The position numbers and the translations under genes were made by a program. The notes beneath the pieces were generated by a model, which saw only the letters and a list, made by a program, of their open reading frames with translations, was not told the origin of the DNA and made no database searches. From NCBI RefSeq assembly GCF_900104795.1, contig NZ_FNTG01000001.1, forward strand, positions 2,976,001 through 3,040,000: DNA of 64,000 bases, given 5' to 3'. This stretch comes from Burkholderia sp. WP9. Its GTDB lineage: Bacteria; Pseudomonadota; Gammaproteobacteria; Burkholderiales; Burkholderiaceae. Below are positions 1 through 64,000 of this stretch, in pieces; within the stretch, counting starts at the first letter, position 1, and the number at the start of each line of letters is the position of its first letter.

Positions 1-60
1 ATCAAGGACAAGAAGGAACGCAGCGACGCGGACGATCCGAACGCGGGCGCGCAAGTCTGA
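1..60 (+). CDS. C-terminal end of an unidentified protein (5' truncated)
   Basis: The first 19 codons of the window read open to a TGA at 58-60. The encoded tail is very polar, with a lysine/glutamate/aspartate-rich stretch ending in DPNAGAQV. The gene begins before the window, so no domain is visible and I do not recognise the product. That the frame is real is supported mainly by the strong terminator hairpin beginning 28 bases after the stop. It converges with the transporter gene on the other strand. Confidence 0.5.
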   Translation: MKDKKERSDADDPNAGAQV

Positions 61-87
61 TCCTGTTTTAGGTCAGACCTCGGAATG

Positions 88-120
88 CAAAAGGCCGGTT
101 CATGATGAACCGGCCTTTTG
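88..120. terminator. Bidirectional rho-independent terminator
   Basis: A perfect inverted repeat of 16 bases on each side of one central base (arm CAAAAGGCCGGTTCAT). Reading either way, the stem ends in a short T run (CCTTTTG). It lies between the truncated plus-strand gene and the minus-strand transporter, so it can end both converging transcripts. Confidence 0.85.
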
Positions 121-203
121 CGTTTACCGCCGCCCTGCCTTACCGTCGCCCTGCTTCACCACCGCGCCGCGCCCATCCGCTGCGGCAACGGCAAGCATAC
201 GCC

Positions 204-1481
204 TCAGCGGAACCCGAGCTTGCGCCGCGCCGCCATCAGCGCGACGAGGCTCACCACCGCGGCGAAAATCAGGTAGTAACTCGGCGCGGTCTTCGAACCC
301 GTCGCGCTGATCAGCCACGCAATGATGAACGGCCCGAAGCCGCCGAAAATCGTCACGGCAATGTTATAAGCCAGCGACATGCCGGTCGTACGCGTTTGCA
401 CCGGAAACATCTCCGAGAGCAGACCCGGCAGCGCCGCGAAATAACCCGTCATCAGAAATCCGAACACGATCTGCATGGCGATCAAGGTGCCGAAAGTCGG
501 ATGCGCGACCAGGTACGCGAAGGCCGGGTTGATCAGCACGAGCAGCAGCAACGCCGAGATCAGCATGATCGTGGTGCGCCCGTGCCGGTCGGACAAATGG
601 CCGACCAGCGGCGAGAACACCATCTGGATCACGCCGGTCAGTGCGATCGCCGCGAACGCGACTGAAGGCGCCAGTCCCAATTGCTTCACGCCGAAGGTTG
701 GCATGAACAGCACCAGATACGTCGATACCGTGCCGAGCACCACCACGCCGATCGCGATCAGAAGGCGCAATTTCTGGCTGGTGAAGGTATCGCGCAGCGG
801 CGTCGTGGTCGTTTCGGCGGCGAGGAATTCGGGCGTCTCATCGAGCCTGGTGCGGATGTACCAGGCGACCGGCCCGATCAGGAGGCCAAAGAAGAACGGC
901 ACACGCCAACCCCACGAGGCCATCTGCTCAGGCGAAAGCTTGCCGGTGAGCAGTACACCGAAGCCGGCGGCAAGCAGCGTGGTGAGCCCCTGACTCGCCA
1001 CCTGCCAGCTCGCGAAAAAGCCGCGCCGCCCCGGCACGTGTTCCGCGAGAAAGGCGGTGGCGCTGCCGAACTCGCCGCCGGCCGAAAAGCCTTGCATCAG
1101 ACGGGCCAATACAAGAATCACCGGTGCGGCGAGGCCGATGCTCTGATAGGTCGGCAGGACCGCGATGATTAACGTGCCGGCCATCATCAGCAGGATCGAG
1201 AGTGTGAGCGCCGCCTTGCGGCCGGCGCGGTCGGCGTAGGCGCCGATCACGATCGCGCCGAGCGGCCGCATGAAGAACGACACGCCGAAGGTGCCGAGGG
1301 TGAGGAGGAGCGACACCGTGTCGTTACCGGCCGGAAAAAACAGCTTCGCGATGACCACCGCGAAAAATCCGTACACCACCAGATCGAACCATTCCAGCGC
1401 GTTGCCGATCGAGGCCGCGACCACCGCGCGCCACGAACTTTGCCGGCTCTCCGTGAGGCTTGCTGCTGTCGTTGCGTTCAT
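204..1481 (-). CDS. MFS transporter, metabolite:H+ symporter (MHS) family
   Basis: A 425-residue inner-membrane protein with about twelve hydrophobic segments. Features of the MHS branch (relatives of ProP, KgtP, ShiA and citrate carriers) are the N-terminal GNALEWFDLVVYGFFA helix, the loop motif GAYADRAGRKAAL between helices 2 and 3, RLMQGFSAGGEFG in helix 4, and a second-half loop GHLSDRHGRTT. The substrate cannot be read from the sequence; organic acids or compatible solutes are typical for the family. The start at 1481 was chosen because GGAG lies 7 bases upstream (GGAGATCTGC-ATG) and the hydrophobic protein begins there; an upstream extension would add an implausible 86-residue leader. 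It is monocistronic: its own stop faces the 88-120 terminator, and the upstream operon is ended by the 1661-1702 terminator. Confidence 0.9.
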   Translation of the reverse strand: MNATTAASLTESRQSSWRAVVAASIGNALEWFDLVVYGFFAVVIAKLFFPAGNDTVSLLLTLGTFGVSFFMRPLGAIVIGAYADRAGRKAALTLSILLMMAGTLIIAVLPTYQSIGLAAPVILVLARLMQGFSAGGEFGSATAFLAEHVPGRRGFFASWQVASQGLTTLLAAGFGVLLTGKLSPEQMASWGWRVPFFFGLLIGPVAWYIRTRLDETPEFLAAETTTTPLRDTFTSQKLRLLIAIGVVVLGTVSTYLVLFMPTFGVKQLGLAPSVAFAAIALTGVIQMVFSPLVGHLSDRHGRTTIMLISALLLLVLINPAFAYLVAHPTFGTLIAMQIVFGFLMTGYFAALPGLLSEMFPVQTRTTGMSLAYNIAVTIFGGFGPFIIAWLISATGSKTAPSYYLIFAAVVSLVALMAARRKLGFR

Positions 1482-1660
1482 GCAGATCTCCAATTCGCGC
1501 GGAATATTATTCATGTGGGCGTGACGCCCTGAATGCCCGACTGGATGCGCGCACAACCAGTGCGGTGCCTGCGCTCTATGTACCCGAAAAATTAATACGG
1601 CGCGAGTGCGAAATTGCGCTATGCCGCTGCATAAGGCTTTCGGCGTCTCAGGCGGCCAAT

Positions 1661-1702
1661 AAAAAACCGCTTCGTCGCCAAAGCGAACGAAGCGGTTTTT
1701 TT
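1661..1702 (-). terminator. Rho-independent terminator of the cybB-yceI-yceI operon
   Basis: Read on the minus strand, the stem AACCGCTTCGT / ACGAAGCGGTT encloses an 11-base loop and is followed by six T. It begins 57 bases past the stop of the last YceI gene. The same stem also has a T run in the plus direction. Confidence 0.85.
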
Positions 1703-1759
1703 GTTGCGACGCAACGGTCGTGCGATTCAATACCCGCACGCGGCAGACGGGTTAAGCAT

Positions 1760-2341
1760 TTATTGCTTGATGCCTTCGGCCTGAATATGCAGCTTGGTAT
1801 CCATATTGAAGCCGTATTTGGCGCCGAAATCCATGCCGTAGTCAGCGCGGTTGAAATGGGCGCTCGCTTCCACCCCGCACACCTCGCGCTTGAGCACCGG
1901 ATGCGGCATGCACTTGAACGACTCGATCTTCAGATTCAGCGGCTTGGTGACACCGTGCATCGTCAGATTGCCGATCACTTCGACCGGCTTGTCGCCGTCG
2001 AACTTGATCTCGGTGCCCTTGTACGTCACCGAAGGATATTTGGCGACATCGAACAGCGCATCCGTCTTCAGATGCTCGTCGAGCTTGCTGTTGCCGGTGT
2101 CGATCGAAGCAGGATCGACCGTCACGTCGACGGTACCGGTTTTAGCCGAACGGTCGAGCGTGACCGTGCCGGAGCTCTTGGTGAACTTGCCGCGCCACAC
2201 CGAAAGACCGCCGAAGTGATCCGCCTCGAAGCTCGGATACGTGTGGGTCGGGTCGAGCTGATAGGTATCGGCCGCCGCGAACGCGCCCAATGAGAAAGAA
2301 GAAGCGAGCGCGCCGATGGCGATCAACATGGATGTTTTCAA
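1760..2341 (-). CDS. yceI: YceI family periplasmic lipid-binding protein (second copy)
   Basis: A 193-residue secreted protein of the YceI lipocalin-like beta-barrel family, whose members bind isoprenoid or other amphiphilic ligands in the periplasm. The N terminus is a signal peptide (basic KTS, then a hydrophobic run ending GAFAAA), and the mature part opens with [27 protein letters not shown], a typical YceI start. I prefer a TTG start at 2341: GGGAG lies 7 bases upstream of it, whereas the in-frame ATG at 2329 is about 19 bases from that site and would lose the basic signal-peptide n-region. It is the last gene of a three-gene operon with another yceI (55 bases upstream) and cytochrome b561. 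The two YceI copies are clearly diverged, so they probably bind different ligands or partners. Confidence 0.88.
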
Positions 2342-2396
2342 TTCGTGCTCCCAGGTTCCAGAAAAAAGCTGCCCCGCCCGAGCGGCGCGGCGAACG

Positions 2397-2960
2397 TCAC
2401 TTATGTGCTGCAACGATATGAAACTTGATGACCACTTCGTCGGCGACCACCGAGGTGTCTTTCCATTCGCCGGTGCCGATATCGAACTGCGAGCGCTTGA
2501 TCGGGAGTGAACCGTCGAAGGTTTGCACCGCGCCCTGCTGGGACACGGTGACCGGCACCACCACGGTCTGCGACTTGCCCTTGATGGTCAGCTTGCCGGT
2601 CACCTTGAACTGGTTGCCGCCGGCCGGCGCAATCGCGCTCGAGACAAAAGTGGCACTCGGATACGTCTTCGCGTCGAACCAGTCCTTGCCGCGCACCTGG
2701 TCGTTGTAGCTTTCGTCGCCGAGATCGTAGCTGGCCACGTCGATGCTGAACTGCGCACTGCCGTCGGCCGGTTTTGCCGGATCGAACTTGACCTGCGCGG
2801 TGAATTTACCGAATTTGCCTTCCACCGGCACATTCATCTGTTTCGACGTGGCCGTCACCGAACTCTTCGCGACGTCGACTTGCGCCATGGCGCTGCCGGC
2901 CACGGTCAACGAGGCCGCGGCAAAGGCGGCGAGCATGTAGCGATAAAACGAAACCTTCAT
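2397..2960 (-). CDS. yceI: YceI family periplasmic protein (first copy)
   Basis: A 187-residue secreted protein with a clear signal peptide ([19 protein letters not shown]... AGSAMAQ, cleavage after AMA-Q expected) and a YceI beta-barrel body: [23 protein letters not shown] near the N terminus and [15 protein letters not shown] near the end. YceI proteins are lipocalin-like carriers of polyisoprenoid or fatty ligands. The ATG at 2960 is preceded by AAGGAC at 4-9 bases. The gene starts only 8 bases after cytochrome b561, matching the yceJ-yceI arrangement of Escherichia coli, which suggests a redox or quinone-linked function with the cytochrome. Confidence 0.9.
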
Positions 2961-2968
2961 GGTTGTCC

Positions 2969-3529
2969 TTATTTGAGGAAAGGGAGCATGCGCGAAAGCA
3001 GACCGTCGCGATCCAGCCATTGATGCTTGAGCGCGGCCGCGACGTGCAGCGCGACGAGCACGAGCAGGGTGTAATTCAGCGTGATATGCACGTTCTTCAG
3101 CAGTTCCTTGAGGTGCGGGTCCGGCGCGATCAGGCGCGGCAGCGGAATCAGCCCGAGGTACACCACCGGCACGTTGGCCGCCGAACTATAGAGGTAGCCC
3201 GAAGCGGGAATCGCGATCATCAGCACGTACAGCAACACGTGTACGAGATGCGCCGCGCCACGCTGCCAGACCGGCATGCGGCGGGGCATCACGGGCGCCG
3301 CGTGCGTGGCGCGCCACAGAATGCGCAGGACGGCGAGCGCGAATACCGTCACGCCGATCCACTTGTGCCACGAAAAATACTTCAGCTTGGTGGGCGTGAA
3401 GCCCGGGATATCGGTCATCACCCAGCCGAGCGCGAAGCCGCATACGATCAGCAGCGCGATCAGCCAATGCAGGGCAATGGCAGTCGGCGAATACGATTCC
3501 CGGCTACTGAATGAAGGATTGAGTGCCAT
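2969..3529 (-). CDS. cybB: Cytochrome b561 family protein
   Basis: A 186-residue integral membrane di-heme cytochrome of the bacterial b561 (CybB/YceJ) family. Four transmembrane helices are visible, with candidate heme-ligand histidines in AIALHWLIAL (helix 1), FSWHKWIG (helix 2), AAHLVHVLLYV (helix 3) and LVALHVAAALKH (helix 4). The family moves electrons between quinol and periplasmic acceptors; E. coli CybB has been reported as a superoxide:quinone oxidoreductase. It leads a three-gene operon with two YceI proteins. The ATG at 3529 has only a weak ribosome-binding site. Confidence 0.9.
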   Translation of the reverse strand: MALNPSFSSRESYSPTAIALHWLIALLIVCGFALGWVMTDIPGFTPTKLKYFSWHKWIGVTVFALAVLRILWRATHAAPVMPRRMPVWQRGAAHLVHVLLYVLMIAIPASGYLYSSAANVPVVYLGLIPLPRLIAPDPHLKELLKNVHITLNYTLLVLVALHVAAALKHQWLDRDGLLSRMLPFLK

Positions 3530-3954
3530 GACAGGTCAACGCAAGCTAAGAGAGGTTAACGGCGCAGTCCGCGTGAATATTCCGGATGCCGATGCGCAAG
3601 GCATCGGTTCATCTGAACGGACAATGCCTGCGGCGACACGCGCCAAGGCGGCCATGCTACCCGAACCGGAAAAAACTGGCAGAGCGTTGCCGGAGGCCGC
3701 CCACGCGGAGTTTCAGCGCCCATGCCGCACGCATTGAACAATTAGGGACGGAGGCTGTCAGAGCTAGACGGATGCAATGTAGGATTAACCGCCCGCCGTC
3801 GTGCGCCCTGGCTCACAATCGTCACAATCCGACCTCGGCGCAACAGCCGGTGCGACGGCGGGGCGCCTTTGGTACTATTGCTCCACACTTTCATCAGACC
3901 TGCCAAAGAAACGGGCATTGCACGCTTCCCCTCACACTGTCAGCCCTTTGCCCT
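3530..3954. other. Intergenic region between divergent cybB and pqiA operons
   Basis: About 425 bases with no coding signal I trust. It must hold the promoters for both flanking operons. TACTAT at 3873-3878 could be a -10 box for pqiA, but no good -35 lies 16-18 bases before it. I see no repeats or strong hairpins. Confidence 0.5.
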
Positions 3955-4707
3955 ATGGAACATGACAACCTGATCGCGTGCCATGAGTGCGATACGCTGT
4001 TCCACAAACCCCGGCTTGTCGGGCGCACGCTCGCGCGCTGTCCGCGCTGCGGGGCTACGCTTTATCGCGGCGTCTCCCGCAAGCTCGACGCCATCAGCGC
4101 CATGACGCTGGGCGCGCTGATCACCTTCCTGATCGCGCAGGGCTTCCCGATCGTCGAACTCGAAACCAACGGCATCACGTCGCAGACTACGCTGTTCGGC
4201 GCGCTCGTCGCGCTGTGGGACGAGGACATGCAGATCGTCGCGGTCATGGTGTTCTGCTCGACCATCCTGTTCCCGCTGACCGAACTCGTCGCACTGCTCT
4301 ATGTGCTGATTCCGTTACGCGCCGGCTATGTGCCGCGCGCCTTCAACCGGGTGCTGCGCGCCATTCAATTCGTGCGCCCGTGGGGCATGATTGAAGTCTT
4401 CATGCTCGGGATACTGATCACCATCGTGAAGATGGTGAGTCTCGCGCGCGTGATTCCCGAGGCGGCGTTGTTTGCGTTCGGCGTGCTCACGCTGATGCTC
4501 GCCGTGGTGGTCACGTTCGATCCGCGCATTCTGTGGGACCTCGCCGACGAACTGGGCGCCCGCGACCAACGGCCGCTGCCGCGCACTTCCGCCGACAGCG
4601 CGGCCGCCGCCGTCAACTCGGTCGCCGGACCGCCCGCTCCGCCAGACGTGCGTGGCGCGGAGCCAACCGCGTTGCCGCCGGTGCCGCCGGTGCCACGTCG
4701 AGGATGA
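3955..4707 (+). CDS. pqiA: Paraquat-inducible protein A, first copy (PqiA)
   Basis: A 250-residue inner-membrane protein, first gene of a pqiA-pqiA-pqiB-pqiC operon. The N terminus carries a zinc-ribbon-like pair, CHECDTLFHKP and RCPRCGATLYRG, followed by four hydrophobic segments. The C-terminal tail is proline/alanine-rich. In E. coli, PqiA is a single protein with two such halves that works with the MCE protein PqiB and lipoprotein PqiC in lipid traffic between the membranes. Here the two halves are separate genes. The ATG at 3955 was chosen because the conserved zinc-ribbon starts just after it; longer reading upstream adds 123 low-complexity residues. Confidence 0.9.
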   Translation: MEHDNLIACHECDTLFHKPRLVGRTLARCPRCGATLYRGVSRKLDAISAMTLGALITFLIAQGFPIVELETNGITSQTTLFGALVALWDEDMQIVAVMVFCSTILFPLTELVALLYVLIPLRAGYVPRAFNRVLRAIQFVRPWGMIEVFMLGILITIVKMVSLARVIPEAALFAFGVLTLMLAVVVTFDPRILWDLADELGARDQRPLPRTSADSAAAAVNSVAGPPAPPDVRGAEPTALPPVPPVPRRG

Positions 4708-4714
4708 GCACGCC

Positions 4715-5401
4715 ATGAAATACATCACCGCGAGACGCGCGGGCCTCGTCAGTTGCCACGCGTGCGGACGCGTCGAGCCGCGCATTCGCTCCGTCACGGC
4801 GCAGCACTGTTCACGGTGCGGCGCGCACCTTCACTCGCGCAACCCCGACAGCCTGATGCGCACGTGGGCGCTGCTGATTGCCGCCGCGCTCCTGTATATT
4901 CCCGCGAACCTGCTGCCGGTGATGCACACGGCGTCGCTGCTCGGCTCCGAAGACGACACCATCATGAGCGGCGTCGTCTACTTCTGGACCTCGGGCGACT
5001 GGCCGCTCGCGGTGATCGTGTTTATCGCCAGCATCATGGTGCCGATGCTCAAGCTGAGCGTGCTGGTGCTGCTCACCATCACGGCGCAGCGCCGTTCGCG
5101 CTGGCGGCCCGACCAGCGCATCACGCTTTACCGGATGGTCGAGCGGATCGGGCGCTGGTCGATGCTGGACGTGTTCGTCGTCACGCTGACCGTCGCGCTG
5201 GTGCGCTTCAAATCGCTTGCCGTCATTACGGCCGGCCCGGGGGCGATCGCCTTCGGCTCGGTGGTGATTCTGACCATGCTGGCCTCCATGCAGTTCGACC
5301 CACGGCTCATCTGGGATCACGTGGAAGGCGGCGTTCAAGGCGGCGTGCAAGGCGGCGTGAAGCGCAATACCCAAAAACCTCAGGACCTCAAACATGACTA
5401 G
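4715..5401 (+). CDS. pqiA: Paraquat-inducible protein A, second copy (PqiA)
   Basis: A 228-residue paralogue of the preceding gene, with its own zinc ribbon (CHACGRVEPR and HCSRCGAHLHSR) and four transmembrane segments beginning at about residue 49. The two genes together would equal the two-domain PqiA of enteric bacteria. The ATG at 4715 follows GAGGA at 4700-4704 and starts 7 bases after the upstream stop; the gene overlaps pqiB by 8 bases. The C terminus carries a short repeat (GGVQ-GGVQ-GGVK) encoded by three 12-base tandem units at 5327-5362. Confidence 0.9.
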   Translation: MKYITARRAGLVSCHACGRVEPRIRSVTAQHCSRCGAHLHSRNPDSLMRTWALLIAAALLYIPANLLPVMHTASLLGSEDDTIMSGVVYFWTSGDWPLAVIVFIASIMVPMLKLSVLVLLTITAQRRSRWRPDQRITLYRMVERIGRWSMLDVFVVTLTVALVRFKSLAVITAGPGAIAFGSVVILTMLASMQFDPRLIWDHVEGGVQGGVQGGVKRNTQKPQDLKHD

Positions 5402-7052
5402 CCCGCAAGAACCGACGCCCGCCTCCGATGCGCCGCGCAACGATTCGAACGGACCGAAGCTGCCGCCCCAACTCCCAGACCCGGAAATCGAACCGCGCAG
5501 CCGCTGGCTGCCGTCTCTCGTCTGGGTGATTCCGCTGATCGCCGCGCTGATCGGCATCGCGCTCGTGATCAAATCGGTCACCGCGAAAGGCCCGACCATC
5601 ACGATCAGCTTCGTCAGCGCCGAGGGGCTCGAACCGGGCAAGACCAAGGTGAAGTACAAGGACGTCGACGTCGGCTCCGTGAAGACCATCACGCTGTCGA
5701 AAGATCTGTCGCACGTGCTGGTGCAGGTGCAGTTGACCAAGGAAGGCGAAGACTTCGCGGTCAAGGATTCGCGCTTCTGGGTGGTGCGGCCGCGCGTCGG
5801 CGCGAGCGGCGTGTCGGGTCTCACCACGCTGCTCTCGGGCGCGTATATCGGTGCGGACGCCGGGCACTCGCCGGATACCGAGAAGGACTTCGTCGGCCTT
5901 GAAACGCCGCCGCCGATTACCGGCGACCAGAAGGGTCACCAGTTCGTGCTGCACGGCGACTCGCTCGGCTCGATCGACATCGGCTCGCCGATCTTCTACC
6001 GGCGCGTGCAGGTCGGCCAGGTGGTCGGCTTCTCGCTCGACAAGGACGGCACCGGCGTGACCATGCAGGTCTTCGTGTCCGCGCCGTTCGACCAGTACGT
6101 CGGTACCAATTCGCGCTGGTGGCATGCGAGCGGCGTCGATCTGCGGCTCGATTCCAGCGGCTTCAAGCTGAACACGCAGTCGCTCGCCACGGTGATCGTG
6201 GGCGGCCTGTCGTTCCAGTCGCCGCCGGGGCAAGGCGTGGGCGCGCAGGCGCCGAACAACATGACCTTCCGCCTCGGTTCGGATGAAGCCGATGCGATGC
6301 GCGAGCCGGACGGCGTGCCGCTGCGCGTGGTGATGAACTTCAACCAGTCGCTGCGTGGCCTGTCGATCGGCGCACCGGTCGATTTCCGCGGCATCGTGCT
6401 GGGGCAGGTGACCAACATCGGCATCGACTACGATCCGAAGACGCGCAGCTTCACCATGCCGGTCACGATGAACCTCTATCCGGACCGCCTCGGCAGGCGC
6501 TTCCGCGAAACCGCGCCGGCACCGGGCAGCCTCGCGGGTCAAACCATGCTGCAACAGCTCGTCAAACACGGTTTGCGCGGCCAGTTGCGCACCGGCAATC
6601 TGATTACGAGCCAGTTGTACGTGGCGGTGGACATCTTCCCGAAGGCGCCGCCGGCAACCGTCGACGTGGCGAGCGATCCGCTCGAACTGCCGACCATTCC
6701 GAACACGCTCGACGAGTTGCAGCTCCAGGTCGCCGACATCGCGAAGAAGCTCGACAAGGTGCCGTTCGACCAGATCGGCAACAACCTCAACAGTGCGCTG
6801 AAGAATGCCGATCAGCTCTTCACGCGACTCGACAAGGAAGTGGTGCCGCAGGCCCGCGATACGCTCGCGGCGGCGAAGCAAACCTTCGGTTCGGCTGAGG
6901 CGACGTTGCAGCAGGACTCGCCGTTGCAGTCCGATGTTCATCAGGCGCTGCAGGAACTGACGCGCACGTTGCAGTCGCTCAATGCGCTGTCGGATTATCT
7001 GGAGCGCCATCCCGAATCGCTGTTGCGCGGTAAAACAGGAGATAAACCATGA
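5394..7052 (+). CDS. pqiB: Intermembrane transport protein PqiB (MCE family)
   Basis: A 552-residue protein with one N-terminal transmembrane helix (about residues 40-62, WLPSLVWVIPLIAALIGIALVI) and three MCE domains in the periplasmic part. These show as repeated segments such as ISFVSAEGLEPGKTKVKYKDVDVGSV, HGDSLGSIDIGSPIFYRRVQVG and FNQSLRGLSIGAPVDFRGIVLG. PqiB forms hexameric stacked rings topped by a C-terminal helical needle that spans the periplasm; here the tail from about residue 450 is heptad-rich and fits that needle. It overlaps pqiA by 8 bases and pqiC by 4, so translation is coupled. Confidence 0.95.
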   Translation: MTSPQEPTPASDAPRNDSNGPKLPPQLPDPEIEPRSRWLPSLVWVIPLIAALIGIALVIKSVTAKGPTITISFVSAEGLEPGKTKVKYKDVDVGSVKTITLSKDLSHVLVQVQLTKEGEDFAVKDSRFWVVRPRVGASGVSGLTTLLSGAYIGADAGHSPDTEKDFVGLETPPPITGDQKGHQFVLHGDSLGSIDIGSPIFYRRVQVGQVVGFSLDKDGTGVTMQVFVSAPFDQYVGTNSRWWHASGVDLRLDSSGFKLNTQSLATVIVGGLSFQSPPGQGVGAQAPNNMTFRLGSDEADAMREPDGVPLRVVMNFNQSLRGLSIGAPVDFRGIVLGQVTNIGIDYDPKTRSFTMPVTMNLYPDRLGRRFRETAPAPGSLAGQTMLQQLVKHGLRGQLRTGNLITSQLYVAVDIFPKAPPATVDVASDPLELPTIPNTLDELQLQVADIAKKLDKVPFDQIGNNLNSALKNADQLFTRLDKEVVPQARDTLAAAKQTFGSAEATLQQDSPLQSDVHQALQELTRTLQSLNALSDYLERHPESLLRGKTGDKP

Positions 7053-7798
7053 TGCTTGCCCGGCTTCCTCGCCCGCCGCGCGGGTTCGCGCGCGGCGCCG
7101 TTCTTGCCGGCGCTCTGGCCGGACTGGTGACGCTCGCGGCGTGCTCGTCGCCGTCGAGCCGCTTTTATACGCTGGGAGCGGATAGCGCTGCCGGAGCCGC
7201 CGCGCCGGTCAGCGCCCGCACGGCGGCTGCGCCCGCGTGGCTGATCGAAGTCGCGCCGATCGACGTGCCGCCGCAGGTGTCGAAGAATCAACTGGTCGTG
7301 CAAACCGGACCGACGCAGGTCAAAGTGCTCGAGGAAGAGCGCTGGGCCTCACTGCCCGGCGACGAGATCCGGCGTGCGTTGTCGACGAGTCTGACGCAGC
7401 AGCTCAACACGATCGACGTGTTCGGCACCGCGCACCCGGATGCCACGCCGGTGTATCGGGTCAGCATGAACGTGCAGCGCTTCGAGTCATGGCCGGGTTC
7501 GCATGCGTTGATCGACGCGGTGTGGAGCGTTCGCGCGGTACGCAGCAACACGGTGATGACGTGCCGCAGCGTGGTCAGCGAACCGGTGAGCGGCGGGTAT
7601 GACGCGCTGGTCGACGGGCATCGGCGCGCGCTGCAGCGGATTTCCGTGCAGGTGGCTTCAGCGGTACAGGCCATGGCTGCCGCTGCTCCGCAAGGTCAAG
7701 GCGCCAAGGCGACCTCTTCCTCGGCCAAAGGAGCGACTGTGAGCGCGGCAGTGCCGGCGTGTCCTTCAGCGGACAGCGCTGCGGGAGCCGGCGCCTGA
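7049..7798 (+). CDS. pqiC: Outer-membrane lipoprotein PqiC (ABC-type transport auxiliary family)
   Basis: A 249-residue lipoprotein with a basic n-region, a hydrophobic stretch and a lipobox LAAC (Cys32) followed by SSPSSRFYTLG, the characteristic start of the PqiC/ABC transport auxiliary family. PqiC sits in the outer membrane and docks on the PqiB needle. Its ATGA start overlaps the pqiB stop by four bases. The C-terminal 40 residues are low-complexity Ala/Ser-rich. A GTG-started membrane protein gene follows two bases after its stop. Confidence 0.92.
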   Translation: MMLARLPRPPRGFARGAVLAGALAGLVTLAACSSPSSRFYTLGADSAAGAAAPVSARTAAAPAWLIEVAPIDVPPQVSKNQLVVQTGPTQVKVLEEERWASLPGDEIRRALSTSLTQQLNTIDVFGTAHPDATPVYRVSMNVQRFESWPGSHALIDAVWSVRAVRSNTVMTCRSVVSEPVSGGYDALVDGHRRALQRISVQVASAVQAMAAAAPQGQGAKATSSSAKGATVSAAVPACPSADSAAGAGA

Positions 7799-7799
7799 A

Positions 7800-9974
7800 G
7801 TGTTCGACTCGCTCAAACGACTCATCAGGAAATGGCGCGCTTCGCGCGACGGCGGTCACCAGCTCGATTCGCTGCTGGCGATCGCCGACCGCACTGCCCC
7901 CTATCCGGAGCGCAGTGAGTGGCTGATCGAACTCGCTCACTGGATTCGCCGGGGCCGCGTGGTCCAATCCGGCGCCACCGCTGAAGACACCGCTAGCCAC
8001 TCGATCCCTGCGCACACGCGAATCCGCTACCTCCTGCATGTGCTGGATCGCAACCCCGTCTGGAAGGCCAACGTCGCCGGCATTCTGCGTGCTCTGCTGC
8101 GCGAGAGCGACGGCCTTTCGCTGCTGTGCGACGCCGGCATGCCCGTGCATTCGGGCTTCTTCGGTGCGTTGTTCGAGCGGCTCGAAGCAGCGTTGATTCC
8201 GCCCGCGCCGAACCGGCGCGACCTCACCGCGATCGTCACGCTCATGTTCAGCTCGGAGCGGGACGCCGAATGGATCGGCGCGCTTCCCACCGATCTGCTG
8301 ATCCGCATTCACGCGCTTTTCGACTACGCGGCGGACGAAGACGAACAACGCGACGCCACGCCGTTTTCGCTCGACCTGCTGGCCGCGCTGCATAACCTGA
8401 CCTGCCAGATCAGCTCGACGGGCCTGTCGCAAACCGTGCGCAGCCGTTTGGGCGGAGCCGATCCGGACGAGCACGGCTTCGATCACGCGCACCGTGGACG
8501 CGACGGCCATGACGCCCACGAGGCCAGCGACATGCGCGTCGCGATGGAAAAGCAGCCGTTCTACCGGCTCACGCGTGCGATGCTCGCCGTCGAAGCCGCG
8601 CATCAGGCGTTCGTGGCGGGCGCCCCGCAAGACCCGCTGCTGCACGAGGTCAACTATCTGCGGCTGCTGCTCGACGAATGCCGCGGCGCGACCGACAACG
8701 TCTTCGCGCACCTCTATCGCAACGGCGTGAGCGTCGACATCGTGTTCCAGGTCGAACGGATGCGCATGCGGATCGTGCGCGCCGAGCATCTGCTCAATGC
8801 ATGGATGGCGCACGACGATCCGCACGCCGGCGCGCGTCTTACCGCCGAACTCGTCGACGCGAATCATGCGAGCCAGAGCGTCGCGCATCTCATGCGCAGC
8901 AATTTTTCTCTGCTGGCGCGCAAGGTCGTCGAATACAGCGCCGATACGGGTGAGCACTACATCGCCCGCGATCGCACCGAATATCTGAAGATGCTGCGCA
9001 TGGCGGCCGGCGGCGGCCTCGTCACCGTCGTCACGGTATGCGTGAAATTCGCCATTACGGGCGCGCATTTTCAGGCGATGTTCGAAGGGCTGCTCGCCGG
9101 CATCAACTACGCGGCCAGCTTCCTGCTGATGCACTTTCTGCATTTCTCGCTCGCCACCAAGCAGCCGGCCATGACCGCGCCGACGCTCGCGCGGGAACTC
9201 GACGGTGTCGGCACGCCGGCAGGGGTCGACAGTTTCGTCAGTTCGGTGACCGCGCTGATGCGCACCCAGGCCGCCGCGGTGCTGGGCAACGTGCTGCTGG
9301 TGTTCCCCGTGAGCCTCGGCGTGCAACTGCTGTGGCACGCGCTGTTTCACGCCGACATCATTTCACCGGCGAAGGCGCACGCCACGCTGCATTCCTTCTC
9401 GCTCTGGGGGCCCACGCCGTTCTATGCCGCGTTGACCGGCGTGCTGCTGTGGTCGTCCAGCCTGCTCGCGGGTTGGGCGGACAACTGGTTCGTGCTGCAT
9501 CGCGTCGCCGACGCCCTCGCCTACAACCGCCGTCTGCGCCTGACGCTCGGCGCGGCCGGCGCCAACCGGATCGCACGGTTCTGCCGCGCGAATGTGGCCG
9601 GAGTCGTCGGCAATATCACGCTCGGGCTGATGCTCGGCCTGGTGCCGGCGATTCTCACCGCGTTCGCGTTCTCCTTCGAAGTGCGGCACGTAACGCTCAG
9701 CGCCGGTTCGATCGGCGTCGCGCTCGGCGTGCTCGGCAAGGACGCTCTGAAGCTGCCGGAGTTGTGGTGGGCAGTGGCGGGTGTCGGCAGCATGGCGATA
9801 CTCAATGTGGCGGTGAGTTTCGCGCTCGCCTTCTATATGGCGGTGAAATCGCGCGACTTGCGACGCAACGCGGTGCGCTCGCTGCGCGGCGCGATCTGGC
9901 AACGGGTATTCCGGCATCCGCTGGAGCTGGTCTGGCCGGCAAAAACGGCCAACGCGGCCCGCGCAGTCCGCTAG
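7800..9974 (+). CDS. Large membrane protein of the 'site-specific recombinase' (Gcr, PF10136-like) family
   Basis: A 724-residue protein starting with GTG two bases after pqiC. Databases usually name this family site-specific recombinase after gonococcal Gcr. What I see does not look like a recombinase: residues 1-400 are soluble and helical, and residues 403-690 hold at least six hydrophobic segments (about 403-423, 428-450, 490-512, 541-563, 598-625 and 656-682). I find no tyrosine- or serine-recombinase catalytic motif. A histidine-rich patch (HGFDHAHRGRDGHDAHE, residues 225-241) and recurrent glycines in the helices (GINYAASFLLMHFLHFS, GWADNWFVLHR) stand out. Tight linkage to pqiABC suggests an envelope or lipid-related role. 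That is inference; the molecular function is unknown. Confidence 0.75.
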   Translation: MFDSLKRLIRKWRASRDGGHQLDSLLAIADRTAPYPERSEWLIELAHWIRRGRVVQSGATAEDTASHSIPAHTRIRYLLHVLDRNPVWKANVAGILRALLRESDGLSLLCDAGMPVHSGFFGALFERLEAALIPPAPNRRDLTAIVTLMFSSERDAEWIGALPTDLLIRIHALFDYAADEDEQRDATPFSLDLLAALHNLTCQISSTGLSQTVRSRLGGADPDEHGFDHAHRGRDGHDAHEASDMRVAMEKQPFYRLTRAMLAVEAAHQAFVAGAPQDPLLHEVNYLRLLLDECRGATDNVFAHLYRNGVSVDIVFQVERMRMRIVRAEHLLNAWMAHDDPHAGARLTAELVDANHASQSVAHLMRSNFSLLARKVVEYSADTGEHYIARDRTEYLKMLRMAAGGGLVTVVTVCVKFAITGAHFQAMFEGLLAGINYAASFLLMHFLHFSLATKQPAMTAPTLARELDGVGTPAGVDSFVSSVTALMRTQAAAVLGNVLLVFPVSLGVQLLWHALFHADIISPAKAHATLHSFSLWGPTPFYAALTGVLLWSSSLLAGWADNWFVLHRVADALAYNRRLRLTLGAAGANRIARFCRANVAGVVGNITLGLMLGLVPAILTAFAFSFEVRHVTLSAGSIGVALGVLGKDALKLPELWWAVAGVGSMAILNVAVSFALAFYMAVKSRDLRRNAVRSLRGAIWQRVFRHPLELVWPAKTANAARAVR

Positions 9975-10104
9975 CGGCTCGCGCCGGCAAGCGCTCGCCG
10001 CGCCGCCGCGCAAGCGGGCGCGGCTTGCCGCCAGACGATCGCGCATGGCGGCTCAGCCCGACCGCGTACAATAGCGCCTTATTCAACGCCTTCCGGCAAC
10101 CTCA

Positions 10105-11397
10105 ATGTCCTTCGATTTCTTCCTCCCTTGCCCACGCGGCCTTGAAGCCTCGCTCGCGGCTGAACTCGCCGAAATTGCCGCCCAGCACCTGAACGGCGCG
10201 CCGTTCACGGCCGGCGCACAAGTGCCGGGCGGCGTGCATTTCCGCGGAGGCTGGGCTGCCGGCATGGCCGCCAACCTGTATTCGCGCCTCGCGAGCCGCG
10301 TGCTGCTGAAAATCGCGCATCGCCCGTATCGCAGCGAGCAGGACATTTACGCGCTCGCGGTTGAACAGCGTTGGGAACAGTGGTTCTCCGCAAACGAAAC
10401 GCTGCGCGTGGACGTCACCGCGATCAAATCGCCGCTGCGCAGCCTGGAATTCACCACGCTGCGTGTGAAAGACGCGATCTGCGACCGTCTGCGCGAAGTC
10501 AGCGGCGCGCGTCCGAGCATCGACACCGCCATGCCCGACGTGCGCGTGTTCGCGTTTCTCACCGCCACCGACTGCACGCTTTATCTCGACACCTCGGGCG
10601 ATCCGCTCTTCAAGCGCGGCTGGCGCCTCGACAAGGGCGCGGCGCCGCTGCGCGAGAATCTGGCCGCGGGCATTCTGCGTCTGACCGGCTGGACCGCCGG
10701 CACGCCGCTGTACGACCCGATGTGCGGCAGCGGCACGTTCCTCGCCGAAGCCGCGCAGGTGGCGCTGAATATCGCGCCGGGCGCGGAACGCCGCTTCGGC
10801 TTCGAAAAGCTCAAGCAATACGAGGCCAAGACCTGGCAAGCGCTCAAGGCCGCCGCGCTCGACGCGAAACATGCCGCGCGTAACTCGCGTGCCGATCTGC
10901 AGATCTTTGGCAGCGATATTTCCGGCGACATGCTCGACAAGGCGCGCGCCAACTTCCAGCGTGCCGGCCTGCCGTCAATTCCGCTCAAGCAGATCGACGC
11001 GCGCAACATGACGCCGCCCAGTTCCGCCGCGGGCATTCTCGTCGCCAACCCGCCCTATGGCGAACGGATCGAAGTGCGCGGACGTAACGCGCGCGGCGAG
11101 CTACGCGAAGGCCGGGGCAATCGTGAGAGCCGCGAAGATGAGGGCTTTCGCCGCGCTCAGGAAGAAACGCCGGATAGCGAATTCTTCCATTCGCTCGGCG
11201 ACGCGCTCAAGCAACGCTTCACCGGTTGGCATGCGTTCATCCTGACGTCGGATCGCAAGTTGCCGGGACAGTTGCGCCTGCGTGAATCGACCAAGACGCC
11301 GCTCTTTAACGGCGCGCTCGAATGCCGCCTGTTCCGTTTCGACCTGATTGCGGGCAGCGTGCGGCAGCGGCCGCAAACCGATACGCCGGCGGCTTGA
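10105..11397 (+). CDS. 23S rRNA (guanine-N2)-methyltransferase, RlmL/THUMP type
   Basis: A 430-residue class I SAM-dependent RNA methyltransferase with an N-terminal THUMP-containing region (about 1-165) and a C-terminal Rossmann domain. Motifs: DPMCGSGTFLAEAA (SAM-binding, residues 204-217), FGSDISGDML (acidic motif II), and NPPYGER (catalytic motif IV, residues 315-321). It matches the N-terminal half of E. coli RlmL, which makes m2G2445 in 23S rRNA, but lacks the RlmK half. Directly after NPPYGER is a charged, low-complexity insertion of about 33 residues (325-357, rich in Arg, Glu and Gly), unusual for the family. A TACAAT -10-like box lies at 10067-10072. A terminator follows at 11431. 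Confidence 0.88.
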   Translation: MSFDFFLPCPRGLEASLAAELAEIAAQHLNGAPFTAGAQVPGGVHFRGGWAAGMAANLYSRLASRVLLKIAHRPYRSEQDIYALAVEQRWEQWFSANETLRVDVTAIKSPLRSLEFTTLRVKDAICDRLREVSGARPSIDTAMPDVRVFAFLTATDCTLYLDTSGDPLFKRGWRLDKGAAPLRENLAAGILRLTGWTAGTPLYDPMCGSGTFLAEAAQVALNIAPGAERRFGFEKLKQYEAKTWQALKAAALDAKHAARNSRADLQIFGSDISGDMLDKARANFQRAGLPSIPLKQIDARNMTPPSSAAGILVANPPYGERIEVRGRNARGELREGRGNRESREDEGFRRAQEETPDSEFFHSLGDALKQRFTGWHAFILTSDRKLPGQLRLRESTKTPLFNGALECRLFRFDLIAGSVRQRPQTDTPAA

Positions 11398-11430
11398 GAC
11401 CGATCGTTTCCAGCACCGCTGCAAGGCGAT

Positions 11431-11469
11431 AAAAACCGCGAGCCGTGAACCGGCCTCGCGGCTTTTTTT
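11431..11469 (+). terminator. Rho-independent terminator after the rRNA methyltransferase gene
   Basis: Stem CCGCGAG / CTCGCGG with a 12-base loop, then GC and a run of seven T. It begins 34 bases after the methyltransferase stop. Confidence 0.85.
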
Positions 11470-11520
11470 CGCCTGCCGTATGCTTTAGCCCCGCCACTTC
11501 TTTGCTCGCTCCTGCCACCC

Positions 11521-11544
11521 CTACTGACACCACGCTGTCAGTAG
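11521..11544. promoter_or_regulatory. Perfect inverted repeat, candidate operator
   Basis: CTACTGACA and TGTCAGTAG form a perfect 9-base dyad separated by six bases. It lies 72-95 bases upstream of the VOC-family gene, in the only stretch that can hold its promoter. No T run follows, so it does not look like a terminator. The geometry fits a dimeric regulator; which one is unknown, with the WYL regulator just downstream as one candidate. Confidence 0.4.
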
Positions 11545-11615
11545 CACCGCCGCACACTCCCTCTCACGCCATCCGGCGCTTTGCACGGCTTACCCGCCAT
11601 CCATAGGAGAGTGAC

Positions 11616-11999
11616 ATGTCCGCAGCATCCAAAGTTGTTGCATGGTTCGAGATTCCGTCCGTCGATTTCGATCGCGCCGTTCGTTTCTACGAAGCCGCGC
11701 TCGACGTCAAACTGAACGTGCAGGACATCGGAGGCCAGCCGATCGCCGTGTTCGGCTATGAAGAACCGGCCACCGGCGGCGCGATCGTCCACAGTCCGTC
11801 GATGACGCCGACCGGCGACGGCGTGCTCGTCTACCTGAACGCGCAGCCGACCGTCGACGCCGTGCTCGCGCGAGTCGAGAAAGCCGGCGGCAAAACCGAC
11901 GGCCCGGTGATCAAGCTGCCGCAGGACATCGGCTATATCGCGTTCTTCACCGATACCGAGGGCAACCGCCTCGGCCTGCATTCGCGGACCAACGGCTAA
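11616..11999 (+). CDS. VOC family protein (glyoxalase/bleomycin-resistance fold)
   Basis: A 127-residue single VOC domain with beta-alpha-beta-beta-beta repeats: VAWFEIPSVDFDRAVRFYEAALDVKL at the start and IGYIAFFTDTEGNRLGLHS at the end. This subgroup (PhnB/glyoxalase-like) is widespread but mostly uncharacterised; the metal-ligand set of true glyoxalase I is not complete here, so I give no reaction. AGGAGA lies about 5 bases before the ATG at 11616. It is followed on the same strand by a WYL regulator 118 bases downstream. Confidence 0.85.
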   Translation: MSAASKVVAWFEIPSVDFDRAVRFYEAALDVKLNVQDIGGQPIAVFGYEEPATGGAIVHSPSMTPTGDGVLVYLNAQPTVDAVLARVEKAGGKTDGPVIKLPQDIGYIAFFTDTEGNRLGLHSRTNG

Positions 12000-12117
12000 G
12001 CAACTCGACGTCGTTGCGCGGTGGCCACCACGCGCCGCGCACCGACGCTGACCGGAGCGCGGCATGCGGCGCTATCATCGCGGGACTGTCCCCGTTCTCT
12101 TCTACACAACGCCCACG

Positions 12118-12804
12118 ATGACGCGCCGCGCCGACCGCCTGTTCCAGATCGCCGAGTTGCTGCGCGGACGGCGTCTGACCACCGCGCAGCAGCTCGCCGA
12201 CTGGCTCAACATCTCGCTGCGCACGGTCTATCGCGATGTACGCGATCTGCAACTGTCAGGGGTGCCGATCGAAGGCGAAGCCGGCATCGGCTACCGCTTG
12301 AGCCGCACGGCGAGTTTGCCGCCGCTCACCTTCACCGCCGACGAACTCGCCGCGCTCGCCGCGGGCGCGCGCATGCTCGAATCGTGGGGTGGCACCGGTT
12401 TCGCGGGCGGCGCGCGCGGGGCGCTCGCCAAAATCGCCTCGGCCATGCCCGCCGACAAACGCGCGGCGCTGGAAAGGCTGGCGGTCTTCGCGCCGTCGTT
12501 TCACATCAAGGGGGATTTTTCCGCGCAACTCGACGCGCTGCATCGCGCGATCGACACGCGGCACGTGGTGAGCTTTGCTTACGTCGATGTGAACGGCGCG
12601 GCGACCGAGCGCCGTGTCTGGCCGCTTGCGCTCGCCTACTGGGGCGCGCGCTGGACGCTCGGCGCATGGTGCGAACTGCGCGGGGATTTCCGCAATTTCG
12701 GACTGGAGAAGATCCAGAATCTTCAGGTGCGCGAACAGTATCCGGATCAGGAAGGCAGACGGCTTGCGGATCTGTTGCGGCATGTGAATGCGAAGCCGAA
12801 GTGA
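12118..12804 (+). CDS. HTH/WYL-domain transcriptional regulator (YafY family)
   Basis: A 228-residue regulator. Residues 1-60 are a DeoR-type helix-turn-helix (RLFQIAELLRGRRLTTAQQLADWLNISLRTVYRDVRDLQLSGVPIEGEAGIGYRL), and about residues 120-200 form a WYL ligand-sensing domain ending YWGARWTLGAWCELRGDFRNFGLEKI. WYL proteins sense small molecules or nucleic-acid ligands. The ATG at 12118 was chosen because the helix-turn-helix starts immediately; a TATCAT box at 12073-12078 fits a -10. Its target is unknown; the adjacent VOC gene with its upstream dyad is the obvious candidate. Confidence 0.87.
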   Translation: MTRRADRLFQIAELLRGRRLTTAQQLADWLNISLRTVYRDVRDLQLSGVPIEGEAGIGYRLSRTASLPPLTFTADELAALAAGARMLESWGGTGFAGGARGALAKIASAMPADKRAALERLAVFAPSFHIKGDFSAQLDALHRAIDTRHVVSFAYVDVNGAATERRVWPLALAYWGARWTLGAWCELRGDFRNFGLEKIQNLQVREQYPDQEGRRLADLLRHVNAKPK

Positions 12805-12808
12805 CGAG

Positions 12809-12837
12809 CGCGGTTTGCCGTGGCGAGGCAAACCGCG
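12809..12837. terminator. Hairpin between converging genes, probable terminator
   Basis: A perfect 11-base stem (CGCGGTTTGCC / GGCAAACCGCG) with a 7-base loop lies between the stops of the WYL regulator and pntB. A long T run is lacking on both sides, so termination efficiency is uncertain. Confidence 0.6.
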
Positions 12838-12855
12838 AACTCATTTCAAGCAGCT

Positions 12856-14310
12856 TTACTCGACCGCTTTCACCATATCCTCAATCACCTTCTTCGCGTC
12901 GCCGAAGACCATCATCGTCTTGTCCATGTAGAACAGGTCGTTGTCGAGACCGGCGTAGCCTGCTGCCATCGACCGCTTGTTGACGATCACCGTGCGCGCC
13001 TTGTACGCCTCGATAATCGGCATGCCCGCGATCGGCGACTTCGGATCGTTCTTCGCCGCCGGGTTCACCACGTCGTTCGCGCCGAGCACCAGCACCACGT
13101 CGACCTGCCCGAACTCGCCGTTGATGTCGTCCATTTCGTAGACCATGTCATAGGCGACTTCGGCTTCGGCGAGCAGCACGTTCATGTGCCCAGGCATGCG
13201 GCCGGCCACCGGGTGAATCGCGTACTTCACCTCGATGCCTTTCTCGACCAGCTTGTCGGTCAGTTCCTTCAACGCATGCTGCGCACGTGCGACGGCGAGG
13301 CCATAACCCGGCACGATCACCACGGTTTCGGCATTGCCGAGCATGAACGCTGCATCATCGGCCGAACCGGATTTCACCGGACGCTGCTCAGCCGACCCAC
13401 CCGCTGCAGCCGCGCCCGGTTCGTTGCCGAAGCCGCCGAGAATCACGTTGAAGAACGAGCGGTTCATCGCCCGGCACATGATGTACGACAGAATCGCACC
13501 GGACGAGCCGACCAGCGAGCCCGCAATGATCAGCATCGGATTGTTCAGCGAGAAGCCGATGCCCGCCGCCGCCCAACCCGAATACGAGTTCAGCATCGAC
13601 ACGACCACTGGCATATCCGCGCCGCCAATCGGAATGATGATCAGCACGCCGAGCACGAAGGCGATCAGCGTCATGATGATGAACGGCAGCCACGACTGCG
13701 TGAGAAAGAAGATCACGCCGAAGCCGAGCATCGCGAGCGCGAGCAGCAGGTTGATCAGATGCTGCCCGGCATACACGACCGGCGCGCCCTGGAACAGCCG
13801 GAACCTGTACTTGCCCGACAGCTTGCCGAACGCGATCACCGAACCCGAGAACGTGATCGCGCCGACGAACGTGCCGATGAACAGTTCGACGCGATTGCCA
13901 TACGGCAGGAAGCCCGGCGCGGTGTTCTCCGGATCGACCAGACCGAACGCGGACGGCTCCGACACCACCGCATACGCGATACATACGGCGGCCAGACCGA
14001 TCAGCGAGTGCATCGCCGCGACCAGTTCCGGCATCTTGGTCATCTCGACGCGCGCGGCGACGAACGCGCCGACCGCGCCGCCGATCACCAGCGCGACCAG
14101 CAGCAGACCGAGACCCAGGCCGAGGTTCGAGCCGAGCCCGTTCGCCTGCTTGACGATCAGCGCGACGGTGGTGAGGATCGCGATCGCCATCCCGACCATG
14201 CCGAAGGTGTTGCCGATGCGTGCGGTTTTAGGATTGGACAGCCCCTTGAGCGCCTGAATGAAGCAGACCGACGCGACCAGATAAAGCAGCGTGACGACGT
14301 TCAGACTCAT
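12856..14310 (-). CDS. pntB: NAD(P) transhydrogenase subunit beta
   Basis: A 484-residue membrane subunit of the proton-translocating transhydrogenase (NADH + NADP+ to NAD+ + NADPH, driven by the proton gradient). The first roughly 260 residues are transmembrane helices (dII). The C-terminal 180 residues are the NADP(H)-binding domain dIII with VIVPGYGLAVARAQHAL and VLVLGANDVVNPAA. The ATG at 14308-14310 overlaps the TAA of pntAb by one base (TAATG), so translation is coupled. The N terminus [23 protein letters not shown] is typical for the family. Confidence 0.96.
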   Translation of the reverse strand: MSLNVVTLLYLVASVCFIQALKGLSNPKTARIGNTFGMVGMAIAILTTVALIVKQANGLGSNLGLGLGLLLVALVIGGAVGAFVAARVEMTKMPELVAAMHSLIGLAAVCIAYAVVSEPSAFGLVDPENTAPGFLPYGNRVELFIGTFVGAITFSGSVIAFGKLSGKYRFRLFQGAPVVYAGQHLINLLLALAMLGFGVIFFLTQSWLPFIIMTLIAFVLGVLIIIPIGGADMPVVVSMLNSYSGWAAAGIGFSLNNPMLIIAGSLVGSSGAILSYIMCRAMNRSFFNVILGGFGNEPGAAAAGGSAEQRPVKSGSADDAAFMLGNAETVVIVPGYGLAVARAQHALKELTDKLVEKGIEVKYAIHPVAGRMPGHMNVLLAEAEVAYDMVYEMDDINGEFGQVDVVLVLGANDVVNPAAKNDPKSPIAGMPIIEAYKARTVIVNKRSMAAGYAGLDNDLFYMDKTMMVFGDAKKVIEDMVKAVE

Positions 14311-14642
14311 TACGCGTTCTCCTTGGCCGTCTTGTCTGCGATCAGCTTCTTCGGCTCTTTCTTGCGGAACATCTCGAGCATTCGCCTCGTGACTAAAAAG
14401 CCGCCGAACACGTTGACCGCCGCGAGCGCGACGGCCAGCGTGCCGAAGAATTTGCCGGGCGTGCCTAAAGTCAGCCCCGCAGCGAGCATTGCGCCGACGA
14501 TCACGATGGCAGAGATCGCGTTGGTCACGGCCATCAGCGGCGTGTGCAGCGCGGGCGTGACGTTCCAGACCACGTGGTAGCCGACGTAGATCGCCAGCAC
14601 GAAGATGATCAGGTTGATGACGGTGTGGTTGATGACTTCCAT
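14310..14642 (-). CDS. pntAb: NAD(P) transhydrogenase subunit alpha part 2
   Basis: A 110-residue membrane protein with three hydrophobic segments ([54 protein letters not shown]). It equals the C-terminal membrane part of E. coli PntA, encoded separately as in many alpha- and betaproteobacteria. Together with pntAa and pntB it completes a three-gene transhydrogenase operon; spacing to pntAa is 26 bases and to pntB minus one. Confidence 0.95.
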
Positions 14643-14668
14643 CGCCGTTCTCCAGAGTAGTTGTCGCT

Positions 14669-15811
14669 TCAGGTCTTGCGCGTGACTTCACCATCACGGG
14701 CCAGCAGCGTGGCCGCGACGATATCGTCCGCGAGATCGATGTTCAGGGCGCCTTCCTTCGTGATGATCAGCTTGAGGAAGTCGAGCAGGTTGCGCGCGTA
14801 GAGCGAGGACGCGTCGGCGGGGACCATCGAGGCCAGATTCGTATAGCCGACGATCGTCACGCCATGCCTGATCACCACCTGATCCGCTTCGGTGAGCGGA
14901 CAGTTGCCGCCGCGCCGGCCTTCGTACTCGGCGCCGCGTCCTGCCGCGAGGTCGACCAGCACGGAGCCGGGTTTCATCGCCTGCACGGTGTCGACCGAGA
15001 TCAAGGTCGGTGCGGCGCGGCCCGGGATCAGCGCGGTGGAGATCACCACGTCGGCCTGCTTCGCACGCTCATGGACCAGCGCCGACTGGCGCGTGAGCCA
15101 CGATGGCGGCATCGGCCGCGCGTAGCCGCCGACGCCTTGCGCGGCTTCGCGCTCTTCATCGGTTTCGTAAGGCACATCGAGAAACTTCGCGCCGAGCGAT
15201 TCGATCTGCTCTTTCACCGCTGGACGAACGTCAGACGCTTCGATCACCGCGCCCAGACGCTTGGCCGTTGCGATAGCCTGCAAACCGGCCACGCCCGCAC
15301 CGAGAATCAGCACGCGCGCCGCCTTCACGGTGCCGGCGGCGGTCATCAGCATCGGCATGAAGCGCGGATAGAGCGTGGCGGCCAGCAGCACTGCCTTGTA
15401 GCCGGCAATGTTCGCCTGTGAACTCAATACATCGAGGCTTTGCGCACGAGTCGTGCGCGGCGCGGCCTCCAGAGCGAACGCGGTGATGCCCGCAGCCGCC
15501 AGCTTTGATGAGTTTTCGGCATTAAAAGGATCGAGCATGCCGACCAGCGTCGCGCCGCGCTTCAGCAGCGGCAGTTCGGCGTCGGTCGGTGACTGAACCT
15601 TGAGGACGAGATCGGCGCCGAAAGCGGTCGCGGCGTCGACAATCTCCGCGCCGGCGGCCGTAAAAGCATCGTCTGGAAAGCTTGCGCCGGTGCCGGCGCC
15701 GCTCTGGATCGTGACCCGGTGGCCCTGGCTCACATACTTCCTGACCGTCTCGGGCGTCGCGGCGACGCGGGTTTCGTGCGCGCGCGTCTCGGCTGGCACT
15801 CCGATGTGCAT
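14669..15811 (-). CDS. pntAa: NAD(P) transhydrogenase subunit alpha part 1
   Basis: A 380-residue soluble NAD(H)-binding subunit (dI) of the transhydrogenase, homologous to alanine dehydrogenase. Visible motifs: [20 protein letters not shown] at the start, [30 protein letters not shown] (Rossmann NAD site), and the mobile-loop region [11 protein letters not shown]. The ATG at 15811 has a near-perfect AGGAGG site 6-11 bases upstream. It is the first gene of pntAa-pntAb-pntB and supplies NADPH for biosynthesis and redox defence. Confidence 0.96.
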
Positions 15812-16052
15812 CGTTGTTCCTCCTCGACTTCCTGTTTTACGACAGATCCGCCGACGAGGCACGCCGGCTTGCAAGTGCAACGGCTAACGCCTCACTTTAA
15901 CCGAAACGGACGCCGCGCCGAAATCGGGGACAATGCGGGGGGCCTTGGCGGATGCAGGCTGCGTCGTGGCGGGCCACGAATGGCCAAGACCGGGCGCCGC
16001 GCGCCGCCAGCTTCCCGGCAAGCGAAGCCCATAAACGGTAAAATGCGCACCC

Positions 16053-16544
16053 ATGAAACCGGAAACCTGGCTGCCGCACGTCACCGTCGCGGCCATCGTC
16101 GAACGTGACGGGCGCTTCCTCGTGGTCGAGGAACATACCGCCGAGGGCCTGCGCCTGAATCAGCCCGCGGGCCATCTGGAAGCGGGCGAAACGCTGCTTG
16201 AAGCCGTGATCCGCGAAACGCTCGAGGAAACCGCCCATCCGTTCGTGCCCGTGGCACTGGTGGGCATGTATATGACCCACTTCGAGCGTCCCGGCAGCGA
16301 GGGCGCGGCAGGCGGGGTGACCTACCTGCGCTTCACCTATTGCGGCCCGGGCGGCGAACCGGACACGGAGCGCGCGCTCGACCCCGACATCGTCCGCACG
16401 TTGTGGATGAGCGCCGACGAATTGCGCGCCTGTCCCGAACGGCACCGCACGCCGCTCGTCATGCAATGTCTGGACGACTACCTCGCGGGCCGGCGTTTCC
16501 CGCTCGACTTCGTGCACACGCATTCGGTCGGGCCCAAACAGTAA
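16053..16544 (+). CDS. nudJ: NUDIX hydrolase, NudJ-like phosphatase
   Basis: A 163-residue Nudix protein. The Nudix box spans residues 40-62: G40, E46, then RETLEETA (54-61). The last conserved glycine of the box is Ala61, where most relatives have glycine; catalytic Arg54, Glu55, Glu58 and Glu59 are present. E. coli NudJ hydrolyses nucleoside tri- and diphosphates and HMP-PP (thiamine route). It lies 79 bases upstream of mnmA, the same order as nudJ-mnmA in other proteobacteria. A TAAAAT box at 16039-16044 is only 8 bases before the ATG. Confidence 0.88.
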   Translation: MKPETWLPHVTVAAIVERDGRFLVVEEHTAEGLRLNQPAGHLEAGETLLEAVIRETLEETAHPFVPVALVGMYMTHFERPGSEGAAGGVTYLRFTYCGPGGEPDTERALDPDIVRTLWMSADELRACPERHRTPLVMQCLDDYLAGRRFPLDFVHTHSVGPKQ

Positions 16545-16623
16545 AAACAGTACATATCGCGGCAGCCGTCACGAGCGGCCCACCCACGATCCATGAAGTC
16601 ACGCAGCACCCAGTGAGCATCTT

Positions 16624-17769
16624 ATGAGCAAGCAGAAAGTCGTAGTAGGCATGTCGGGCGGCGTCGATTCGTCGGTTACCGCGTGGCTGCTGAAGGAACA
16701 GGGCTACGACGTGGTCGGCCTGTTCATGAAAAACTGGGAAGACGACGACGACAGCGAGTACTGCTCGACGCGGCAGGACTGGATCGACGTGGTTTCGGTG
16801 GCGGACCTGATCGGCATCGACGTCGAAGCGGTCAACTTCGCCTCCGAATACAAGGACCGCGTGTTCGCCGAATTCCTGCGCGAATACTCGGCCGGCCGCA
16901 CGCCGAATCCGGACGTGCTGTGCAACGCCGAAATCAAGTTCAAGGCGTTCCTCGATCACGCCATGTCGCTCGGCGCGGAAACCATCGCGACCGGCCACTA
17001 TGCTCGCGTGCGCGAGAACAATGGCCGCTTCGAACTGCTGAAGGCATTCGACCATACGAAAGATCAGTCCTACTTCCTGCACAGGTTGAATCAGGCGCAG
17101 TTGTCGAAAACGCTGTTTCCGCTCGGCGAGATTCCGAAAACCAAGGTGCGCGAAATCGCCGAACAGATCGCGCTGCCCAATGCGAAGAAGAAAGACTCGA
17201 CCGGCATCTGCTTTATCGGCGAACGGCCGTTCCGCGACTTCCTGAACCGCTATCTGCCGACCAAGCCCGGCCCGATGAAAACCACCGAGGGCAAAGTGGT
17301 CGGCGAACACATCGGCCTCGCGTTCTACACGTTCGGCCAGCGCAAGGGCATCGGCCTCGGCGGCAGCAAGGACGGCAGCGGCGAGCCGTGGTTCGTGGCC
17401 GGCAAGGACATCCCGTCGAACACGCTGTACGTTGCGCAGGGCCACGACCATCCGTGGCTGCTGAGCCATACGCTGTCCGCGGGCAACACGAGCTGGGTGG
17501 CGGGCGAGCCGCCGGCGGACGGCTTCGCGTGCGGCGCGAAGACCCGCTACCGGCAAGCGGACGCGCCGTGCACGTTCAGTTCGGCGGGGGCCGGCGAAGG
17601 CCTCTTCGAGCTGAATTTCGACACGGCGCAATGGGCTGTCACACCGGGGCAATCCGCCGTGCTCTACGATGGCGACGTGTGCCTGGGCGGCGGCATCATC
17701 GAACATGCGGTAACCGGCCAGCCGGTCTCACGCCAGCCGCAACAAGCGGCATTGCTTACCACCCGCTGA
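16624..17769 (+). CDS. mnmA: tRNA-specific 2-thiouridylase MnmA
   Basis: A 381-residue enzyme that activates tRNA U34 with ATP and inserts sulfur to give s2U in tRNA-Lys, -Glu and -Gln. The PP-loop SGGVDSS is at residues 11-17, the nucleophilic cysteine is Cys100 (NPDVLC) and the persulfide cysteine is Cys196 ([10 protein letters not shown]). The C-terminal beta-barrel domain follows from about residue 290. It is preceded by nudJ on the same strand. Length and motifs are complete. Confidence 0.96.
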
Positions 17770-17982
17770 TCCATGCTTTCAATCGATGAGTCATACAGCG
17801 CGTCGCCGTACGCGCCGCGCGTTCACGTCTGAACCCGGTCGCGGCATTCATGCGTTCGCACTTCCAACGGCAGCCCGCTTCGCCATGACAAGCAGTCGCC
17901 CGTCTTCCTTCACGACGGATTCCGCCTGCGCCAACGGCGTTGGCGATCCCGCCGTGACGATCCTCACTGCAACGGAGTCCCC

Positions 17983-19593
17983 ATGTTTTCTCGACGTTAT
18001 CTCGCCATGTGGTGCGCAGCCGCGCTACTCGTGGTCTGCGCGGCGCTCGCCGCCACGCATCACATCTCGTGGTTCTGGATCATCGTGCCGCTTGCATTGG
18101 TCGCGCTCGGCCTGTTCGACCTGACGCAGCAGCGTCACGCGATCCTGCGCAACTATCCGCTGTGGGGGCACTTCCGTTTCCTGTTCGAATTCATCCGGCC
18201 GGAAATCCGTCAGTATTTCGTTGAAGGCGATACCGACGAAAAGCCGTTTTCGCGCGCTCAGCGCAGCATCGTCTACCAGCGTGCGAAGAACGACGTCGAC
18301 AGCCGACCGTACGGCACCGAGCTCGACGTCAAGGCCGTCTCGCACGAATGGATCAGCCACTCGCTCGCGCCCACCGTGCTCGATCACCACGACTTTCGCG
18401 TCGTAGTCGGACCGGACCGCGCACAGCCTTATTCGATGTCGATCTTCAACGTCTCGGCAATGAGCTTCGGCTCGCTGTCGGCGAACGCGATCATGGCGCT
18501 GAACCTCGGCGCGAAGAAAGGCAACTTCGCGCACGACACCGGCGAAGGTTCGATGTCGAAGTATCACCGCGAGCACGGCGGCGACATCATCTGGGAAATC
18601 GCTTCGGGCTACTTCGGCTGCCGCAACGACGACGGCACTTTCAGCGCGGAGAAGTTCGCGAAACAGGCCGCCGAGCCGCAAGTGAAGATGATCGAGGTGA
18701 AGCTCTCGCAAGGCGCGAAGCCGGGTCACGGCGGCGTGCTGCCGGCGGCCAAGATCACGCCGGAAATCGCCGAAACGCGCGGCGTGCCGATGGGCCGCGA
18801 CTGCATCTCGCCGGCCACGCACTCAGAGTTCTCCACACCGCGCGGTCTGCTCGAATTCGTCGACCGTCTGCGCACGCTGTCGGGCGGCAAGCCGACCGGG
18901 TTCAAGCTGTGCATCGGGCACCCATGGGAATTTTTCGGCATTGCGAAGGCGATGCTGGAAACGGGCATCCTGCCGGACTTCATCGTGGTGGACGGCGCGG
19001 AAGGCGGCACCGGCGCGGCGCCGCTGGAATTCACCGACCACGTCGGCGTGCCGTTACAAGAAGGGCTGCTGCTGGTGCATAACACGCTGGTGGGCATCGG
19101 CTTGCGCCAGCGCATCCGCATCGGCGCGAGCGGCAAGATGATCACCGCGTTCGATATCACGAAGACGCTTGCCATCGGCGCCGATTGGGTCAATGCGGCG
19201 CGCGGCTTCATGTTCGCGGTGGGCTGCATTCAGGCGCAGACCTGCCACACTGGGCGTTGCCCGACCGGCGTCGCGACGCAAGACCCGGTGCGCCAGCGCG
19301 CGTTGGTGGTGCCGGACAAGGCCGACCGTGTTTTCAATTTTCATCACAACACGCTGCATGCGCTGAAGGAAATCATTCAGGCCGCGGGGCTGAAGCATCC
19401 GGCGGAACTGCGCGCGCATCACATCGTGCGGCGCGTGTCGTCGCATGAGGTGCGGCTCATGTCGGACTTGCTGAAGTATCTCGATCCGAACGACCTGCTC
19501 AACGGCAATTACCGTTACTCGCTGTTCGAAAAGTACTGGCCGGTGGCGCAAAGCGATTCGTTCTCGCCGAAGGTGGAGTTGGCGGCGACGTGA
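17983..19593 (+). CDS. Membrane-anchored FMN-binding glutamate synthase-like protein
   Basis: A 536-residue protein whose body is the FMN/[3Fe-4S] synthase domain of glutamate synthase, without the amidotransferase or C-terminal beta-helix domains of GltB. Two hydrophobic segments at the N terminus (about residues 7-25 and 28-46) should anchor it in the inner membrane. FMN/active-site motifs are MSFGSLSANAIMALNLGAK, VDGAEGGTGAAP and the iron-sulfur triad Cys415, Cys421, Cys426 (CIQAQTCHTGRCPTG). Without a glutaminase domain the true substrate is unknown. GGAG lies about 4 bases before the ATG. It stands alone, with a 16-base-stem terminator behind it. Confidence 0.88.
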   Translation: MFSRRYLAMWCAAALLVVCAALAATHHISWFWIIVPLALVALGLFDLTQQRHAILRNYPLWGHFRFLFEFIRPEIRQYFVEGDTDEKPFSRAQRSIVYQRAKNDVDSRPYGTELDVKAVSHEWISHSLAPTVLDHHDFRVVVGPDRAQPYSMSIFNVSAMSFGSLSANAIMALNLGAKKGNFAHDTGEGSMSKYHREHGGDIIWEIASGYFGCRNDDGTFSAEKFAKQAAEPQVKMIEVKLSQGAKPGHGGVLPAAKITPEIAETRGVPMGRDCISPATHSEFSTPRGLLEFVDRLRTLSGGKPTGFKLCIGHPWEFFGIAKAMLETGILPDFIVVDGAEGGTGAAPLEFTDHVGVPLQEGLLLVHNTLVGIGLRQRIRIGASGKMITAFDITKTLAIGADWVNAARGFMFAVGCIQAQTCHTGRCPTGVATQDPVRQRALVVPDKADRVFNFHHNTLHALKEIIQAAGLKHPAELRAHHIVRRVSSHEVRLMSDLLKYLDPNDLLNGNYRYSLFEKYWPVAQSDSFSPKVELAAT

Positions 19594-19627
19594 TCGGCCT
19601 GCCGATGCGCGCGCTATGACGCACACT

Positions 19628-19664
19628 AATGACGAAGGGCCGCACCACGCGGCCCTTCGTCATT
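19628..19664 (+). terminator. Strong hairpin terminator after the glutamate synthase-like gene
   Basis: A perfect 16-base stem (AATGACGAAGGGCCGC and its complement) with a 5-base loop, 34 bases after the stop. A poly-T tract is nearly absent, so it may act as a rho-dependent or protecting 3' end rather than a classic terminator. Confidence 0.7.
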
Positions 19665-19700
19665 CAGAGAACCGTTGAACTCCCGTCCGACCCCGCAAAA

Positions 19701-19729
19701 CGGACACCCCCCTCCCTTTCCGTTAAAAT
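19701..19729 (+). promoter_or_regulatory. Candidate promoter of the glyQ-glyS operon
   Basis: TAAAAT at 19724-19729 as -10 with CGGACA at 19701-19706 as a weak -35, spacer 17 bases. It lies between the upstream terminator and the glyQ start at 19811. Confidence 0.35.
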
Positions 19730-19810
19730 CTCTGGTTTAGCACTTCGCTCCACGGCCAGCCCGGCGCGCTTCGGCGCTCACGGCGCGGCCCCATGCCCGA
19801 AAGGCACTTC

Positions 19811-20818
19811 ATGCTCACGTTTCAGCAAATCATCCTGACAATGCAGTCCTACTGGGACAAGCAGGGTTGCGCATTGCTCCAGCCGATCGACATGGAAGTC
19901 GGCGCGGGCACCTCCCACGTCCATACTTTCCTGCGCGCGGTCGGTCCCGAGCCGTGGCGCGCGGCATACGTGCAACCGTCGCGCCGCCCGAAAGACGGCC
20001 GCTACGGCGAGAACCCGAACCGTCTGCAGCATTACTACCAGTACCAGGTGGTGCTCAAGCCGGCGCCGGAAAATATCCTCGACCTGTACCTCGGCTCGCT
20101 CGAAGCCCTCGGCTTCGACCTGAAGCAGAACGACGTGCGCTTTGTCGAAGACGACTGGGAAAATCCCACGCTCGGCGCCTGGGGTCTCGGCTGGGAAGTG
20201 TGGCTGAACGGCATGGAAGTGACCCAGTTCACCTACTTCCAGCAGGTCGGCGGTCTCGACTGCAAGCCAGTGCTCGGCGAAATCACGTACGGCCTCGAGC
20301 GCCTCGCCATGTATTTGCAGAAGGTCGAGAACGTCTACGACCTCGTCTGGACGGAGTGGGAAGAGCAAGGCCCGAACGGCCCGGAACTGCGCCGCCTCAC
20401 TTATGGCGATGTCTACCATCAAAACGAAGTCGAGCAGTCCACCTACAACTTCGAATACGCGAACGTCGAGTTGCTGTTCTCGATCTTCAACAGCTACGAA
20501 GCCGAAGCCAGGCGCATGATCGAAGCACAGATCGCGCTACCGGCATATGAACTCGTGCTGAAGGCCGGCCACACGTTCAACCTGCTCGACGCACGCGGCG
20601 CCATTTCGGTCACGGAACGCGCGGCGTATATCGGCCGCATTCGTGCGCTGTCGAAGCTGGTCGCCCAGGCTTACTACGACTCGCGCGAAAAGCTCGGCTT
20701 CCCGATGCTCGGCAATCCGGTGCACGGCGTGCCCGGCCTCACGACTGACGAACAGGACGCCGCGATGCCCGCATGGGCGCCGCCGCTGAAAGTCGAACGC
20801 AAGATCGACCAAGACTGA
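19811..20818 (+). CDS. glyQ: Glycine--tRNA ligase alpha subunit
   Basis: A 335-residue catalytic subunit of the bacterial alpha2beta2 glycyl-tRNA synthetase (class II). It begins [20 protein letters not shown] and holds the conserved blocks [43 protein letters not shown] and [19 protein letters not shown]. The ATG at 19811 was chosen over one 18 bases upstream because GAAAGG precedes it at a normal distance and known homologues start with MLTFQQ. It is somewhat longer at the C terminus than E. coli GlyQ (303). glyS follows 20 bases downstream. Confidence 0.96.
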
Positions 20819-20838
20819 CGAGACGAGAACACCAGGAA

Positions 20839-22938
20839 ATGACTCAACCCCATCAAGCTACCCTGCTCGTCGAGCTGCTGACCGAAGAACTGCCGCCCAA
20901 AGCGCTCGCGCGTCTCGGCGACGCCTTCGCCGAAGGCATTGCGCAGCGCCTCGCGGCGCGCGACCTGGTCGAAGGCGAACTGTCGTTCGAACGTTATGCC
21001 ACGCCGCGCCGCCTCGCAGTCACGATCAAAAACGTGCGCGCGGTCGCGCCGGAAAAACACGTGCGCGAAAAAGTGCTGCCGGTTTCTGTCGCGCTGGATA
21101 AAGACGGCCAGCCCACCGCGCCGCTCGCCAAGAAACTGGCCGCGCTCGGCTTCCCCGATTTCTCGGTGAACGACCTGGAGCGCGCGCAGGACGGCAAGGC
21201 CGAAGCCTTCTTCCTGCGTTACGCCGCGCCCGGCGCCACGCTCGCCGAAGGCCTGCAAGGCGCGCTCGACGAAACGCTCGCCAAGCTGCCCATTCCGAAG
21301 GTCATGACCTATCAGCGCCCGGACGGCACCAATGTGCAGTTCGTGCGTCCGGCGCATCGCCTGACCGCGCTGCATGGCGAACAGGTCGTGCCGGTGAGCG
21401 CGCTCGGCATCGACGCCGACGACACCACGCTCGGCCATCGCTTCCTATCCGAAGGCTTCGTGCAGATCCAGCACGCGGATTCGTACGCCGAGACGCTGCT
21501 GCACAAAGGCCGCGTGGTCGCGAATTTCGCCGACCGCAAGGCCGCCATCCGCACGCATCTGCTCGCGCAAGCCAACGGCGACCAGGTAGTGATGCCGGAA
21601 TCGCTGCTGGACGAAGTGACCTCGCTGGTTGAATGGCCGGTGGTCTACGCGTGCCGTTTCGAGGACGAATTCCTGCAAGTGCCGCAGGAATGCCTGATCC
21701 TCACCATGCAGACCAACCAGAAATACTTCGCGCTGACCGATGCGAACGGCAAGCTGCGTTCGCGCTTCCTGATCGTGTCGAATATCGAAACGGCCACGCC
21801 GGGCGATATCGTCGAAGGCAATGAGCGCGTGGTGCGTCCGCGTCTGGCCGACGCGAAGTTCTTCTTCGAGCAGGACAAGAAAAAGACGCTCGCCGATCGC
21901 GTGCCGCTGCTCGCGAACGTGGTGTATCACAACAAGCTGGGCTCGGCGCTGCAACGCGTGGAGCGCGTTGAAGCGCTGGCCGGCGCGATTGCCGAACTGA
22001 TCGGCGCGGACGTGGCGCTTGCAAAGCGCGCCGCGCGTCTGGCCAAGGCCGACCTGATCACCGACATGGTGGGCGAATTCCCCGAGCTGCAAGGCACGAT
22101 GGGCACGTACTACGCGCGCCACGACGGCGAGCCGGAAGAAGTCGCGCTCGCTTGCTCGGAACATTATCAGCCGCGTTTCTCCGGCGACGCGTTGCCCACC
22201 ACCGCAACCGGCACCGTCGTCGCGCTCGCCGACAAGCTCGAAACGCTGGTCGGCATCTGGGGTATCGGCCTGCAACCCACCGGCGAGAAAGACCCGTTCG
22301 CGCTGCGCCGTCACGCGCTCGGCGTGCTGCGCATTCTCGTCGAGAAGCAACTGCCGGTCGATCTGGTCGAACTGCTGCGCACGGCTCACGCGCAATTCGC
22401 CGCGGTGCCGAACGTCGCCGATTCGACGCAAGCGATCTACGAGTTCAGCATGGACCGCCTGCGCGGTCTGCTGCGCGAGCGCGGCTATGCAGTCGGCGAG
22501 ATCGACGCGGTGCTGGCGCTGAATCCCACGCGTCTGGACGACATCGTCGCGCGTCTGGATGCCGTGCGCGAATTCGCGTCGCTGGCTGAAGCGGCTTCGC
22601 TCGCGGCGGCCAACAAGCGCATCTCGAACATCCTGAAGAAGTCGGAAGGCGCGGCGACCGGCGGTGTGCAAGTCACGCTGCTCGTCGAAGCGGCGGAAAA
22701 AGCCTTGCATGCGCAACTCGAACAGGTCGCGCCGCGCGTGCAATCGCAACTGGCCGCACGCGATTACACGGGTGCGCTCACTGCGCTCGCCGCGTTGCGC
22801 GAACCGGTCGACACGTTCTTCAACGACGTGATGGTCAACGCCGAAGATCCGGCGTTGCGCGCCAACCGTCTGGCCCTGCTCGGCGCACTGCATCAGCAGA
22901 TGAACTGCGTCGCCGACATTTCCCGACTCGCCGCCTGA
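20839..22938 (+). CDS. glyS: Glycine--tRNA ligase beta subunit
   Basis: A 699-residue tRNA-binding subunit of glycyl-tRNA synthetase, starting with [20 protein letters not shown], the family signature. It contains an HD-like region (about 340-450, [30 protein letters not shown]) and a C-terminal helical anticodon-binding domain. CCAGGA precedes the ATG at 20839; a longer reading from 20773 would overlap glyQ. The operon continues into gmhB 10 bases later. Confidence 0.96.
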
Positions 22939-22948
22939 GCACCGCGCC

Positions 22949-23503
22949 ATGCCGACCAAAAAAGTGGTGATCCTCGACCGCGACGGCGTGATCAACGTCG
23001 ACTCCGACGCGTTCATCAAGTCGCCGGACGAATGGGTTGCCCTGCCCGGTTCGCTGGAAGCCATCGCGCGTCTGAATCAGGCGGGCTATCGCGTGGCGAT
23101 CGCGACCAACCAGTCGGGCATCGGCCGCGGCCTGTTCGACATGAACGCGCTCAATGCGATGCATCTGAAGATGCACCGCATGGCGGCCGCGGTCGGCGGG
23201 CGCATCGACGCGGTGTTCTTCTGCCCGCACACGGCGGAAGACCACTGCGAGTGCCGCAAGCCGAAGCCCGGCATGCTGAAGATGATCGCCGAACGTTTCG
23301 AAGTCGATCCGGAACATACGCCGGTGGTCGGCGACTCCAAACGCGATCTGCAAGCGGGCGCTTCGCTCGGCCATCCGACTCATCTGGTGCTGACCGGCAA
23401 GGGTCGCAAAACGCTCGCGGCCGGCAACTTGCCTGAAGGCACGATCGTGCACGACGATCTGCGTGCCTTCGCGCTCGACTTCCTCGCCGACGCTCAAGAG
23501 TGA
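22949..23503 (+). CDS. gmhB: D-glycero-beta-D-manno-heptose-1,7-bisphosphate 7-phosphatase
   Basis: A 184-residue HAD-family phosphatase of the ADP-heptose pathway for lipopolysaccharide inner core. Motif I is LDRDGVIN (residues 9-16), motif II ATNQSG, and motif IV VGDSKRD. The GmhB-specific zinc loop CPHTAEDHCECRKPKPGML supplies the Cys/His ligands. The gene lies 10 bases after glyS and just before plsC, a gene order common in Burkholderiales. Confidence 0.94.
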   Translation: MPTKKVVILDRDGVINVDSDAFIKSPDEWVALPGSLEAIARLNQAGYRVAIATNQSGIGRGLFDMNALNAMHLKMHRMAAAVGGRIDAVFFCPHTAEDHCECRKPKPGMLKMIAERFEVDPEHTPVVGDSKRDLQAGASLGHPTHLVLTGKGRKTLAAGNLPEGTIVHDDLRAFALDFLADAQE

Positions 23504-23543
23504 CGCGCGCCACGCGCGTCCCCATCCCTCACTGACCACGCCG

Positions 23544-24302
23544 ATGCGCTTCATCCGTTCTTTGCTTCTGCTGATCTACTTCGTTCTCTTCACGGTGCCG
23601 TACGCGACGGCATGCTTCATCGCGTTTCCGTTCATGCGCGCCGACAAGCGCTACTGGATGGCGGCCGGCTGGTGCCGCGCGACGCTGCATACGGTGCGTT
23701 GGCTCAACGGCATCCGCTACCGGATCGAGGGCATGGAGAACCTGCCCAACGGTCCCGCCGTGCTGCTGTCCAAGCATCAGTCGGCATGGGAAACGCTGGC
23801 GTTTCCGGCGCTCATGCCCCGGCCGCTGTGCTATGTGTTCAAGCGCGAGCTGCTGTATGTGCCGTTCTTCGGCTGGGCGCTCGGCATGCTGAAGATGGTT
23901 CACATCGATCGCAAGGAAGGCAAGTACGCGTTCGAATCGGTCATCAAACAGGGCAAGGCACGCATGGCGGAAGGCGCTTGGGTCATCATGTTTCCGGAAG
24001 GCACGCGCACGCCGACCGGCAAGCAAGGCAAGTACAAAACCGGTGGCGCGCGCTTCGCGACGGCAACCGGCGCGCCGGTCGTACCGATCGCGCACAACGC
24101 AGGACGCGTGTGGCCGCGCAACTCGTTTCTCAAATATGCGGGTATAGTCACAGTGTCGATCGGCAAGCCGATCGACACGACGGGGCTCACGCCCGATGAA
24201 GTGAACACGCGCGTCGAACGGTGGATCGAAGCCGAAATGCGTCGCATCGATCCTACCGCGTACCGCGCGGCGGAAAGCAGTTCCGCCGCCGCACCAATCT
24301 GA
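23544..24302 (+). CDS. plsC: 1-acyl-sn-glycerol-3-phosphate acyltransferase (PlsC family)
   Basis: A 252-residue membrane acyltransferase that makes phosphatidic acid from lysophosphatidic acid. It has an N-terminal hydrophobic segment (SLLLLIYFVLFTVPYATACFIAF), the catalytic block KHQSAWETLAFP (an HX4E form of the usual HX4D motif, common in betaproteobacteria), and the substrate motif MFPEGTRTP. The ATG at 23544 is 40 bases after gmhB; a longer upstream frame overlaps gmhB and adds no conserved sequence. Confidence 0.92.
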   Translation: MRFIRSLLLLIYFVLFTVPYATACFIAFPFMRADKRYWMAAGWCRATLHTVRWLNGIRYRIEGMENLPNGPAVLLSKHQSAWETLAFPALMPRPLCYVFKRELLYVPFFGWALGMLKMVHIDRKEGKYAFESVIKQGKARMAEGAWVIMFPEGTRTPTGKQGKYKTGGARFATATGAPVVPIAHNAGRVWPRNSFLKYAGIVTVSIGKPIDTTGLTPDEVNTRVERWIEAEMRRIDPTAYRAAESSSAAAPI

Positions 24303-24345
24303 CGCGCGACGCCCTAGAAGGCGTATTAGCGCGAAGCCGAATCCG

Positions 24346-25248
24346 ATGCAGAAGTCTCCTACGCCGCAGCACGCTGCGGCGCTCGATAACCGGCAGCTCG
24401 ATCTCCCGCTCTTTGCCGAGCCGGGGTCGACGTCGTCGTCCCCTTCACCTTCCGCACCGTCGCCTGGCTCTTTGCAGGGCTCGCCGGGGAGCCAGCAACC
24501 GGCCGTGTTGTTCGCGCCGGATGGCAGCAAGCTGCGCAGCCTCGCGATCGGCTCACGCACGCTGCATTACGTGCTCAAGCGTTCGGCGCGACGCTCGATC
24601 GGCTTTGCGATCGACAGCACGGGTCTCACGATCACGGCACCGCGTTGGGTTACGCTCGCCGATATCGAAACCGCGATCACCGAAAAACAGCGCTGGATTT
24701 TCACGAAGCTGATCGAATGGCAAACGCGTGTCGAGCAACGCGCGTTGCCGAAGGTCGACTGGAAAGATGGCGCCGAGGTGCCTTATCTGGGACAGCCCGT
24801 TCGCGTGAAGCTCGGCTCGCCGCAAGGCACGCTCGCGTTCAGCGCGAACGACGCGGCGCTGCAAGTGCCGCTGCCGTTGCAAGCGGACCCGCAGCAGATC
24901 AAGGACCGCGTGCAAGGGTGGCTGCAAGGCGAAGCGAAGCGCCTGTTCGGCGAGCGCCTCGCGATCTACGCGGAGAAGCTGGGCGTGAACTATCGCGCGT
25001 ATGCGCTTTCTTCAGCAGCCACGCGTTGGGGCAGTTGTTCGAGTGACGGCAAGATTCGCCTGAACTGGCGGCTGATTCACTTTCCGCTTTCCATCATCGA
25101 TTACGTCGTCGCTCACGAACTCGCGCATCTGCGTGAAATGAATCACAGCCCGCGTTTCTGGCAAACAGTCGAATCGATTTTTCCGGAATTCCGCGAGGCG
25201 CGGCAGACGTTGAAGTCGCATCCGCCGGAATTGCTGCCGACGCTTTAG
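24346..25248 (+). CDS. YgjP-type M48-like metallopeptidase-fold protein
   Basis: A 300-residue protein of the YgjP/WLM-like (DUF45) family. The zinc site is VVAHELAHLREMNHSPRFW (HExxH plus a downstream His), preceded by the typical TRWGSCSSDGKIRLNWRLIHFP. Residues 1-65 are a Pro/Ser-rich low-complexity extension. The biochemical role is uncertain: the fold resembles metalloproteases, while E. coli YgjP (UpP) has been reported to hydrolyse UTP. It lies 43 bases after plsC as the last gene of the glyQ operon, followed by a perfect hairpin. Confidence 0.88.
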   Translation: MQKSPTPQHAAALDNRQLDLPLFAEPGSTSSSPSPSAPSPGSLQGSPGSQQPAVLFAPDGSKLRSLAIGSRTLHYVLKRSARRSIGFAIDSTGLTITAPRWVTLADIETAITEKQRWIFTKLIEWQTRVEQRALPKVDWKDGAEVPYLGQPVRVKLGSPQGTLAFSANDAALQVPLPLQADPQQIKDRVQGWLQGEAKRLFGERLAIYAEKLGVNYRAYALSSAATRWGSCSSDGKIRLNWRLIHFPLSIIDYVVAHELAHLREMNHSPRFWQTVESIFPEFREARQTLKSHPPELLPTL

Positions 25249-25269
25249 CCCCTTCCTTGCGCATTGAAA

Positions 25270-25300
25270 CCGGCGCTTCAGTTTCAAACTGAAGCGCCGG
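25270..25300. terminator. Perfect palindromic hairpin between converging genes
   Basis: Two perfect 15-base arms (CCGGCGCTTCAGTTT) around one central base, placed between the stops of the ygjP-like gene and the minus-strand NTF2-like gene. T-rich flanks are modest (TTTC on the minus side), so it is a probable bidirectional terminator. Confidence 0.75.
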
Positions 25301-25318
25301 CTTGTCACATTCTTCCGC

Positions 25319-25717
25319 TCACTCCGAGCAGAAAGTTTCCTGCAAATGACGCCACGTCACCTTGCCGTGCGCGTCGAGATCCATCACCGCCGTGGAGCGC
25401 CGCACGTTCGCGTTGCCGGTGTTGTCGCGCTGATACTCGCGATATTTCACCACCGCCCCTGACGGGTATTCGGCGACGATCTCCTTGTCGCGAATGGTGA
25501 TGTGCGCGCCTGGGCGCGCGCCGCGCAGCTTCGAAAATGTCTCGCGCAAACCGGCGTGATCGAGTGCGGCACCCGAAGTCATGACCAGCGTGAACTGCGG
25601 AGCGAAGCGCGCCATGATTCTTTGCAGCGCGCCTTCATCCGCGGAACCGTCGAACAGGGCCTCGATTTCGACGTGGATCTCGTCGAGTTCGTTGAAGTAG
25701 GGATTGCTGTTATTCAT
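25319..25717 (-). CDS. Small NTF2/SnoaL-like domain protein (DUF4440-like)
   Basis: A 132-residue cytoplasmic protein with the pattern of the SnoaL/DUF4440 cone-shaped alpha+beta fold: an N-terminal helix (NELDEIHVEIEALFDG), the strand-helix FTLVMTSGAALDHAGLRETFSKL, and C-terminal strands (HITIRDKEIVAEYPSGAVVKYREYQRD). No catalytic residues can be assigned. It lies 29 bases downstream of gloA on the same strand and is probably co-transcribed with it. Function unknown. Confidence 0.8.
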   Translation of the reverse strand: MNNSNPYFNELDEIHVEIEALFDGSADEGALQRIMARFAPQFTLVMTSGAALDHAGLRETFSKLRGARPGAHITIRDKEIVAEYPSGAVVKYREYQRDNTGNANVRRSTAVMDLDAHGKVTWRHLQETFCSE

Positions 25718-25746
25718 CGTCTAACCTCGCCCCACGGCCTGCTCTA

Positions 25747-26133
25747 TTATTTCTTCTTCTGGATGAACTCGATCTTGTAGCCGTCCGGGTCGGTAACGAA
25801 AGCGATCACGGTCGTGCCGTGTTTCATCGGGCCCGCTTCGCGCACGACCGTGCCGCCTTGTGCCTTGATCTTGTCACATGCGGCGTAGGCGTCGTCCACT
25901 TCGACGGCGAGGTGACCGAAACCGGTACCGAGATCGTAAGAGGGTGTGTCCCAGTTGTGCGTGAGTTCGAGCACGGTGCCGTCGCGCTCGTCTTCGTAAC
26001 CGACGAATGCCAGCGTGAATTTGCCGTCCGGATAATCGTCGCGGCGCAGCAGTTTCATGCCGAGCAGTTCGGTGTAGAAGGCAATGGAACGATCCAGGTC
26101 GCCGACCCGGAGCATGGTGTGAAGCAGGCGCAT
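25747..26133 (-). CDS. gloA: Lactoylglutathione lyase (glyoxalase I)
   Basis: A 128-residue VOC-fold enzyme converting the methylglyoxal-glutathione hemithioacetal to S-lactoylglutathione. Metal ligands are visible: His5 (MRLLHTML), a Glu in [11 protein letters not shown], a His in [11 protein letters not shown], and a Glu in [11 protein letters not shown]. The start at 26133 is set by GGGAG 7-11 bases upstream and by the conserved N terminus; an upstream frame adds 17 unsupported residues. It is upstream of an NTF2-like gene and downstream of a porin on the same strand. Confidence 0.95.
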
Positions 26134-26220
26134 GGTGCACTCCCTGTTGCATGATAGCGAGACCGTCAATGTACCCGGAATCACGCACCGCTGCAGAGCG
26201 CGCCGCTCGTGAACCGATGC

Positions 26221-27342
26221 TCAGAACTGATGCCGCACGCCTGCCATCAAGCCGATCTGCGTGCCCTTCTGCGCGAGCCCGACGCCGTTGACGCCTTGCA
26301 GTTGCGCTCCGATCAAACCGCCCCGATAGATCGCATAGTCGCCTTCCAGATAGATGTCGGTGCGTCTGGAGAGGTTGTAGTCGGCGACCAGTTGGTACTG
26401 CCAGGCTGAGCCGTCCTGCGCGGCGGTCTTGCCGTCCTGCAACGTGCGCCAGACATTCGCGGCGAAGTGCCACTTGTTGCTGACCTGCTGCGTAATGCCA
26501 CCCAGGATCATGCGGCGCCGCGCAAAGTCCGTGTACTTGAGCGCTGCCAGCACCGGTGCGGTGAACGGCCCGTTGGCGAAATTCGAAAAGCCCGCATCGT
26601 TCTGGTTGACGATGTAGCCGGCGGAAAAGCGCGTGAGATTCCAAGTGTACGCGCCGCCGAATGTCCATGTCTTCGCGGCCGCGCCGTTGACGGAGTCCTT
26701 CGACTCTTCGTACGCGCCGCCCACGCTGAACGGCCCCCCTTCCGGTTTATAAGCCGCGGCCGCGCCGATCTGGCTGCCGTAGGAATTGCCCGCGTTGCCG
26801 CCGAATGCGTAACCGGCCGCGAACGTAAAGCCGTTATATCTCGCCTGATATTGCACCTGGTTGCTGGTCCAGATGCCGCCCGTCATTGTCACTTCAGGTT
26901 GAAAGCTGAAGTCGTACGGGATCCAGGAGTTGCTGCCGTAGCCGGCCACCGTGACGCCTTCGATCACCACGTTGTATTGACGGCCGAGGATGATCTGGCC
27001 GTAGGAGTCCGAACGCACGCCGACCTGCGCTTCGTTGAAGAACGGCAGCGTGGGATCGCTTTGCCCGCTGTTGATATAGATGCGGTTTTCGAGCTTGAAG
27101 AAAGTAGACCAGCCGCCGCCCAAATCCTCGACGCCTTTCAGGCCCCAACGGCTTTGCGTCATGCCACCGTTGCCGAGTCCGATCGACGAATCGCCGGCCG
27201 CGTTGACGTGAGTCAGATAGCGCACGCTCTCATCGACCACGCCGTACAGCGTCACGCTGGATTGCGCGTGCGCCATCTGGCACGCCAACGACGCCAACGC
27301 CGCGGGCACTGCGCCCGCTGCCCACCTGCCTACGTTCTTCAT
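26221..27342 (-). CDS. Gram-negative general porin (OmpC-like, Burkholderia type)
   Basis: A 373-residue outer-membrane beta-barrel. It has a signal peptide ending SLACQMAHA before QSSVTLYGVVDESVRYLTHVN, the standard start of Burkholderiales porins, and ends in aromatic VRHQF, the outer-membrane insertion signature. Alternating strands and the SRWGLKGVEDLGGGWSTFFKLENR block are diagnostic of the Porin_4 group. GAGGA precedes the ATG. It probably forms a trimeric diffusion pore. It is likely monocistronic, divergent from the EamA gene. Confidence 0.93.
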   Translation of the reverse strand: MKNVGRWAAGAVPAALASLACQMAHAQSSVTLYGVVDESVRYLTHVNAAGDSSIGLGNGGMTQSRWGLKGVEDLGGGWSTFFKLENRIYINSGQSDPTLPFFNEAQVGVRSDSYGQIILGRQYNVVIEGVTVAGYGSNSWIPYDFSFQPEVTMTGGIWTSNQVQYQARYNGFTFAAGYAFGGNAGNSYGSQIGAAAAYKPEGGPFSVGGAYEESKDSVNGAAAKTWTFGGAYTWNLTRFSAGYIVNQNDAGFSNFANGPFTAPVLAALKYTDFARRRMILGGITQQVSNKWHFAANVWRTLQDGKTAAQDGSAWQYQLVADYNLSRRTDIYLEGDYAIYRGGLIGAQLQGVNGVGLAQKGTQIGLMAGVRHQF

Positions 27343-27691
27343 CGCTTTTCCTCGTACAGGTCCCGCGTTGCGCGGAGAGGGTCAGTCTGCTTCGGCGGAG
27401 CAACGAATCAGTCCGTTACGCTGTCCGCCTGTTCTTCGCATTCTTCGTACTGAGAAGCCTTGCACCGCACCGCATGCAGCCGGCGCGAATGTCCTGACGA
27501 AACGGTAGTGGCTGAACCTTAGCGCGAAACGGCAATAGTGCGAAATTAGTCTGACGTGGGTGTTGCGCGGGCGTCGTGAAATCGGCAAAAAACTTGCGGC
27601 CTGTAAGAAGCACGCGTAGGCAGTGGGGTCATCGGGCGGCTGAGCGGACGGGTTTGCTATCGTACGACCTGTCCCCGCCTCCACTCAGCCC
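27343..27691. other. Divergent promoter region of the porin and EamA genes
   Basis: About 350 bases without a credible gene. It must drive the porin leftward and the EamA gene rightward. A TATCGT at about 27658-27663 could be a -10 box for the EamA gene but I find no matching -35. I see no repeat or strong dyad. Confidence 0.45.
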
Positions 27692-28627
27692 ATGAGCACC
27701 TCCGCCCTGCCCGCACGTCGCGCCCCGGATAGCTTCGCCATCCTCTTGATGATCGGCCTGTGCGCGATCTGGGGGCTTCAGCAAGTCGCGATCAAGAGCA
27801 CCAACATAGCGCTGCCGCCGGTCTTTCAGGCCGGCGTGCGCTCGGCGATCGCGGCCGTGCTCGTGTGGGGCTGGGCGCGCTCACGCGGCACGCCGCTCTT
27901 TCGCGACGACGGCACCCTGGGCGCCGGCGTGCTCGCGGGCGTGCTGTTCGCCAGTGAGTTCGTGTGCATTTTTCTCGGCCTGACGCTGACCAGTGCGTCG
28001 CGCATGGCGGTCTTTCTTTACACCGCGCCGTGCTTCACGGCGCTCGGCCTGCACTGGTTCGTCGACGGCGAGCGCATGCGGCGCATTCAGTGGCTCGGTA
28101 TCTTCGTCGCGTTCACGGGCATGGCGCTCGCTTTCGCGGACGGCTTCCTGCATGGCCACGCCGCGCAAGGTTCGGTGCTGAAGGGCGTCGCCGGCGACGC
28201 GCTCGGCGTGCTGGCCGGTATTGCGTGGGCCGCGACGACCGTGGTGGTGCGCGCCTCGCGCCTCGCTCAATCGAGCGCCAGCAAGACGCTGTTCTATCAA
28301 CTGACGGTGTCGGCGGTAGTCCTGCTCGCGCTTGCCCTCGGGCTTGGCCAGGCGCGCGTGGAAACCGTCACGCCGCTGGCGGTGGTGAGCCTCGCGTATC
28401 AGGCCGTGATTGTGGCGTTCGTCAGCTATCTGGTGTGGTTCTGGTTGCTGACGCGCTATATCGCGTCACGCCTGTCGGTATTCTCGTTTCTGACGCCGCT
28501 GTTCGGCGTGAGCTTCGGCGTGCTGCTGCTCGGCGAGTCGTTCAGCGTGCGCTTTCTGATGGCCGCGGTGCTGGTGCTGACCGGCATCGCGCTGGTCAAT
28601 GCACCGGCAAAGCGTGTGACGGCCTAG
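27692..28627 (+). CDS. EamA/DMT family drug/metabolite transporter
   Basis: A 311-residue inner-membrane protein with about ten hydrophobic helices in two EamA repeats. The first repeat starts LLMIGLCAIWGLQQVAIKSTN and the second LGVLAGIAWAATTVVVRASR; LTSASRMAVFLYTAPCFTALG and VFSFLTPLFGVSFGVLLLGE are the typical fourth-helix blocks. Such proteins export amino acids or other small metabolites; the substrate cannot be inferred. No clear ribosome-binding site precedes the ATG. Confidence 0.9.
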   Translation: MSTSALPARRAPDSFAILLMIGLCAIWGLQQVAIKSTNIALPPVFQAGVRSAIAAVLVWGWARSRGTPLFRDDGTLGAGVLAGVLFASEFVCIFLGLTLTSASRMAVFLYTAPCFTALGLHWFVDGERMRRIQWLGIFVAFTGMALAFADGFLHGHAAQGSVLKGVAGDALGVLAGIAWAATTVVVRASRLAQSSASKTLFYQLTVSAVVLLALALGLGQARVETVTPLAVVSLAYQAVIVAFVSYLVWFWLLTRYIASRLSVFSFLTPLFGVSFGVLLLGESFSVRFLMAAVLVLTGIALVNAPAKRVTA

Positions 28628-28677
28628 CGTTCGAGTTCACCAAAGCCAGGCTCTGGCTTTAGCCTCGGGCTCGGCGC

Positions 28678-29508
28678 TCAGGCCTTACCCGCCACGATCT
28701 GCGCGACGCGCACATATTCGGCCACCGGCACGTCTTCGGCGCGGCGCTGCAGGTCGAAGCCGAGCGCTTCGAAATCCACCGAATCGCGATACGCAGCGAG
28801 CGTGTTGCGCAGCATCTTGCGGCGCTGCGAAAACGCGGCCGTCACCACTTCGCCGAGCACACGCTCGTCGACGGGCGGCAGTTCATGCAGTTCGTACGGG
28901 ATCATGCGCACGATCGCCGAATCGACTTTGGGCGGCGGGTTGAATGCGTCGGGCGGCACGTCGAGTTGCTTGTCGATCACGTAACGGTATTGCAGCATCA
29001 CCGAGAGACGGCTGAACGCCTTGGTGCCTGGCTCCGCCACCATCCGCTCGACCACTTCGTTCTGCAACATGAAATGCTGATCGATCACGCGATGCGCGAA
29101 CGAAGTCAGATGAAACAGCAGCGGGCTCGAAATGTTGTACGGCAGATTGCCGACAATGCGCAGCGACGCCTTGTCGCCCGGCGCGGCCAGCGAGCCGAAG
29201 TCGAACGCGAGCGCGTCGCCCGCATGCAGTTCGAGCAGGTCGCCGAATTTCGTCTTCAGGCGGCCGATCAGATCGCGGTCCAGTTCGACCGCGTGCAAGG
29301 GCGCTTCCGACGTCGCCAGACGCTCGATCAGCGGTTCGGTGAGCGCACCGAGGCCCGGTCCGATCTCGACCATGCGCTCGCCGCGCTGCGGCCGGATGAC
29401 GTCGACGATCGAGTCGATCACGCCCATGTCGACCAGAAAATTCTGACCGAAACGCTTGCGCGCGATATGACCTTGGTGCCGGCCCTGTTGCTGTCTGCTG
29501 GTGGACAT
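28678..29508 (-). CDS. rsmA: 16S rRNA (adenine1518-N6/adenine1519-N6)-dimethyltransferase
   Basis: A 276-residue KsgA/RsmA enzyme that dimethylates two adjacent adenines in the 3' hairpin of 16S rRNA, a late step of 30S assembly. Motifs: [11 protein letters not shown] at the N terminus, [13 protein letters not shown] (SAM site), and [14 protein letters not shown] (catalytic motif IV). It is the last gene of lptD-surA-pdxA-rsmA, 158 bases after pdxA. Confidence 0.96.
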
Positions 29509-29666
29509 CGAAGAAACGCTAAGAAAGAGAACTGCTTAAGAAAAGGAACCTGCTGCCCGACGCGCTTTCTCGCGGGCGCCCGCCATGCCGCGCCCGCGGC
29601 TGGCGGCAGCGTACATGGTAAAAAACGCGCCAGGCGCGCGCAAGAAGCCCGTGCGGTGGCGCCGGA

Positions 29667-30677
29667 TCAGCCCGCGCGGCGGTGCTGCGCCATCGACACC
29701 GCTGTCTCGATCGCGGCAATCAGGCTGCCCGCGTCGGCACGCCCCGTGCCGGCCAGATCGAGCGCGGTGCCGTGATCGACCGAGGTGCGGATGATCGGCA
29801 AACCGAGCGTGATATTGATGCCTTCGCCGAACGTGGCGTACTTCAACACCGGCAGGCCCTGGTCGTGGAACATGGCCAGCACGCAGTCGGCCTGCTCAAG
29901 GTAACGCGGCTGGAACAGCGTGTCAGCCGGGTAGGGACCGCGCGCGTCGATGCCCTGCTCGTTCGCGAGCTTCAGCGCCGGTGAAATGACCTCGATTTCC
30001 TCGCGGCCAAGATAGCCGTTTTCGCCCGCGTGCGGATTCAGCCCGGTCACGAGAATGCGCGGCGCCGGCAAACCGAAGTGATGCCGCAAATCGTGATCGA
30101 TGATGCGCAGCGTCTCCAGAACGCCTTCGATCGACAACGCCGCGGAGACATCCTTGAGCGGCAGATGCGTGGTGGCCAGCGCGACGCGCAACGGGCGCTT
30201 GCCGGTGCCGGCCAGCATCATCACCACACGCGGCGTGTGCGTGCGCTCGGCCAGATACTCCGTGTGGCCGGTGAACGGCACGCCGGCGTCGTTGATGGTG
30301 CTCTTTTGCAGCGGCGCGGTAACGATCGCGTCGAACGTGCCGGCCAGCGCTCCGTCTATTGCGCTGTCGAGCAGATCGAGCACGTAGCGGCCGTTGGCCG
30401 CGTCCAGCTTGCCCGCGACAGCAGGTGCCGCAAGCGGCCGGTGTTGCAGACGCACGCGCTTGCCATCCGCCACCAAAGCGCTCCAATCGACGCCCACGGC
30501 GCGCGCGCGTTCGGCGAGCAGGTCCGCGTCGCCGAGCACGGTGAACTGCGCGTGCGGCCAGTGCGCCGCCGCGCCGGCGAGCGCCTGCGCCGTCAGCTCG
30601 GGGCCGACGCCAGCGGGCTCGCCGGTCGTGATCGCGATCTGCAGCGGTGGGCGGGCGGACTGGGCGGCGGTTGTCAT
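29667..30677 (-). CDS. pdxA: 4-hydroxythreonine-4-phosphate dehydrogenase
   Basis: A 336-residue NAD-dependent, metal-requiring enzyme of the DXP-dependent pyridoxal phosphate pathway. It begins [15 protein letters not shown], and has metal/substrate blocks [20 protein letters not shown] and [26 protein letters not shown]. It starts 5 bases after the surA stop (TAACCGTTATG), so translation is probably coupled. Confidence 0.96.
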
Positions 30678-30682
30678 AACGG

Positions 30683-32035
30683 TTATTGCGTGCTCGACAG
30701 CGTGGGCTTCACTTCCACATAGGCAGTGTCGCGCAGTGCGCGCAACCAGTCGGCGTAGGCCTGTTCCGCTTTGCGCTGACCGATGGCCTGGCGTGCCAGA
30801 TCCATCTGCTGCGAGACCGAGCCTTCGGATTCGCGGCGGCCCAGCACCTGAATCAGATGGTAGCCGTATTCGCTGCGAACGGGGTCGCTGATTTGGCCGT
30901 CCTGCAGGCTGTTCATTGCGCGCTCGAATTCCGGCACCGTCTCGCCCGGGCTGATCCAGCCGAGGTCACCGCCTTGCGACGACGAACCGTCTTGCGAGTA
31001 GGTGTGCGCGAACTTGGCGAAGTCGCCGCCCGCGGCGATCTGGTTCTTGATTTCGAGCAGCTTCTGACGCGCTTGCGGCTCCGACATGCCGTCGCCGACG
31101 CGCAGCAGAATGTGGCGCACGTGCGTTTGCACGAGCTTCGGCGCATCCGAACTGGTGCCCTGCCCGGCGCGGCGATCGACCAGACGCACGATTTCGAAAC
31201 CGTCGTTGGTGCGGATCAGATCCGGATTGATCTGGCCGGGGCGCAATGTCGCGGCAGCCGTGACGAATTCAGGCGGCAACTTGGCCGGCGAAAGGAAACC
31301 CGTATCGCCGCCTTTCGATGCATCCGGTGCCTGCGAATTCGACTTCGCCAGCTTTTCGAAGTTGGCCCCGCCCTTGGCTTCGGCAAGCAGGGCCTGCGCC
31401 TTTTTCTGCGCCGCCTCGATATCGGTCTCCGACGCGTTCAGCGGCGCCTTGATGAAAATGTGCTGCAGATGCAGGTCGCTCGTCTGGCCGGCGTTCGGGC
31501 CGCGCTGGCTGGCGATGTAGTTCGCGACCTCGGCGTCCGAGACCGTGACCTTGCTGTCCACTTCCTTCTCGCGCAGGCGCGAGAGCGTGAGCTCCGTCCG
31601 CGCGTCGCCGGTGAAGGTGCTCCAGGGCACGCCTTGCGCCTCGATCCGCGAGCGGTACACGTCGAGCGTCAGGTTGTTCGCCGCGGCAAGCCGTTCGAGC
31701 GTTCTTTGCACGGTGGCGTCGTCGATATTGATGCCGTCTTCTTTCGCCTTCTGCAACTGGATGCGCTCCAGCACCATCTGGTTGAGCACCTGCTGGCGCA
31801 GCTGGTCCATCGGCGGGACCGGCGCGTTCTGCTGATTCAGGCGGCGGGTGATCAGGCCCATGCGTTCGTCGAGTTCGCGCCGCGTGATGACACCGTTGTT
31901 GACCACTGCGGCAATGGTGTCGACCGTCTGGCCGCCACTGCCGGAGAGCGCCTGCGCCTGCACCGGCGCAACCGACAGGAAAGACGCCGCGGCGGCAAGA
32001 CCGGCCGCAAGCGTTGCCAAGCGAAGCTTTTTCAT
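30683..32035 (-). CDS. surA: Periplasmic chaperone and peptidyl-prolyl isomerase SurA
   Basis: A 450-residue periplasmic chaperone for outer-membrane proteins, LptD being its best-known client. A signal peptide ([19 protein letters not shown]... PVQAQA) is followed by the SurA N-terminal chaperone domain ([22 protein letters not shown]) and two parvulin domains, the first around [12 protein letters not shown] and the second around [17 protein letters not shown]. The start is set by the signal peptide; an upstream frame adds 18 residues before it. It sits 76 bases after lptD. Confidence 0.95.
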
Positions 32036-32111
32036 GATTGCCACAGATACTCCAATGATGTCGGGCGCGCCTGGCCCGTCTTTTCGCATTTTATGAATGA
32101 TCGGGTGAGCG

Positions 32112-34481
32112 TCATTCGTAGTTGGTGAAACGCGATTCCGGCGCCGGCGGCGGCGGCAACGGCGTATAGCCCGCCACGCTGCTGCGGAATGCGGTCATCA
32201 GCCCGTTGTCGACGCTCGACAAGCCCTTGAACGTCAACTGCGCGAGAAACCGCGTGCTCGACTGATTCTGCCCCGAGGTGTTCAGGCCGTTCGCGTAGCG
32301 TTGAATCCCCGCGCCGAGCGTCCAGCAGTCGGCGTCGTACTGCAGGCCGACCAGACCGTCGACGATCCGATGTCCGCCGAGGTCGTAATTGAAACGGCCC
32401 ACCCCGTACACCCGGTGGGCGAGCGGCCATTGCCCCGAAATCAGCACCTGATTGATCGGCGTGTTGTCCAGCGTGGTGTTCGCGCGGGTGTAGCGATACG
32501 CGACGTTGATCACCTTGCCGGTCGCCGGACTGAACCCGAAGCCGACGCTCGTTTTCACCAACTGGTTGTTGTCGGCATTATATTGGAACGCCGTTTCCGA
32601 AGCGAAACCCGCGCCGAGCTTGAAGGACGCACCCGCGATCAGGTCCGAATGCGTGGCCTGCGCGCTGGTCTGGGTCGACTGCAGCGTGACCCGCTGATCC
32701 TGGAAGTAATACTGCTGCGCGATCACGAAACGCGCCCGTTCGTCGCCCGTGGCCGCGTCGATGAAACGCGTGGTGAGGGCGGCCGTCAGGCGGTTCGCGT
32801 CGGCGATCCGGTCGTTGCCGACGAAGGTGTTCGGCGTGAAGATTTCCGCGAGCCCGAAGTCGGACTCGGCCGTGTCGAACAGCGGCGCCGACTGCTGGTT
32901 GCGATACGGCGTGTACACGTAGTACAGGCGCGGTTCGAGCGTCTGGATGTAATCCTGACCGAAGAGCCGCACCGAGCGGTCGAAGATCAGTCCCGTATCG
33001 AAGGAGAGAGTCGGGATCGATTCGGTAAAGTTTTTCGGCGTGCCGGCCGCGACGTCGGCGGCGCTCAGGTGGTTCAGGTTGTACGACGCAAAGTGCCATT
33101 GCACCTTCGGCGTGACGAAGTAACCCGGCCCGACCACCGAATACGACAGGTACGGGTTGAACATCACCCGCTGACCTTCGGTCATGTCCGCGGTGGTGAT
33201 GCGGAAATTCGTGTAGTCGGCTTCCGCGCCGTAGTCGAAGCCGCCGACGTTGTACTTCGCGTACTTCACGTTCAACTGCGGCTCGCGGCCGTACGGCGCC
33301 ACGGACGGCGTGAGCGTCTGCCAGTGCTGTTCGCGCGCGAGCACCGACCACGGGCCGTTGTTGTAGGTCAACCCGGCTTCCTGTTGATACAGGAGCTGGG
33401 TGCCGTTCATGAACTGATTGACCGACGACGACAGGTCTTCCGGATAGGTGTTGTCCGAAACCTTGTTGTAGTAGATGTAGCCGCCGAACCCGTTGCCGAA
33501 GTTCTGGTTGTGCTGGATGTACAGCGCGTAGCGGTTGGTCTTGGTCAGGTGATCGTCAGGCAGGAATTCGCCGGTGATCGAGCCGGAATACGTGGGCGAC
33601 AGATAACGGAACGTGGACTGCAACTGCACGCCGCGCTTGGAGATCAGACGCGGCGTGAGCGTCAGATCGCGATTCGGCGCGATGTTGAAGTAATACGGCA
33701 CCGACAGTTCGAAGCCGTTCGACGAACTCACCGAGAACGTGGGCGGCAAAATCCCGCTGCGCCGTTCACCCGAAAGCGGGAACGACAGCCACGGCGAGGC
33801 GAACACCGGAAAGCCCTGGAAGAACAGCACGCCGTTATGGGCGACGCCTTCGTCCGCGCCGGTGTCGAAATCGAACTCGCTGCCCTTGATGTACCAGGCC
33901 GGATCGTCCGCGCATGCGCAGGCCGTGTAGGTGCCTTTCGTGAAAACCGAGCGCTCGTTGTCGAGCAGGTCGACGCGCTCCGCGCTGCCCGAGCCGCCCG
34001 TCACGTTGAAGTGGTACTTCGGCGCGGTCATGAAGCCTTCGCTCGAATCCACGCGCATATGCGCTTCCGGCCCGACGAAGGAATTACCGTTGTTGACCAC
34101 GTGGACCGAGCCGTACGCGTCGGCCATGTCCGTGTCCTGGTCATAGTGCAGCGCGTCGGCCTTGATCACGACCGTATTGCGGCGCACCTCGGCCGAACCC
34201 TTGGCGGCCATGTCCTGGTCGGTCGTGCCGCTCGTCGTATCGCCGAGCACGAACGTGGCCGGCTTCTGGCCCGGCTGCAACGGACGCTCTTCGAGCTGCG
34301 GGGCGAGCTGCATGCCCCAGGGCGCGTCGATGGGTTGCGGCTGCGCAGCTTCCCCCACCAGCTGGGCGTGCGCAAGCGCGGGCATCAGGCCCGGAACGGC
34401 GATCAACGCCGCGACGAGCCGCCTTTTGCGCGGCGCTGGGGCACAAGAGGGAATCGTTTGGGAAAGCTGTCTAGGCGGCAT
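32112..34481 (-). CDS. lptD: LPS-assembly protein LptD
   Basis: A 789-residue outer-membrane protein that inserts lipopolysaccharide into the outer leaflet with LptE. Signal peptide to about residue 39 (PALAHAQ), an N-terminal OstA/LptA-like beta-jellyroll (about 95-230; [30 protein letters not shown]), then a large beta-barrel. Only three cysteines occur in the mature part: Cys188 and Cys190 ([13 protein letters not shown]) and Cys719 (DADCW). E. coli has four forming two interdomain disulfides. The gene leads lptD-surA-pdxA-rsmA and is divergent from amgK. Confidence 0.95.
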
Positions 34482-34703
34482 GTATCGTTTGGCGAATCGG
34501 CTCGTCCGTCAGCTTCTGCAGTCACGGTCTACCGCCTGCACACCCCGACCGTGACAGTCGGCTGCACATCAATATTTACAATCTGTCGAACGATGAGGCG
34601 GGCGGTAAAGCGGAAGTCGCGAAAGCCGGCGTGAGCCGCGTCAAAAAAGTCGTGGGGTATTATATGGCAAGACGTTGCCCCTCTGAATTTGCCGCCGGTT
34701 TTC

Positions 34704-35795
34704 ATGACGCTGCCCCCACTCCAAGACTCCACCGATCCCCGTCTCGAACTGCTCAAAGCCTGGCTGAAAGGCCATGCGGCGCGCTATGCGCTCGAGCTCG
34801 ACACCCTCGTTCCGGCTTCGTCAGACGCCAGTTTCCGGCGTTATTTCCGGCTCGCCGGTAAGGCGGCGGAAGGCGAAAGCCGCGCCACCCTGATCGCCGT
34901 CGACGCCCCGCCGCCCGAAAAGTGCCGCGAATTTGTGCAGGTCGCGCAGTTGCTCGAGGCCGCCGGCGTGTACGTGCCGCGCGTGCTGGAGGTCGGTTTC
35001 GAGGCCGGCCTCATGCTGGTCACGGATCTGGGCACCGCGTCGTACCTCGGCGCGCTGACCGAAGCGCAAAGCGCTGGCGACTCGCGCCGCGCCCGCACGC
35101 TGATGCGTGACGCGCTCGACGCGTTGATCCGCTGGCAGCTCGCGTCGCGCGAAGACGTGCTGCCGCCCTTCAACGAAGCGTTCCTGCGCCGCGAGATGGA
35201 GTTGATGCCGGAATGGTTTCTCGGCCGGCATCTGGGCCGTGAGGCCGACGAAAAGACCCGCGGCGTGCTGGATCGCACCTTCGCGCTGCTGATCGCGAGC
35301 GCCCGCGCGCAGCCGCAGGTGTTCATGCTGCGCGACTTCATGCCGCGCAATCTGATGATCGCAACCGTGCCGGAGCCTGGACACCCCGCGGTCAACCCCG
35401 GCGTGCTGGACTTCCAGGACGCGGTGTACGGCCCGATCACCTACGACGTCGCCTCGCTGTTGCGCGACGCGTTCCTGAGCTGGGACGAGGAGTTCGAGCT
35501 GGATTGCTTCGTGTACTACTGGGAGCGGGCGAAAAAAGCCGGCCTGCCGGTGGATGCCGATTTCGGCGAGTTCTACCGCCAGGTGGAGTGGATGGGTTTG
35601 CAACGGCACATCAAGGTGCTGGGCCTCTTCTGCCGGATCAACTACCGCGACGGCAAACCGCATTACATGAAAGACCTGCCGCGTTTCATCGGCTATGCGC
35701 GCAAGGTGGCCGATCGTTATGCACCACTGCGTCCGTTCGCGAAGCTGCTCGACGATCTCGAAGGCCGCGCGAATGAAGTCGGCTACACCTTCTGA
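34704..35795 (+). CDS. amgK: N-acetylmuramate/N-acetylglucosamine kinase AmgK
   Basis: A 363-residue aminoglycoside-phosphotransferase-fold kinase that phosphorylates the anomeric hydroxyl of recycled MurNAc or GlcNAc. The catalytic loop is RDFMPRNLM (Brenner-type aspartate) and the metal motif is GVLDFQDAVYGP. It lies 3 bases upstream of murU, the pairing known from Pseudomonas, where AmgK-MurU bypasses de novo MurA and gives intrinsic fosfomycin tolerance. An in-frame TTG at 34689 is an alternative start; neither has a clear ribosome-binding site. Confidence 0.92.
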   Translation: MTLPPLQDSTDPRLELLKAWLKGHAARYALELDTLVPASSDASFRRYFRLAGKAAEGESRATLIAVDAPPPEKCREFVQVAQLLEAAGVYVPRVLEVGFEAGLMLVTDLGTASYLGALTEAQSAGDSRRARTLMRDALDALIRWQLASREDVLPPFNEAFLRREMELMPEWFLGRHLGREADEKTRGVLDRTFALLIASARAQPQVFMLRDFMPRNLMIATVPEPGHPAVNPGVLDFQDAVYGPITYDVASLLRDAFLSWDEEFELDCFVYYWERAKKAGLPVDADFGEFYRQVEWMGLQRHIKVLGLFCRINYRDGKPHYMKDLPRFIGYARKVADRYAPLRPFAKLLDDLEGRANEVGYTF

Positions 35796-35798
35796 CCG

Positions 35799-36524
35799 AT
35801 GACGATGTCCCTGAAGAAAGCGATGATTTTCGCCGCCGGCCGCGGCGAGCGCATGCGTCCGTTGACCGACACGCGTCCCAAGCCTTTGCTCGAAGTGGGC
35901 GGCAAGCCGCTGATCGTATGGCAGATCGAACGGCTCGCGCAGGCTGGCTTTCGCACCATCGTGATCAATCACGCGTGGCTCGGCGAGCAGATCGAGGCCA
36001 CGCTCGGCGACGGCTCGCGCTGGCAGGTGGCGTTGCGCTACTCGGCCGAACGCGAGGCGCTGGAAACCGCGGGCGGCATCGTGCAGGCGTTGCCGTTGCT
36101 CGAAGATAACGGCGCGAGCGAAGTGTTCGTCGCGGTCAGCGGCGACGTGTACGCCGACTTCGACTACGCCACGCTGAATGCTCGCGCGGAAAAACTCGCG
36201 GCCTTGCCCGAGCCGGGCATGCATCTCGTGATGGTGCCGAATCCAGCGTTTCATCCGGTCGGCGACTTCGGCCTGGCCGACGGCGCGCTCTCGCTCGAGG
36301 GCGAGCCGCGCTTCACGTTCGGCAACATCGGGCTATATGACACCCGCATGTTCCGCGATCTGCCGCACGGCACGCGGCGCGCGCTCACGCCGTATTATCG
36401 CGACACCATTGCACGCGGTCTGGCGAGCGGTGAGCTGTACGAGGGTCTGTGGGAGAACGTCGGCACGCCCGCGCAGTTAGGCGAGCTGGATCAGCGTTTG
36501 CGCGCGCTGGATGGGGGGCGCTAG
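35799..36524 (+). CDS. murU: N-acetylmuramate alpha-1-phosphate uridylyltransferase MurU
   Basis: A 241-residue nucleotidyltransferase that makes UDP-MurNAc from MurNAc-1-phosphate and UTP. Signature: AMIFAAGRGERMRPLTDTRPKPLLEVGGKPLI at the N terminus and SGDVYADFDY for metal binding. Start at 35799, with a second ATG two codons later (35805) equally possible. It follows amgK by 3 bases. The TAG stop overlaps the first base of an eight-copy 7-base repeat. Confidence 0.92.
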   Translation: MTMSLKKAMIFAAGRGERMRPLTDTRPKPLLEVGGKPLIVWQIERLAQAGFRTIVINHAWLGEQIEATLGDGSRWQVALRYSAEREALETAGGIVQALPLLEDNGASEVFVAVSGDVYADFDYATLNARAEKLAALPEPGMHLVMVPNPAFHPVGDFGLADGALSLEGEPRFTFGNIGLYDTRMFRDLPHGTRRALTPYYRDTIARGLASGELYEGLWENVGTPAQLGELDQRLRALDGGR

Positions 36525-36579
36525 GCGTTTGGCGTTTGGCGTTTGGCGTTCGGCGTTCGGCGTTCGGCGTTCGGCGTTC
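36524..36579. repeat. Heptanucleotide tandem repeat, 8 copies
   Basis: Three copies of GGCGTTT followed by five of GGCGTTC, 56 bases, beginning on the last base of the murU stop codon. It lies in the 123-base gap between converging murU and the ABC exporter gene, so it is in both 3' untranslated regions. Such arrays are prone to copy-number change. Confidence 0.97.
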
Positions 36580-36647
36580 GGGTCTCAACTCTCGACCTTA
36601 ACTCCGCGCCAATTGCCAGGCGGCCACGCAAAACGCGTCACCCAAGC

Positions 36648-38537
36648 CTATCGCCCACGCCCTCCCGCATCGACCGTTTCCACCTGTTCCGGCGCCTCAC
36701 TTGCGCGCTGCTGCTGCAAAGCCCACATCTGCGCGAACAGGCCGTTTGCGCGCAACAACTCCGCATGCGTGCCGCGCTCGACGATACGCCCTTTGTCCAT
36801 CACGATGATCTGCTGTGCATGCACGACGGTCGAAAGCCGGTGCGCGATGATCAGCGTGGTGCGCTCGCGGGCGATCAGATCGAGCTCGTGCTGAATGGCG
36901 CGCTCGGAACGTGAATCGAGCGCCGAGGTCGCTTCGTCGAACAGCAGGATCGGCGGATTCTTGAGGATGGTCCGCGCAATCGCCACGCGCTGCTTTTCAC
37001 CGCCCGACAACTTCAGACCGCGCTCGCCGACCGGCGTCTCATAGCCCTTCGGCAGCCCCTCGATGAACTCGTGGATATGCGCCGCGCGCGCCGCCGCGAT
37101 CACTTCCTCGCGCGTCGCCGACGGCCGGCCGTAAGCGATGTTGTAATAGATCGAGTCGTTGAACAGCACCGTATCCTGCGGCACGATGCCGATCGACGCG
37201 CGCAGCGAATCCTGCGTGACGTCACGAATATCCTGACCGTCGATGGTGATCGCGCCGCCCGTCGCGCGGTCCAGATCGTAGAAGCGGAACATGAGCCGCG
37301 CGAGGGTCGACTTCCCCGAGCCGCTATGGCCGACCACCGCCGTCGTGGTCCCCGCCGGAATCGTGAAGCTCACGTCGTGCAGAATCTGGCGCGCCGGCTC
37401 GTACGCGAAATTCACATGTTCGAAGCGCACCTGCGCACCGTTCACGCGGAGCGCGGGCGCACCGTCCACGTCCGGCACTTCCTGCGCCGCGCCGAGCAGC
37501 GTGAACATGCGGTCCATATCGGTGAGACTCTGCTTCAACTCGCGGTACACCACGCCGAGAAAATTCAGCGGAATATAAAGCTGCAGCATGAATGTGTTGA
37601 TCAACACCAGATCGCCCAGCGTGAGACGCCCGGCCATCACGCCTTGCGTGGCGCGCCACAGAATGAACACCAGCCCCGTACCGATGATCGCCTGCTGCCC
37701 GAAATTCAGCGCCGACAGCGAGCGCTGCGACTTGATCGCCGCCGTGCGATAGCGCTTCAGGTTTTCGTCGTAACGGCTCGCTTCCCACTCTTCGTTGCCG
37801 AAATACTTGACCGTCTCGTAGTTCAGCAGCGAATCGATCGCGCGTGAATTCGCCTTCGAATCGAGATCATTCATGGTGCGGCGAAAATGCGTGCGCCACT
37901 CCGTCACTTTCACCGTGAAGACGATGTACACCGCGAGCGCGATGAACGTGACCACCGCGTAATACGCCTCGTATTTGACGACGAAAAAGCCGAGCACGAG
38001 GCCGACTTCGACGAGCGTCGGCAGAATGCTGTACAGCGAATACGAGATCAGTTGCGTGATGCCGCGCGTGCCGCGTTCGATATCACGCGACATGCCGCCC
38101 GTCTGTCGTTCGAGATGAAAGCGCAGCGACAGCGCATGCAGATGGCGGAACACTTTCAGCGCTAGTTGGCGCACCGCGCTCTCGGTCACCTTCGAGAACA
38201 GAATCTCGCGCAGTTCGGTGAACAGCGACGTGGACAACCGCACCACCGCATACGCGACCACCAGCAGGCCGACGCCGCCCAGCAGAACGATGGCCGGCGA
38301 ATCGTTGGCGCGGCCGAGCGCGGTGAGATGCTGCACCGAGGCGAGGCTGTCGACGATCCGCTTCATGACGATCGGCACCCCCAGATTGGCGACCTTCGCG
38401 CCGATCAGGCAGCTCAGCGCGAAGGCGACTCGCCATTTATACGTGGCGAGGTACGGCAGCAGCGAAAGAATCGTCTGCCAGTCGTTGCGCGGCTGGGTGG
38501 AGATCGGAGAAGGTTCGGACGAGGGTGAGCGGCGCAT
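36648..38537 (-). CDS. ABC exporter, Atm1/HMT type (fused permease-ATPase)
   Basis: A 629-residue half-transporter. Six transmembrane helices (about residues 35-335) contain the Atm1-type loops RFHLERQTGGMSRDIERGTRGI and NYETVKYFGNEEWEASRYDENL. The nucleotide-binding domain has Walker A GHSGSGKST, signature LSGGEKQR, Walker B ILLFDEATSALD and the switch histidine in IIAHRLSTV. This branch exports glutathione- or heavy-metal-linked compounds, including the mitochondrial iron-sulfur exporter Atm1. The start at 38537 was chosen because the preceding residues are low-complexity. It converges with murU. Confidence 0.92.
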   Translation of the reverse strand: MRRSPSSEPSPISTQPRNDWQTILSLLPYLATYKWRVAFALSCLIGAKVANLGVPIVMKRIVDSLASVQHLTALGRANDSPAIVLLGGVGLLVVAYAVVRLSTSLFTELREILFSKVTESAVRQLALKVFRHLHALSLRFHLERQTGGMSRDIERGTRGITQLISYSLYSILPTLVEVGLVLGFFVVKYEAYYAVVTFIALAVYIVFTVKVTEWRTHFRRTMNDLDSKANSRAIDSLLNYETVKYFGNEEWEASRYDENLKRYRTAAIKSQRSLSALNFGQQAIIGTGLVFILWRATQGVMAGRLTLGDLVLINTFMLQLYIPLNFLGVVYRELKQSLTDMDRMFTLLGAAQEVPDVDGAPALRVNGAQVRFEHVNFAYEPARQILHDVSFTIPAGTTTAVVGHSGSGKSTLARLMFRFYDLDRATGGAITIDGQDIRDVTQDSLRASIGIVPQDTVLFNDSIYYNIAYGRPSATREEVIAAARAAHIHEFIEGLPKGYETPVGERGLKLSGGEKQRVAIARTILKNPPILLFDEATSALDSRSERAIQHELDLIARERTTLIIAHRLSTVVHAQQIIVMDKGRIVERGTHAELLRANGLFAQMWALQQQRASEAPEQVETVDAGGRGR

Positions 38538-38821
38538 GGGGATCGGCTGGGGAGAGTGTGGAAAGGCCGGAGTTCGCAGCGGCGCGCCGACCGCCGCATG
38601 CCGACCCGGCACACTGCATTTTGTCGCGCGACCCGGCTGGGCGCTTTCCCGTACAATTCCTGATCTTTCTATTGTCGCAGAAGCCGGCTGGCGCCGCTTT
38701 TCATGGGTTGTCCGGCCGTAGGTGGCACGTTAGCCGCGCGGTGCGTGCCGTACCGTTGTCGTGAATTGCCCCGCCCGCTGGTCCAGCCGACCGAACCAAC
38801 ACGTTTCTCAAGGGTGCCCCG

Positions 38822-39217
38822 ATGACCGATCTTCTTCAACTCCCGCAAAAGCACTGCGCGCTGCGCGTGGTGCCGCAGCCTTCGGATGCGAACGTCCACG
38901 GCGACGTGTTCGGCGGCTGGATCATGGCGCAAGTGGACATTGCCGGCTCGATCCCGGCAAGCCGCCGCGCCAACGGGCGGGTGGCGACCATCGCGGTCAA
39001 TTCGTTCGTGTTCAAGCAGCCGGTGTTCGTCGGCGATCTGCTGAGCTTTTACGCGGATATCGTCAAGACGGGCAATACCTCGGTCACCGTCGAGGTCGAG
39101 GTCTACGCGCAGCGCATGAGCCTGACCGAAGACCTCGTGAAGGTCACCGAAGCCACGCTGACCTATGTCGCGACAGACAGCGACCGGCGTCCGCGCGCGT
39201 TGCCGGCGCTGGATTGA
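38822..39217 (+). CDS. Acyl-CoA thioesterase, YciA-like hotdog fold
   Basis: A 131-residue hotdog-fold thioesterase. The family block HGDVFGGWIMAQVDIAGSIPA holds the catalytic aspartate, followed by VNSFVFKQPVFVGDLLSFYADIVKTGNTSV. YciA enzymes hydrolyse a wide range of acyl-CoAs and are thought to recover CoA. AAGGG lies about 6 bases before the ATG. It is monocistronic with its own terminator. Confidence 0.92.
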   Translation: MTDLLQLPQKHCALRVVPQPSDANVHGDVFGGWIMAQVDIAGSIPASRRANGRVATIAVNSFVFKQPVFVGDLLSFYADIVKTGNTSVTVEVEVYAQRMSLTEDLVKVTEATLTYVATDSDRRPRALPALD

Positions 39218-39236
39218 GCGGCTCGCGGTAAACGAA

Positions 39237-39268
39237 AAACGAGGCGCTTTTAGCGCCTCGTTGTCTTT
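39237..39268 (+). terminator. Rho-independent terminator after the thioesterase gene
   Basis: Stem ACGAGGCGC / GCGCCTCGT with a 5-base loop (TTTTA), followed by TGTCTTTT, 20 bases after the stop. Confidence 0.82.
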
Positions 39269-39320
39269 TGGCTTCGGCTTTGGCTTCTACCTCGGCTGCA
39301 CCGTCATGCGCTGAACCTGC

Positions 39321-39656
39321 TTACTGGCTCGCCGCCGCGCCGATTCCCGCCTTCTTCTGCGCGTTCTGAATATCGTTCGGATAGTTCGGATCGTTACGCG
39401 ACGGCTGATAGCCGTTGGCCTCCAACTTTTTCAACTCGGCGTTTTTCTTCGCCCGCGCCTGTTTGCGCGCGGCCTTGCGCTCAGCCTTGGTGGACGGAGC
39501 CGCTTTCGATGCGGCCGACGGTATCGCCGCGTCGGAATCGTTCCCCGCCGGGCCACCACCGCCGCCGCTTTGGGCGAACGCCGGCGCGGCACACGCCACG
39601 CTCAATACAACCGATGCCAGCAACACAGACAGTTTCTTTGCAGGTGACGACGTCAT
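39321..39656 (-). CDS. DUF4148 domain secreted protein
   Basis: A 111-residue exported protein typical of Burkholderia-group genomes. It has a signal peptide (AKKLSVLLASVVLSVACAAPAFAQ) and a mature part with a Lys/Ala/Arg-rich helix (KAERKAARKQARAKKNAELKKLEANGY) leading into the DUF4148 end motif YPNDIQNAQKK. GGAGAG precedes the ATG. Members are small, abundant and of unknown function. The lone cysteine (Cys22) does not form a good lipobox. Confidence 0.85.
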   Translation of the reverse strand: MTSSPAKKLSVLLASVVLSVACAAPAFAQSGGGGGPAGNDSDAAIPSAASKAAPSTKAERKAARKQARAKKNAELKKLEANGYQPSRNDPNYPNDIQNAQKKAGIGAAASQ

Positions 39657-39942
39657 TGTTCTCTCCAGTCGGATTGGCGAATAGTCGATGGCGAAACGCC
39701 CATCACCCGGTGCAAGCAGCGAAAGGCGGGCGCAACGCCACGTGAATCGGTGCTTCGTGGTTCCCAGCGCGGTCTGAGATGGGAAACATCAATATATCCG
39801 ACGAGGCGCTTTTCGAAAACGTCGTTGCAAGCGTCGCATTTTCGAAACGCCAGCGTCGAAGGCGGTGCGTCGAAGCCCGCGCATCACTGCCCACGCATCA
39901 GAGCCCAGGCGTCATGGCCTGCTCAGCGCGAACCCGCGCGGG

Positions 39943-40875
39943 CTAACCGGCACGATTCGCCACCACCGCTGCCCCGCTACCGCGCAGGTAGACGTCGACC
40001 TGCCCTTCGATCCACTGCGCGAAATGCGCCTGCGAGGCATCGAGAATTTCGCGTTGCTGCCACACCAGCCAGTACGGGTAACGATAGGGCACGCGAATAT
40101 CGGTGATCTGCAGCAGTTCGCCCCGCGCCAGCGCATTCGCGACCAGGCTGCGCCGTTCCAGCGCGACACCCTGGCCATGCAGCACGGCGCCGATCACGAT
40201 ATTCGAATCGTTCGCCGACAGCACCACGGCCCCGTCGGCCGGTTCCGCCACCTGCGCCGCCTGACACCAGTCATGCCACGGTGTATCGGGACTCGAGATT
40301 AACGGACAGGCCATCACGTCCAGGGCGGTGACGGGAAAGCGGCCGTTCGGCGCGAGCGCGAAATGGGGCGCGGCGACCACCACCATGTCGTCGTCGAACA
40401 GCTTCTGTTGCGCGACGTCGGGCCAATGCCCCTGCCCCATGCGGATGCCGATATCGCTCACGCCCTGGCGGAAATCCTCCACCTGCAAACTCGTCATCAG
40501 CCGGATCCGGTAGTACGGATGCGCCTCGCGAAAGCTGGCGAGGCGCGGCACGAGCCAATGCTGAGCGAACGACGGCAAGGTCGTGATCACCAGTTCGCTT
40601 TCGTGCGGGCGGGCCTGCGCACGGCGCGTGGCATGCGTGATGTCGCGCAGCGCCATGCGGATGTCGAGCGCGTAGAGCCGCCCTTCCTCGGTTAGCCGCA
40701 GCCCGCGCGCCTCGCGCATGAAGAGCGCGACGCCCATCGAATCTTCCAGCACCTTGATTTGCTGACTCACCGCCGAATGCGTGACATGCAGTTCGCGCGC
40801 GGCTTGCGTCACGCCGCCCAGGCGGGCGACGGCTTCGAAGCAGCGTAGCGCGGTCAAAGGCGGGATTGGCTTCAT
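39943..40875 (-). CDS. LysR family transcriptional regulator (GcvA-like)
   Basis: A 310-residue LysR regulator. N-terminal winged helix-turn-helix LTALRCFEAVARLGGVTQAARELHVTHSAVSQQIKVLED, then a PBP2-type effector domain (VITTLPSFAQHWLVPRLASF..., typical of the GcvA-like group). It is divergent from a glutathione S-transferase gene, with 160 bases between them, so that gene is its likely target. The effector is unknown. Confidence 0.92.
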   Translation of the reverse strand: MKPIPPLTALRCFEAVARLGGVTQAARELHVTHSAVSQQIKVLEDSMGVALFMREARGLRLTEEGRLYALDIRMALRDITHATRRAQARPHESELVITTLPSFAQHWLVPRLASFREAHPYYRIRLMTSLQVEDFRQGVSDIGIRMGQGHWPDVAQQKLFDDDMVVVAAPHFALAPNGRFPVTALDVMACPLISSPDTPWHDWCQAAQVAEPADGAVVLSANDSNIVIGAVLHGQGVALERRSLVANALARGELLQITDIRVPYRYPYWLVWQQREILDASQAHFAQWIEGQVDVYLRGSGAAVVANRAG

Positions 40876-40881
40876 GTAAGA

Positions 40882-40907
40882 AATTCTGACGTAAATCGTC
40901 GTTAATT
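40882..40907. promoter_or_regulatory. Candidate LysR operator between lysR and gst
   Basis: The 26-base stretch bounded by AATT at both ends contains the dyad GACG-TAAAT-CGTC (40888-40900), 13 bases upstream of the LysR start. Position and AT-rich centre suit a LysR autoregulatory site, but the outer arms are offset by half a base, so support is moderate. Confidence 0.35.
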
Positions 40908-41035
40908 GTCGCTTTTTTTGCTGCCCGTAGATGCTTAATCTATTGGATCAAAGCGCCCTTGCCCCTTACAGACGGGGGGAACCGTGGGACCCGCGGAGCC
41001 GGGCGCCTCATGATAGATGTTCTAACGGGAATGAG

Positions 41036-41650
41036 ATGAAACTGATCGGAATGCTGGATTCGCCCTACGTACGCCGGGTCGCTATCTGCCTCAAATTGCT
41101 GAAGCTGGAGTTCGAGCACGAGGCGATCTCGGTGTTCCGCACCTATGACCAGTTCGCGAGAATCAACCCGGTCGTCAAGGCGCCCACGCTGATCGCCGAC
41201 AACGGCCAGACCGTGATGGACTCGACGGTGATTCTCCAGTACCTCGCCACGCTCGCCGGGCCGGACCAGCGGCTTTTCCCGACCCGGCCCGAGGCGGCAT
41301 TGCGCGCCGCCCATCTCACTGGACTCGCGCTTGCCGCGTGCGAGAAAACCGTGCAGATCGTCTACGAGCGCAATCTGCGTCCGCTGGAAAAGCAACATGA
41401 GCCATGGATCGACCGCGTAAGCACGCAGTTGTTCGCCGCTTACGCCGAACTCGAGCGCGACCTCGCGGCAACGGCGCTGCCGATCGAAGCCAACCAGTTC
41501 GATGCGGCCGACGTCACCGTGGCGGTGGCCTGGCAATTCACGCAGATGATGCTGCCAGGGACGGTGAGCAAGACCGACCATCCCTTCCTGCAGTCGTTTT
41601 CCGACATGGCGGAAGACCTGCCGGTTTTCCTGGACACGCCGGCACAGTGA
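41036..41650 (+). CDS. Glutathione S-transferase family protein
   Basis: A 204-residue GST. The thioredoxin-like N-terminal domain is MKLIGMLDSPYVRRVAICLKLLKLEFEHEAI with a serine (Ser9) in the catalytic position and VVKAPTLI before the cis-proline, then DSTVILQYL for glutathione binding; the rest is the helical C-terminal domain. The ATG at 41036 is preceded by GGGA and starts the conserved fold; an upstream frame adds 35 unrelated residues. It is divergent from a LysR regulator and ends 19 bases before the converging GGDEF-EAL gene. Confidence 0.9.
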   Translation: MKLIGMLDSPYVRRVAICLKLLKLEFEHEAISVFRTYDQFARINPVVKAPTLIADNGQTVMDSTVILQYLATLAGPDQRLFPTRPEAALRAAHLTGLALAACEKTVQIVYERNLRPLEKQHEPWIDRVSTQLFAAYAELERDLAATALPIEANQFDAADVTVAVAWQFTQMMLPGTVSKTDHPFLQSFSDMAEDLPVFLDTPAQ

Positions 41651-41669
41651 GCGCGCCGGGCGCGAACGC

Positions 41670-44600
41670 TCAAACCATCGCCAGTTCGCGCCCTACGCCA
41701 CCCTGCAGCAGTTCCGACATCGCGTCGGTCGACAACGGCTTCGCGAAGTAAAAGCCCTGCATCTCGTCGCATGCGCGCTCTTTCAGGAAGTCGAGTTGCG
41801 CGGACGTCTCCACGCCCTCGGCGATCACCTGCAATTTCAGCGAGTGCGCGAGCGCGATGATCGCCGAGGTGATGGTCTCGTCGTCGCCCGACACGCCGAT
41901 GTCGGAGACGAACGAGCGGTCGATCTTCAGGCGATCCACCGGGAAACGCTTCAGATAGCTGAGGCTCGAATAGCCGGTGCCGAAGTCGTCGATGGCAAGG
42001 CCGATGCCGAGTGCGTGCAGTTCGTTGAGCATCGACACGGCTTCTTCGGCGTTGCGCATGATGGTGCTTTCGGTCAACTCGAGTTCGAGATATTGCGGCG
42101 CGAGGCCGGTCTCGGCCAGTACCTGCATGACGAGCTTGGCGATATCGCGCTGCTGGAACACCCGCGCCGACAGGTTCACCGAGACACGCGCCGGCGGCAG
42201 GCCTTCGTCCTGCCACGCCTTGTTCTGCCGGCACGCTTCACGCAACACCCACTCCGAAAGCGGCCCGATCAACCCGCTTTCTTCCGCCACCGGAATGAAC
42301 GACGAAGGCGGCACGAGGCCGACTTCCGGATCGCACCAGCGCACCAGCGCCTCGGTGCCGACGATCTGTCCGCTCTCGATATCCACTTGCGGCTGGTAGT
42401 GCAGCAGAAACTGGTTGTCGCGCAACGCGCGGCGCAAACGCCGCTCGAGATTCAGGCGCGTGCCCGCGCTCGCGTTCATTTCCGGCTGATAGAACTGGAA
42501 CGTGTTGCGGCCCATGTCCTTGGCGCGATACATGGCGAGATCGGCCTTCTTCATCAGCGTTTCCGCATCTTCGCCGTCTTGCGGGAAGAGGCTCGCGCCC
42601 ATGCTGCAGCCGACATACAGTTCGGTGCCGTCGAGCCAGACCGGCTCGGAGATCGACACGCGCACGCGCTCCATCCACGCGATCAGCGACTGTTCGTCGA
42701 CGGTATCGGTCATCACGATCACGAACTCGTCGCCGCCGTGCCGCGCCACCGTATCGCTCGTGCGCGTGCAACGGGCGAGGCGCTCGGCAACCACGCTCAA
42801 CAAACGATCGCCGACACTGTGGCCGAGGCTGTCGTTGACGTTCTTGAAGCCGTCCAGATCGATGAACACGACCGCGACGCCCTTGTGATGCCGTTGCGCG
42901 ACAACCAACGCATGCTGCAGACGGTCGCGCAGCAGATTGCGGTTCGGCAGGCGCGTCAGGCTGTCGTAGTTGGCCTGATATTCGAGCTGCTCCTGATAGC
43001 GCATCAGGTCCGTCACGTCGTTGATCACGCCGATATGATGCGTGATCACCCCGTCCTGATTCGGCACCGGCGCGATGAAGAGCTGATTCCAGAACAGCGC
43101 GCCGTCCTTGCGATAGTTGCGCACCACCGCGCTGACCTCACGGTTCGCCGCGAGCGCCTGACGGATCAGCGCGACGCCTTCCTGGTCGCGGTCGTCGCGC
43201 TGTAGCAGGCGGCAATCGTGTCCGATCGCCTCGGCGGCGTCGTAGCCGGTAATGCGCATGAACGCGGGGTTCACGTACTCGATCAGATTGCCCGTGGGCG
43301 ACGGCGCCGTGATCAGAATCGCGTTGACGCTGGCATCGAGCGCGCGGCTTTGCAGACGCAAGGCCAGATCGGCGCGCTTGCGCTCGGTGATGTCCGTGTA
43401 TGAACCGAGCACGCCGATCACGCGGCCATCGCCGTCGGTGAACGGCAGCTTGCTCGTGACCGTGGTGCGATGCACGCCGTCGATCACCAGATCGACCTCG
43501 AAGTTCATCTTCGGCACGCCGGTGCTCACGACTTCCCGGTCATGGTCGCCCAGCAGGCTGGAGAAGTCGCGCCACGGCATGTCTGCGTCGCTCTTGCCCA
43601 CCACCTGCTCGGGATACGCGAGTCCGGCATCGCGCGCGAACGCCATGTTGCAGCCGAGATAGCGCGACTCCATGTCCTTCCAGAAAATGCGCTGCGGAAT
43701 ATTGTCGATCACCGCCTCGAGCATCTGGTTCGAACGTTGTGCTTCGGCTTCGGCGTTGATCTGGTCGGTGACGTCGTCGGCCAGCACGAAGAACGCGCCG
43801 CGGCCCATGAAGTTCAGCGCGTGATACGAAATGTCGGCGCTGATCGTCGAGCCGTCCTTGCGCCGGTGATGCCAGATGCCCGCCATAGTGCGGCCATGCT
43901 GGGTGGCGTCGCTGCGCTGCAAATGCGATTCGAGACGCGAGATTTCCGCTTGCGGCCGGATCTCGCGAATCGTCATGCCGAGAAATTCGCTTTCGGAATA
44001 GCCGTATTGCTGGATCGCGGCCGCGTTGACAGCGAGAAAACGCAGCGTCTCCCGATCGACGATGTACATCGGCACCGGATGTTCGTCGAACAGGCCGCGA
44101 AAGCGTTCGTCGTTGCGGCCGAGCGCGCGCACGCTGCGCAGCTTCTCGCGCGCGCTGTTTTCGCGAACGCCGAACGTGTAGATCAGCAGCACGCTGCCGG
44201 CCAGCATCGTCACGATCAGCAGGAACATGGCCCGCTGGGTTTCGCTTGCCGACGCCGCGAGCGAGGCCCGCAAGGCGCGGTTCTCCTCGCCGCGCAACGA
44301 GGCCAGCGCGGCTTCCACGCGATCCAGCCCGAGCCCGAGATGGGTGTAGGTCGAAGCCGCCCACGCGCGCGAGGCGTTCGGCGCGGCACCGGCGCTCCTG
44401 AGCAGCGCGTCGTCGATGTCGTGCTGCAACGCATGACTGTCCGCGCTCAGCCTGGCGAGCGCGTCGAGCATGGCGGGTTCGCCGGCAAATTCACTGCGCA
44501 GGTCGCGCTCCAGACGCGCAAGCGTCGTGACCATCGCGGCAGCGGAACCTGCCGGCGCGGACTCGCCCGACGCCTCGAAGCGGCCGAGCGCGGCGAGACC

Positions 44601-44780
44601 GCCGTCGAGCGCCGACTGGTAGGCGTCGAGGTTCTGGCGCACGCTCGTCGAACGCAGCATGCGCGCGTCCGCGTCGCGTTGGCCGCAAATCTGCGTGTAG
44701 GCGACGAACGCGTTCGCGCCGACCGCCGCGGCGACGACCGCGATGTTGATCAGCAGCCGCTTCGATAGAAAAGGAGTCAT
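41670..44780 (-). CDS. Membrane PAS-PAS-PAS(LOV-like)-GGDEF-EAL cyclic di-GMP protein
   Basis: A 1036-residue sensor. A helix at 9-28, a periplasmic helical region (29-183) and a second helix (184-203) anchor it. Cytoplasmic domains are PAS1 (about 224-338), PAS2 (351-465), PAS3 (472-592), GGDEF (605-765) and EAL (785-1030). The cyclase signature HGGDEF is intact (681-686), as are the phosphodiesterase residues in TEALVRW (809-815), ELTES and DDFGTGYSSL, so it could both make and break cyclic di-GMP. PAS3 resembles a flavin-binding LOV domain: GHDCRLLQ with Cys523, NYRKDG with Asn555 and FWNQL with Asn565, but Ile586 stands where LOV domains have Gln. It stands alone, converging with the GST gene. 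Confidence 0.93.
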   Translation of the reverse strand: MTPFLSKRLLINIAVVAAAVGANAFVAYTQICGQRDADARMLRSTSVRQNLDAYQSALDGGLAALGRFEASGESAPAGSAAAMVTTLARLERDLRSEFAGEPAMLDALARLSADSHALQHDIDDALLRSAGAAPNASRAWAASTYTHLGLGLDRVEAALASLRGEENRALRASLAASASETQRAMFLLIVTMLAGSVLLIYTFGVRENSAREKLRSVRALGRNDERFRGLFDEHPVPMYIVDRETLRFLAVNAAAIQQYGYSESEFLGMTIREIRPQAEISRLESHLQRSDATQHGRTMAGIWHHRRKDGSTISADISYHALNFMGRGAFFVLADDVTDQINAEAEAQRSNQMLEAVIDNIPQRIFWKDMESRYLGCNMAFARDAGLAYPEQVVGKSDADMPWRDFSSLLGDHDREVVSTGVPKMNFEVDLVIDGVHRTTVTSKLPFTDGDGRVIGVLGSYTDITERKRADLALRLQSRALDASVNAILITAPSPTGNLIEYVNPAFMRITGYDAAEAIGHDCRLLQRDDRDQEGVALIRQALAANREVSAVVRNYRKDGALFWNQLFIAPVPNQDGVITHHIGVINDVTDLMRYQEQLEYQANYDSLTRLPNRNLLRDRLQHALVVAQRHHKGVAVVFIDLDGFKNVNDSLGHSVGDRLLSVVAERLARCTRTSDTVARHGGDEFVIVMTDTVDEQSLIAWMERVRVSISEPVWLDGTELYVGCSMGASLFPQDGEDAETLMKKADLAMYRAKDMGRNTFQFYQPEMNASAGTRLNLERRLRRALRDNQFLLHYQPQVDIESGQIVGTEALVRWCDPEVGLVPPSSFIPVAEESGLIGPLSEWVLREACRQNKAWQDEGLPPARVSVNLSARVFQQRDIAKLVMQVLAETGLAPQYLELELTESTIMRNAEEAVSMLNELHALGIGLAIDDFGTGYSSLSYLKRFPVDRLKIDRSFVSDIGVSGDDETITSAIIALAHSLKLQVIAEGVETSAQLDFLKERACDEMQGFYFAKPLSTDAMSELLQGGVGRELAMV

Positions 44781-44978
44781 GGGTTCCGAACGTCAATCGT
44801 TCTGCGGGCGGGGAGCGCGCGGTCGATTTCGATGCATCGGGCCGCATCGATACGGATTTTCTTTACGCGCCAACCCATGGATAACGGCAGCGTTCGGAAC
44901 AGGTTGAGGGTGGCGAATGAAAAAAACGTGGCCGGCAACTCGTGGCCGGTGCGGTTGACCGACCGCAACCGGGCCGGT

Positions 44979-45012
44979 CGCACCTAGCCGGCCGCACCTA
45001 GCCGGCCGCACC
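44979..45012. repeat. Tandem 14-base repeat across the narM stop codon
   Basis: Two perfect copies of CGCACCTAGCCGGC (44979-44992 and 44993-45006) plus a 6-base partial third. The narM stop codon (44998-45000) lies in the second copy, so the last codons and stop have been duplicated into the 3' flank. Confidence 0.9.
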
Positions 45013-45474
45013 GAACTCCTTCATGGCCGGGACGAAGTCGTGGTTGGCCTCCGGCTTGCGCGACAGCTTGGCGAGCACGTAGCGCTTGAACGGATCGAGT
45101 TCGGCCCATCGGGCCACACCCGGCGCGACCATGCCGGCCAGTTGCGCCTGATGCGCGATGCCCTCCGGCACGCTATCCGTGCGGCGCCAGGCCGGCGCTT
45201 CCTCGGGCGTGAACCACTCCGGCTCGACGTTCGCATGGGTGCGCAGCATTTCGAACAGGGCGTGATCGAAGTTCGGCTCGATCTCCGCGTCTTCCTCGAC
45301 CGGGAAACGCGCCAGCAGCTTGCGGTCTTCCAGCGGCAGCAGTTGCCATTGTTGAAGCGAGATGCGCAGCCCGAACCGGTCGAGGTTGAAGCGCACCGAC
45401 ATCGGGATGTAAGTGAAATTCTCCGAAGACTCGACCTCGAAGTTGAACAGAAGCGGCGCTTCGTTGAGTCCCAT
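44998..45474 (-). CDS. Nitrate reductase-associated protein (NarM-like)
   Basis: A 158-residue protein matching the nitrate reductase-associated family (NarM in cyanobacteria, needed for nitrate reductase activity). Conserved pieces are FNFEVESSENFTYIPMSVRFNLDRFGLRISLQQW and WAELDPFKRYVLAKLSR. GAGGGACA precedes the ATG at 45474. It is divergent from fdhD, a molybdoenzyme sulfuration factor, which supports a role with a molybdenum enzyme, though none is encoded in the window. Confidence 0.82.
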   Translation of the reverse strand: MGLNEAPLLFNFEVESSENFTYIPMSVRFNLDRFGLRISLQQWQLLPLEDRKLLARFPVEEDAEIEPNFDHALFEMLRTHANVEPEWFTPEEAPAWRRTDSVPEGIAHQAQLAGMVAPGVARWAELDPFKRYVLAKLSRKPEANHDFVPAMKEFGAAG

Positions 45475-45623
45475 GACAGTGTCCCTCGTGGATGGCGGGC
45501 AACGCTCAAGCCCAGCTTGAGGTATTTTAGAACCTTATTCGCGCGACGGCGGCACGGCCTGGCGGCAACCCGCGAGCCCACCTGCCGCTCAGGCGCGCGC
45601 GGCATGGCAAAGGAGTGACAAGC

Positions 45624-46463
45624 TTGGACGAACTGGAAACAGGCGGGCAACCGGGCGCGGTGGAGCGCCAGGTGCGCCGGCATCGCGGCGCCGAAGTCGA
45701 GACCGTGACCGACCACGTCGGTCAGGAATGGCCGGTCGCGCTGGTCTTCAACGGCATTTCGCATGCGGTGATGATGTGCACGCCGCGCGATCTGGAAGCG
45801 TTCGCGGTCGGATTCGCGATTTCCGAAGGGATCGTGGAACGCGGTAGCGACATTCAGGATATCGAGGTCGAACTGCACGACGACGGTGAATTGCCGCACG
45901 CCGAAGTGCAGTTGCAGGTCGTGCAGCAGGCGTTCGTCGCGCTGAAGGAAAAGCGCCGCGCGCTCGCCGGGCGCACCGGTTGCGGCGTGTGCGGGATCGA
46001 AAGCATCGATCTGCTGGATCTGGAACCGGAGCGCGTGCCGGACACCGGTTTCCTGCAACGGCTCGCACCCGATGCGATTGCGCGCGCCGCCCGCGAACTG
46101 CCCGAGCATCAGGCATTGACGCGGCTGACCGGCGGCCTGCACGCCGCCGCATGGTGCGACGCGGCAGGCGCGATCCGCTATGCGTTCGAGGACGTGGGCC
46201 GCCACAATGCGCTCGACAAGCTGATCGGCCGGCTCGTGCTCGATCGCGTGGATACCAAAGAGGGTTTCGTGTTTCTGTCGAGCCGCGCGAGCTATGAGCT
46301 GGTGCGCAAGGCCGCGCGCGTTGGCGTGCCGATGGTCGCGACGATCTCGGCGCCGTCGTCGCTGGCGATTGCGATCGCCCGCAAGGCGGGCGTGCGGCTG
46401 GTGAGCTTCTGCCGCGAGAAGAGCTACGTCGACTACGACACGCTGCAGCCGACGCAGCTTTGA
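45624..46463 (+). CDS. fdhD: Formate dehydrogenase accessory sulfurtransferase FdhD
   Basis: A 279-residue protein that transfers sulfur from the cysteine desulfurase to the molybdenum cofactor of formate dehydrogenase. The functional CxxC is GRTGCGVCGIES (Cys120, Cys123). Other FdhD blocks are RDLEAFAVGFAISEGIV and AFEDVGRHNALDKLIG. I chose a TTG start at 45624 because AAGGAG ends 8 bases before it; a GTG at 45615 would lie inside that ribosome-binding site. It is divergent from narM. Confidence 0.92.
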   Translation: MDELETGGQPGAVERQVRRHRGAEVETVTDHVGQEWPVALVFNGISHAVMMCTPRDLEAFAVGFAISEGIVERGSDIQDIEVELHDDGELPHAEVQLQVVQQAFVALKEKRRALAGRTGCGVCGIESIDLLDLEPERVPDTGFLQRLAPDAIARAARELPEHQALTRLTGGLHAAAWCDAAGAIRYAFEDVGRHNALDKLIGRLVLDRVDTKEGFVFLSSRASYELVRKAARVGVPMVATISAPSSLAIAIARKAGVRLVSFCREKSYVDYDTLQPTQL

Positions 46464-46596
46464 ACGGCGACGCGCCAGACCTGCGAGCGGGCGAAGGTCC
46501 AGCCGTGCAAAAAAGCTGGAGGCCGCCCAAGCTGGCAAGTCCGTTCTACGCCTCAGCGCTCGCGCCCGAAGTGGTTCAAGCGCTCCGGCGCGTCGC

Positions 46597-47361
46597 TCAG
46601 TCGAACTGCCGGAAGTCCGGCTTGCGCTTCTCGAAGAACGCCTTGAACGCCTCGCGTGCTTCGGGCGCGAGCAGCATCTTGCCGAAATGCACGGCTTCTT
46701 CCGACATTTGCGTTTGCAGTTCCTGGTGGCTCGCGCGCTTCATCAGGCTCTTCGTCACGCGCAATGACGAGGCCGGCAGCGCGGCCAGCTTCGCGGCTTG
46801 CGAAGCGGCGAAACCGTCGACTTCGGCGGCGGGCAGCACGCGATTCACGAAGCCCATGCGTTGTGCCTCGGCGGCGTCGAACGCTTCGCCGAGCAGCAGC
46901 TTTTCCGCCGCCGCCTGATAGCCGCCCACACGCTGCAACAGCAGACTCGACGCCGCTTCCGGGCACAGGCCGAGTTGCGCGAACGGCAGCGAGAAGCTCG
47001 CCGTGTCGGCGGCGTAGACCAGATCGCAATGCAACAGCAAGGTCGTGCCGATCCCAACCGCCGGGCCCGCCACCGACGCCACCACCGGCTTCTCCGCCGA
47101 ACTGATCGCGCGCAGGAACTGGAACACCGGCGCGTTTTCGCCCATCGGCGGTGTCTTCATGAAATCTTCGAGATCGTTGCCGGCGCTGAAAATGCCCGCG
47201 CTGCCGCGAATCAGGATGGCGCGCACCGCGGCGTCGCCTTGCGCTTCGACTAGCGCATCGGCCATTGTCTGATACATCGCTGCCGTGATCGCGTTCTTCT
47301 TGTCGGGCCGGTTGAAGGCAATCGTCAGCACGCCGTCGGCACGCTCGACCAGAATATCCAT
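46597..47361 (-). CDS. Enoyl-CoA hydratase/isomerase family protein
   Basis: A 254-residue crotonase-fold enzyme. The oxyanion-hole regions are AGIFSAGNDLEDFM and KPVVASVAGPAVGIGTTLLLHCDLVYA. Of the catalytic pair of true hydratases, the second position reads PEAASSL, giving one acidic residue, so it may be a hydratase or a delta3-delta2 enoyl-CoA isomerase. The ATG at 47361 is preferred to one 6 bases upstream because GAGGAG then lies 6 bases away. It is the last gene of the beta-oxidation operon, separated from the thiolase gene by a strong hairpin. Confidence 0.88.
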   Translation of the reverse strand: MDILVERADGVLTIAFNRPDKKNAITAAMYQTMADALVEAQGDAAVRAILIRGSAGIFSAGNDLEDFMKTPPMGENAPVFQFLRAISSAEKPVVASVAGPAVGIGTTLLLHCDLVYAADTASFSLPFAQLGLCPEAASSLLLQRVGGYQAAAEKLLLGEAFDAAEAQRMGFVNRVLPAAEVDGFAASQAAKLAALPASSLRVTKSLMKRASHQELQTQMSEEAVHFGKMLLAPEAREAFKAFFEKRKPDFRQFD

Positions 47362-47392
47362 CGTCATCTCCTCGTACTCCTGCTCAGAATGT

Positions 47393-47429
47393 AAAAACGG
47401 TTCGCAAGCCGGATGGCCTGCGAACCGTT
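47393..47429 (-). terminator. Intrinsic terminator inside the beta-oxidation gene cluster
   Basis: Read on the minus strand, AACGGTTCGCA pairs with TGCGAACCGTT, with GCC/GGC continuing the stem, then five T. It lies 93-129 bases after the thiolase stop and 32 bases before the enoyl-CoA hydratase start, so it would limit read-through into the last gene. Confidence 0.8.
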
Positions 47430-47521
47430 GCGCGGTGCCTAATGGGCCGCTCCGGGGGCCGCCCCGAAGCTCGCCGTGTGGACCGAAGCGAACGCCGGGC
47501 TGAACACCGGGCCGGTCACGC

Positions 47522-48721
47522 TCACAGGCGCTCGATGATGCCCGCCGCGCCCATGCCGGTGCCGACGCACATCGTCACCATGCCGTACTTGTAGTTACGG
47601 CGGCGCAAACCATGCACCACGGTCGACGCACGAATCGCGCCCGTCGCGCCCAGCGGGTGGCCGAGTGCGATCGCGCCGCCGAGCGGGTTCATCTTCGCCG
47701 GATCGAGACCGAGGTCCTGAATCACCGCCAGCGATTGCGCGGCGAACGCTTCGTTCAGCTCGATCCAGTCGAGGTCGTCGATCTTCAGGCCGGCGGCCTT
47801 CAGCGCGGCGGGAATCGCTTCCTTCGGGCCGATGCCCATGATTTCCGGCGGCACGCCGCGCACGGCGAAGCTGACGAAACGCGCGAGCGGCGTCAGGTTG
47901 AATTCCTTCAACATTTTTTCCGACACCACGATCAGCGCGCCCGCGCCGTCCGAGGTCTGCGAGCTGTTGCCCGCCGTCACCGAACCCTTGTTCGCGAACA
48001 CCGCGCGCAGCTTGGCCAGACCTTCGAGCGAGGTTTCCGCGCGCGGACCTTCGTCGAGCGAGACTTCGCGGGTCTTCACGCGGACTTCGCCGGTTGCGAG
48101 ATCGGGGAAGCGCTCGGTGATCGTGTAGGCGGCGATTTCGTCGTTGAACTCGCCGGCCTGCTGCGCGGCGATCGCGCGGCGGTGCGATTCGACCGAGAAC
48201 GCGTCTTGCGCTTCGCGGCTGATCTTCCAGCGCTCGGCGACCTTCTCCGCTGTCAGGCCCATGCCGTATGCAATGCCGATGTCTTCATTGCGATCGAAGA
48301 TATGCGGCGACATGGACGGCTTGTTGCCCATCATCGGCACCATGCTCATCGATTCGCAGCCGCCCGCGATCATCGCGTCCGACTCGCCGACGCGGATGCG
48401 GTCCGCCGCCATCGCCAGCGCCGTGAGGCCCGACGCGCAGAAGCGGTTCACCGTCACGCCACCGACGGTATTCGGCAGGCCGGCCAGCAGCGCGCCCATG
48501 CGCGCCACGTTCAGGCCTTGTTCCGCTTCCGGAATCGCGCAGCCGATGATCGCGTCTTCGATCACCTTCGTGTCGAGGCCGGGCACTTGCGCCACGGCCG
48601 ACTTGATCGCGTGCACCAACAGTTCGTCGGGGCGCGTGTTCTTGAACATCCCGCGCGGCGCCTTGCCGATCGGCGTGCGGCTCGCGGCGACGATGTATGC
48701 GTCTTGCAGTTGCTTTGCCAT
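47522..48721 (-). CDS. fadA: Acetyl-CoA C-acyltransferase (3-ketoacyl-CoA thiolase)
   Basis: A 399-residue thiolase for the last step of beta-oxidation. The acyl-carrying cysteine is Cys95 (VNRFCASGL), the catalytic histidine is His355 (ALGHPLGATGA) and the second cysteine is Cys385 (MCVGTGMGAAG). A near-perfect AAAGGAG lies 7 bases before the ATG. It follows the FadN-type gene after 185 bases that contain three tandem hairpin units. Confidence 0.95.
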   Translation of the reverse strand: MAKQLQDAYIVAASRTPIGKAPRGMFKNTRPDELLVHAIKSAVAQVPGLDTKVIEDAIIGCAIPEAEQGLNVARMGALLAGLPNTVGGVTVNRFCASGLTALAMAADRIRVGESDAMIAGGCESMSMVPMMGNKPSMSPHIFDRNEDIGIAYGMGLTAEKVAERWKISREAQDAFSVESHRRAIAAQQAGEFNDEIAAYTITERFPDLATGEVRVKTREVSLDEGPRAETSLEGLAKLRAVFANKGSVTAGNSSQTSDGAGALIVVSEKMLKEFNLTPLARFVSFAVRGVPPEIMGIGPKEAIPAALKAAGLKIDDLDWIELNEAFAAQSLAVIQDLGLDPAKMNPLGGAIALGHPLGATGAIRASTVVHGLRRRNYKYGMVTMCVGTGMGAAGIIERL

Positions 48722-48737
48722 CTGAATCTCCTTTGTC

Positions 48738-48902
48738 GACCGGAGTTAGCGCTTCAGCGCTTACTCCGGTCCCATGCAGTCTTATCGCGGTCGACAGCAG
48801 TTAGCGCTTTAGCGCTTACTGCTGTCCCATGCAGCCTTATCGCGGTCGACCGGAGTTAGCGCTTCAGCGCTTACTCCGGTCCCATGCACGTAGTGCGGTC
48901 GC
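48738..48902. repeat. Three tandem 55-bp units, each with a covarying hairpin
   Basis: Units start at 48738, 48793 and 48848, exactly 55 bases apart. Each begins with a 34-base inverted repeat: outer stem of 9 pairs, then TTAGCGCTTCAGCGCTTA (or with TTT) as a self-complementary apex. Units 1 and 3 share the outer arm GACCGGAGT; unit 2 has GACAGCAGT, and its 3' arm carries matching changes, so two base pairs have been swapped while pairing is kept. The unit tail CCCATGCAG...TTATCGCGGTC is shared by units 1 and 2 and diverges in unit 3. The array fills the gap between the FadN-type gene and the thiolase gene. Confidence 0.97.
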
Positions 48903-48906
48903 TCGC

Positions 48907-51342
48907 TCAGTTGCGCACCGGCTTGCCAGTTTGCAGCATGCCCATGATCCGTTCCTGCGTCTTTTGCGTGCCGAGCAGATCGACGAACGCGCGACGCTCG
49001 AGTTGCAGCAGCCACTCTTCATCGACCAGACTGCCCGCTTCCACGTCACCGCCGCACACCGCTTCCGCGATACGGCTTGCGATCAGGAAATCGTGCTCGC
49101 TGATGAAACGGCCATCGCGCATGTTGACGAGCGACGCCTTGATGGTCGCGATCGCCGAGCGGCCGGCCACCGGCACTTGCGTGACCCGCAGCGGCGGACG
49201 GTAACCCGCCGCCGACAACGCGCGCGCTTCCTTCTTCGCGACGTCGAGCAGTTCGAACACGTTGAAGACGATCGTGTCGGACGGCTTCAGGTAGCCCATT
49301 GCGCGAGCGTCGAGCGCGGAGGCCGAGACCTTCGCCATCGCCGCGTTTTCGAACGACTTCTGCACGAACTTCAGCAGGTCGTTGGTCGCGCCGACTTGCG
49401 TCGCCGCTTCCGCCGCGCGCAGCGCCGCTTCCTTCAGGCCGCCGCCCGCGGGCACGAGACCCACGCCGACTTCCACCAGACCGATATAGCTTTCGATGTG
49501 CGCGACCCGCTTCGCGCTATGGAGCGCCAGTTCGCAACCGCCGCCGAGCGCGATGCCCGACACGGCCGAGATGACCGGCACGCTGGCGTACTTCACGCGC
49601 AGCATGCCTTGCTGGAATTTCTTCACGAACGGCTCGATGCCCTTCGCGCCGCCCATCATGAAGGCGGGCATCGCTTCTTCGAGGTTGGCGCCCGCGGAGA
49701 ACGGGCCGCCCGGCGTGCCGAGCTTGAGCGACGTCGGCTGCCACACCACCAGGCCCTTGTACTCCTTTTCGGCCAGTTCGATCGCCTGCGTCAGACCGTC
49801 GATCACCGACGGTCCGATCGTGTTCATCTTGCTCTTGAACGACACGATCAGCACGTCGTTCTCGCCGGCGCGATCGTCGACCCATGCGCGCACGGCGTCG
49901 GTTTCGAACAGCGTCTTGCCGTAGGTCTTCGGATCAGCCGCGGTTTCGCCGACCAGCGGCGCACGGAACACCTGCTTGTCGTACACCGACAGCGACGAGC
50001 GCGGTACGAACGTCCTGGAAGCCGGCGACCACGAACCTTCGTTCGTATGCACGCCGCCCTTCTCGGCCACCGGGCCTTCCAGCACCCACGACGGCAACGG
50101 CACGTTCGAGAGCGCCTTGCCCGCCGCGATGTCTTCCTGCACCCACTCGGCGACCTGCTTCCAGCCGGCCGTCTGCCAGCCTTCGAACGGACCTTCGTTC
50201 CAGCCGAAGCCCCAGCGGATCGCCAGATCGACGTCGCGCGCGTTGTCGGCGATCGACTCCAGATGCACGCCGATGTAGTGATACACGTCGCGGAAAATCG
50301 CCCACAGGAACTGCGCCTGCGGATGCTGCGATTCGCGCAACAGCTTCAGACGCTCCGCCGGCGGGCGCTTGAGGATGCGGCCGACCAGTTCGTCCGCCTT
50401 CGCGCCGCCGTCCACGTACTCGCCCGTCTTCGCGTCGAGCACCTTGATCGCCTTGCCTTCCTTCTTGTAGAAGCCGCCGCCGGTCTTCTGACCCAGCGCG
50501 CCCTTCTTTACGAGTTCGGCCAGCACGGCCGGCGTTTCGTAGACCGGATAGAACGGATCGTCCTTCAGCGTGTCCTGCATCGTCTTGATGACGTGCGCCA
50601 TCGTGTCCAGACCGACCACGTCGGCGGTGCGGAAGGTGGCCGACTTCGCGCGGCCCAGACGTGCGCCCGTCAGATCGTCCACTTCGTCGAAACGCAGGCC
50701 GAATTTCGCGGCTTCGGTCACGACGGCGAGAATCGAGAAAATCCCCACGCGATTGGCGATGAAGTTCGGCGTGTCTTTCGCACGCACAACGCCCTTACCG
50801 ACCACGCTGGTCAGGAACGACTCGAGTTGGTCGAGGATTTCCGGACGCGTGGTCGCGGTCGGAATCAGTTCGACCAGGTGCATGTAGCGCGGCGGATTGA
50901 AGAAGTGGACGCCGCAAAAGCGCGCCTTCAGTTCGTCCGAGAAACCTTCCGACAAGGCGGTAATCGACAGACCCGACGTGTTGGTCGCGAAAATCGCGTT
51001 CGGCGCGAGATGCGGTGCGACCTTCTTGTACAGGTCGTGCTTCCAGTCCATGCGCTCAGCAATCGCTTCGATCACGAGGTCGCATTCGGCGAGCTTCTCG
51101 ATGTCGTCGTCGTAGTTCGCGGGCTGGATGTATTGCGCGTCGTCCTTCACGCCGAACGGCGCCGGCGACAGCTTCTTCAGATTCTCGATCGCCTTCAGCG
51201 CGATCGCATTCTTCGGGCCTTCTTTTGCGGGCAGATCGAACAGCAGCACCGGCACCTTGGCGTTGATCAGGTGCGCGGCGATCTGCGCGCCCATCACGCC
51301 GGCGCCGAGCACGGCTACCTTGCGAATGATCAGATTGCTCAC
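48907..51342 (-). CDS. 3-hydroxyacyl-CoA dehydrogenase/enoyl-CoA hydratase, FadN type
   Basis: An 811-residue fused beta-oxidation enzyme. The N-terminal NAD-binding dehydrogenase domain starts VAVLGAGVMGAQIAAHL (Gly13, Gly15, Gly18) and includes ATNTSGLSI and GVHFFNPPRYMHLVELI. The C-terminal third is an enoyl-CoA hydratase domain (FSAGANLEEAMPAF, VSGIALGGGCELALHSA). This order, dehydrogenase first, is the FadN type and not E. coli FadB. A GTG start at 51342 is chosen because GGAGGA lies at the right distance upstream (GGAGGAACGAC-GTG); the upstream frame adds a 30-residue unconserved leader. It lies 138 bases after the acyl-CoA dehydrogenase gene. Confidence 0.93.
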   Translation of the reverse strand: MSNLIIRKVAVLGAGVMGAQIAAHLINAKVPVLLFDLPAKEGPKNAIALKAIENLKKLSPAPFGVKDDAQYIQPANYDDDIEKLAECDLVIEAIAERMDWKHDLYKKVAPHLAPNAIFATNTSGLSITALSEGFSDELKARFCGVHFFNPPRYMHLVELIPTATTRPEILDQLESFLTSVVGKGVVRAKDTPNFIANRVGIFSILAVVTEAAKFGLRFDEVDDLTGARLGRAKSATFRTADVVGLDTMAHVIKTMQDTLKDDPFYPVYETPAVLAELVKKGALGQKTGGGFYKKEGKAIKVLDAKTGEYVDGGAKADELVGRILKRPPAERLKLLRESQHPQAQFLWAIFRDVYHYIGVHLESIADNARDVDLAIRWGFGWNEGPFEGWQTAGWKQVAEWVQEDIAAGKALSNVPLPSWVLEGPVAEKGGVHTNEGSWSPASRTFVPRSSLSVYDKQVFRAPLVGETAADPKTYGKTLFETDAVRAWVDDRAGENDVLIVSFKSKMNTIGPSVIDGLTQAIELAEKEYKGLVVWQPTSLKLGTPGGPFSAGANLEEAMPAFMMGGAKGIEPFVKKFQQGMLRVKYASVPVISAVSGIALGGGCELALHSAKRVAHIESYIGLVEVGVGLVPAGGGLKEAALRAAEAATQVGATNDLLKFVQKSFENAAMAKVSASALDARAMGYLKPSDTIVFNVFELLDVAKKEARALSAAGYRPPLRVTQVPVAGRSAIATIKASLVNMRDGRFISEHDFLIASRIAEAVCGGDVEAGSLVDEEWLLQLERRAFVDLLGTQKTQERIMGMLQTGKPVRN

Positions 51343-51480
51343 GTCGTTCCTCCGGAGAGTTATGCGAGGTCGCGAAGCTTCGATGGACGCTTCGCGTTGT
51401 GTGTTTGAGGAGAGACGCCGCGAGTTCGACACGCGCGGCGCCTGCCTTGATGGGATTGCCTGACGCCTGAAAACAGCGAC

Positions 51481-53268
51481 TTAGAACAGCGCTTCGTCGA
51501 CTTCCATCATCGATTTCGAGCCGGCACGCGCCTGACGGATCGTCATGGCCGTTTCCGGCAGCAGCTTCGCAAAGTAGAAGCGTGCCGTGGCGAGCTTCGC
51601 CTTGTAGAACGGATCGCCCGATGCTTCCTTGTCCAGCGCGATGCGTGCCATGCGCGCCCAGAAGTACGAGAACACCAGGTGGCCGACCGTGCGCAGATAC
51701 GGCACGGCGGCGGCGCCGACTTCGTCCGGGTTCTGCATGGCCTTCATGCCGATTTCCATCGTCAGCTTCTGCACCTTTTCGCCGATGTCGGCGAGCGGGT
51801 TGATGAACTCCTGCATCTCCGGCTTCACGCCTTCGGCTTCGACGAATTCGGACACCAGCTTGCCGAACTTCTTCATCTTCGCGCCCATGTCGCCGAGGAT
51901 CTTGCGGCCGAGCAGGTCGAGCGCCTGAATCGCGTTGGTGCCTTCGTAAATCATGTTGATGCGCGCGTCGCGCACATACTGCTCCATGCCCCACTCGGCG
52001 ATGAAGCCGTGGCCGCCGTAGATCTGCATGGCGTGGTTGGTGCTTTCGAACGCGTTGTCCGACAGGAACGCTTTCAGGATCGGCGTGAGCAGCGCGACGA
52101 GGTCGGCGGCTTCCTTGCGCACCGATTCGTCAGCGTGCGACAGTTCCTTGTCGATGTGCAGCGCGGACCAGTACGAGAAAGCGCGCGCGCCTTCGGCGTA
52201 GGCCCTTTGCGTGAGCAGCATGCGGCGCACGTCCGGATGCACGATGATCGGATCAGCCGCCTTTTCGGGCGCCTTCGGGCCGGTCAACGAACGCATCTGC
52301 AGACGCTCTTTCGCATATACCAACGAGTTCTGATAGCCTACTTCGGTCAGACCCAGGCTCTGCATGCCGACGCCCAGGCGCGCGGCGTTCATCATCACGA
52401 ACATGGCGTTCAAGCCCTTGTTCGGCTCGCCGACGAGCCAACCCTTGGCGTTGTCCAGATTGATCACGCAGGTGGCGTTGCCGTGAATGCCCATCTTGTG
52501 TTCGATGGAGCCGCACTTCACGCCGTTGCGCTCGCCGGGTTCGCCGGCTTCGTTGGGCACGAACTTCGGCACGATGAAGAGCGAAATGCCCTTGGTGCCC
52601 TTGGGCGCATCCGGCAGACGCGCGAGCACCAGGTGAACGATGTTCTCCGCGAGATCGTGTTCGCCGCTGGAGATGAAAATTTTCGTGCCGCTGATCGCGT
52701 ACGAGCCGTCGCTGTTCGGTTCGGCCTTGGTGCGCAGAATGCCGAGATCGGTGCCGCAATGCGGCTCGGTCAGACACATCGTGCCGGTCCACACACCGGC
52801 GACGAGCTTCGGCAGATAGCGCTGCTGCAATTCCGGCGTGCCGTGCGCATGCAGACATTCGTACGCGCCGTGCGAGAGACCCGGATACATGGTCCACGCC
52901 TGATTCGCCGAGTTCAGCATTTCATACAGCGCGTTATTGACGAACGCGGGCAGACCCTGGCCGCCGTATTCCGGATCGCAGCCCAGTGCGGGCCAGCCGG
53001 CTTCGACGTACTGCGCATAGGCTTCCTTGAAGCCCTTCGGCGTGGTCACGACGCCGTCGCCGGCGTATGTGCAGCCTTCCTGGTCGCCGCTGTGGTTGAG
53101 CGGGAACAATACTTCGGAGCAGAATTTGCCGGCTTCTTCGAGCACCGCGTTGATCGTGTCGGCATCGAGATCCGCGTGCTTCGGCATCTGCTTGATTTCA
53201 GCTTCGACGTTAAGCAGTTCGTGCAACACGAATTGCATGTCGCGCAGCGGCGCGGCGTACTGTCCCAT
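51481..53268 (-). CDS. Acyl-CoA dehydrogenase (long FadE/DmdC-like type)
   Basis: A 595-residue FAD-dependent acyl-CoA dehydrogenase, longer than the usual 380-400 residues, with an extra N-terminal segment and a C-terminal helical domain (from about 470). Central blocks are MCLTEPHCGTDLGILRTKA (FAD), GTKIFISSGEHDL, QIYGGHGFIAEWGMEQYVRDARI and the catalytic-glutamate motif IYEGTNAIQALDL. Relatives act on medium/long-chain acyl-CoA, and some on 3-methylmercaptopropionyl-CoA. GGGAGAG precedes the ATG. It follows tetR by 99 bases in the same operon. Confidence 0.93.
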   Translation of the reverse strand: MGQYAAPLRDMQFVLHELLNVEAEIKQMPKHADLDADTINAVLEEAGKFCSEVLFPLNHSGDQEGCTYAGDGVVTTPKGFKEAYAQYVEAGWPALGCDPEYGGQGLPAFVNNALYEMLNSANQAWTMYPGLSHGAYECLHAHGTPELQQRYLPKLVAGVWTGTMCLTEPHCGTDLGILRTKAEPNSDGSYAISGTKIFISSGEHDLAENIVHLVLARLPDAPKGTKGISLFIVPKFVPNEAGEPGERNGVKCGSIEHKMGIHGNATCVINLDNAKGWLVGEPNKGLNAMFVMMNAARLGVGMQSLGLTEVGYQNSLVYAKERLQMRSLTGPKAPEKAADPIIVHPDVRRMLLTQRAYAEGARAFSYWSALHIDKELSHADESVRKEAADLVALLTPILKAFLSDNAFESTNHAMQIYGGHGFIAEWGMEQYVRDARINMIYEGTNAIQALDLLGRKILGDMGAKMKKFGKLVSEFVEAEGVKPEMQEFINPLADIGEKVQKLTMEIGMKAMQNPDEVGAAAVPYLRTVGHLVFSYFWARMARIALDKEASGDPFYKAKLATARFYFAKLLPETAMTIRQARAGSKSMMEVDEALF

Positions 53269-53367
53269 GACTCTCTCCCAAGTTTGACAAGAAGCCAGGC
53301 CGTTAGCTGAGTCCGTGGATCGGAACTTTCTGCGCCGCTGAATCCGCCTTAGTTGGCGGCGACGCCG

Positions 53368-53967
53368 CTAACGGCTTTCGCTCTGATACGAAACAATCAA
53401 TTTTTCCAGCGCGGCCCACGTGAGACGCACCGCATCCGGCAAGTGCAGGAAGCGCGCGTCGTGATGCAGACCGAGCGTGAAGCTGTACAGTTCGAACAGC
53501 ATCAGTTGCGGATCGGTGTCGGCGCGCAGATGCCCTTCTTCCATTGCTTGCGAAATCGCGCGAGTGAGCGCCGCACGCCAGATCGTCACACTCGACACCA
53601 GTTGTTCACGCACCGGGTTATCCGCGCGGTCGTCGTATTCGACGGCGCCGCTGATATAGATGCAGCCGGTAGTGACTTCCTGAATGCGTTTCTCGATCCA
53701 GCGGGAAATCATCGCGCGCAAGCGCGGCAATCCACGAGGCTCGCGCAAACTCGGGAAGAACACCTCGTCTTCGAAACGACGGTGATATTCGCGCACGACT
53801 TCAACCTGCAAATCCTCGCGCGACCCGAAATGCGCGAACACACCGCTTTTGCTCATCTGCATGCGCTCAGCCAGCAAGCCGATCGTCAGACCTTCGAGTC
53901 CGTCGCGACTGGCCAGATCAAGTGCTGCTTCGAGAATTGCGGCTCGCGTCTGTTCGCCTTTTCGCAT
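53368..53967 (-). CDS. TetR family regulator of the beta-oxidation operon
   Basis: A 199-residue TetR regulator. The helix-turn-helix is in residues 5-50 (TRAAILEAALDLASRDGLEGLTIGLLAERMQMSKSGVFAHFGSREDL) and the C-terminal ligand domain fills the rest. It is the first gene of the operon, so it very likely controls its own transcription and the downstream genes; the ligand is probably an acyl-CoA, by analogy with PsrA/FadR-like TetR proteins. A perfect palindrome overlaps its promoter. Confidence 0.92.
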   Translation of the reverse strand: MRKGEQTRAAILEAALDLASRDGLEGLTIGLLAERMQMSKSGVFAHFGSREDLQVEVVREYHRRFEDEVFFPSLREPRGLPRLRAMISRWIEKRIQEVTTGCIYISGAVEYDDRADNPVREQLVSSVTIWRAALTRAISQAMEEGHLRADTDPQLMLFELYSFTLGLHHDARFLHLPDAVRLTWAALEKLIVSYQSESR

Positions 53968-54053
53968 AGCTTTTTTACCGTTCTAATGTGACCGAAAGAA
54001 AATCGAACGGCCGTACTATTATTGAGTGCTGCCGTCCGCGAAACAAGGACTTT

Positions 54054-54083
54054 ATTAGAAACCGGTTTCTAACCTGGTTTCAA
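54054..54083 (-). promoter_or_regulatory. Promoter and 18-bp palindromic operator of the tetR-led operon
   Basis: On the minus strand, TTGAAA (54083-54078, -35) and TCTAAT (54059-54054, -10) are 18 bases apart. The perfect palindrome TTAGAAACCGGTTTCTAA (54055-54072) covers most of the spacer and runs into the -10. Its core GAAAC-CG-GTTTC resembles the PsrA-type box of pseudomonads. Repressor binding here would block RNA polymerase directly. Confidence 0.7.
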
Positions 54084-54390
54084 TTCTGCGGCATCCGTCA
54101 ATCAGAGGAATGAGATTTTTTAGAGGCGTTTGCCTTGAGGCGGTCTTTGCCTACCGAAAGGCTCGCTTCCCGGATCAGTACAGCCGGCCGATATCATGCA
54201 GCAAGTCGGCGCGAATCCAGAAGGATTCGGCATATCACGAGTATAGGAAGGCCACGGCGACAGGGTGAATCGCAGCGCGCAACGACCGGCGATCGTTCCG
54301 TGAGACGTCGGCCCGACACAGTGTTGCCGCTGCTTCGGCTGCCGGCTCAGGGTCGCTCGCCAGGACCATACGGGAAGGGAATGCACCGCA
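54084..54390. other. Intergenic region, no gene recognised
   Basis: About 300 bases between the tetR promoter and the stop of the TPR gene; transcription leaves it leftward into tetR and arrives from the TPR gene on the right. A small hairpin CGAATCC-AGAA-GGATTCG (54212-54229) is the only structure I see and has no T run. Open frames here have no conserved features. Confidence 0.5.
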
Positions 54391-55992
54391 TCAGGACGCG
54401 TTGTCTTGCCGTGGGAAAGTCTGGATAAGAGCGACGGCAACCCGCGCCAGCACGTCATGCCAATCGGCGCGCCTCGTCTGCGTGAAAAGACGCAATCCGG
54501 GATACCACGGGCTGTCGTCCCGGCCATACAGCCAGCGCCAGCAACCCGCGAAACGGTTGAGCAGCCAGACCGGCTTGCCCATTGCCGCGGCGAGATGGGC
54601 GACCGAGGTATCGACCGAAATCACCAGATCGAGGTTGTCGATCAGCGCCGCGGTGTCCGCGAAGTCGTCGATTTCATCGGTCCAGTCGATCAAGTGCGCC
54701 CGTGCGGCGGCGTTGGGAAGCTTGGCGGGATCGTCGGTCTTTTGCAGACTGATCCAGCGCACGTGAGGCATCGCCAGCAAGGGTGCGATTTGCGCGGCAG
54801 CGAGGCTGCGCAAACGGTCCACGGCAATGCCGGAATGACCGCCCGCCCACACGACGCCAACGCGCGGCAGCTGCGGGGCCGGCAGCGCTTCGAGCCGCGC
54901 GCGCCAGGCGGCGGCGAGCCGGGCGTCGGCATGGAGGTAGGGCAGCGCGGCCGGGATTGTCGCCACTTGCGTGGCGAACGCCATTGGCAGCGACATCATC
55001 GGAATATGGCGGTCCCACTGCGCCAGATCGACGGGCACAGCGTCGAGCAACACGAGGCCCGGCCAGCGTGAACACAATGACCGTTCATAGAGGCGCCGTA
55101 AGGCCGGCGGGCACACATAGCCGACCCGGGCAAAGTGCGCAAGCGCCAGCGGCAGGTAGCGCACGAACTGCAAGCTGTCGCCCAAGCCTTGCTCGTGAAG
55201 CACGAGAAGGCATTGCGCCGATGCGCCCGCCGCTTGCGCGCCCTGGATGTGAGAGACGCTCTCGCCCGACCAGCGCGGCAGCGGCACCTCCACCGGCGCG
55301 GGCGCGGGGCGGCCATCGGGCAGCTTGAAACTGACCCAGCGATCCTCGAAATACGGCCACGCTTCGTCGTAGCGGCCGGTCGCAAGCAAAGCCATAGCAA
55401 GGTTATTACGCGCGACGAGGTTGGCGGGCGCCAGTTCGATCGCGCGCCGGTAGTGACGCTCGGCTTCGTCCATTGCGCCGAGGTCCGCGCAAACGCGACC
55501 CAAATTGTTATGCGCCGCCGAGTTGTCCGGCTCGAGTTCGAGCGTGCGCCGATAGCCCACCGCGGCGTCCTCGATATGACCGAGATGTTGCAGCGTCAAC
55601 GCCAAGTTGTAGTGGAACGCGGCAAAGTCAGGCTGGATCGCGAGTCCCTGCCGAATAGTCTGCACCGCACCGGCGAAATCTCCCAGGTTCAGCCGAATCG
55701 CGTAGAGCGTGTTGAACAGGATCGGCTCCGGCCGAATCCGGATCGCGCGTTCGAGCCAGCGCAGCGCGTCGTGCGCCTCGCCGGACGCCAGCGCGAGCAG
55801 GCCTCGCAAGTGAATGGCGCCGACATGCTCCGCGTCCTCGGCGAGGATCCGCTCGACGAGTGTCTGCACCACATCGTGGCGGCCTGTTTGATAGGCGTGC
55901 ACGGCCTCGTCATGGAGACTCGAAAGGTCGACTGCCTGCGATGAAGGGAAAGTGGACATGTTTGGCGAATGCGTATCCGGATGCGTAAGCAT
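54391..55992 (-). CDS. TPR protein with glycosyltransferase-9-like C-terminal domain
   Basis: A 533-residue protein. Residues about 25-250 are tetratricopeptide repeats (for example AVQTIRQGLAIQPDFAAFHYNLALTLQHLGHIEDAAVGYRRTLELEPDNSAAHNNLGR). The C-terminal half (about 270-520) resembles heptosyltransferase/GT9-like domains fused to TPRs, with PRVGVVWAGGHSG and DLVISVDTSVAHLAAAMGKPVWLLNRF. Substrate unknown; protein or glycan modification at the envelope is plausible. The start is uncertain: 55992 has a GGCGG-like site, 55959 is an alternative. A longer frame to 56199 would run through the hairpin at 56188-56212 and is unlikely. Confidence 0.82.
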   Translation of the reverse strand: MLTHPDTHSPNMSTFPSSQAVDLSSLHDEAVHAYQTGRHDVVQTLVERILAEDAEHVGAIHLRGLLALASGEAHDALRWLERAIRIRPEPILFNTLYAIRLNLGDFAGAVQTIRQGLAIQPDFAAFHYNLALTLQHLGHIEDAAVGYRRTLELEPDNSAAHNNLGRVCADLGAMDEAERHYRRAIELAPANLVARNNLAMALLATGRYDEAWPYFEDRWVSFKLPDGRPAPAPVEVPLPRWSGESVSHIQGAQAAGASAQCLLVLHEQGLGDSLQFVRYLPLALAHFARVGYVCPPALRRLYERSLCSRWPGLVLLDAVPVDLAQWDRHIPMMSLPMAFATQVATIPAALPYLHADARLAAAWRARLEALPAPQLPRVGVVWAGGHSGIAVDRLRSLAAAQIAPLLAMPHVRWISLQKTDDPAKLPNAAARAHLIDWTDEIDDFADTAALIDNLDLVISVDTSVAHLAAAMGKPVWLLNRFAGCWRWLYGRDDSPWYPGLRLFTQTRRADWHDVLARVAVALIQTFPRQDNAS

Positions 55993-56187
55993 TACGCCGC
56001 CGATCCGGTTGCCGTGAGCGCGCAGTCGAAACGGCAGCGAGGCTTGACGAGCGGGGGAGTTGAGTGGCGCGTGCAATTCGCCGGGTCGCCCGATCGATAA
56101 GGAGCGCAGATTATGTTTGCCAGAGAGGCGGCCCGTCTCTAGGACCGTTCCGAAACGTGGCATGCCGTGCGTCGATGCATGGCAAGA

Positions 56188-56212
56188 AGGCTCAAGCATT
56201 GCACTTGAGCCT
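56188..56212 (-). terminator. Hairpin terminator after clsB
   Basis: AGGCTCAAG / CTTGAGCCT with a 7-base loop; on the minus strand it is followed by TCTTG. It lies 31 bases past the clsB stop and ahead of the TPR gene, suggesting separate transcription. Confidence 0.6.
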
Positions 56213-56243
56213 GCCGAGCGTGGCTCAGCGCGTTGCCACGCAG

Positions 56244-57503
56244 TCAGTCATATCCGCCGACCGTGAGCAGCTTCATCACCGCGCGGTAGGTCGTGTAGGC
56301 GAGCCAGTTGAGCACGCGCTCACTGGCCGGGCGGGCGTCGTAGCGCGCCTCGTCGATGCGGCGCGAGTCCTTGAAGGCGACGAGGATCGCCTCGCGCAGC
56401 GCGTCGATCGACGGGTCGTTCACCAGCACGACATTGGCTTCGTTGTTGAGCATCAGGCTCAGCGCATCGAGGTTCGACGAGCCGACCGTCCCCCAGTTCG
56501 AATCCACCACCGCGACCTTGCCGTGCAGCAGCGTTTTCTCATACTCCGCGATCTGCACGCCGGCCTTGAGCAACGAGCGATACAGAAACGGCACCGCATA
56601 ATCGAGCGCCTTGAATTCCTTGCGCCCGATAATGAGCTTCACCTCCACGCCGCGGCGCGCCGCGTACACCAGCGCGCGCCGAAGCTTGCGCCCCGGCATG
56701 AAGTACGGATTGGCGAGCAGCACTTCATTGCGCGCCTGCCCGATCGCCGCCAGATAGGCCTTCTCGATGGCGCGCCGATTGATCAGGTTGTCGCGCGCGA
56801 CGAACGCCACGCAAGGCTGACCGCCCGCCCACAACTCCTCGTTACGACGGCGGCGGCGACGGCGCAGACTGCCGAGCGAAGCCGTGGTGTTCGGCCCGAG
56901 ATCCGGCGCCATGGACTCGAGCGGCCGATGCCCGAGGCGAATCCGGCGCCACTGCACCTCGAACGCCTGGCGGATATCGCCGACCACCGGCCCGTGCAAT
57001 TCGACAGCGAAGTCCCAGCGCCGATACGGCAGCTTCTCGCCGTTGTTCTCGTAGTCGTCGACGATGTTGATCCCGCCGCAGTAGGCGAACTGATCGTCGA
57101 TCACCGCGAGTTTGCGATGCGTGCGCGAGAAGCCGAAGCGGCCGAAAAGATGCGGGTTGTAAATGCGATGGTCGATGCCGGCGTCGGGCCACTCGTTGAA
57201 CATCGGCAAGCGCGCGGTGCCGATGCCGTCGGTGATCACGCGCACTTTGACGCCGCGCTCGGCGGCACGCTTTAGCGCCGCGCTGACCGCCTGCCCGGCG
57301 TTGTCGTAGCAGAAGATATACGTTTCGAGCACCACGTCGCTCTGCGCGGCATCGACACGCGCGATCAGTGCGCTGAAGAACTCTTCGCCGGAGCGCAGCA
57401 GCTTGACGTCGTTACCGCTGGTGAACCGGTAGCGTTGCCAATAGCGGCGGCCGAGCAGCGCTTGCCGCAGTCGGGCGAAACGGCGCGCGCCGCCGACGCT
57501 CAT
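56244..57503 (-). CDS. clsB: Phospholipase D-type cardiolipin synthase ClsB
   Basis: A 419-residue cardiolipin synthase-like protein with two HKD motifs: HRKLAVIDD (His129, Lys131, Asp136) and HGKVAVVDSNWGTVGSSN (His327, Lys329, Asp334). It lacks the N-terminal transmembrane pair of ClsA, as expected for ClsB, which condenses phospholipids to cardiolipin or related anionic lipids. A run of seven arginines (214-220) may bind membrane. The ATG overlaps the nudB stop by four bases (ATGA). Confidence 0.9.
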   Translation of the reverse strand: MSVGGARRFARLRQALLGRRYWQRYRFTSGNDVKLLRSGEEFFSALIARVDAAQSDVVLETYIFCYDNAGQAVSAALKRAAERGVKVRVITDGIGTARLPMFNEWPDAGIDHRIYNPHLFGRFGFSRTHRKLAVIDDQFAYCGGINIVDDYENNGEKLPYRRWDFAVELHGPVVGDIRQAFEVQWRRIRLGHRPLESMAPDLGPNTTASLGSLRRRRRRRNEELWAGGQPCVAFVARDNLINRRAIEKAYLAAIGQARNEVLLANPYFMPGRKLRRALVYAARRGVEVKLIIGRKEFKALDYAVPFLYRSLLKAGVQIAEYEKTLLHGKVAVVDSNWGTVGSSNLDALSLMLNNEANVVLVNDPSIDALREAILVAFKDSRRIDEARYDARPASERVLNWLAYTTYRAVMKLLTVGGYD

Positions 57504-58003
57504 CGGCCACGCTCCGTGGGATGCCCAGCGACAGCACGCGCACCGAGCCGCTTAGGCAACTGCAGGATCGCATCCGCATTCGACGAGGAAAAACAGCGCG
57601 ATGCCGCCTCGTCATAGGGCAGCCACAGAAATGCGGTGTGCTCGCGTGGCGCCAGCGTGACTTCGAGTTGCTCGGGCACCTGCAGGCTGAACCAGTGTTC
57701 GGTGTTGTGGATCACGCCTTCGGCGTAGCGATGCCGAAACTCCGGGTAAATCTCGTATTCGATCGAATACTGCCAGTCGAACAACGCGCTCTGCGGCACG
57801 CGCTCGCTGCCCACCACAATGCCGGTCTCTTCGGCGACTTCGCGCGCCGCCGTCTCGACGAGCGGTTCATCGAGTTGATCTTTGGAGCCCGTGACCGACT
57901 GCCAGAAACCGGCGTGATCGGCGCGCTCGATCAACAATACGTCGAGCGCGGGTGTATGAATGATGACGAGTACGGATTGCGGAATCTTCGGCGGTTTCGG
58001 CAT
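57500..58003 (-). CDS. nudB: Dihydroneopterin triphosphate diphosphatase (NudB)
   Basis: A 167-residue Nudix hydrolase with a full Nudix box from GSKDQLDEPLVETAAREVAEETGI. Further NudB-like features are HAGFWQSVTGSKD and FRHRYAEGVIHNTEHWFSLQVP. NudB removes pyrophosphate from dihydroneopterin triphosphate in folate synthesis. It is downstream of aspS, as in E. coli, but a strong terminator separates them here. The ATG at 58003 begins the conserved sequence; an upstream frame to 58111 would start in the terminator hairpin. Confidence 0.9.
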   Translation of the reverse strand: MPKPPKIPQSVLVIIHTPALDVLLIERADHAGFWQSVTGSKDQLDEPLVETAAREVAEETGIVVGSERVPQSALFDWQYSIEYEIYPEFRHRYAEGVIHNTEHWFSLQVPEQLEVTLAPREHTAFLWLPYDEAASRCFSSSNADAILQLPKRLGARAVAGHPTERGR

Positions 58004-58091
58004 GGCGTAAAAACTGGGAGCAACGCTTGCGCGGTACAGGTCGGAGAGTGGTTCGACGAGCGGTCGAACACAGTTGCATCGACTGTAACGC

Positions 58092-58125
58092 AAAAAACGG
58101 AAAAGGCGCATGAGCGCCTTTTCCG
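58092..58125 (-). terminator. Rho-independent terminator after aspS
   Basis: A perfect 12-base stem (CGGAAAAGGCGC / GCGCCTTTTCCG) with the loop TCAT on the minus strand, then a run of six T. It is 48 bases after the aspS stop and ends the fmdB-DUF502-aspS transcript before nudB. Confidence 0.9.
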
Positions 58126-58172
58126 GTTGCTTCTGCTGTCGTTTTCAGACAGCACTGACTGCCTTCAGTCCA

Positions 58173-59972
<1,800 letters not shown>

Positions 59973-60035
59973 GATGTTTGTCTTTCGTTTTGCATTGGTT
60001 GAACGGCGCGTGGCATTAAAACGCTACGTGCCGCG

Positions 60036-60689
60036 TTACAGCGGAGGCTCGACTGTCGTGCGGCGCACCGGCGCCGGAGGCGCGGACGGCGCCACGACGC
60101 CCATCGAGACGATGTACTTGAGCGCAGCGTCGACCGTCATGTCGAGCTCGATCACTTCACTCTTGGGCACCATCAGGAAGAAGCCGGACGTGGGGTTCGG
60201 CGTAGTCGGCACATACACGCTGACGTGATCTTCTTTCAGGTGGTTGAGCACGTCGCCGCCCGGGATACCGGTCAGAAACGCGATCGTATAGGAGCCGCGG
60301 CGCGGGTACTCGATCAGCAGCGCCTTGCGAAACGCGTTGCCGCTGCTCGACAACAGGGTGTCGGACACCTGCTTGACGCTGGTGTAGATCGGGCCGACCA
60401 CCGGAATGTGGGCGACCACGACTTCCCACCACTTCACGAGCTTCTGCCCAATGAAGTTCTGCGTCAACAGCCCAACGACAAAGATGAATGCCAGCGTGAG
60501 CACCGCCCCGAGGCCGGGCAGGCGGAAGCCGAACAGGCGCTCCGGCTGCCACGCGCGCGGCAGCAGCAGCAGGGTCTGGTCCATCGTGCCGATGATCAGA
60601 CCGAGCACCCACAGTGTGATGGCCAGAGGCACCAGCACCAGCAGGCCAGTCAGGAACACCGATTTGAGCGTCGTTTTTTTCGTCGTCAT
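60036..60689 (-). CDS. DUF502 family integral membrane protein
   Basis: A 217-residue membrane protein with two N-terminal helices (SVFLTGLLVLVPLAITLWVLGLIIG and GLGAVLTLAFIFVVGLLTQNFIG) and the DUF502 signature VVAHIPVVGPIYTSVKQVSDTLL, then a cytosolic beta-rich part with VYVPTTPNPTSGFFLMVPKSEV. Function is unknown. It lies between fmdB and aspS in one transcript, an order common in Burkholderiales. The start at 60689 precedes the first basic and hydrophobic segment; an ATG 36 bases upstream is less likely. Confidence 0.88.
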   Translation of the reverse strand: MTTKKTTLKSVFLTGLLVLVPLAITLWVLGLIIGTMDQTLLLLPRAWQPERLFGFRLPGLGAVLTLAFIFVVGLLTQNFIGQKLVKWWEVVVAHIPVVGPIYTSVKQVSDTLLSSSGNAFRKALLIEYPRRGSYTIAFLTGIPGGDVLNHLKEDHVSVYVPTTPNPTSGFFLMVPKSEVIELDMTVDAALKYIVSMGVVAPSAPPAPVRRTTVEPPL

Positions 60690-60764
60690 GTGTACCGCCA
60701 GAAAGCCGCGCGGGCCGAAACCCAACGCGCGGCGTGTGCACCGCCCCGCAGGGCGGCAGTCCCA

Positions 60765-61151
60765 CTAGGCGCTGCCGGAACCGCTCGAACTCGCCGAAGC
60801 GGCCGGTGCGGCAGCAGGCGCGGACGGCGTTGCGGCCGCGCTCGATGAACCGGCCGAAGCCGTGTCGGTTTGCGCTGCGGCGCCATTATTGGCGACCGCA
60901 TTTTCGCCGGTGGCGCCATTCGAGGCGCCATTGGCGTCGGGCTTGGCAGGCGCGCTCGTGCCGCCATTGCCGCCGCGAAAATCAGTCACGTACCAGCCGG
61001 AGCCCTTCAACTGAAAGCCGGCAGCAGTGACCTGCTTGCGAAAAGTGTCTTTCCCGCACTCGGGACATTGCGTCAACTGGGGGTCGCTCATCTTCTGAAG
61101 CACATCCTTCCCGAAGCCGCATGATTCGCAACGATAAGCGTAGATCGGCAT
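60765..61151 (-). CDS. FmdB family zinc-ribbon protein
   Basis: A 128-residue protein: an N-terminal FmdB-type zinc ribbon (MPIYAYRCESCGFGKDVLQKM ... CPECGKDTFRK, four cysteines) and a long low-complexity Ala/Ser/Gly/Asn tail of about 65 residues that is probably unstructured. The family is described as a putative regulatory protein from the formamidase locus, but its role is unproven. AAAGGATC precedes the ATG. First gene of the fmdB-DUF502-aspS operon. Confidence 0.88.
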   Translation of the reverse strand: MPIYAYRCESCGFGKDVLQKMSDPQLTQCPECGKDTFRKQVTAAGFQLKGSGWYVTDFRGGNGGTSAPAKPDANGASNGATGENAVANNGAAAQTDTASAGSSSAAATPSAPAAAPAASASSSGSGSA

Positions 61152-61333
61152 GATCCTTTTCCCTACTGAAATCTTGTAAACGCTTGCAAAGCCTTGAATT
61201 ATAGCCGCAAACGATGCCCCTCCCCCGGATTTTGGGGTCGAGCGCCCGACGTAGGCGCCGCCCAGTCAAGTGGGGGCAGCCGCGGTCGAATCAAGTGCGG
61301 CCCGCGCCGCCGGGGAGCGTCGCAGCTACGCCC

Positions 61334-61957
61334 TCAAGCGCGGCGGCGCCAGGTTAGCCAGCGCTCACGTCCCGCGAAGACGGCAATCGAATCGTGCACG
61401 GCTTCGTCTTCGATCAGGTCGAAGTATGGTGCGAGCAGCGCGTCGAGTTCCGCGCGCTCGATGCCGAACGGCGGCCCTTTGGGCGTCGCGCCGAGGAAAA
61501 AGAATCCCGCGAGCAACGCGCCGTGAGGCAGCAGCTCCGCCATTCGGCGTGCGTAGTCAATGCGGCGCGCCAGTGGCAGCGCGCAGAGAAACGCGCGCTC
61601 GTAAATCCACGCGGGCGTAAACGGCGGCTCATACGCGAAGAAGTCCGCCTGCTCCACCAGTTGCGCGTGCTGCGCGCCCAGCTGCTCGTGCGCCGCTGCG
61701 ACGGCGGCCGGCGAAAAGTCGATGGCCCGCACCGGGTTGCCCTGCCCGGCCAGCCAAAGCGCTTCGTATGCACTGCCGCAACCCGGAATCAGCACGGCGG
61801 CGCCGCTATGGCGAGCGGCGAACGCCTGAAACGCGGACGGCACGCCCGCCTGATCCCACGGCATGAAACGGCGCTCGAATCGCTCGTCCCAGAAAGCGGG
61901 CGAGTTGGGATCGCGCGTTTCGAAGTCGGGCGCGGAAGGCTGGGTCGGGTCGCTCAT
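61334..61957 (-). CDS. TPMT-like SAM-dependent methyltransferase
   Basis: A 207-residue class I methyltransferase of the thiopurine S-methyltransferase-like group. N-terminal FWDERFERRFMPWDQAGVPSAFQAF is the TPMT signature, followed by the SAM site VLIPGCGSAYEALWLAGQGNPVRAIDFSP. Relatives methylate thiols, halides or metalloids; the substrate here is unknown. GAGGT lies 8 bases before the ATG at 61957. It starts 23 bases after the ubiB stop and probably belongs to that operon. Confidence 0.88.
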   Translation of the reverse strand: MSDPTQPSAPDFETRDPNSPAFWDERFERRFMPWDQAGVPSAFQAFAARHSGAAVLIPGCGSAYEALWLAGQGNPVRAIDFSPAAVAAAHEQLGAQHAQLVEQADFFAYEPPFTPAWIYERAFLCALPLARRIDYARRMAELLPHGALLAGFFFLGATPKGPPFGIERAELDALLAPYFDLIEDEAVHDSIAVFAGRERWLTWRRRA

Positions 61958-61980
61958 CAAGTACCTCGTTGAGAATGCAA

Positions 61981-63558
61981 TCAACCGCCGTAGGCGAACG
62001 CAAGAAATACCCGCGCCAGCGCCGCGCCGACGCCGACCGCCACGCCAAACAGCAGCAAACCTTGCAACAAACGGTTGGTGCGTTTCTGCTCGAGAAGAAT
62101 CTGGCGAATCATTTCGTCGTTTGCACCGCGCGCGTGGTCGTGGCGCTCGGCCAGCACGTGATGAATCAGGCGCGGCAGCTGCGGCAGCGTCTTGCTCCAC
62201 TGCGGCGCCTCGATCTTCAGGCGCTCGTACCAGCCGCGCAGCCCGATCTGTTCGTTCATCCAGCGTTCGAGGTAGGGCTTGGCGGTCTTCCACAGATCCA
62301 GTTCAGGATCGAGCGAACGGCCGAGACCTTCCACGTTCAGCATGGTTTTTTGCAGCAGCACGAGTTGCGGCTGGATTTCGACATTGAAGCGGCGCGAGGT
62401 CGAGAACAGCCGCATCAGGACCTGGCCCAGCGAGATATCCTTCAACGCGCGGTCGAAGTACGGTTCGCAGACCGCGCGGATCGCGCTCTCGAGTTCCTCG
62501 ACGCGGGTAGTGGGCGGCACCCAGCCCGACTCCAGATGCAGCGTGGCGACGCGATGGTAGTCACGCTTGAAGAACGCGAGAAAGTTCTGCGCGAGGTAGT
62601 TCTTATCGAAGTCCGACAGCGCGCCGATGATGCCGAAGTCGAGCGCGATATAGCGGCCGAAGTGCTTCGGATCGAGACTCACCTGAATGTTGCCCGGGTG
62701 CATGTCGGCATGGAAAAAGCCGTCGCGGAACACCTGGGTAAAGAAAATCTCGACGCCTTCGCGCGCCAGCTTCGGAATATCCACGCCGGCGGCGCGCAGC
62801 GTTTCCACCTGGCTGATCGGCACGCCGACCATGCGCTCCATGACCAGCACCGTGGGCGTGCAGAACTCCCAGTACATCTCCGGCACCAGCAGCAGATCGA
62901 GCCCGGCGAAGTTGCGCCGCAACTGGCTGCCGTTGGCCGCCTCGCGCATCAGGTCAAGCTCGTCGTGCAGATATTTGTCGAATTCGGCGACAACTTCGCG
63001 CGGCTTCAGACGCTTGCCGTCGGCCCACAGGCGCTCGGCCCATACGGCGATGTCGCGCAGCAACGCGAGGTCGGAATCGATCACCGGCAGCATGTTCGGG
63101 CGCAGCACCTTCACGGCGACAGCCTTGCCCGCGTGCTGGCCGGCCTTCACTGTGGCGAAGTGCACCTGCGCGATCGAGGCGCTCGCCACCGGCACTCGCT
63201 CGAAGTCGTCGAACAGCACGTCGACGGGTGCGCCGAGCGACTTTTCGACCAGTCCGATCGCCACCGCCGAATCGAACGGCGGCACCTGATCCTGCAGCTT
63301 GGCCAGTTCGTTGGCGATATCCACCGGCAATAGATCGCGCCGGGTGGACAGCACCTGCCCGAACTTGACGAAGATCGGCCCGAGGCTTTCCAGCGCAAGC
63401 CGCAGACGCACGCCCGGCGGGGCGTCGAACTTGCGGCCGATGGTCGTGATACGCAGCAACAGACGCACGCGCCGGTCATTGACGCGGCTGAGCATCATCT
63501 CATCGAGACCGAAGCGGATGACCGTGAAAAAAATCTTGAGGAAACGCAGAAAACGCAT
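61981..63558 (-). CDS. ubiB: Ubiquinone biosynthesis regulatory kinase-like protein UbiB
   Basis: A 525-residue ABC1/ADCK/UbiB atypical kinase-like protein required for coenzyme Q synthesis. Family marks: the KxGQ motif in [16 protein letters not shown], the Ala-rich loop [23 protein letters not shown] as catalytic loop and ALDFGIIG as metal motif. Two hydrophobic helices at the C terminus ([25 protein letters not shown]) anchor it to the membrane. It lies 15 bases after ubiJ. Confidence 0.95.
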
Positions 63559-63573
63559 AGTTGTGCCCGGTGA

Positions 63574-64000
63574 CTAGCGCGTGCCGCGCGACGTGGCGGC
63601 GCCGCTCGGCGCAAGAGCGCCGCGGGCTTCGACCTTCTGTTCAAGACGCTCGATGCGTTTTTCCACGCGCGCGAGTGCGTCGCGTGCGCGGGCCAGTTCG
63701 ACGTTGAAGTCCTCGAGCGCGGCGCGGCGCACCAGTTGCGGATTCTCGTCGAGCAGATATTCGGCGGCGGTGTCGAGCAGGTTGCGCCCGGTGCGCTGCA
63801 CATGTTCGCCGACCGTGCGCACAACTGACGCCACCCGCCACGCCGGGCCGTCGCCGATGAATTTCGCCAGATCCTCTTCCGGCTCCCAGCGCAGATGTTC
63901 GGCGAGCTTGGCGATCACGGTGGCGAATTCGGCGTCGCCTTCGATCTTGACGTGCTTCATCACCGCCGCCTGGCCGCCTTGCACGAAGGCGGGCAGCGCG
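63574..64000 (-). CDS. ubiJ: Ubiquinone biosynthesis accessory factor UbiJ (5' end outside the window)
   Basis: The frame stays open to the right edge of the window (last 142 codons visible). It shows the end of an SCP2 lipid-binding domain (KHVKIEGDAEFATVIAKLAEHLRWEPEEDLAKFIGDGPAWRV) and a C-terminal coiled coil (ALARVEKRIERLEQKVEARG), the UbiJ pattern. UbiJ binds the isoprenoid intermediates in the ubiquinone metabolon. A GTG at 63982-63984 is in frame, but conserved-looking sequence continues upstream, so the true start is beyond the window. ubiB follows. Confidence 0.88.
   Translation of the reverse strand, partial: ALPAFVQGGQAAVMKHVKIEGDAEFATVIAKLAEHLRWEPEEDLAKFIGDGPAWRVASVVRTVGEHVQRTGRNLLDTAAEYLLDENPQLVRRAALEDFNVELARARDALARVEKRIERLEQKVEARGALAPSGAATSRGTR

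Follow-up and report, generated by a model that had tools for sequence, protein, structure and literature searches.

Results

The Hairpin Array Between Two Genes on the Minus Strand

The window, by which we mean the whole 64,000-nt stretch of the Burkholderia sp. WP9 genome that was analyzed, contains three copies of a hairpin unit between a FadN-like dehydrogenase gene and a thiolase gene. The features of the locus are listed here, with the bit scores of the units taken from a covariance model (R1, described below).

47522..48721, minus strand: acetyl-CoA C-acyltransferase (thiolase), downstream of the array (NCBIfam NF006553, 769.9 bits, cut-off 567)
48728..48734, minus strand: Shine-Dalgarno sequence (SD) of the thiolase gene, AAAGGAG, abutting the array (ATG at 48721-48719)
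48735..48777, minus strand: SD-proximal unit, GCATGGG + hairpin (48738-48771) + GTCGAC (R1 73.5 bits, G000:C1:3024735-3024777)
48778..48789, minus strand: 12-nt linker CGCGATAAGACT, which recurs with one change at 48833-48844
48790..48832, minus strand: middle unit with two compensated stem pairs, hairpin 48793-48826 (R1 69.7 bits)
48845..48887, minus strand: distal unit, hairpin 48848-48881, identical to that of the proximal unit (R1 73.5 bits)
48907..51432, minus strand: two-domain, FadN-like 3-hydroxyacyl-CoA dehydrogenase/enoyl-CoA hydratase, upstream of the array (Pfam 3HCDH_N, 3HCDH, ECH_1)

A sequence-only reading of this stretch had described three units at an exact 55-base period, a 34-base hairpin in each, and a middle unit with two compensated stem changes and one altered loop base, and all of this is borne out. 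The 55-nt copies occupy 48735-48789, 48790-48844, and 48845-48899 (spacing 55 and 55), and the three hairpins are 34-nt inverted repeats with 16-nt arms that are 94% complementary. Compared with unit 1, unit 2 carries two 5′-arm changes, each accompanied by its matching 3′-arm partner, as well as a C to T change at the apex and a single altered linker base. The array has the top TRF score (266) among 12 window rows, and all six matches to the hairpin core at up to three mismatches in the 64-kb window fall on these three hairpins (both strands of each), where 0.13 would be expected. Since both flanking genes lie on the minus strand, the mRNA-sense unit is GCATGGG-hairpin-GTCGAC, which in full reads GCATGG-GACCGGAGT-A-AGCGC-(loop)-GCGCT-A-ACTCCGGTC-GAC: a stem of 9 bp, an A·A mismatch, and 5 bp, closed by a 4-nt loop. 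As RNA the array is predicted to fold stably (−95 kcal/mol, z −8.9), and the window holds no Rfam 15 match at gathering score. Relatives carry similar linkers at the thiolase locus. Identical outer units around a different middle one (an A-B-A arm pattern) are seen in the three-unit arrays L217 and L230, the latter a thiolase array that thus repeats the pattern of the window; this arrangement may limit pairing of neighboring units. Elsewhere in the window (36517-36581), the heptamer GGCGTTC is repeated in tandem in about eight copies.

Dispersal Across Genomes

We built R1 from 17 units of the source genome; 18 had been aligned, and one 44-nt unit was dropped between alignments A1 and A2. In its own genome the model gives 63 matches at E ≤ 0.01, including 29 at E ≤ 1e-7 and seven opposite-strand echoes. 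Another seven of the 63 (34.8 bits) represent one repeat with a long flank in common, which resembles an rRNA-operon spacer, and were left out. In P. domus (L184), a unit-like hairpin (PWM 55) lies inside this spacer-like repeat, at the place of the weak 34.8-bit match in the source genome, and so the weak match is perhaps not due to chance. An apparent strand bias in an exact-core search (14/14 on one strand of the source genome) was discarded because strong R1 copies lie on both strands.

Among 40 sampled genomes (E ≤ 1e-5), R1 matches occur in all 24 of the genus, the source genome included, and in 0/16 from other families. The sequence-only reading had called for a covariance-model search and had counted uniqueness to this strain against its own interpretation; the search, run across 200 genomes of the family (E ≤ 1e-7, stricter filters), excludes such uniqueness, with matches in 72 genomes and 7/25 genera, and in 19 of the 22 same-genus genomes of that sample. 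A DNA scan of GTDB genomes returned at least 120 stretches, and a PWM scan (≥28 bits) of 120 listed stretches locates 131 arrays, or 129 after two at contig ends are dropped. Among the matches listed, arrays are distributed over Paraburkholderia (71), Trinickia (27), Burkholderia (24), and Caballeronia (7). The array of the window therefore belongs to a dispersed repeat family of several Burkholderia-like genera. The matches listed also include a hairpin on a Lacticaseibacillus contig (L165:4886-4920) that has the same core, loop, and A·A mismatch, is without GCATGGG, and adjoins the A-tract of a terminator-like hairpin; it represents chance or a distant relative.

Siting at Shine-Dalgarno Sequences

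The striking feature of the family, missed by the sequence-only reading, is that its copies usually sit directly upstream of SDs; the repeat is REP-like in kind and new in address. Under a strict test, 81/129 arrays among the matches listed have directly on their 3′ side an SD and a start codon that opens an ORF of 50 codons or more, compared to 0/129 for the mirror test on the 5′ side of the same arrays and 1.3% of 4000 random positions (first 80 stretches). Among these same matches an SD motif lies within 20 nt of 84/129 arrays, and the SD-sited total reaches 96/129 after 12 nested or atypical cases were read by eye (91/102 outside Trinickia and 5/27 inside it, those 12 included). Hairpins at SD-sited arrays have one and the same orientation to the downstream gene, and the GGAG/AGGA core starts at an offset of 0–4 in 83/129 and of exactly 0 or 2 in 68/129 arrays (among the matches listed). 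By eye, a clear SD and start codon are present at 25 of 34 places in the source genome. The strict test is passed by 58/85 arrays from the first 80 stretches and 23/44 from the other 40 (again among the matches listed), a difference due largely to Trinickia.

Many Trinickia arrays are embedded in a larger repeat, GGGGGGAGCTTT-unit-AGCGAACG..GTGAGCGTGGGGG, which holds most consensus copies of L328-L347 (genome G073), is also seen in L127, L132, L164, L175, L186, L189, and L207, and on its other strand often opens with an SD-ATG from which a short frame runs into the hairpin. We considered G073, with its many identical copies, as a source of fresh insertion sites. It proved uninformative because most copies sit within the larger repeat, and it cannot be counted separately from the Trinickia loci.

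Outside Trinickia, the SD-sited share among the matches listed is 30/31 for arrays with PWM ≥ 70 (the exception being L178) and 32/37 and 29/34 in the next score classes. The least diverged copies are thus not more scattered, which favors target choice over later weeding. SD siting could nonetheless come from selection instead of target choice. Among the first 85 arrays, 93% have A as the first base of the right flank, purines make up 82% of the first 8 flank bases, and six non-SD arrays abut a terminator-like A-tract by eye; given these flanks and A-tract sites, the target resembles an oligopurine tract, and outside genes the SD is the most frequent example of such a tract. No consistent target-site duplication is apparent by eye, and candidate 3-nt duplications (GCT, AGC, and CAG in three contexts) were judged inconsistent. 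Genes at SD-sited copies appear by eye to have no function in common (LysR, nitrilase, ExbD, thiolase, MFS, and ABC), and the upstream gene is divergent at several copies (L001, L005, and L010; by eye).

Filled and Empty Thiolase Junctions

A thiolase orthologue is present in 76/77 genus genomes. Of these 76 matches, 70 junctions were fetched (six were not) and 67 parsed, which comprise 44 empty junctions (9–42 nt) and 23 filled ones (69–295 nt, that of the window included). Three remained unparsed and by eye look filled (L231) or empty (L270 and L280), and in the filled junctions L246 and L269 a unit missed by the scan is seen by eye. These are comparisons of presence and absence among species, and no movement of the repeat was seen in them. 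On a 66-row tree (one short row left out), the filled/empty state requires 17 changes, at least 11 of them forced. Presence is not clearly clustered on this tree since shuffling the labels yields almost as few changes (mean 19.4; 65–70 of 500 shuffles as low as observed), and a wholly empty clade of 19 rows includes hairpin-rich genomes (G009 and G018). The empty sites L226, L253, and L245 carry scar-like remnants of a unit; these remnants, together with the locus-specific linkers, indicate that loss or local duplication accounts for part of the polymorphism. Orthologous sites thus vary in copy number as well as in presence. The hairpin also occurs in the thiolase leader of a Caballeronia genome (L214). 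The idea that the array sets the thiolase-to-dehydrogenase ratio, offered in the sequence-only reading, finds no support, as 44 of the 67 parsed genomes lack the array at this junction.

Filled leaders are predicted to have a more accessible SD, with an unpaired probability of 0.74 in the 23 filled vs. 0.54 in the 44 empty leaders (P = 0.001); the prediction is 0.74 vs. 0.59 when only the 24 empty sites of the mixed clade are used (P = 0.057), and the wider initiation region shows no predicted difference in openness between filled and empty leaders.

Stem Covariation, Mismatch, and Loop

The stem covaries across the family. In alignment A2, 7/14 pairs have double-sided changes and 95.4% of cells are paired, and 0/500 shuffles are as high for either cells paired or covariation score (for further pair types, the observed value is reached in 167/500). 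Alignment A3, which was fitted to the model and hence leans to it, has 132 double-sided cells vs. 29.8 when shuffled. The sequence-only reading had moved from covariation to selection on the folded form; the covariation proves real and family-wide, and the step to mRNA is weakened by the wobbles, since in mRNA sense G-T is rarer than A-C. Among 219 distinct units there are 57 G-T and 116 A-C cells (P = 9e-6, nominal because the copies are related), and a scan that ignores the mismatch, the loop, and most of the stem and requires at least 9/14 Watson-Crick pairs (the neutral scan) gives 68 and 111. A single frequent variant, at pair 17-30, contributes heavily to these counts; without it the 322-unit set retains 82 A-C and 56 G-T cells. 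An A-C cell on the mRNA-sense strand is a wobble on the opposite strand. Nothing across the pool indicates that selection acts on mRNA-sense pairing.

Whereas the lower stem varies by compensated pair changes, the A·A mismatch and the loop are conserved. In a scan whose key included mismatch and loop, A·A is kept in 201/219 distinct units, and of the 219, 139 have a TAAA loop and 64 a TGAA loop; the neutral scan finds A·A in 188/212 and a TAAA or TGAA loop in 189/212, with a Watson-Crick pair at the mismatch in only 6. The first stem pair is G-C in 317/322 units. The kept A·A mismatch (T·T on the opposite strand) and loop suggest recognition by a protein.

Units in atpC leaders differ from this pool. 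The epsilon-subunit gene atpC was found in 74/74 genomes, and 44 of 70 fetched leaders (four of the 74 matches were not fetched) have a hairpin match. Here the mismatch is kept in only 25/43 distinct units, the stem is 85% Watson-Crick vs. 78% shuffled, and GT/TG wobbles (40) outnumber AC/CA (29), in pair counts that omit eight units of length other than 43 nt. The differences persist when atpC and pool are compared under the same neutral scan (mismatch P = 9e-6, wobble P = 0.006, both from related rows). These data are suggestive only: old copies would lose recognition features first and may keep the stem, and stem retention at atpC would fit a later mRNA role. At some atpC loci a second unit with other arms separates unit 1 from the SD, as judged by eye, and such nested units might originate by template switching at GCT microhomology.

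Candidate Mobilizing Enzymes

The source genome has two PF01797 matches, one IS200-like and one a single-copy RAYT-like protein that scores 55.5 bits against NF047646, under its cut-off of 80. The RAYT-like gene occurs in 183/200 family genomes, including 72/72 hairpin-positive (R1 match at E ≤ 1e-7 under stricter filters) and 111/128 hairpin-negative ones, and looks vertically kept rather than mobile. This distribution speaks neither for nor against a part of the gene in mobilizing the hairpin. It lies at L216:1342-2166 (P0001), upstream of a large ORF that by eye resembles glutamate synthase. Neither of the 3.3-kb source-genome loci L215 and L216 contains the core motif. In 36 chosen genomes, each has a PF01797 match, stronger extras occur in hairpin-rich and hairpin-poor genomes alike, and Y1 genes do not track hairpin number. 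The linkage to a REP-associated transposase raised by the sequence-only reading was thus absent from the loci and genomes examined, and among the PF01797/Y1 genes of the source genome and the family samples we found no enzyme dedicated to the hairpin family.

Discussion

A Probably Mobile Hairpin Repeat and Rival Explanations

We consider the array probably a REP-like insertion repeat that favors purine tracts of the SD type and grows in place through tandem duplication. The distribution of the family supports its mobility well, and a mobile REP-like palindrome, one of several options in the sequence-only reading, fits best; the single-strand route that follows is our inference. The element is a short palindrome of the approximate form (A/C)GCTTTGCATGGG-hairpin-GTCGAC(A), scattered through Burkholderia sensu lato, and would spread as the single-stranded antisense hairpin 5′-CTCCT..TGTC-hairpin-CCATGCA-3′. 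A HUH/Y1-type nuclease acting in trans might recognize the T·T mismatch and loop, the target would be a pyrimidine tract opposite an SD or opposite the A-tract of a terminator, and inserted copies may multiply locally by slippage. Insertion would be tolerated, since the SD stays in place at an unchanged spacing from the start codon. A role as leader structures may explain the persistence of some old copies, for example those at atpC. We regard as possible, on balance doubtful, the more specific proposal that the ribosome-binding site (CTCCT opposite the SD) is the target of a mobile hairpin that adds leaders with SD and spacing intact, old copies (atpC) being retained as leaders after losing the mismatch and loop on which movement would depend.

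Stem covariation might instead reflect template switching within the palindrome, in which one arm is copied from the other, rather than selection. Palindromes are known substrates for such arm-to-arm correction, and double-sided exceed one-sided standard cells by 132 to 20 in A3 (64 unpaired) and by 18 to 0 in A2 (11 unpaired). However, the same process would also correct the central A·A, which is kept in both scans, and we think this origin unlikely, if still deserving weight. Rather less likely is a cis-regulatory mRNA leader, in which a hairpin just ahead of the SD either binds a protein or RNA or serves to insulate the SD, with selection maintaining it gene by gene. SD-adjacent siting, fixed orientation, the higher predicted SD accessibility of filled thiolase leaders, and the prevalence, stem pairing, and GT/TG excess of the atpC hairpins all fit such a role. 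Nevertheless, the accessibility effect shrinks in the mixed clade and leaves the whole initiation region unchanged, most parsed thiolase sites are empty, the downstream genes look unrelated by eye, G-T is rarer than A-C in the wider pool, and terminator-like sites hold some copies.

Two further readings carry little probability. Post-transcriptional protection of the upstream dehydrogenase message, an option in the sequence-only reading, would suit an array that lies between two co-directional genes and has a stable RNA fold, but position follows the downstream SD rather than the upstream stop, and copies occur at SDs of unrelated genes, several of which have a divergent upstream gene by eye; this role is unsupported and very improbable. 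An orphan CRISPR array can practically be dismissed. It would account for tandem repeats with short intervals and for the presence of the core among repeats in Table 4 of PMC5968390, yet that table gives no cas genes (NI) for the repeats with the core, the “spacers” of the window are near-identical linkers rather than unique sequences, and single units stand at SDs genome-wide.

If the SD is indeed the target, the hairpin would be a mobile repeat whose insertion alters 5′ leaders and leaves the genes intact. It would then supply leader variants naturally and offer a clean way to study how a hairpin next to an SD affects translation and mRNA life. The polymorphic thiolase and atpC sites provide ready filled/empty pairs for tests.

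Relation to Known Repeat Systems

Some REPs have a mismatch in the hairpin. Like the GTAG REPs of the REP/RAYT system, as described in the accessible portions of PMC3733652 and PMC2817692, the family is a short palindrome with many dispersed extragenic copies. It differs from them in the GTAG tag, which by eye is absent here (the foot is CATGG in sense and TGTC/GGTC in antisense), in the locus examined, where no transposase gene is flanked by the hairpin repeat, in its head-to-tail arrays, and in its position at the downstream SD, whereas REPs lie near the point where the upstream ORF ends. With the CGTC-tagged REPs of PMC3733652, a class also without a dedicated transposase, the family has the 4-nt loop in common, and its antisense form TGTC-hairpin-CCA... 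may correspond to the CGTC/TGTC/CCTC tag and CCA tail of that class. The antisense foot is TGTC where the right flank starts with A (93% of 85 arrays) and GGTC within many arrays, with the tail CCATGC. Unlike those REPs, with stems of 8–9 bp and an A/T start, the stem here has 9 bp, a mismatch, and 5 bp and starts with a G-C pair; in place of mainly head-head dimers, the units stand head-to-tail, with several same-strand units in 71/131 arrays and only a single instance of arrays on opposite strands no more than 200 nt apart (among the matches listed), and they are mostly sited at SDs. The main text of PMC3733652, in its available portion, is without the word Burkholderia.

In the accessible open-licence literature, we found no description of the family apart from Table 4 of PMC5968390, which, in the part available, reports orphan CRISPR repeats without cas genes in Paraburkholderia. 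Five of these repeats, two with one base changed, show the hairpin core (P. terrae BS001, BS007, and BS110, P. hospita, and P. oxyphila), and the “spacers” between them may therefore not record phage encounters. In siting, the family resembles the TAACTGA direct repeats of Beggiatoaceae, which, according to the sections of PMC4679880 available, are tandem, lie just upstream of many start codons, and mostly share one orientation. In contrast to those 7-nt direct repeats, which mostly replace the SD, the family described here places a hairpin before an SD that stays intact.
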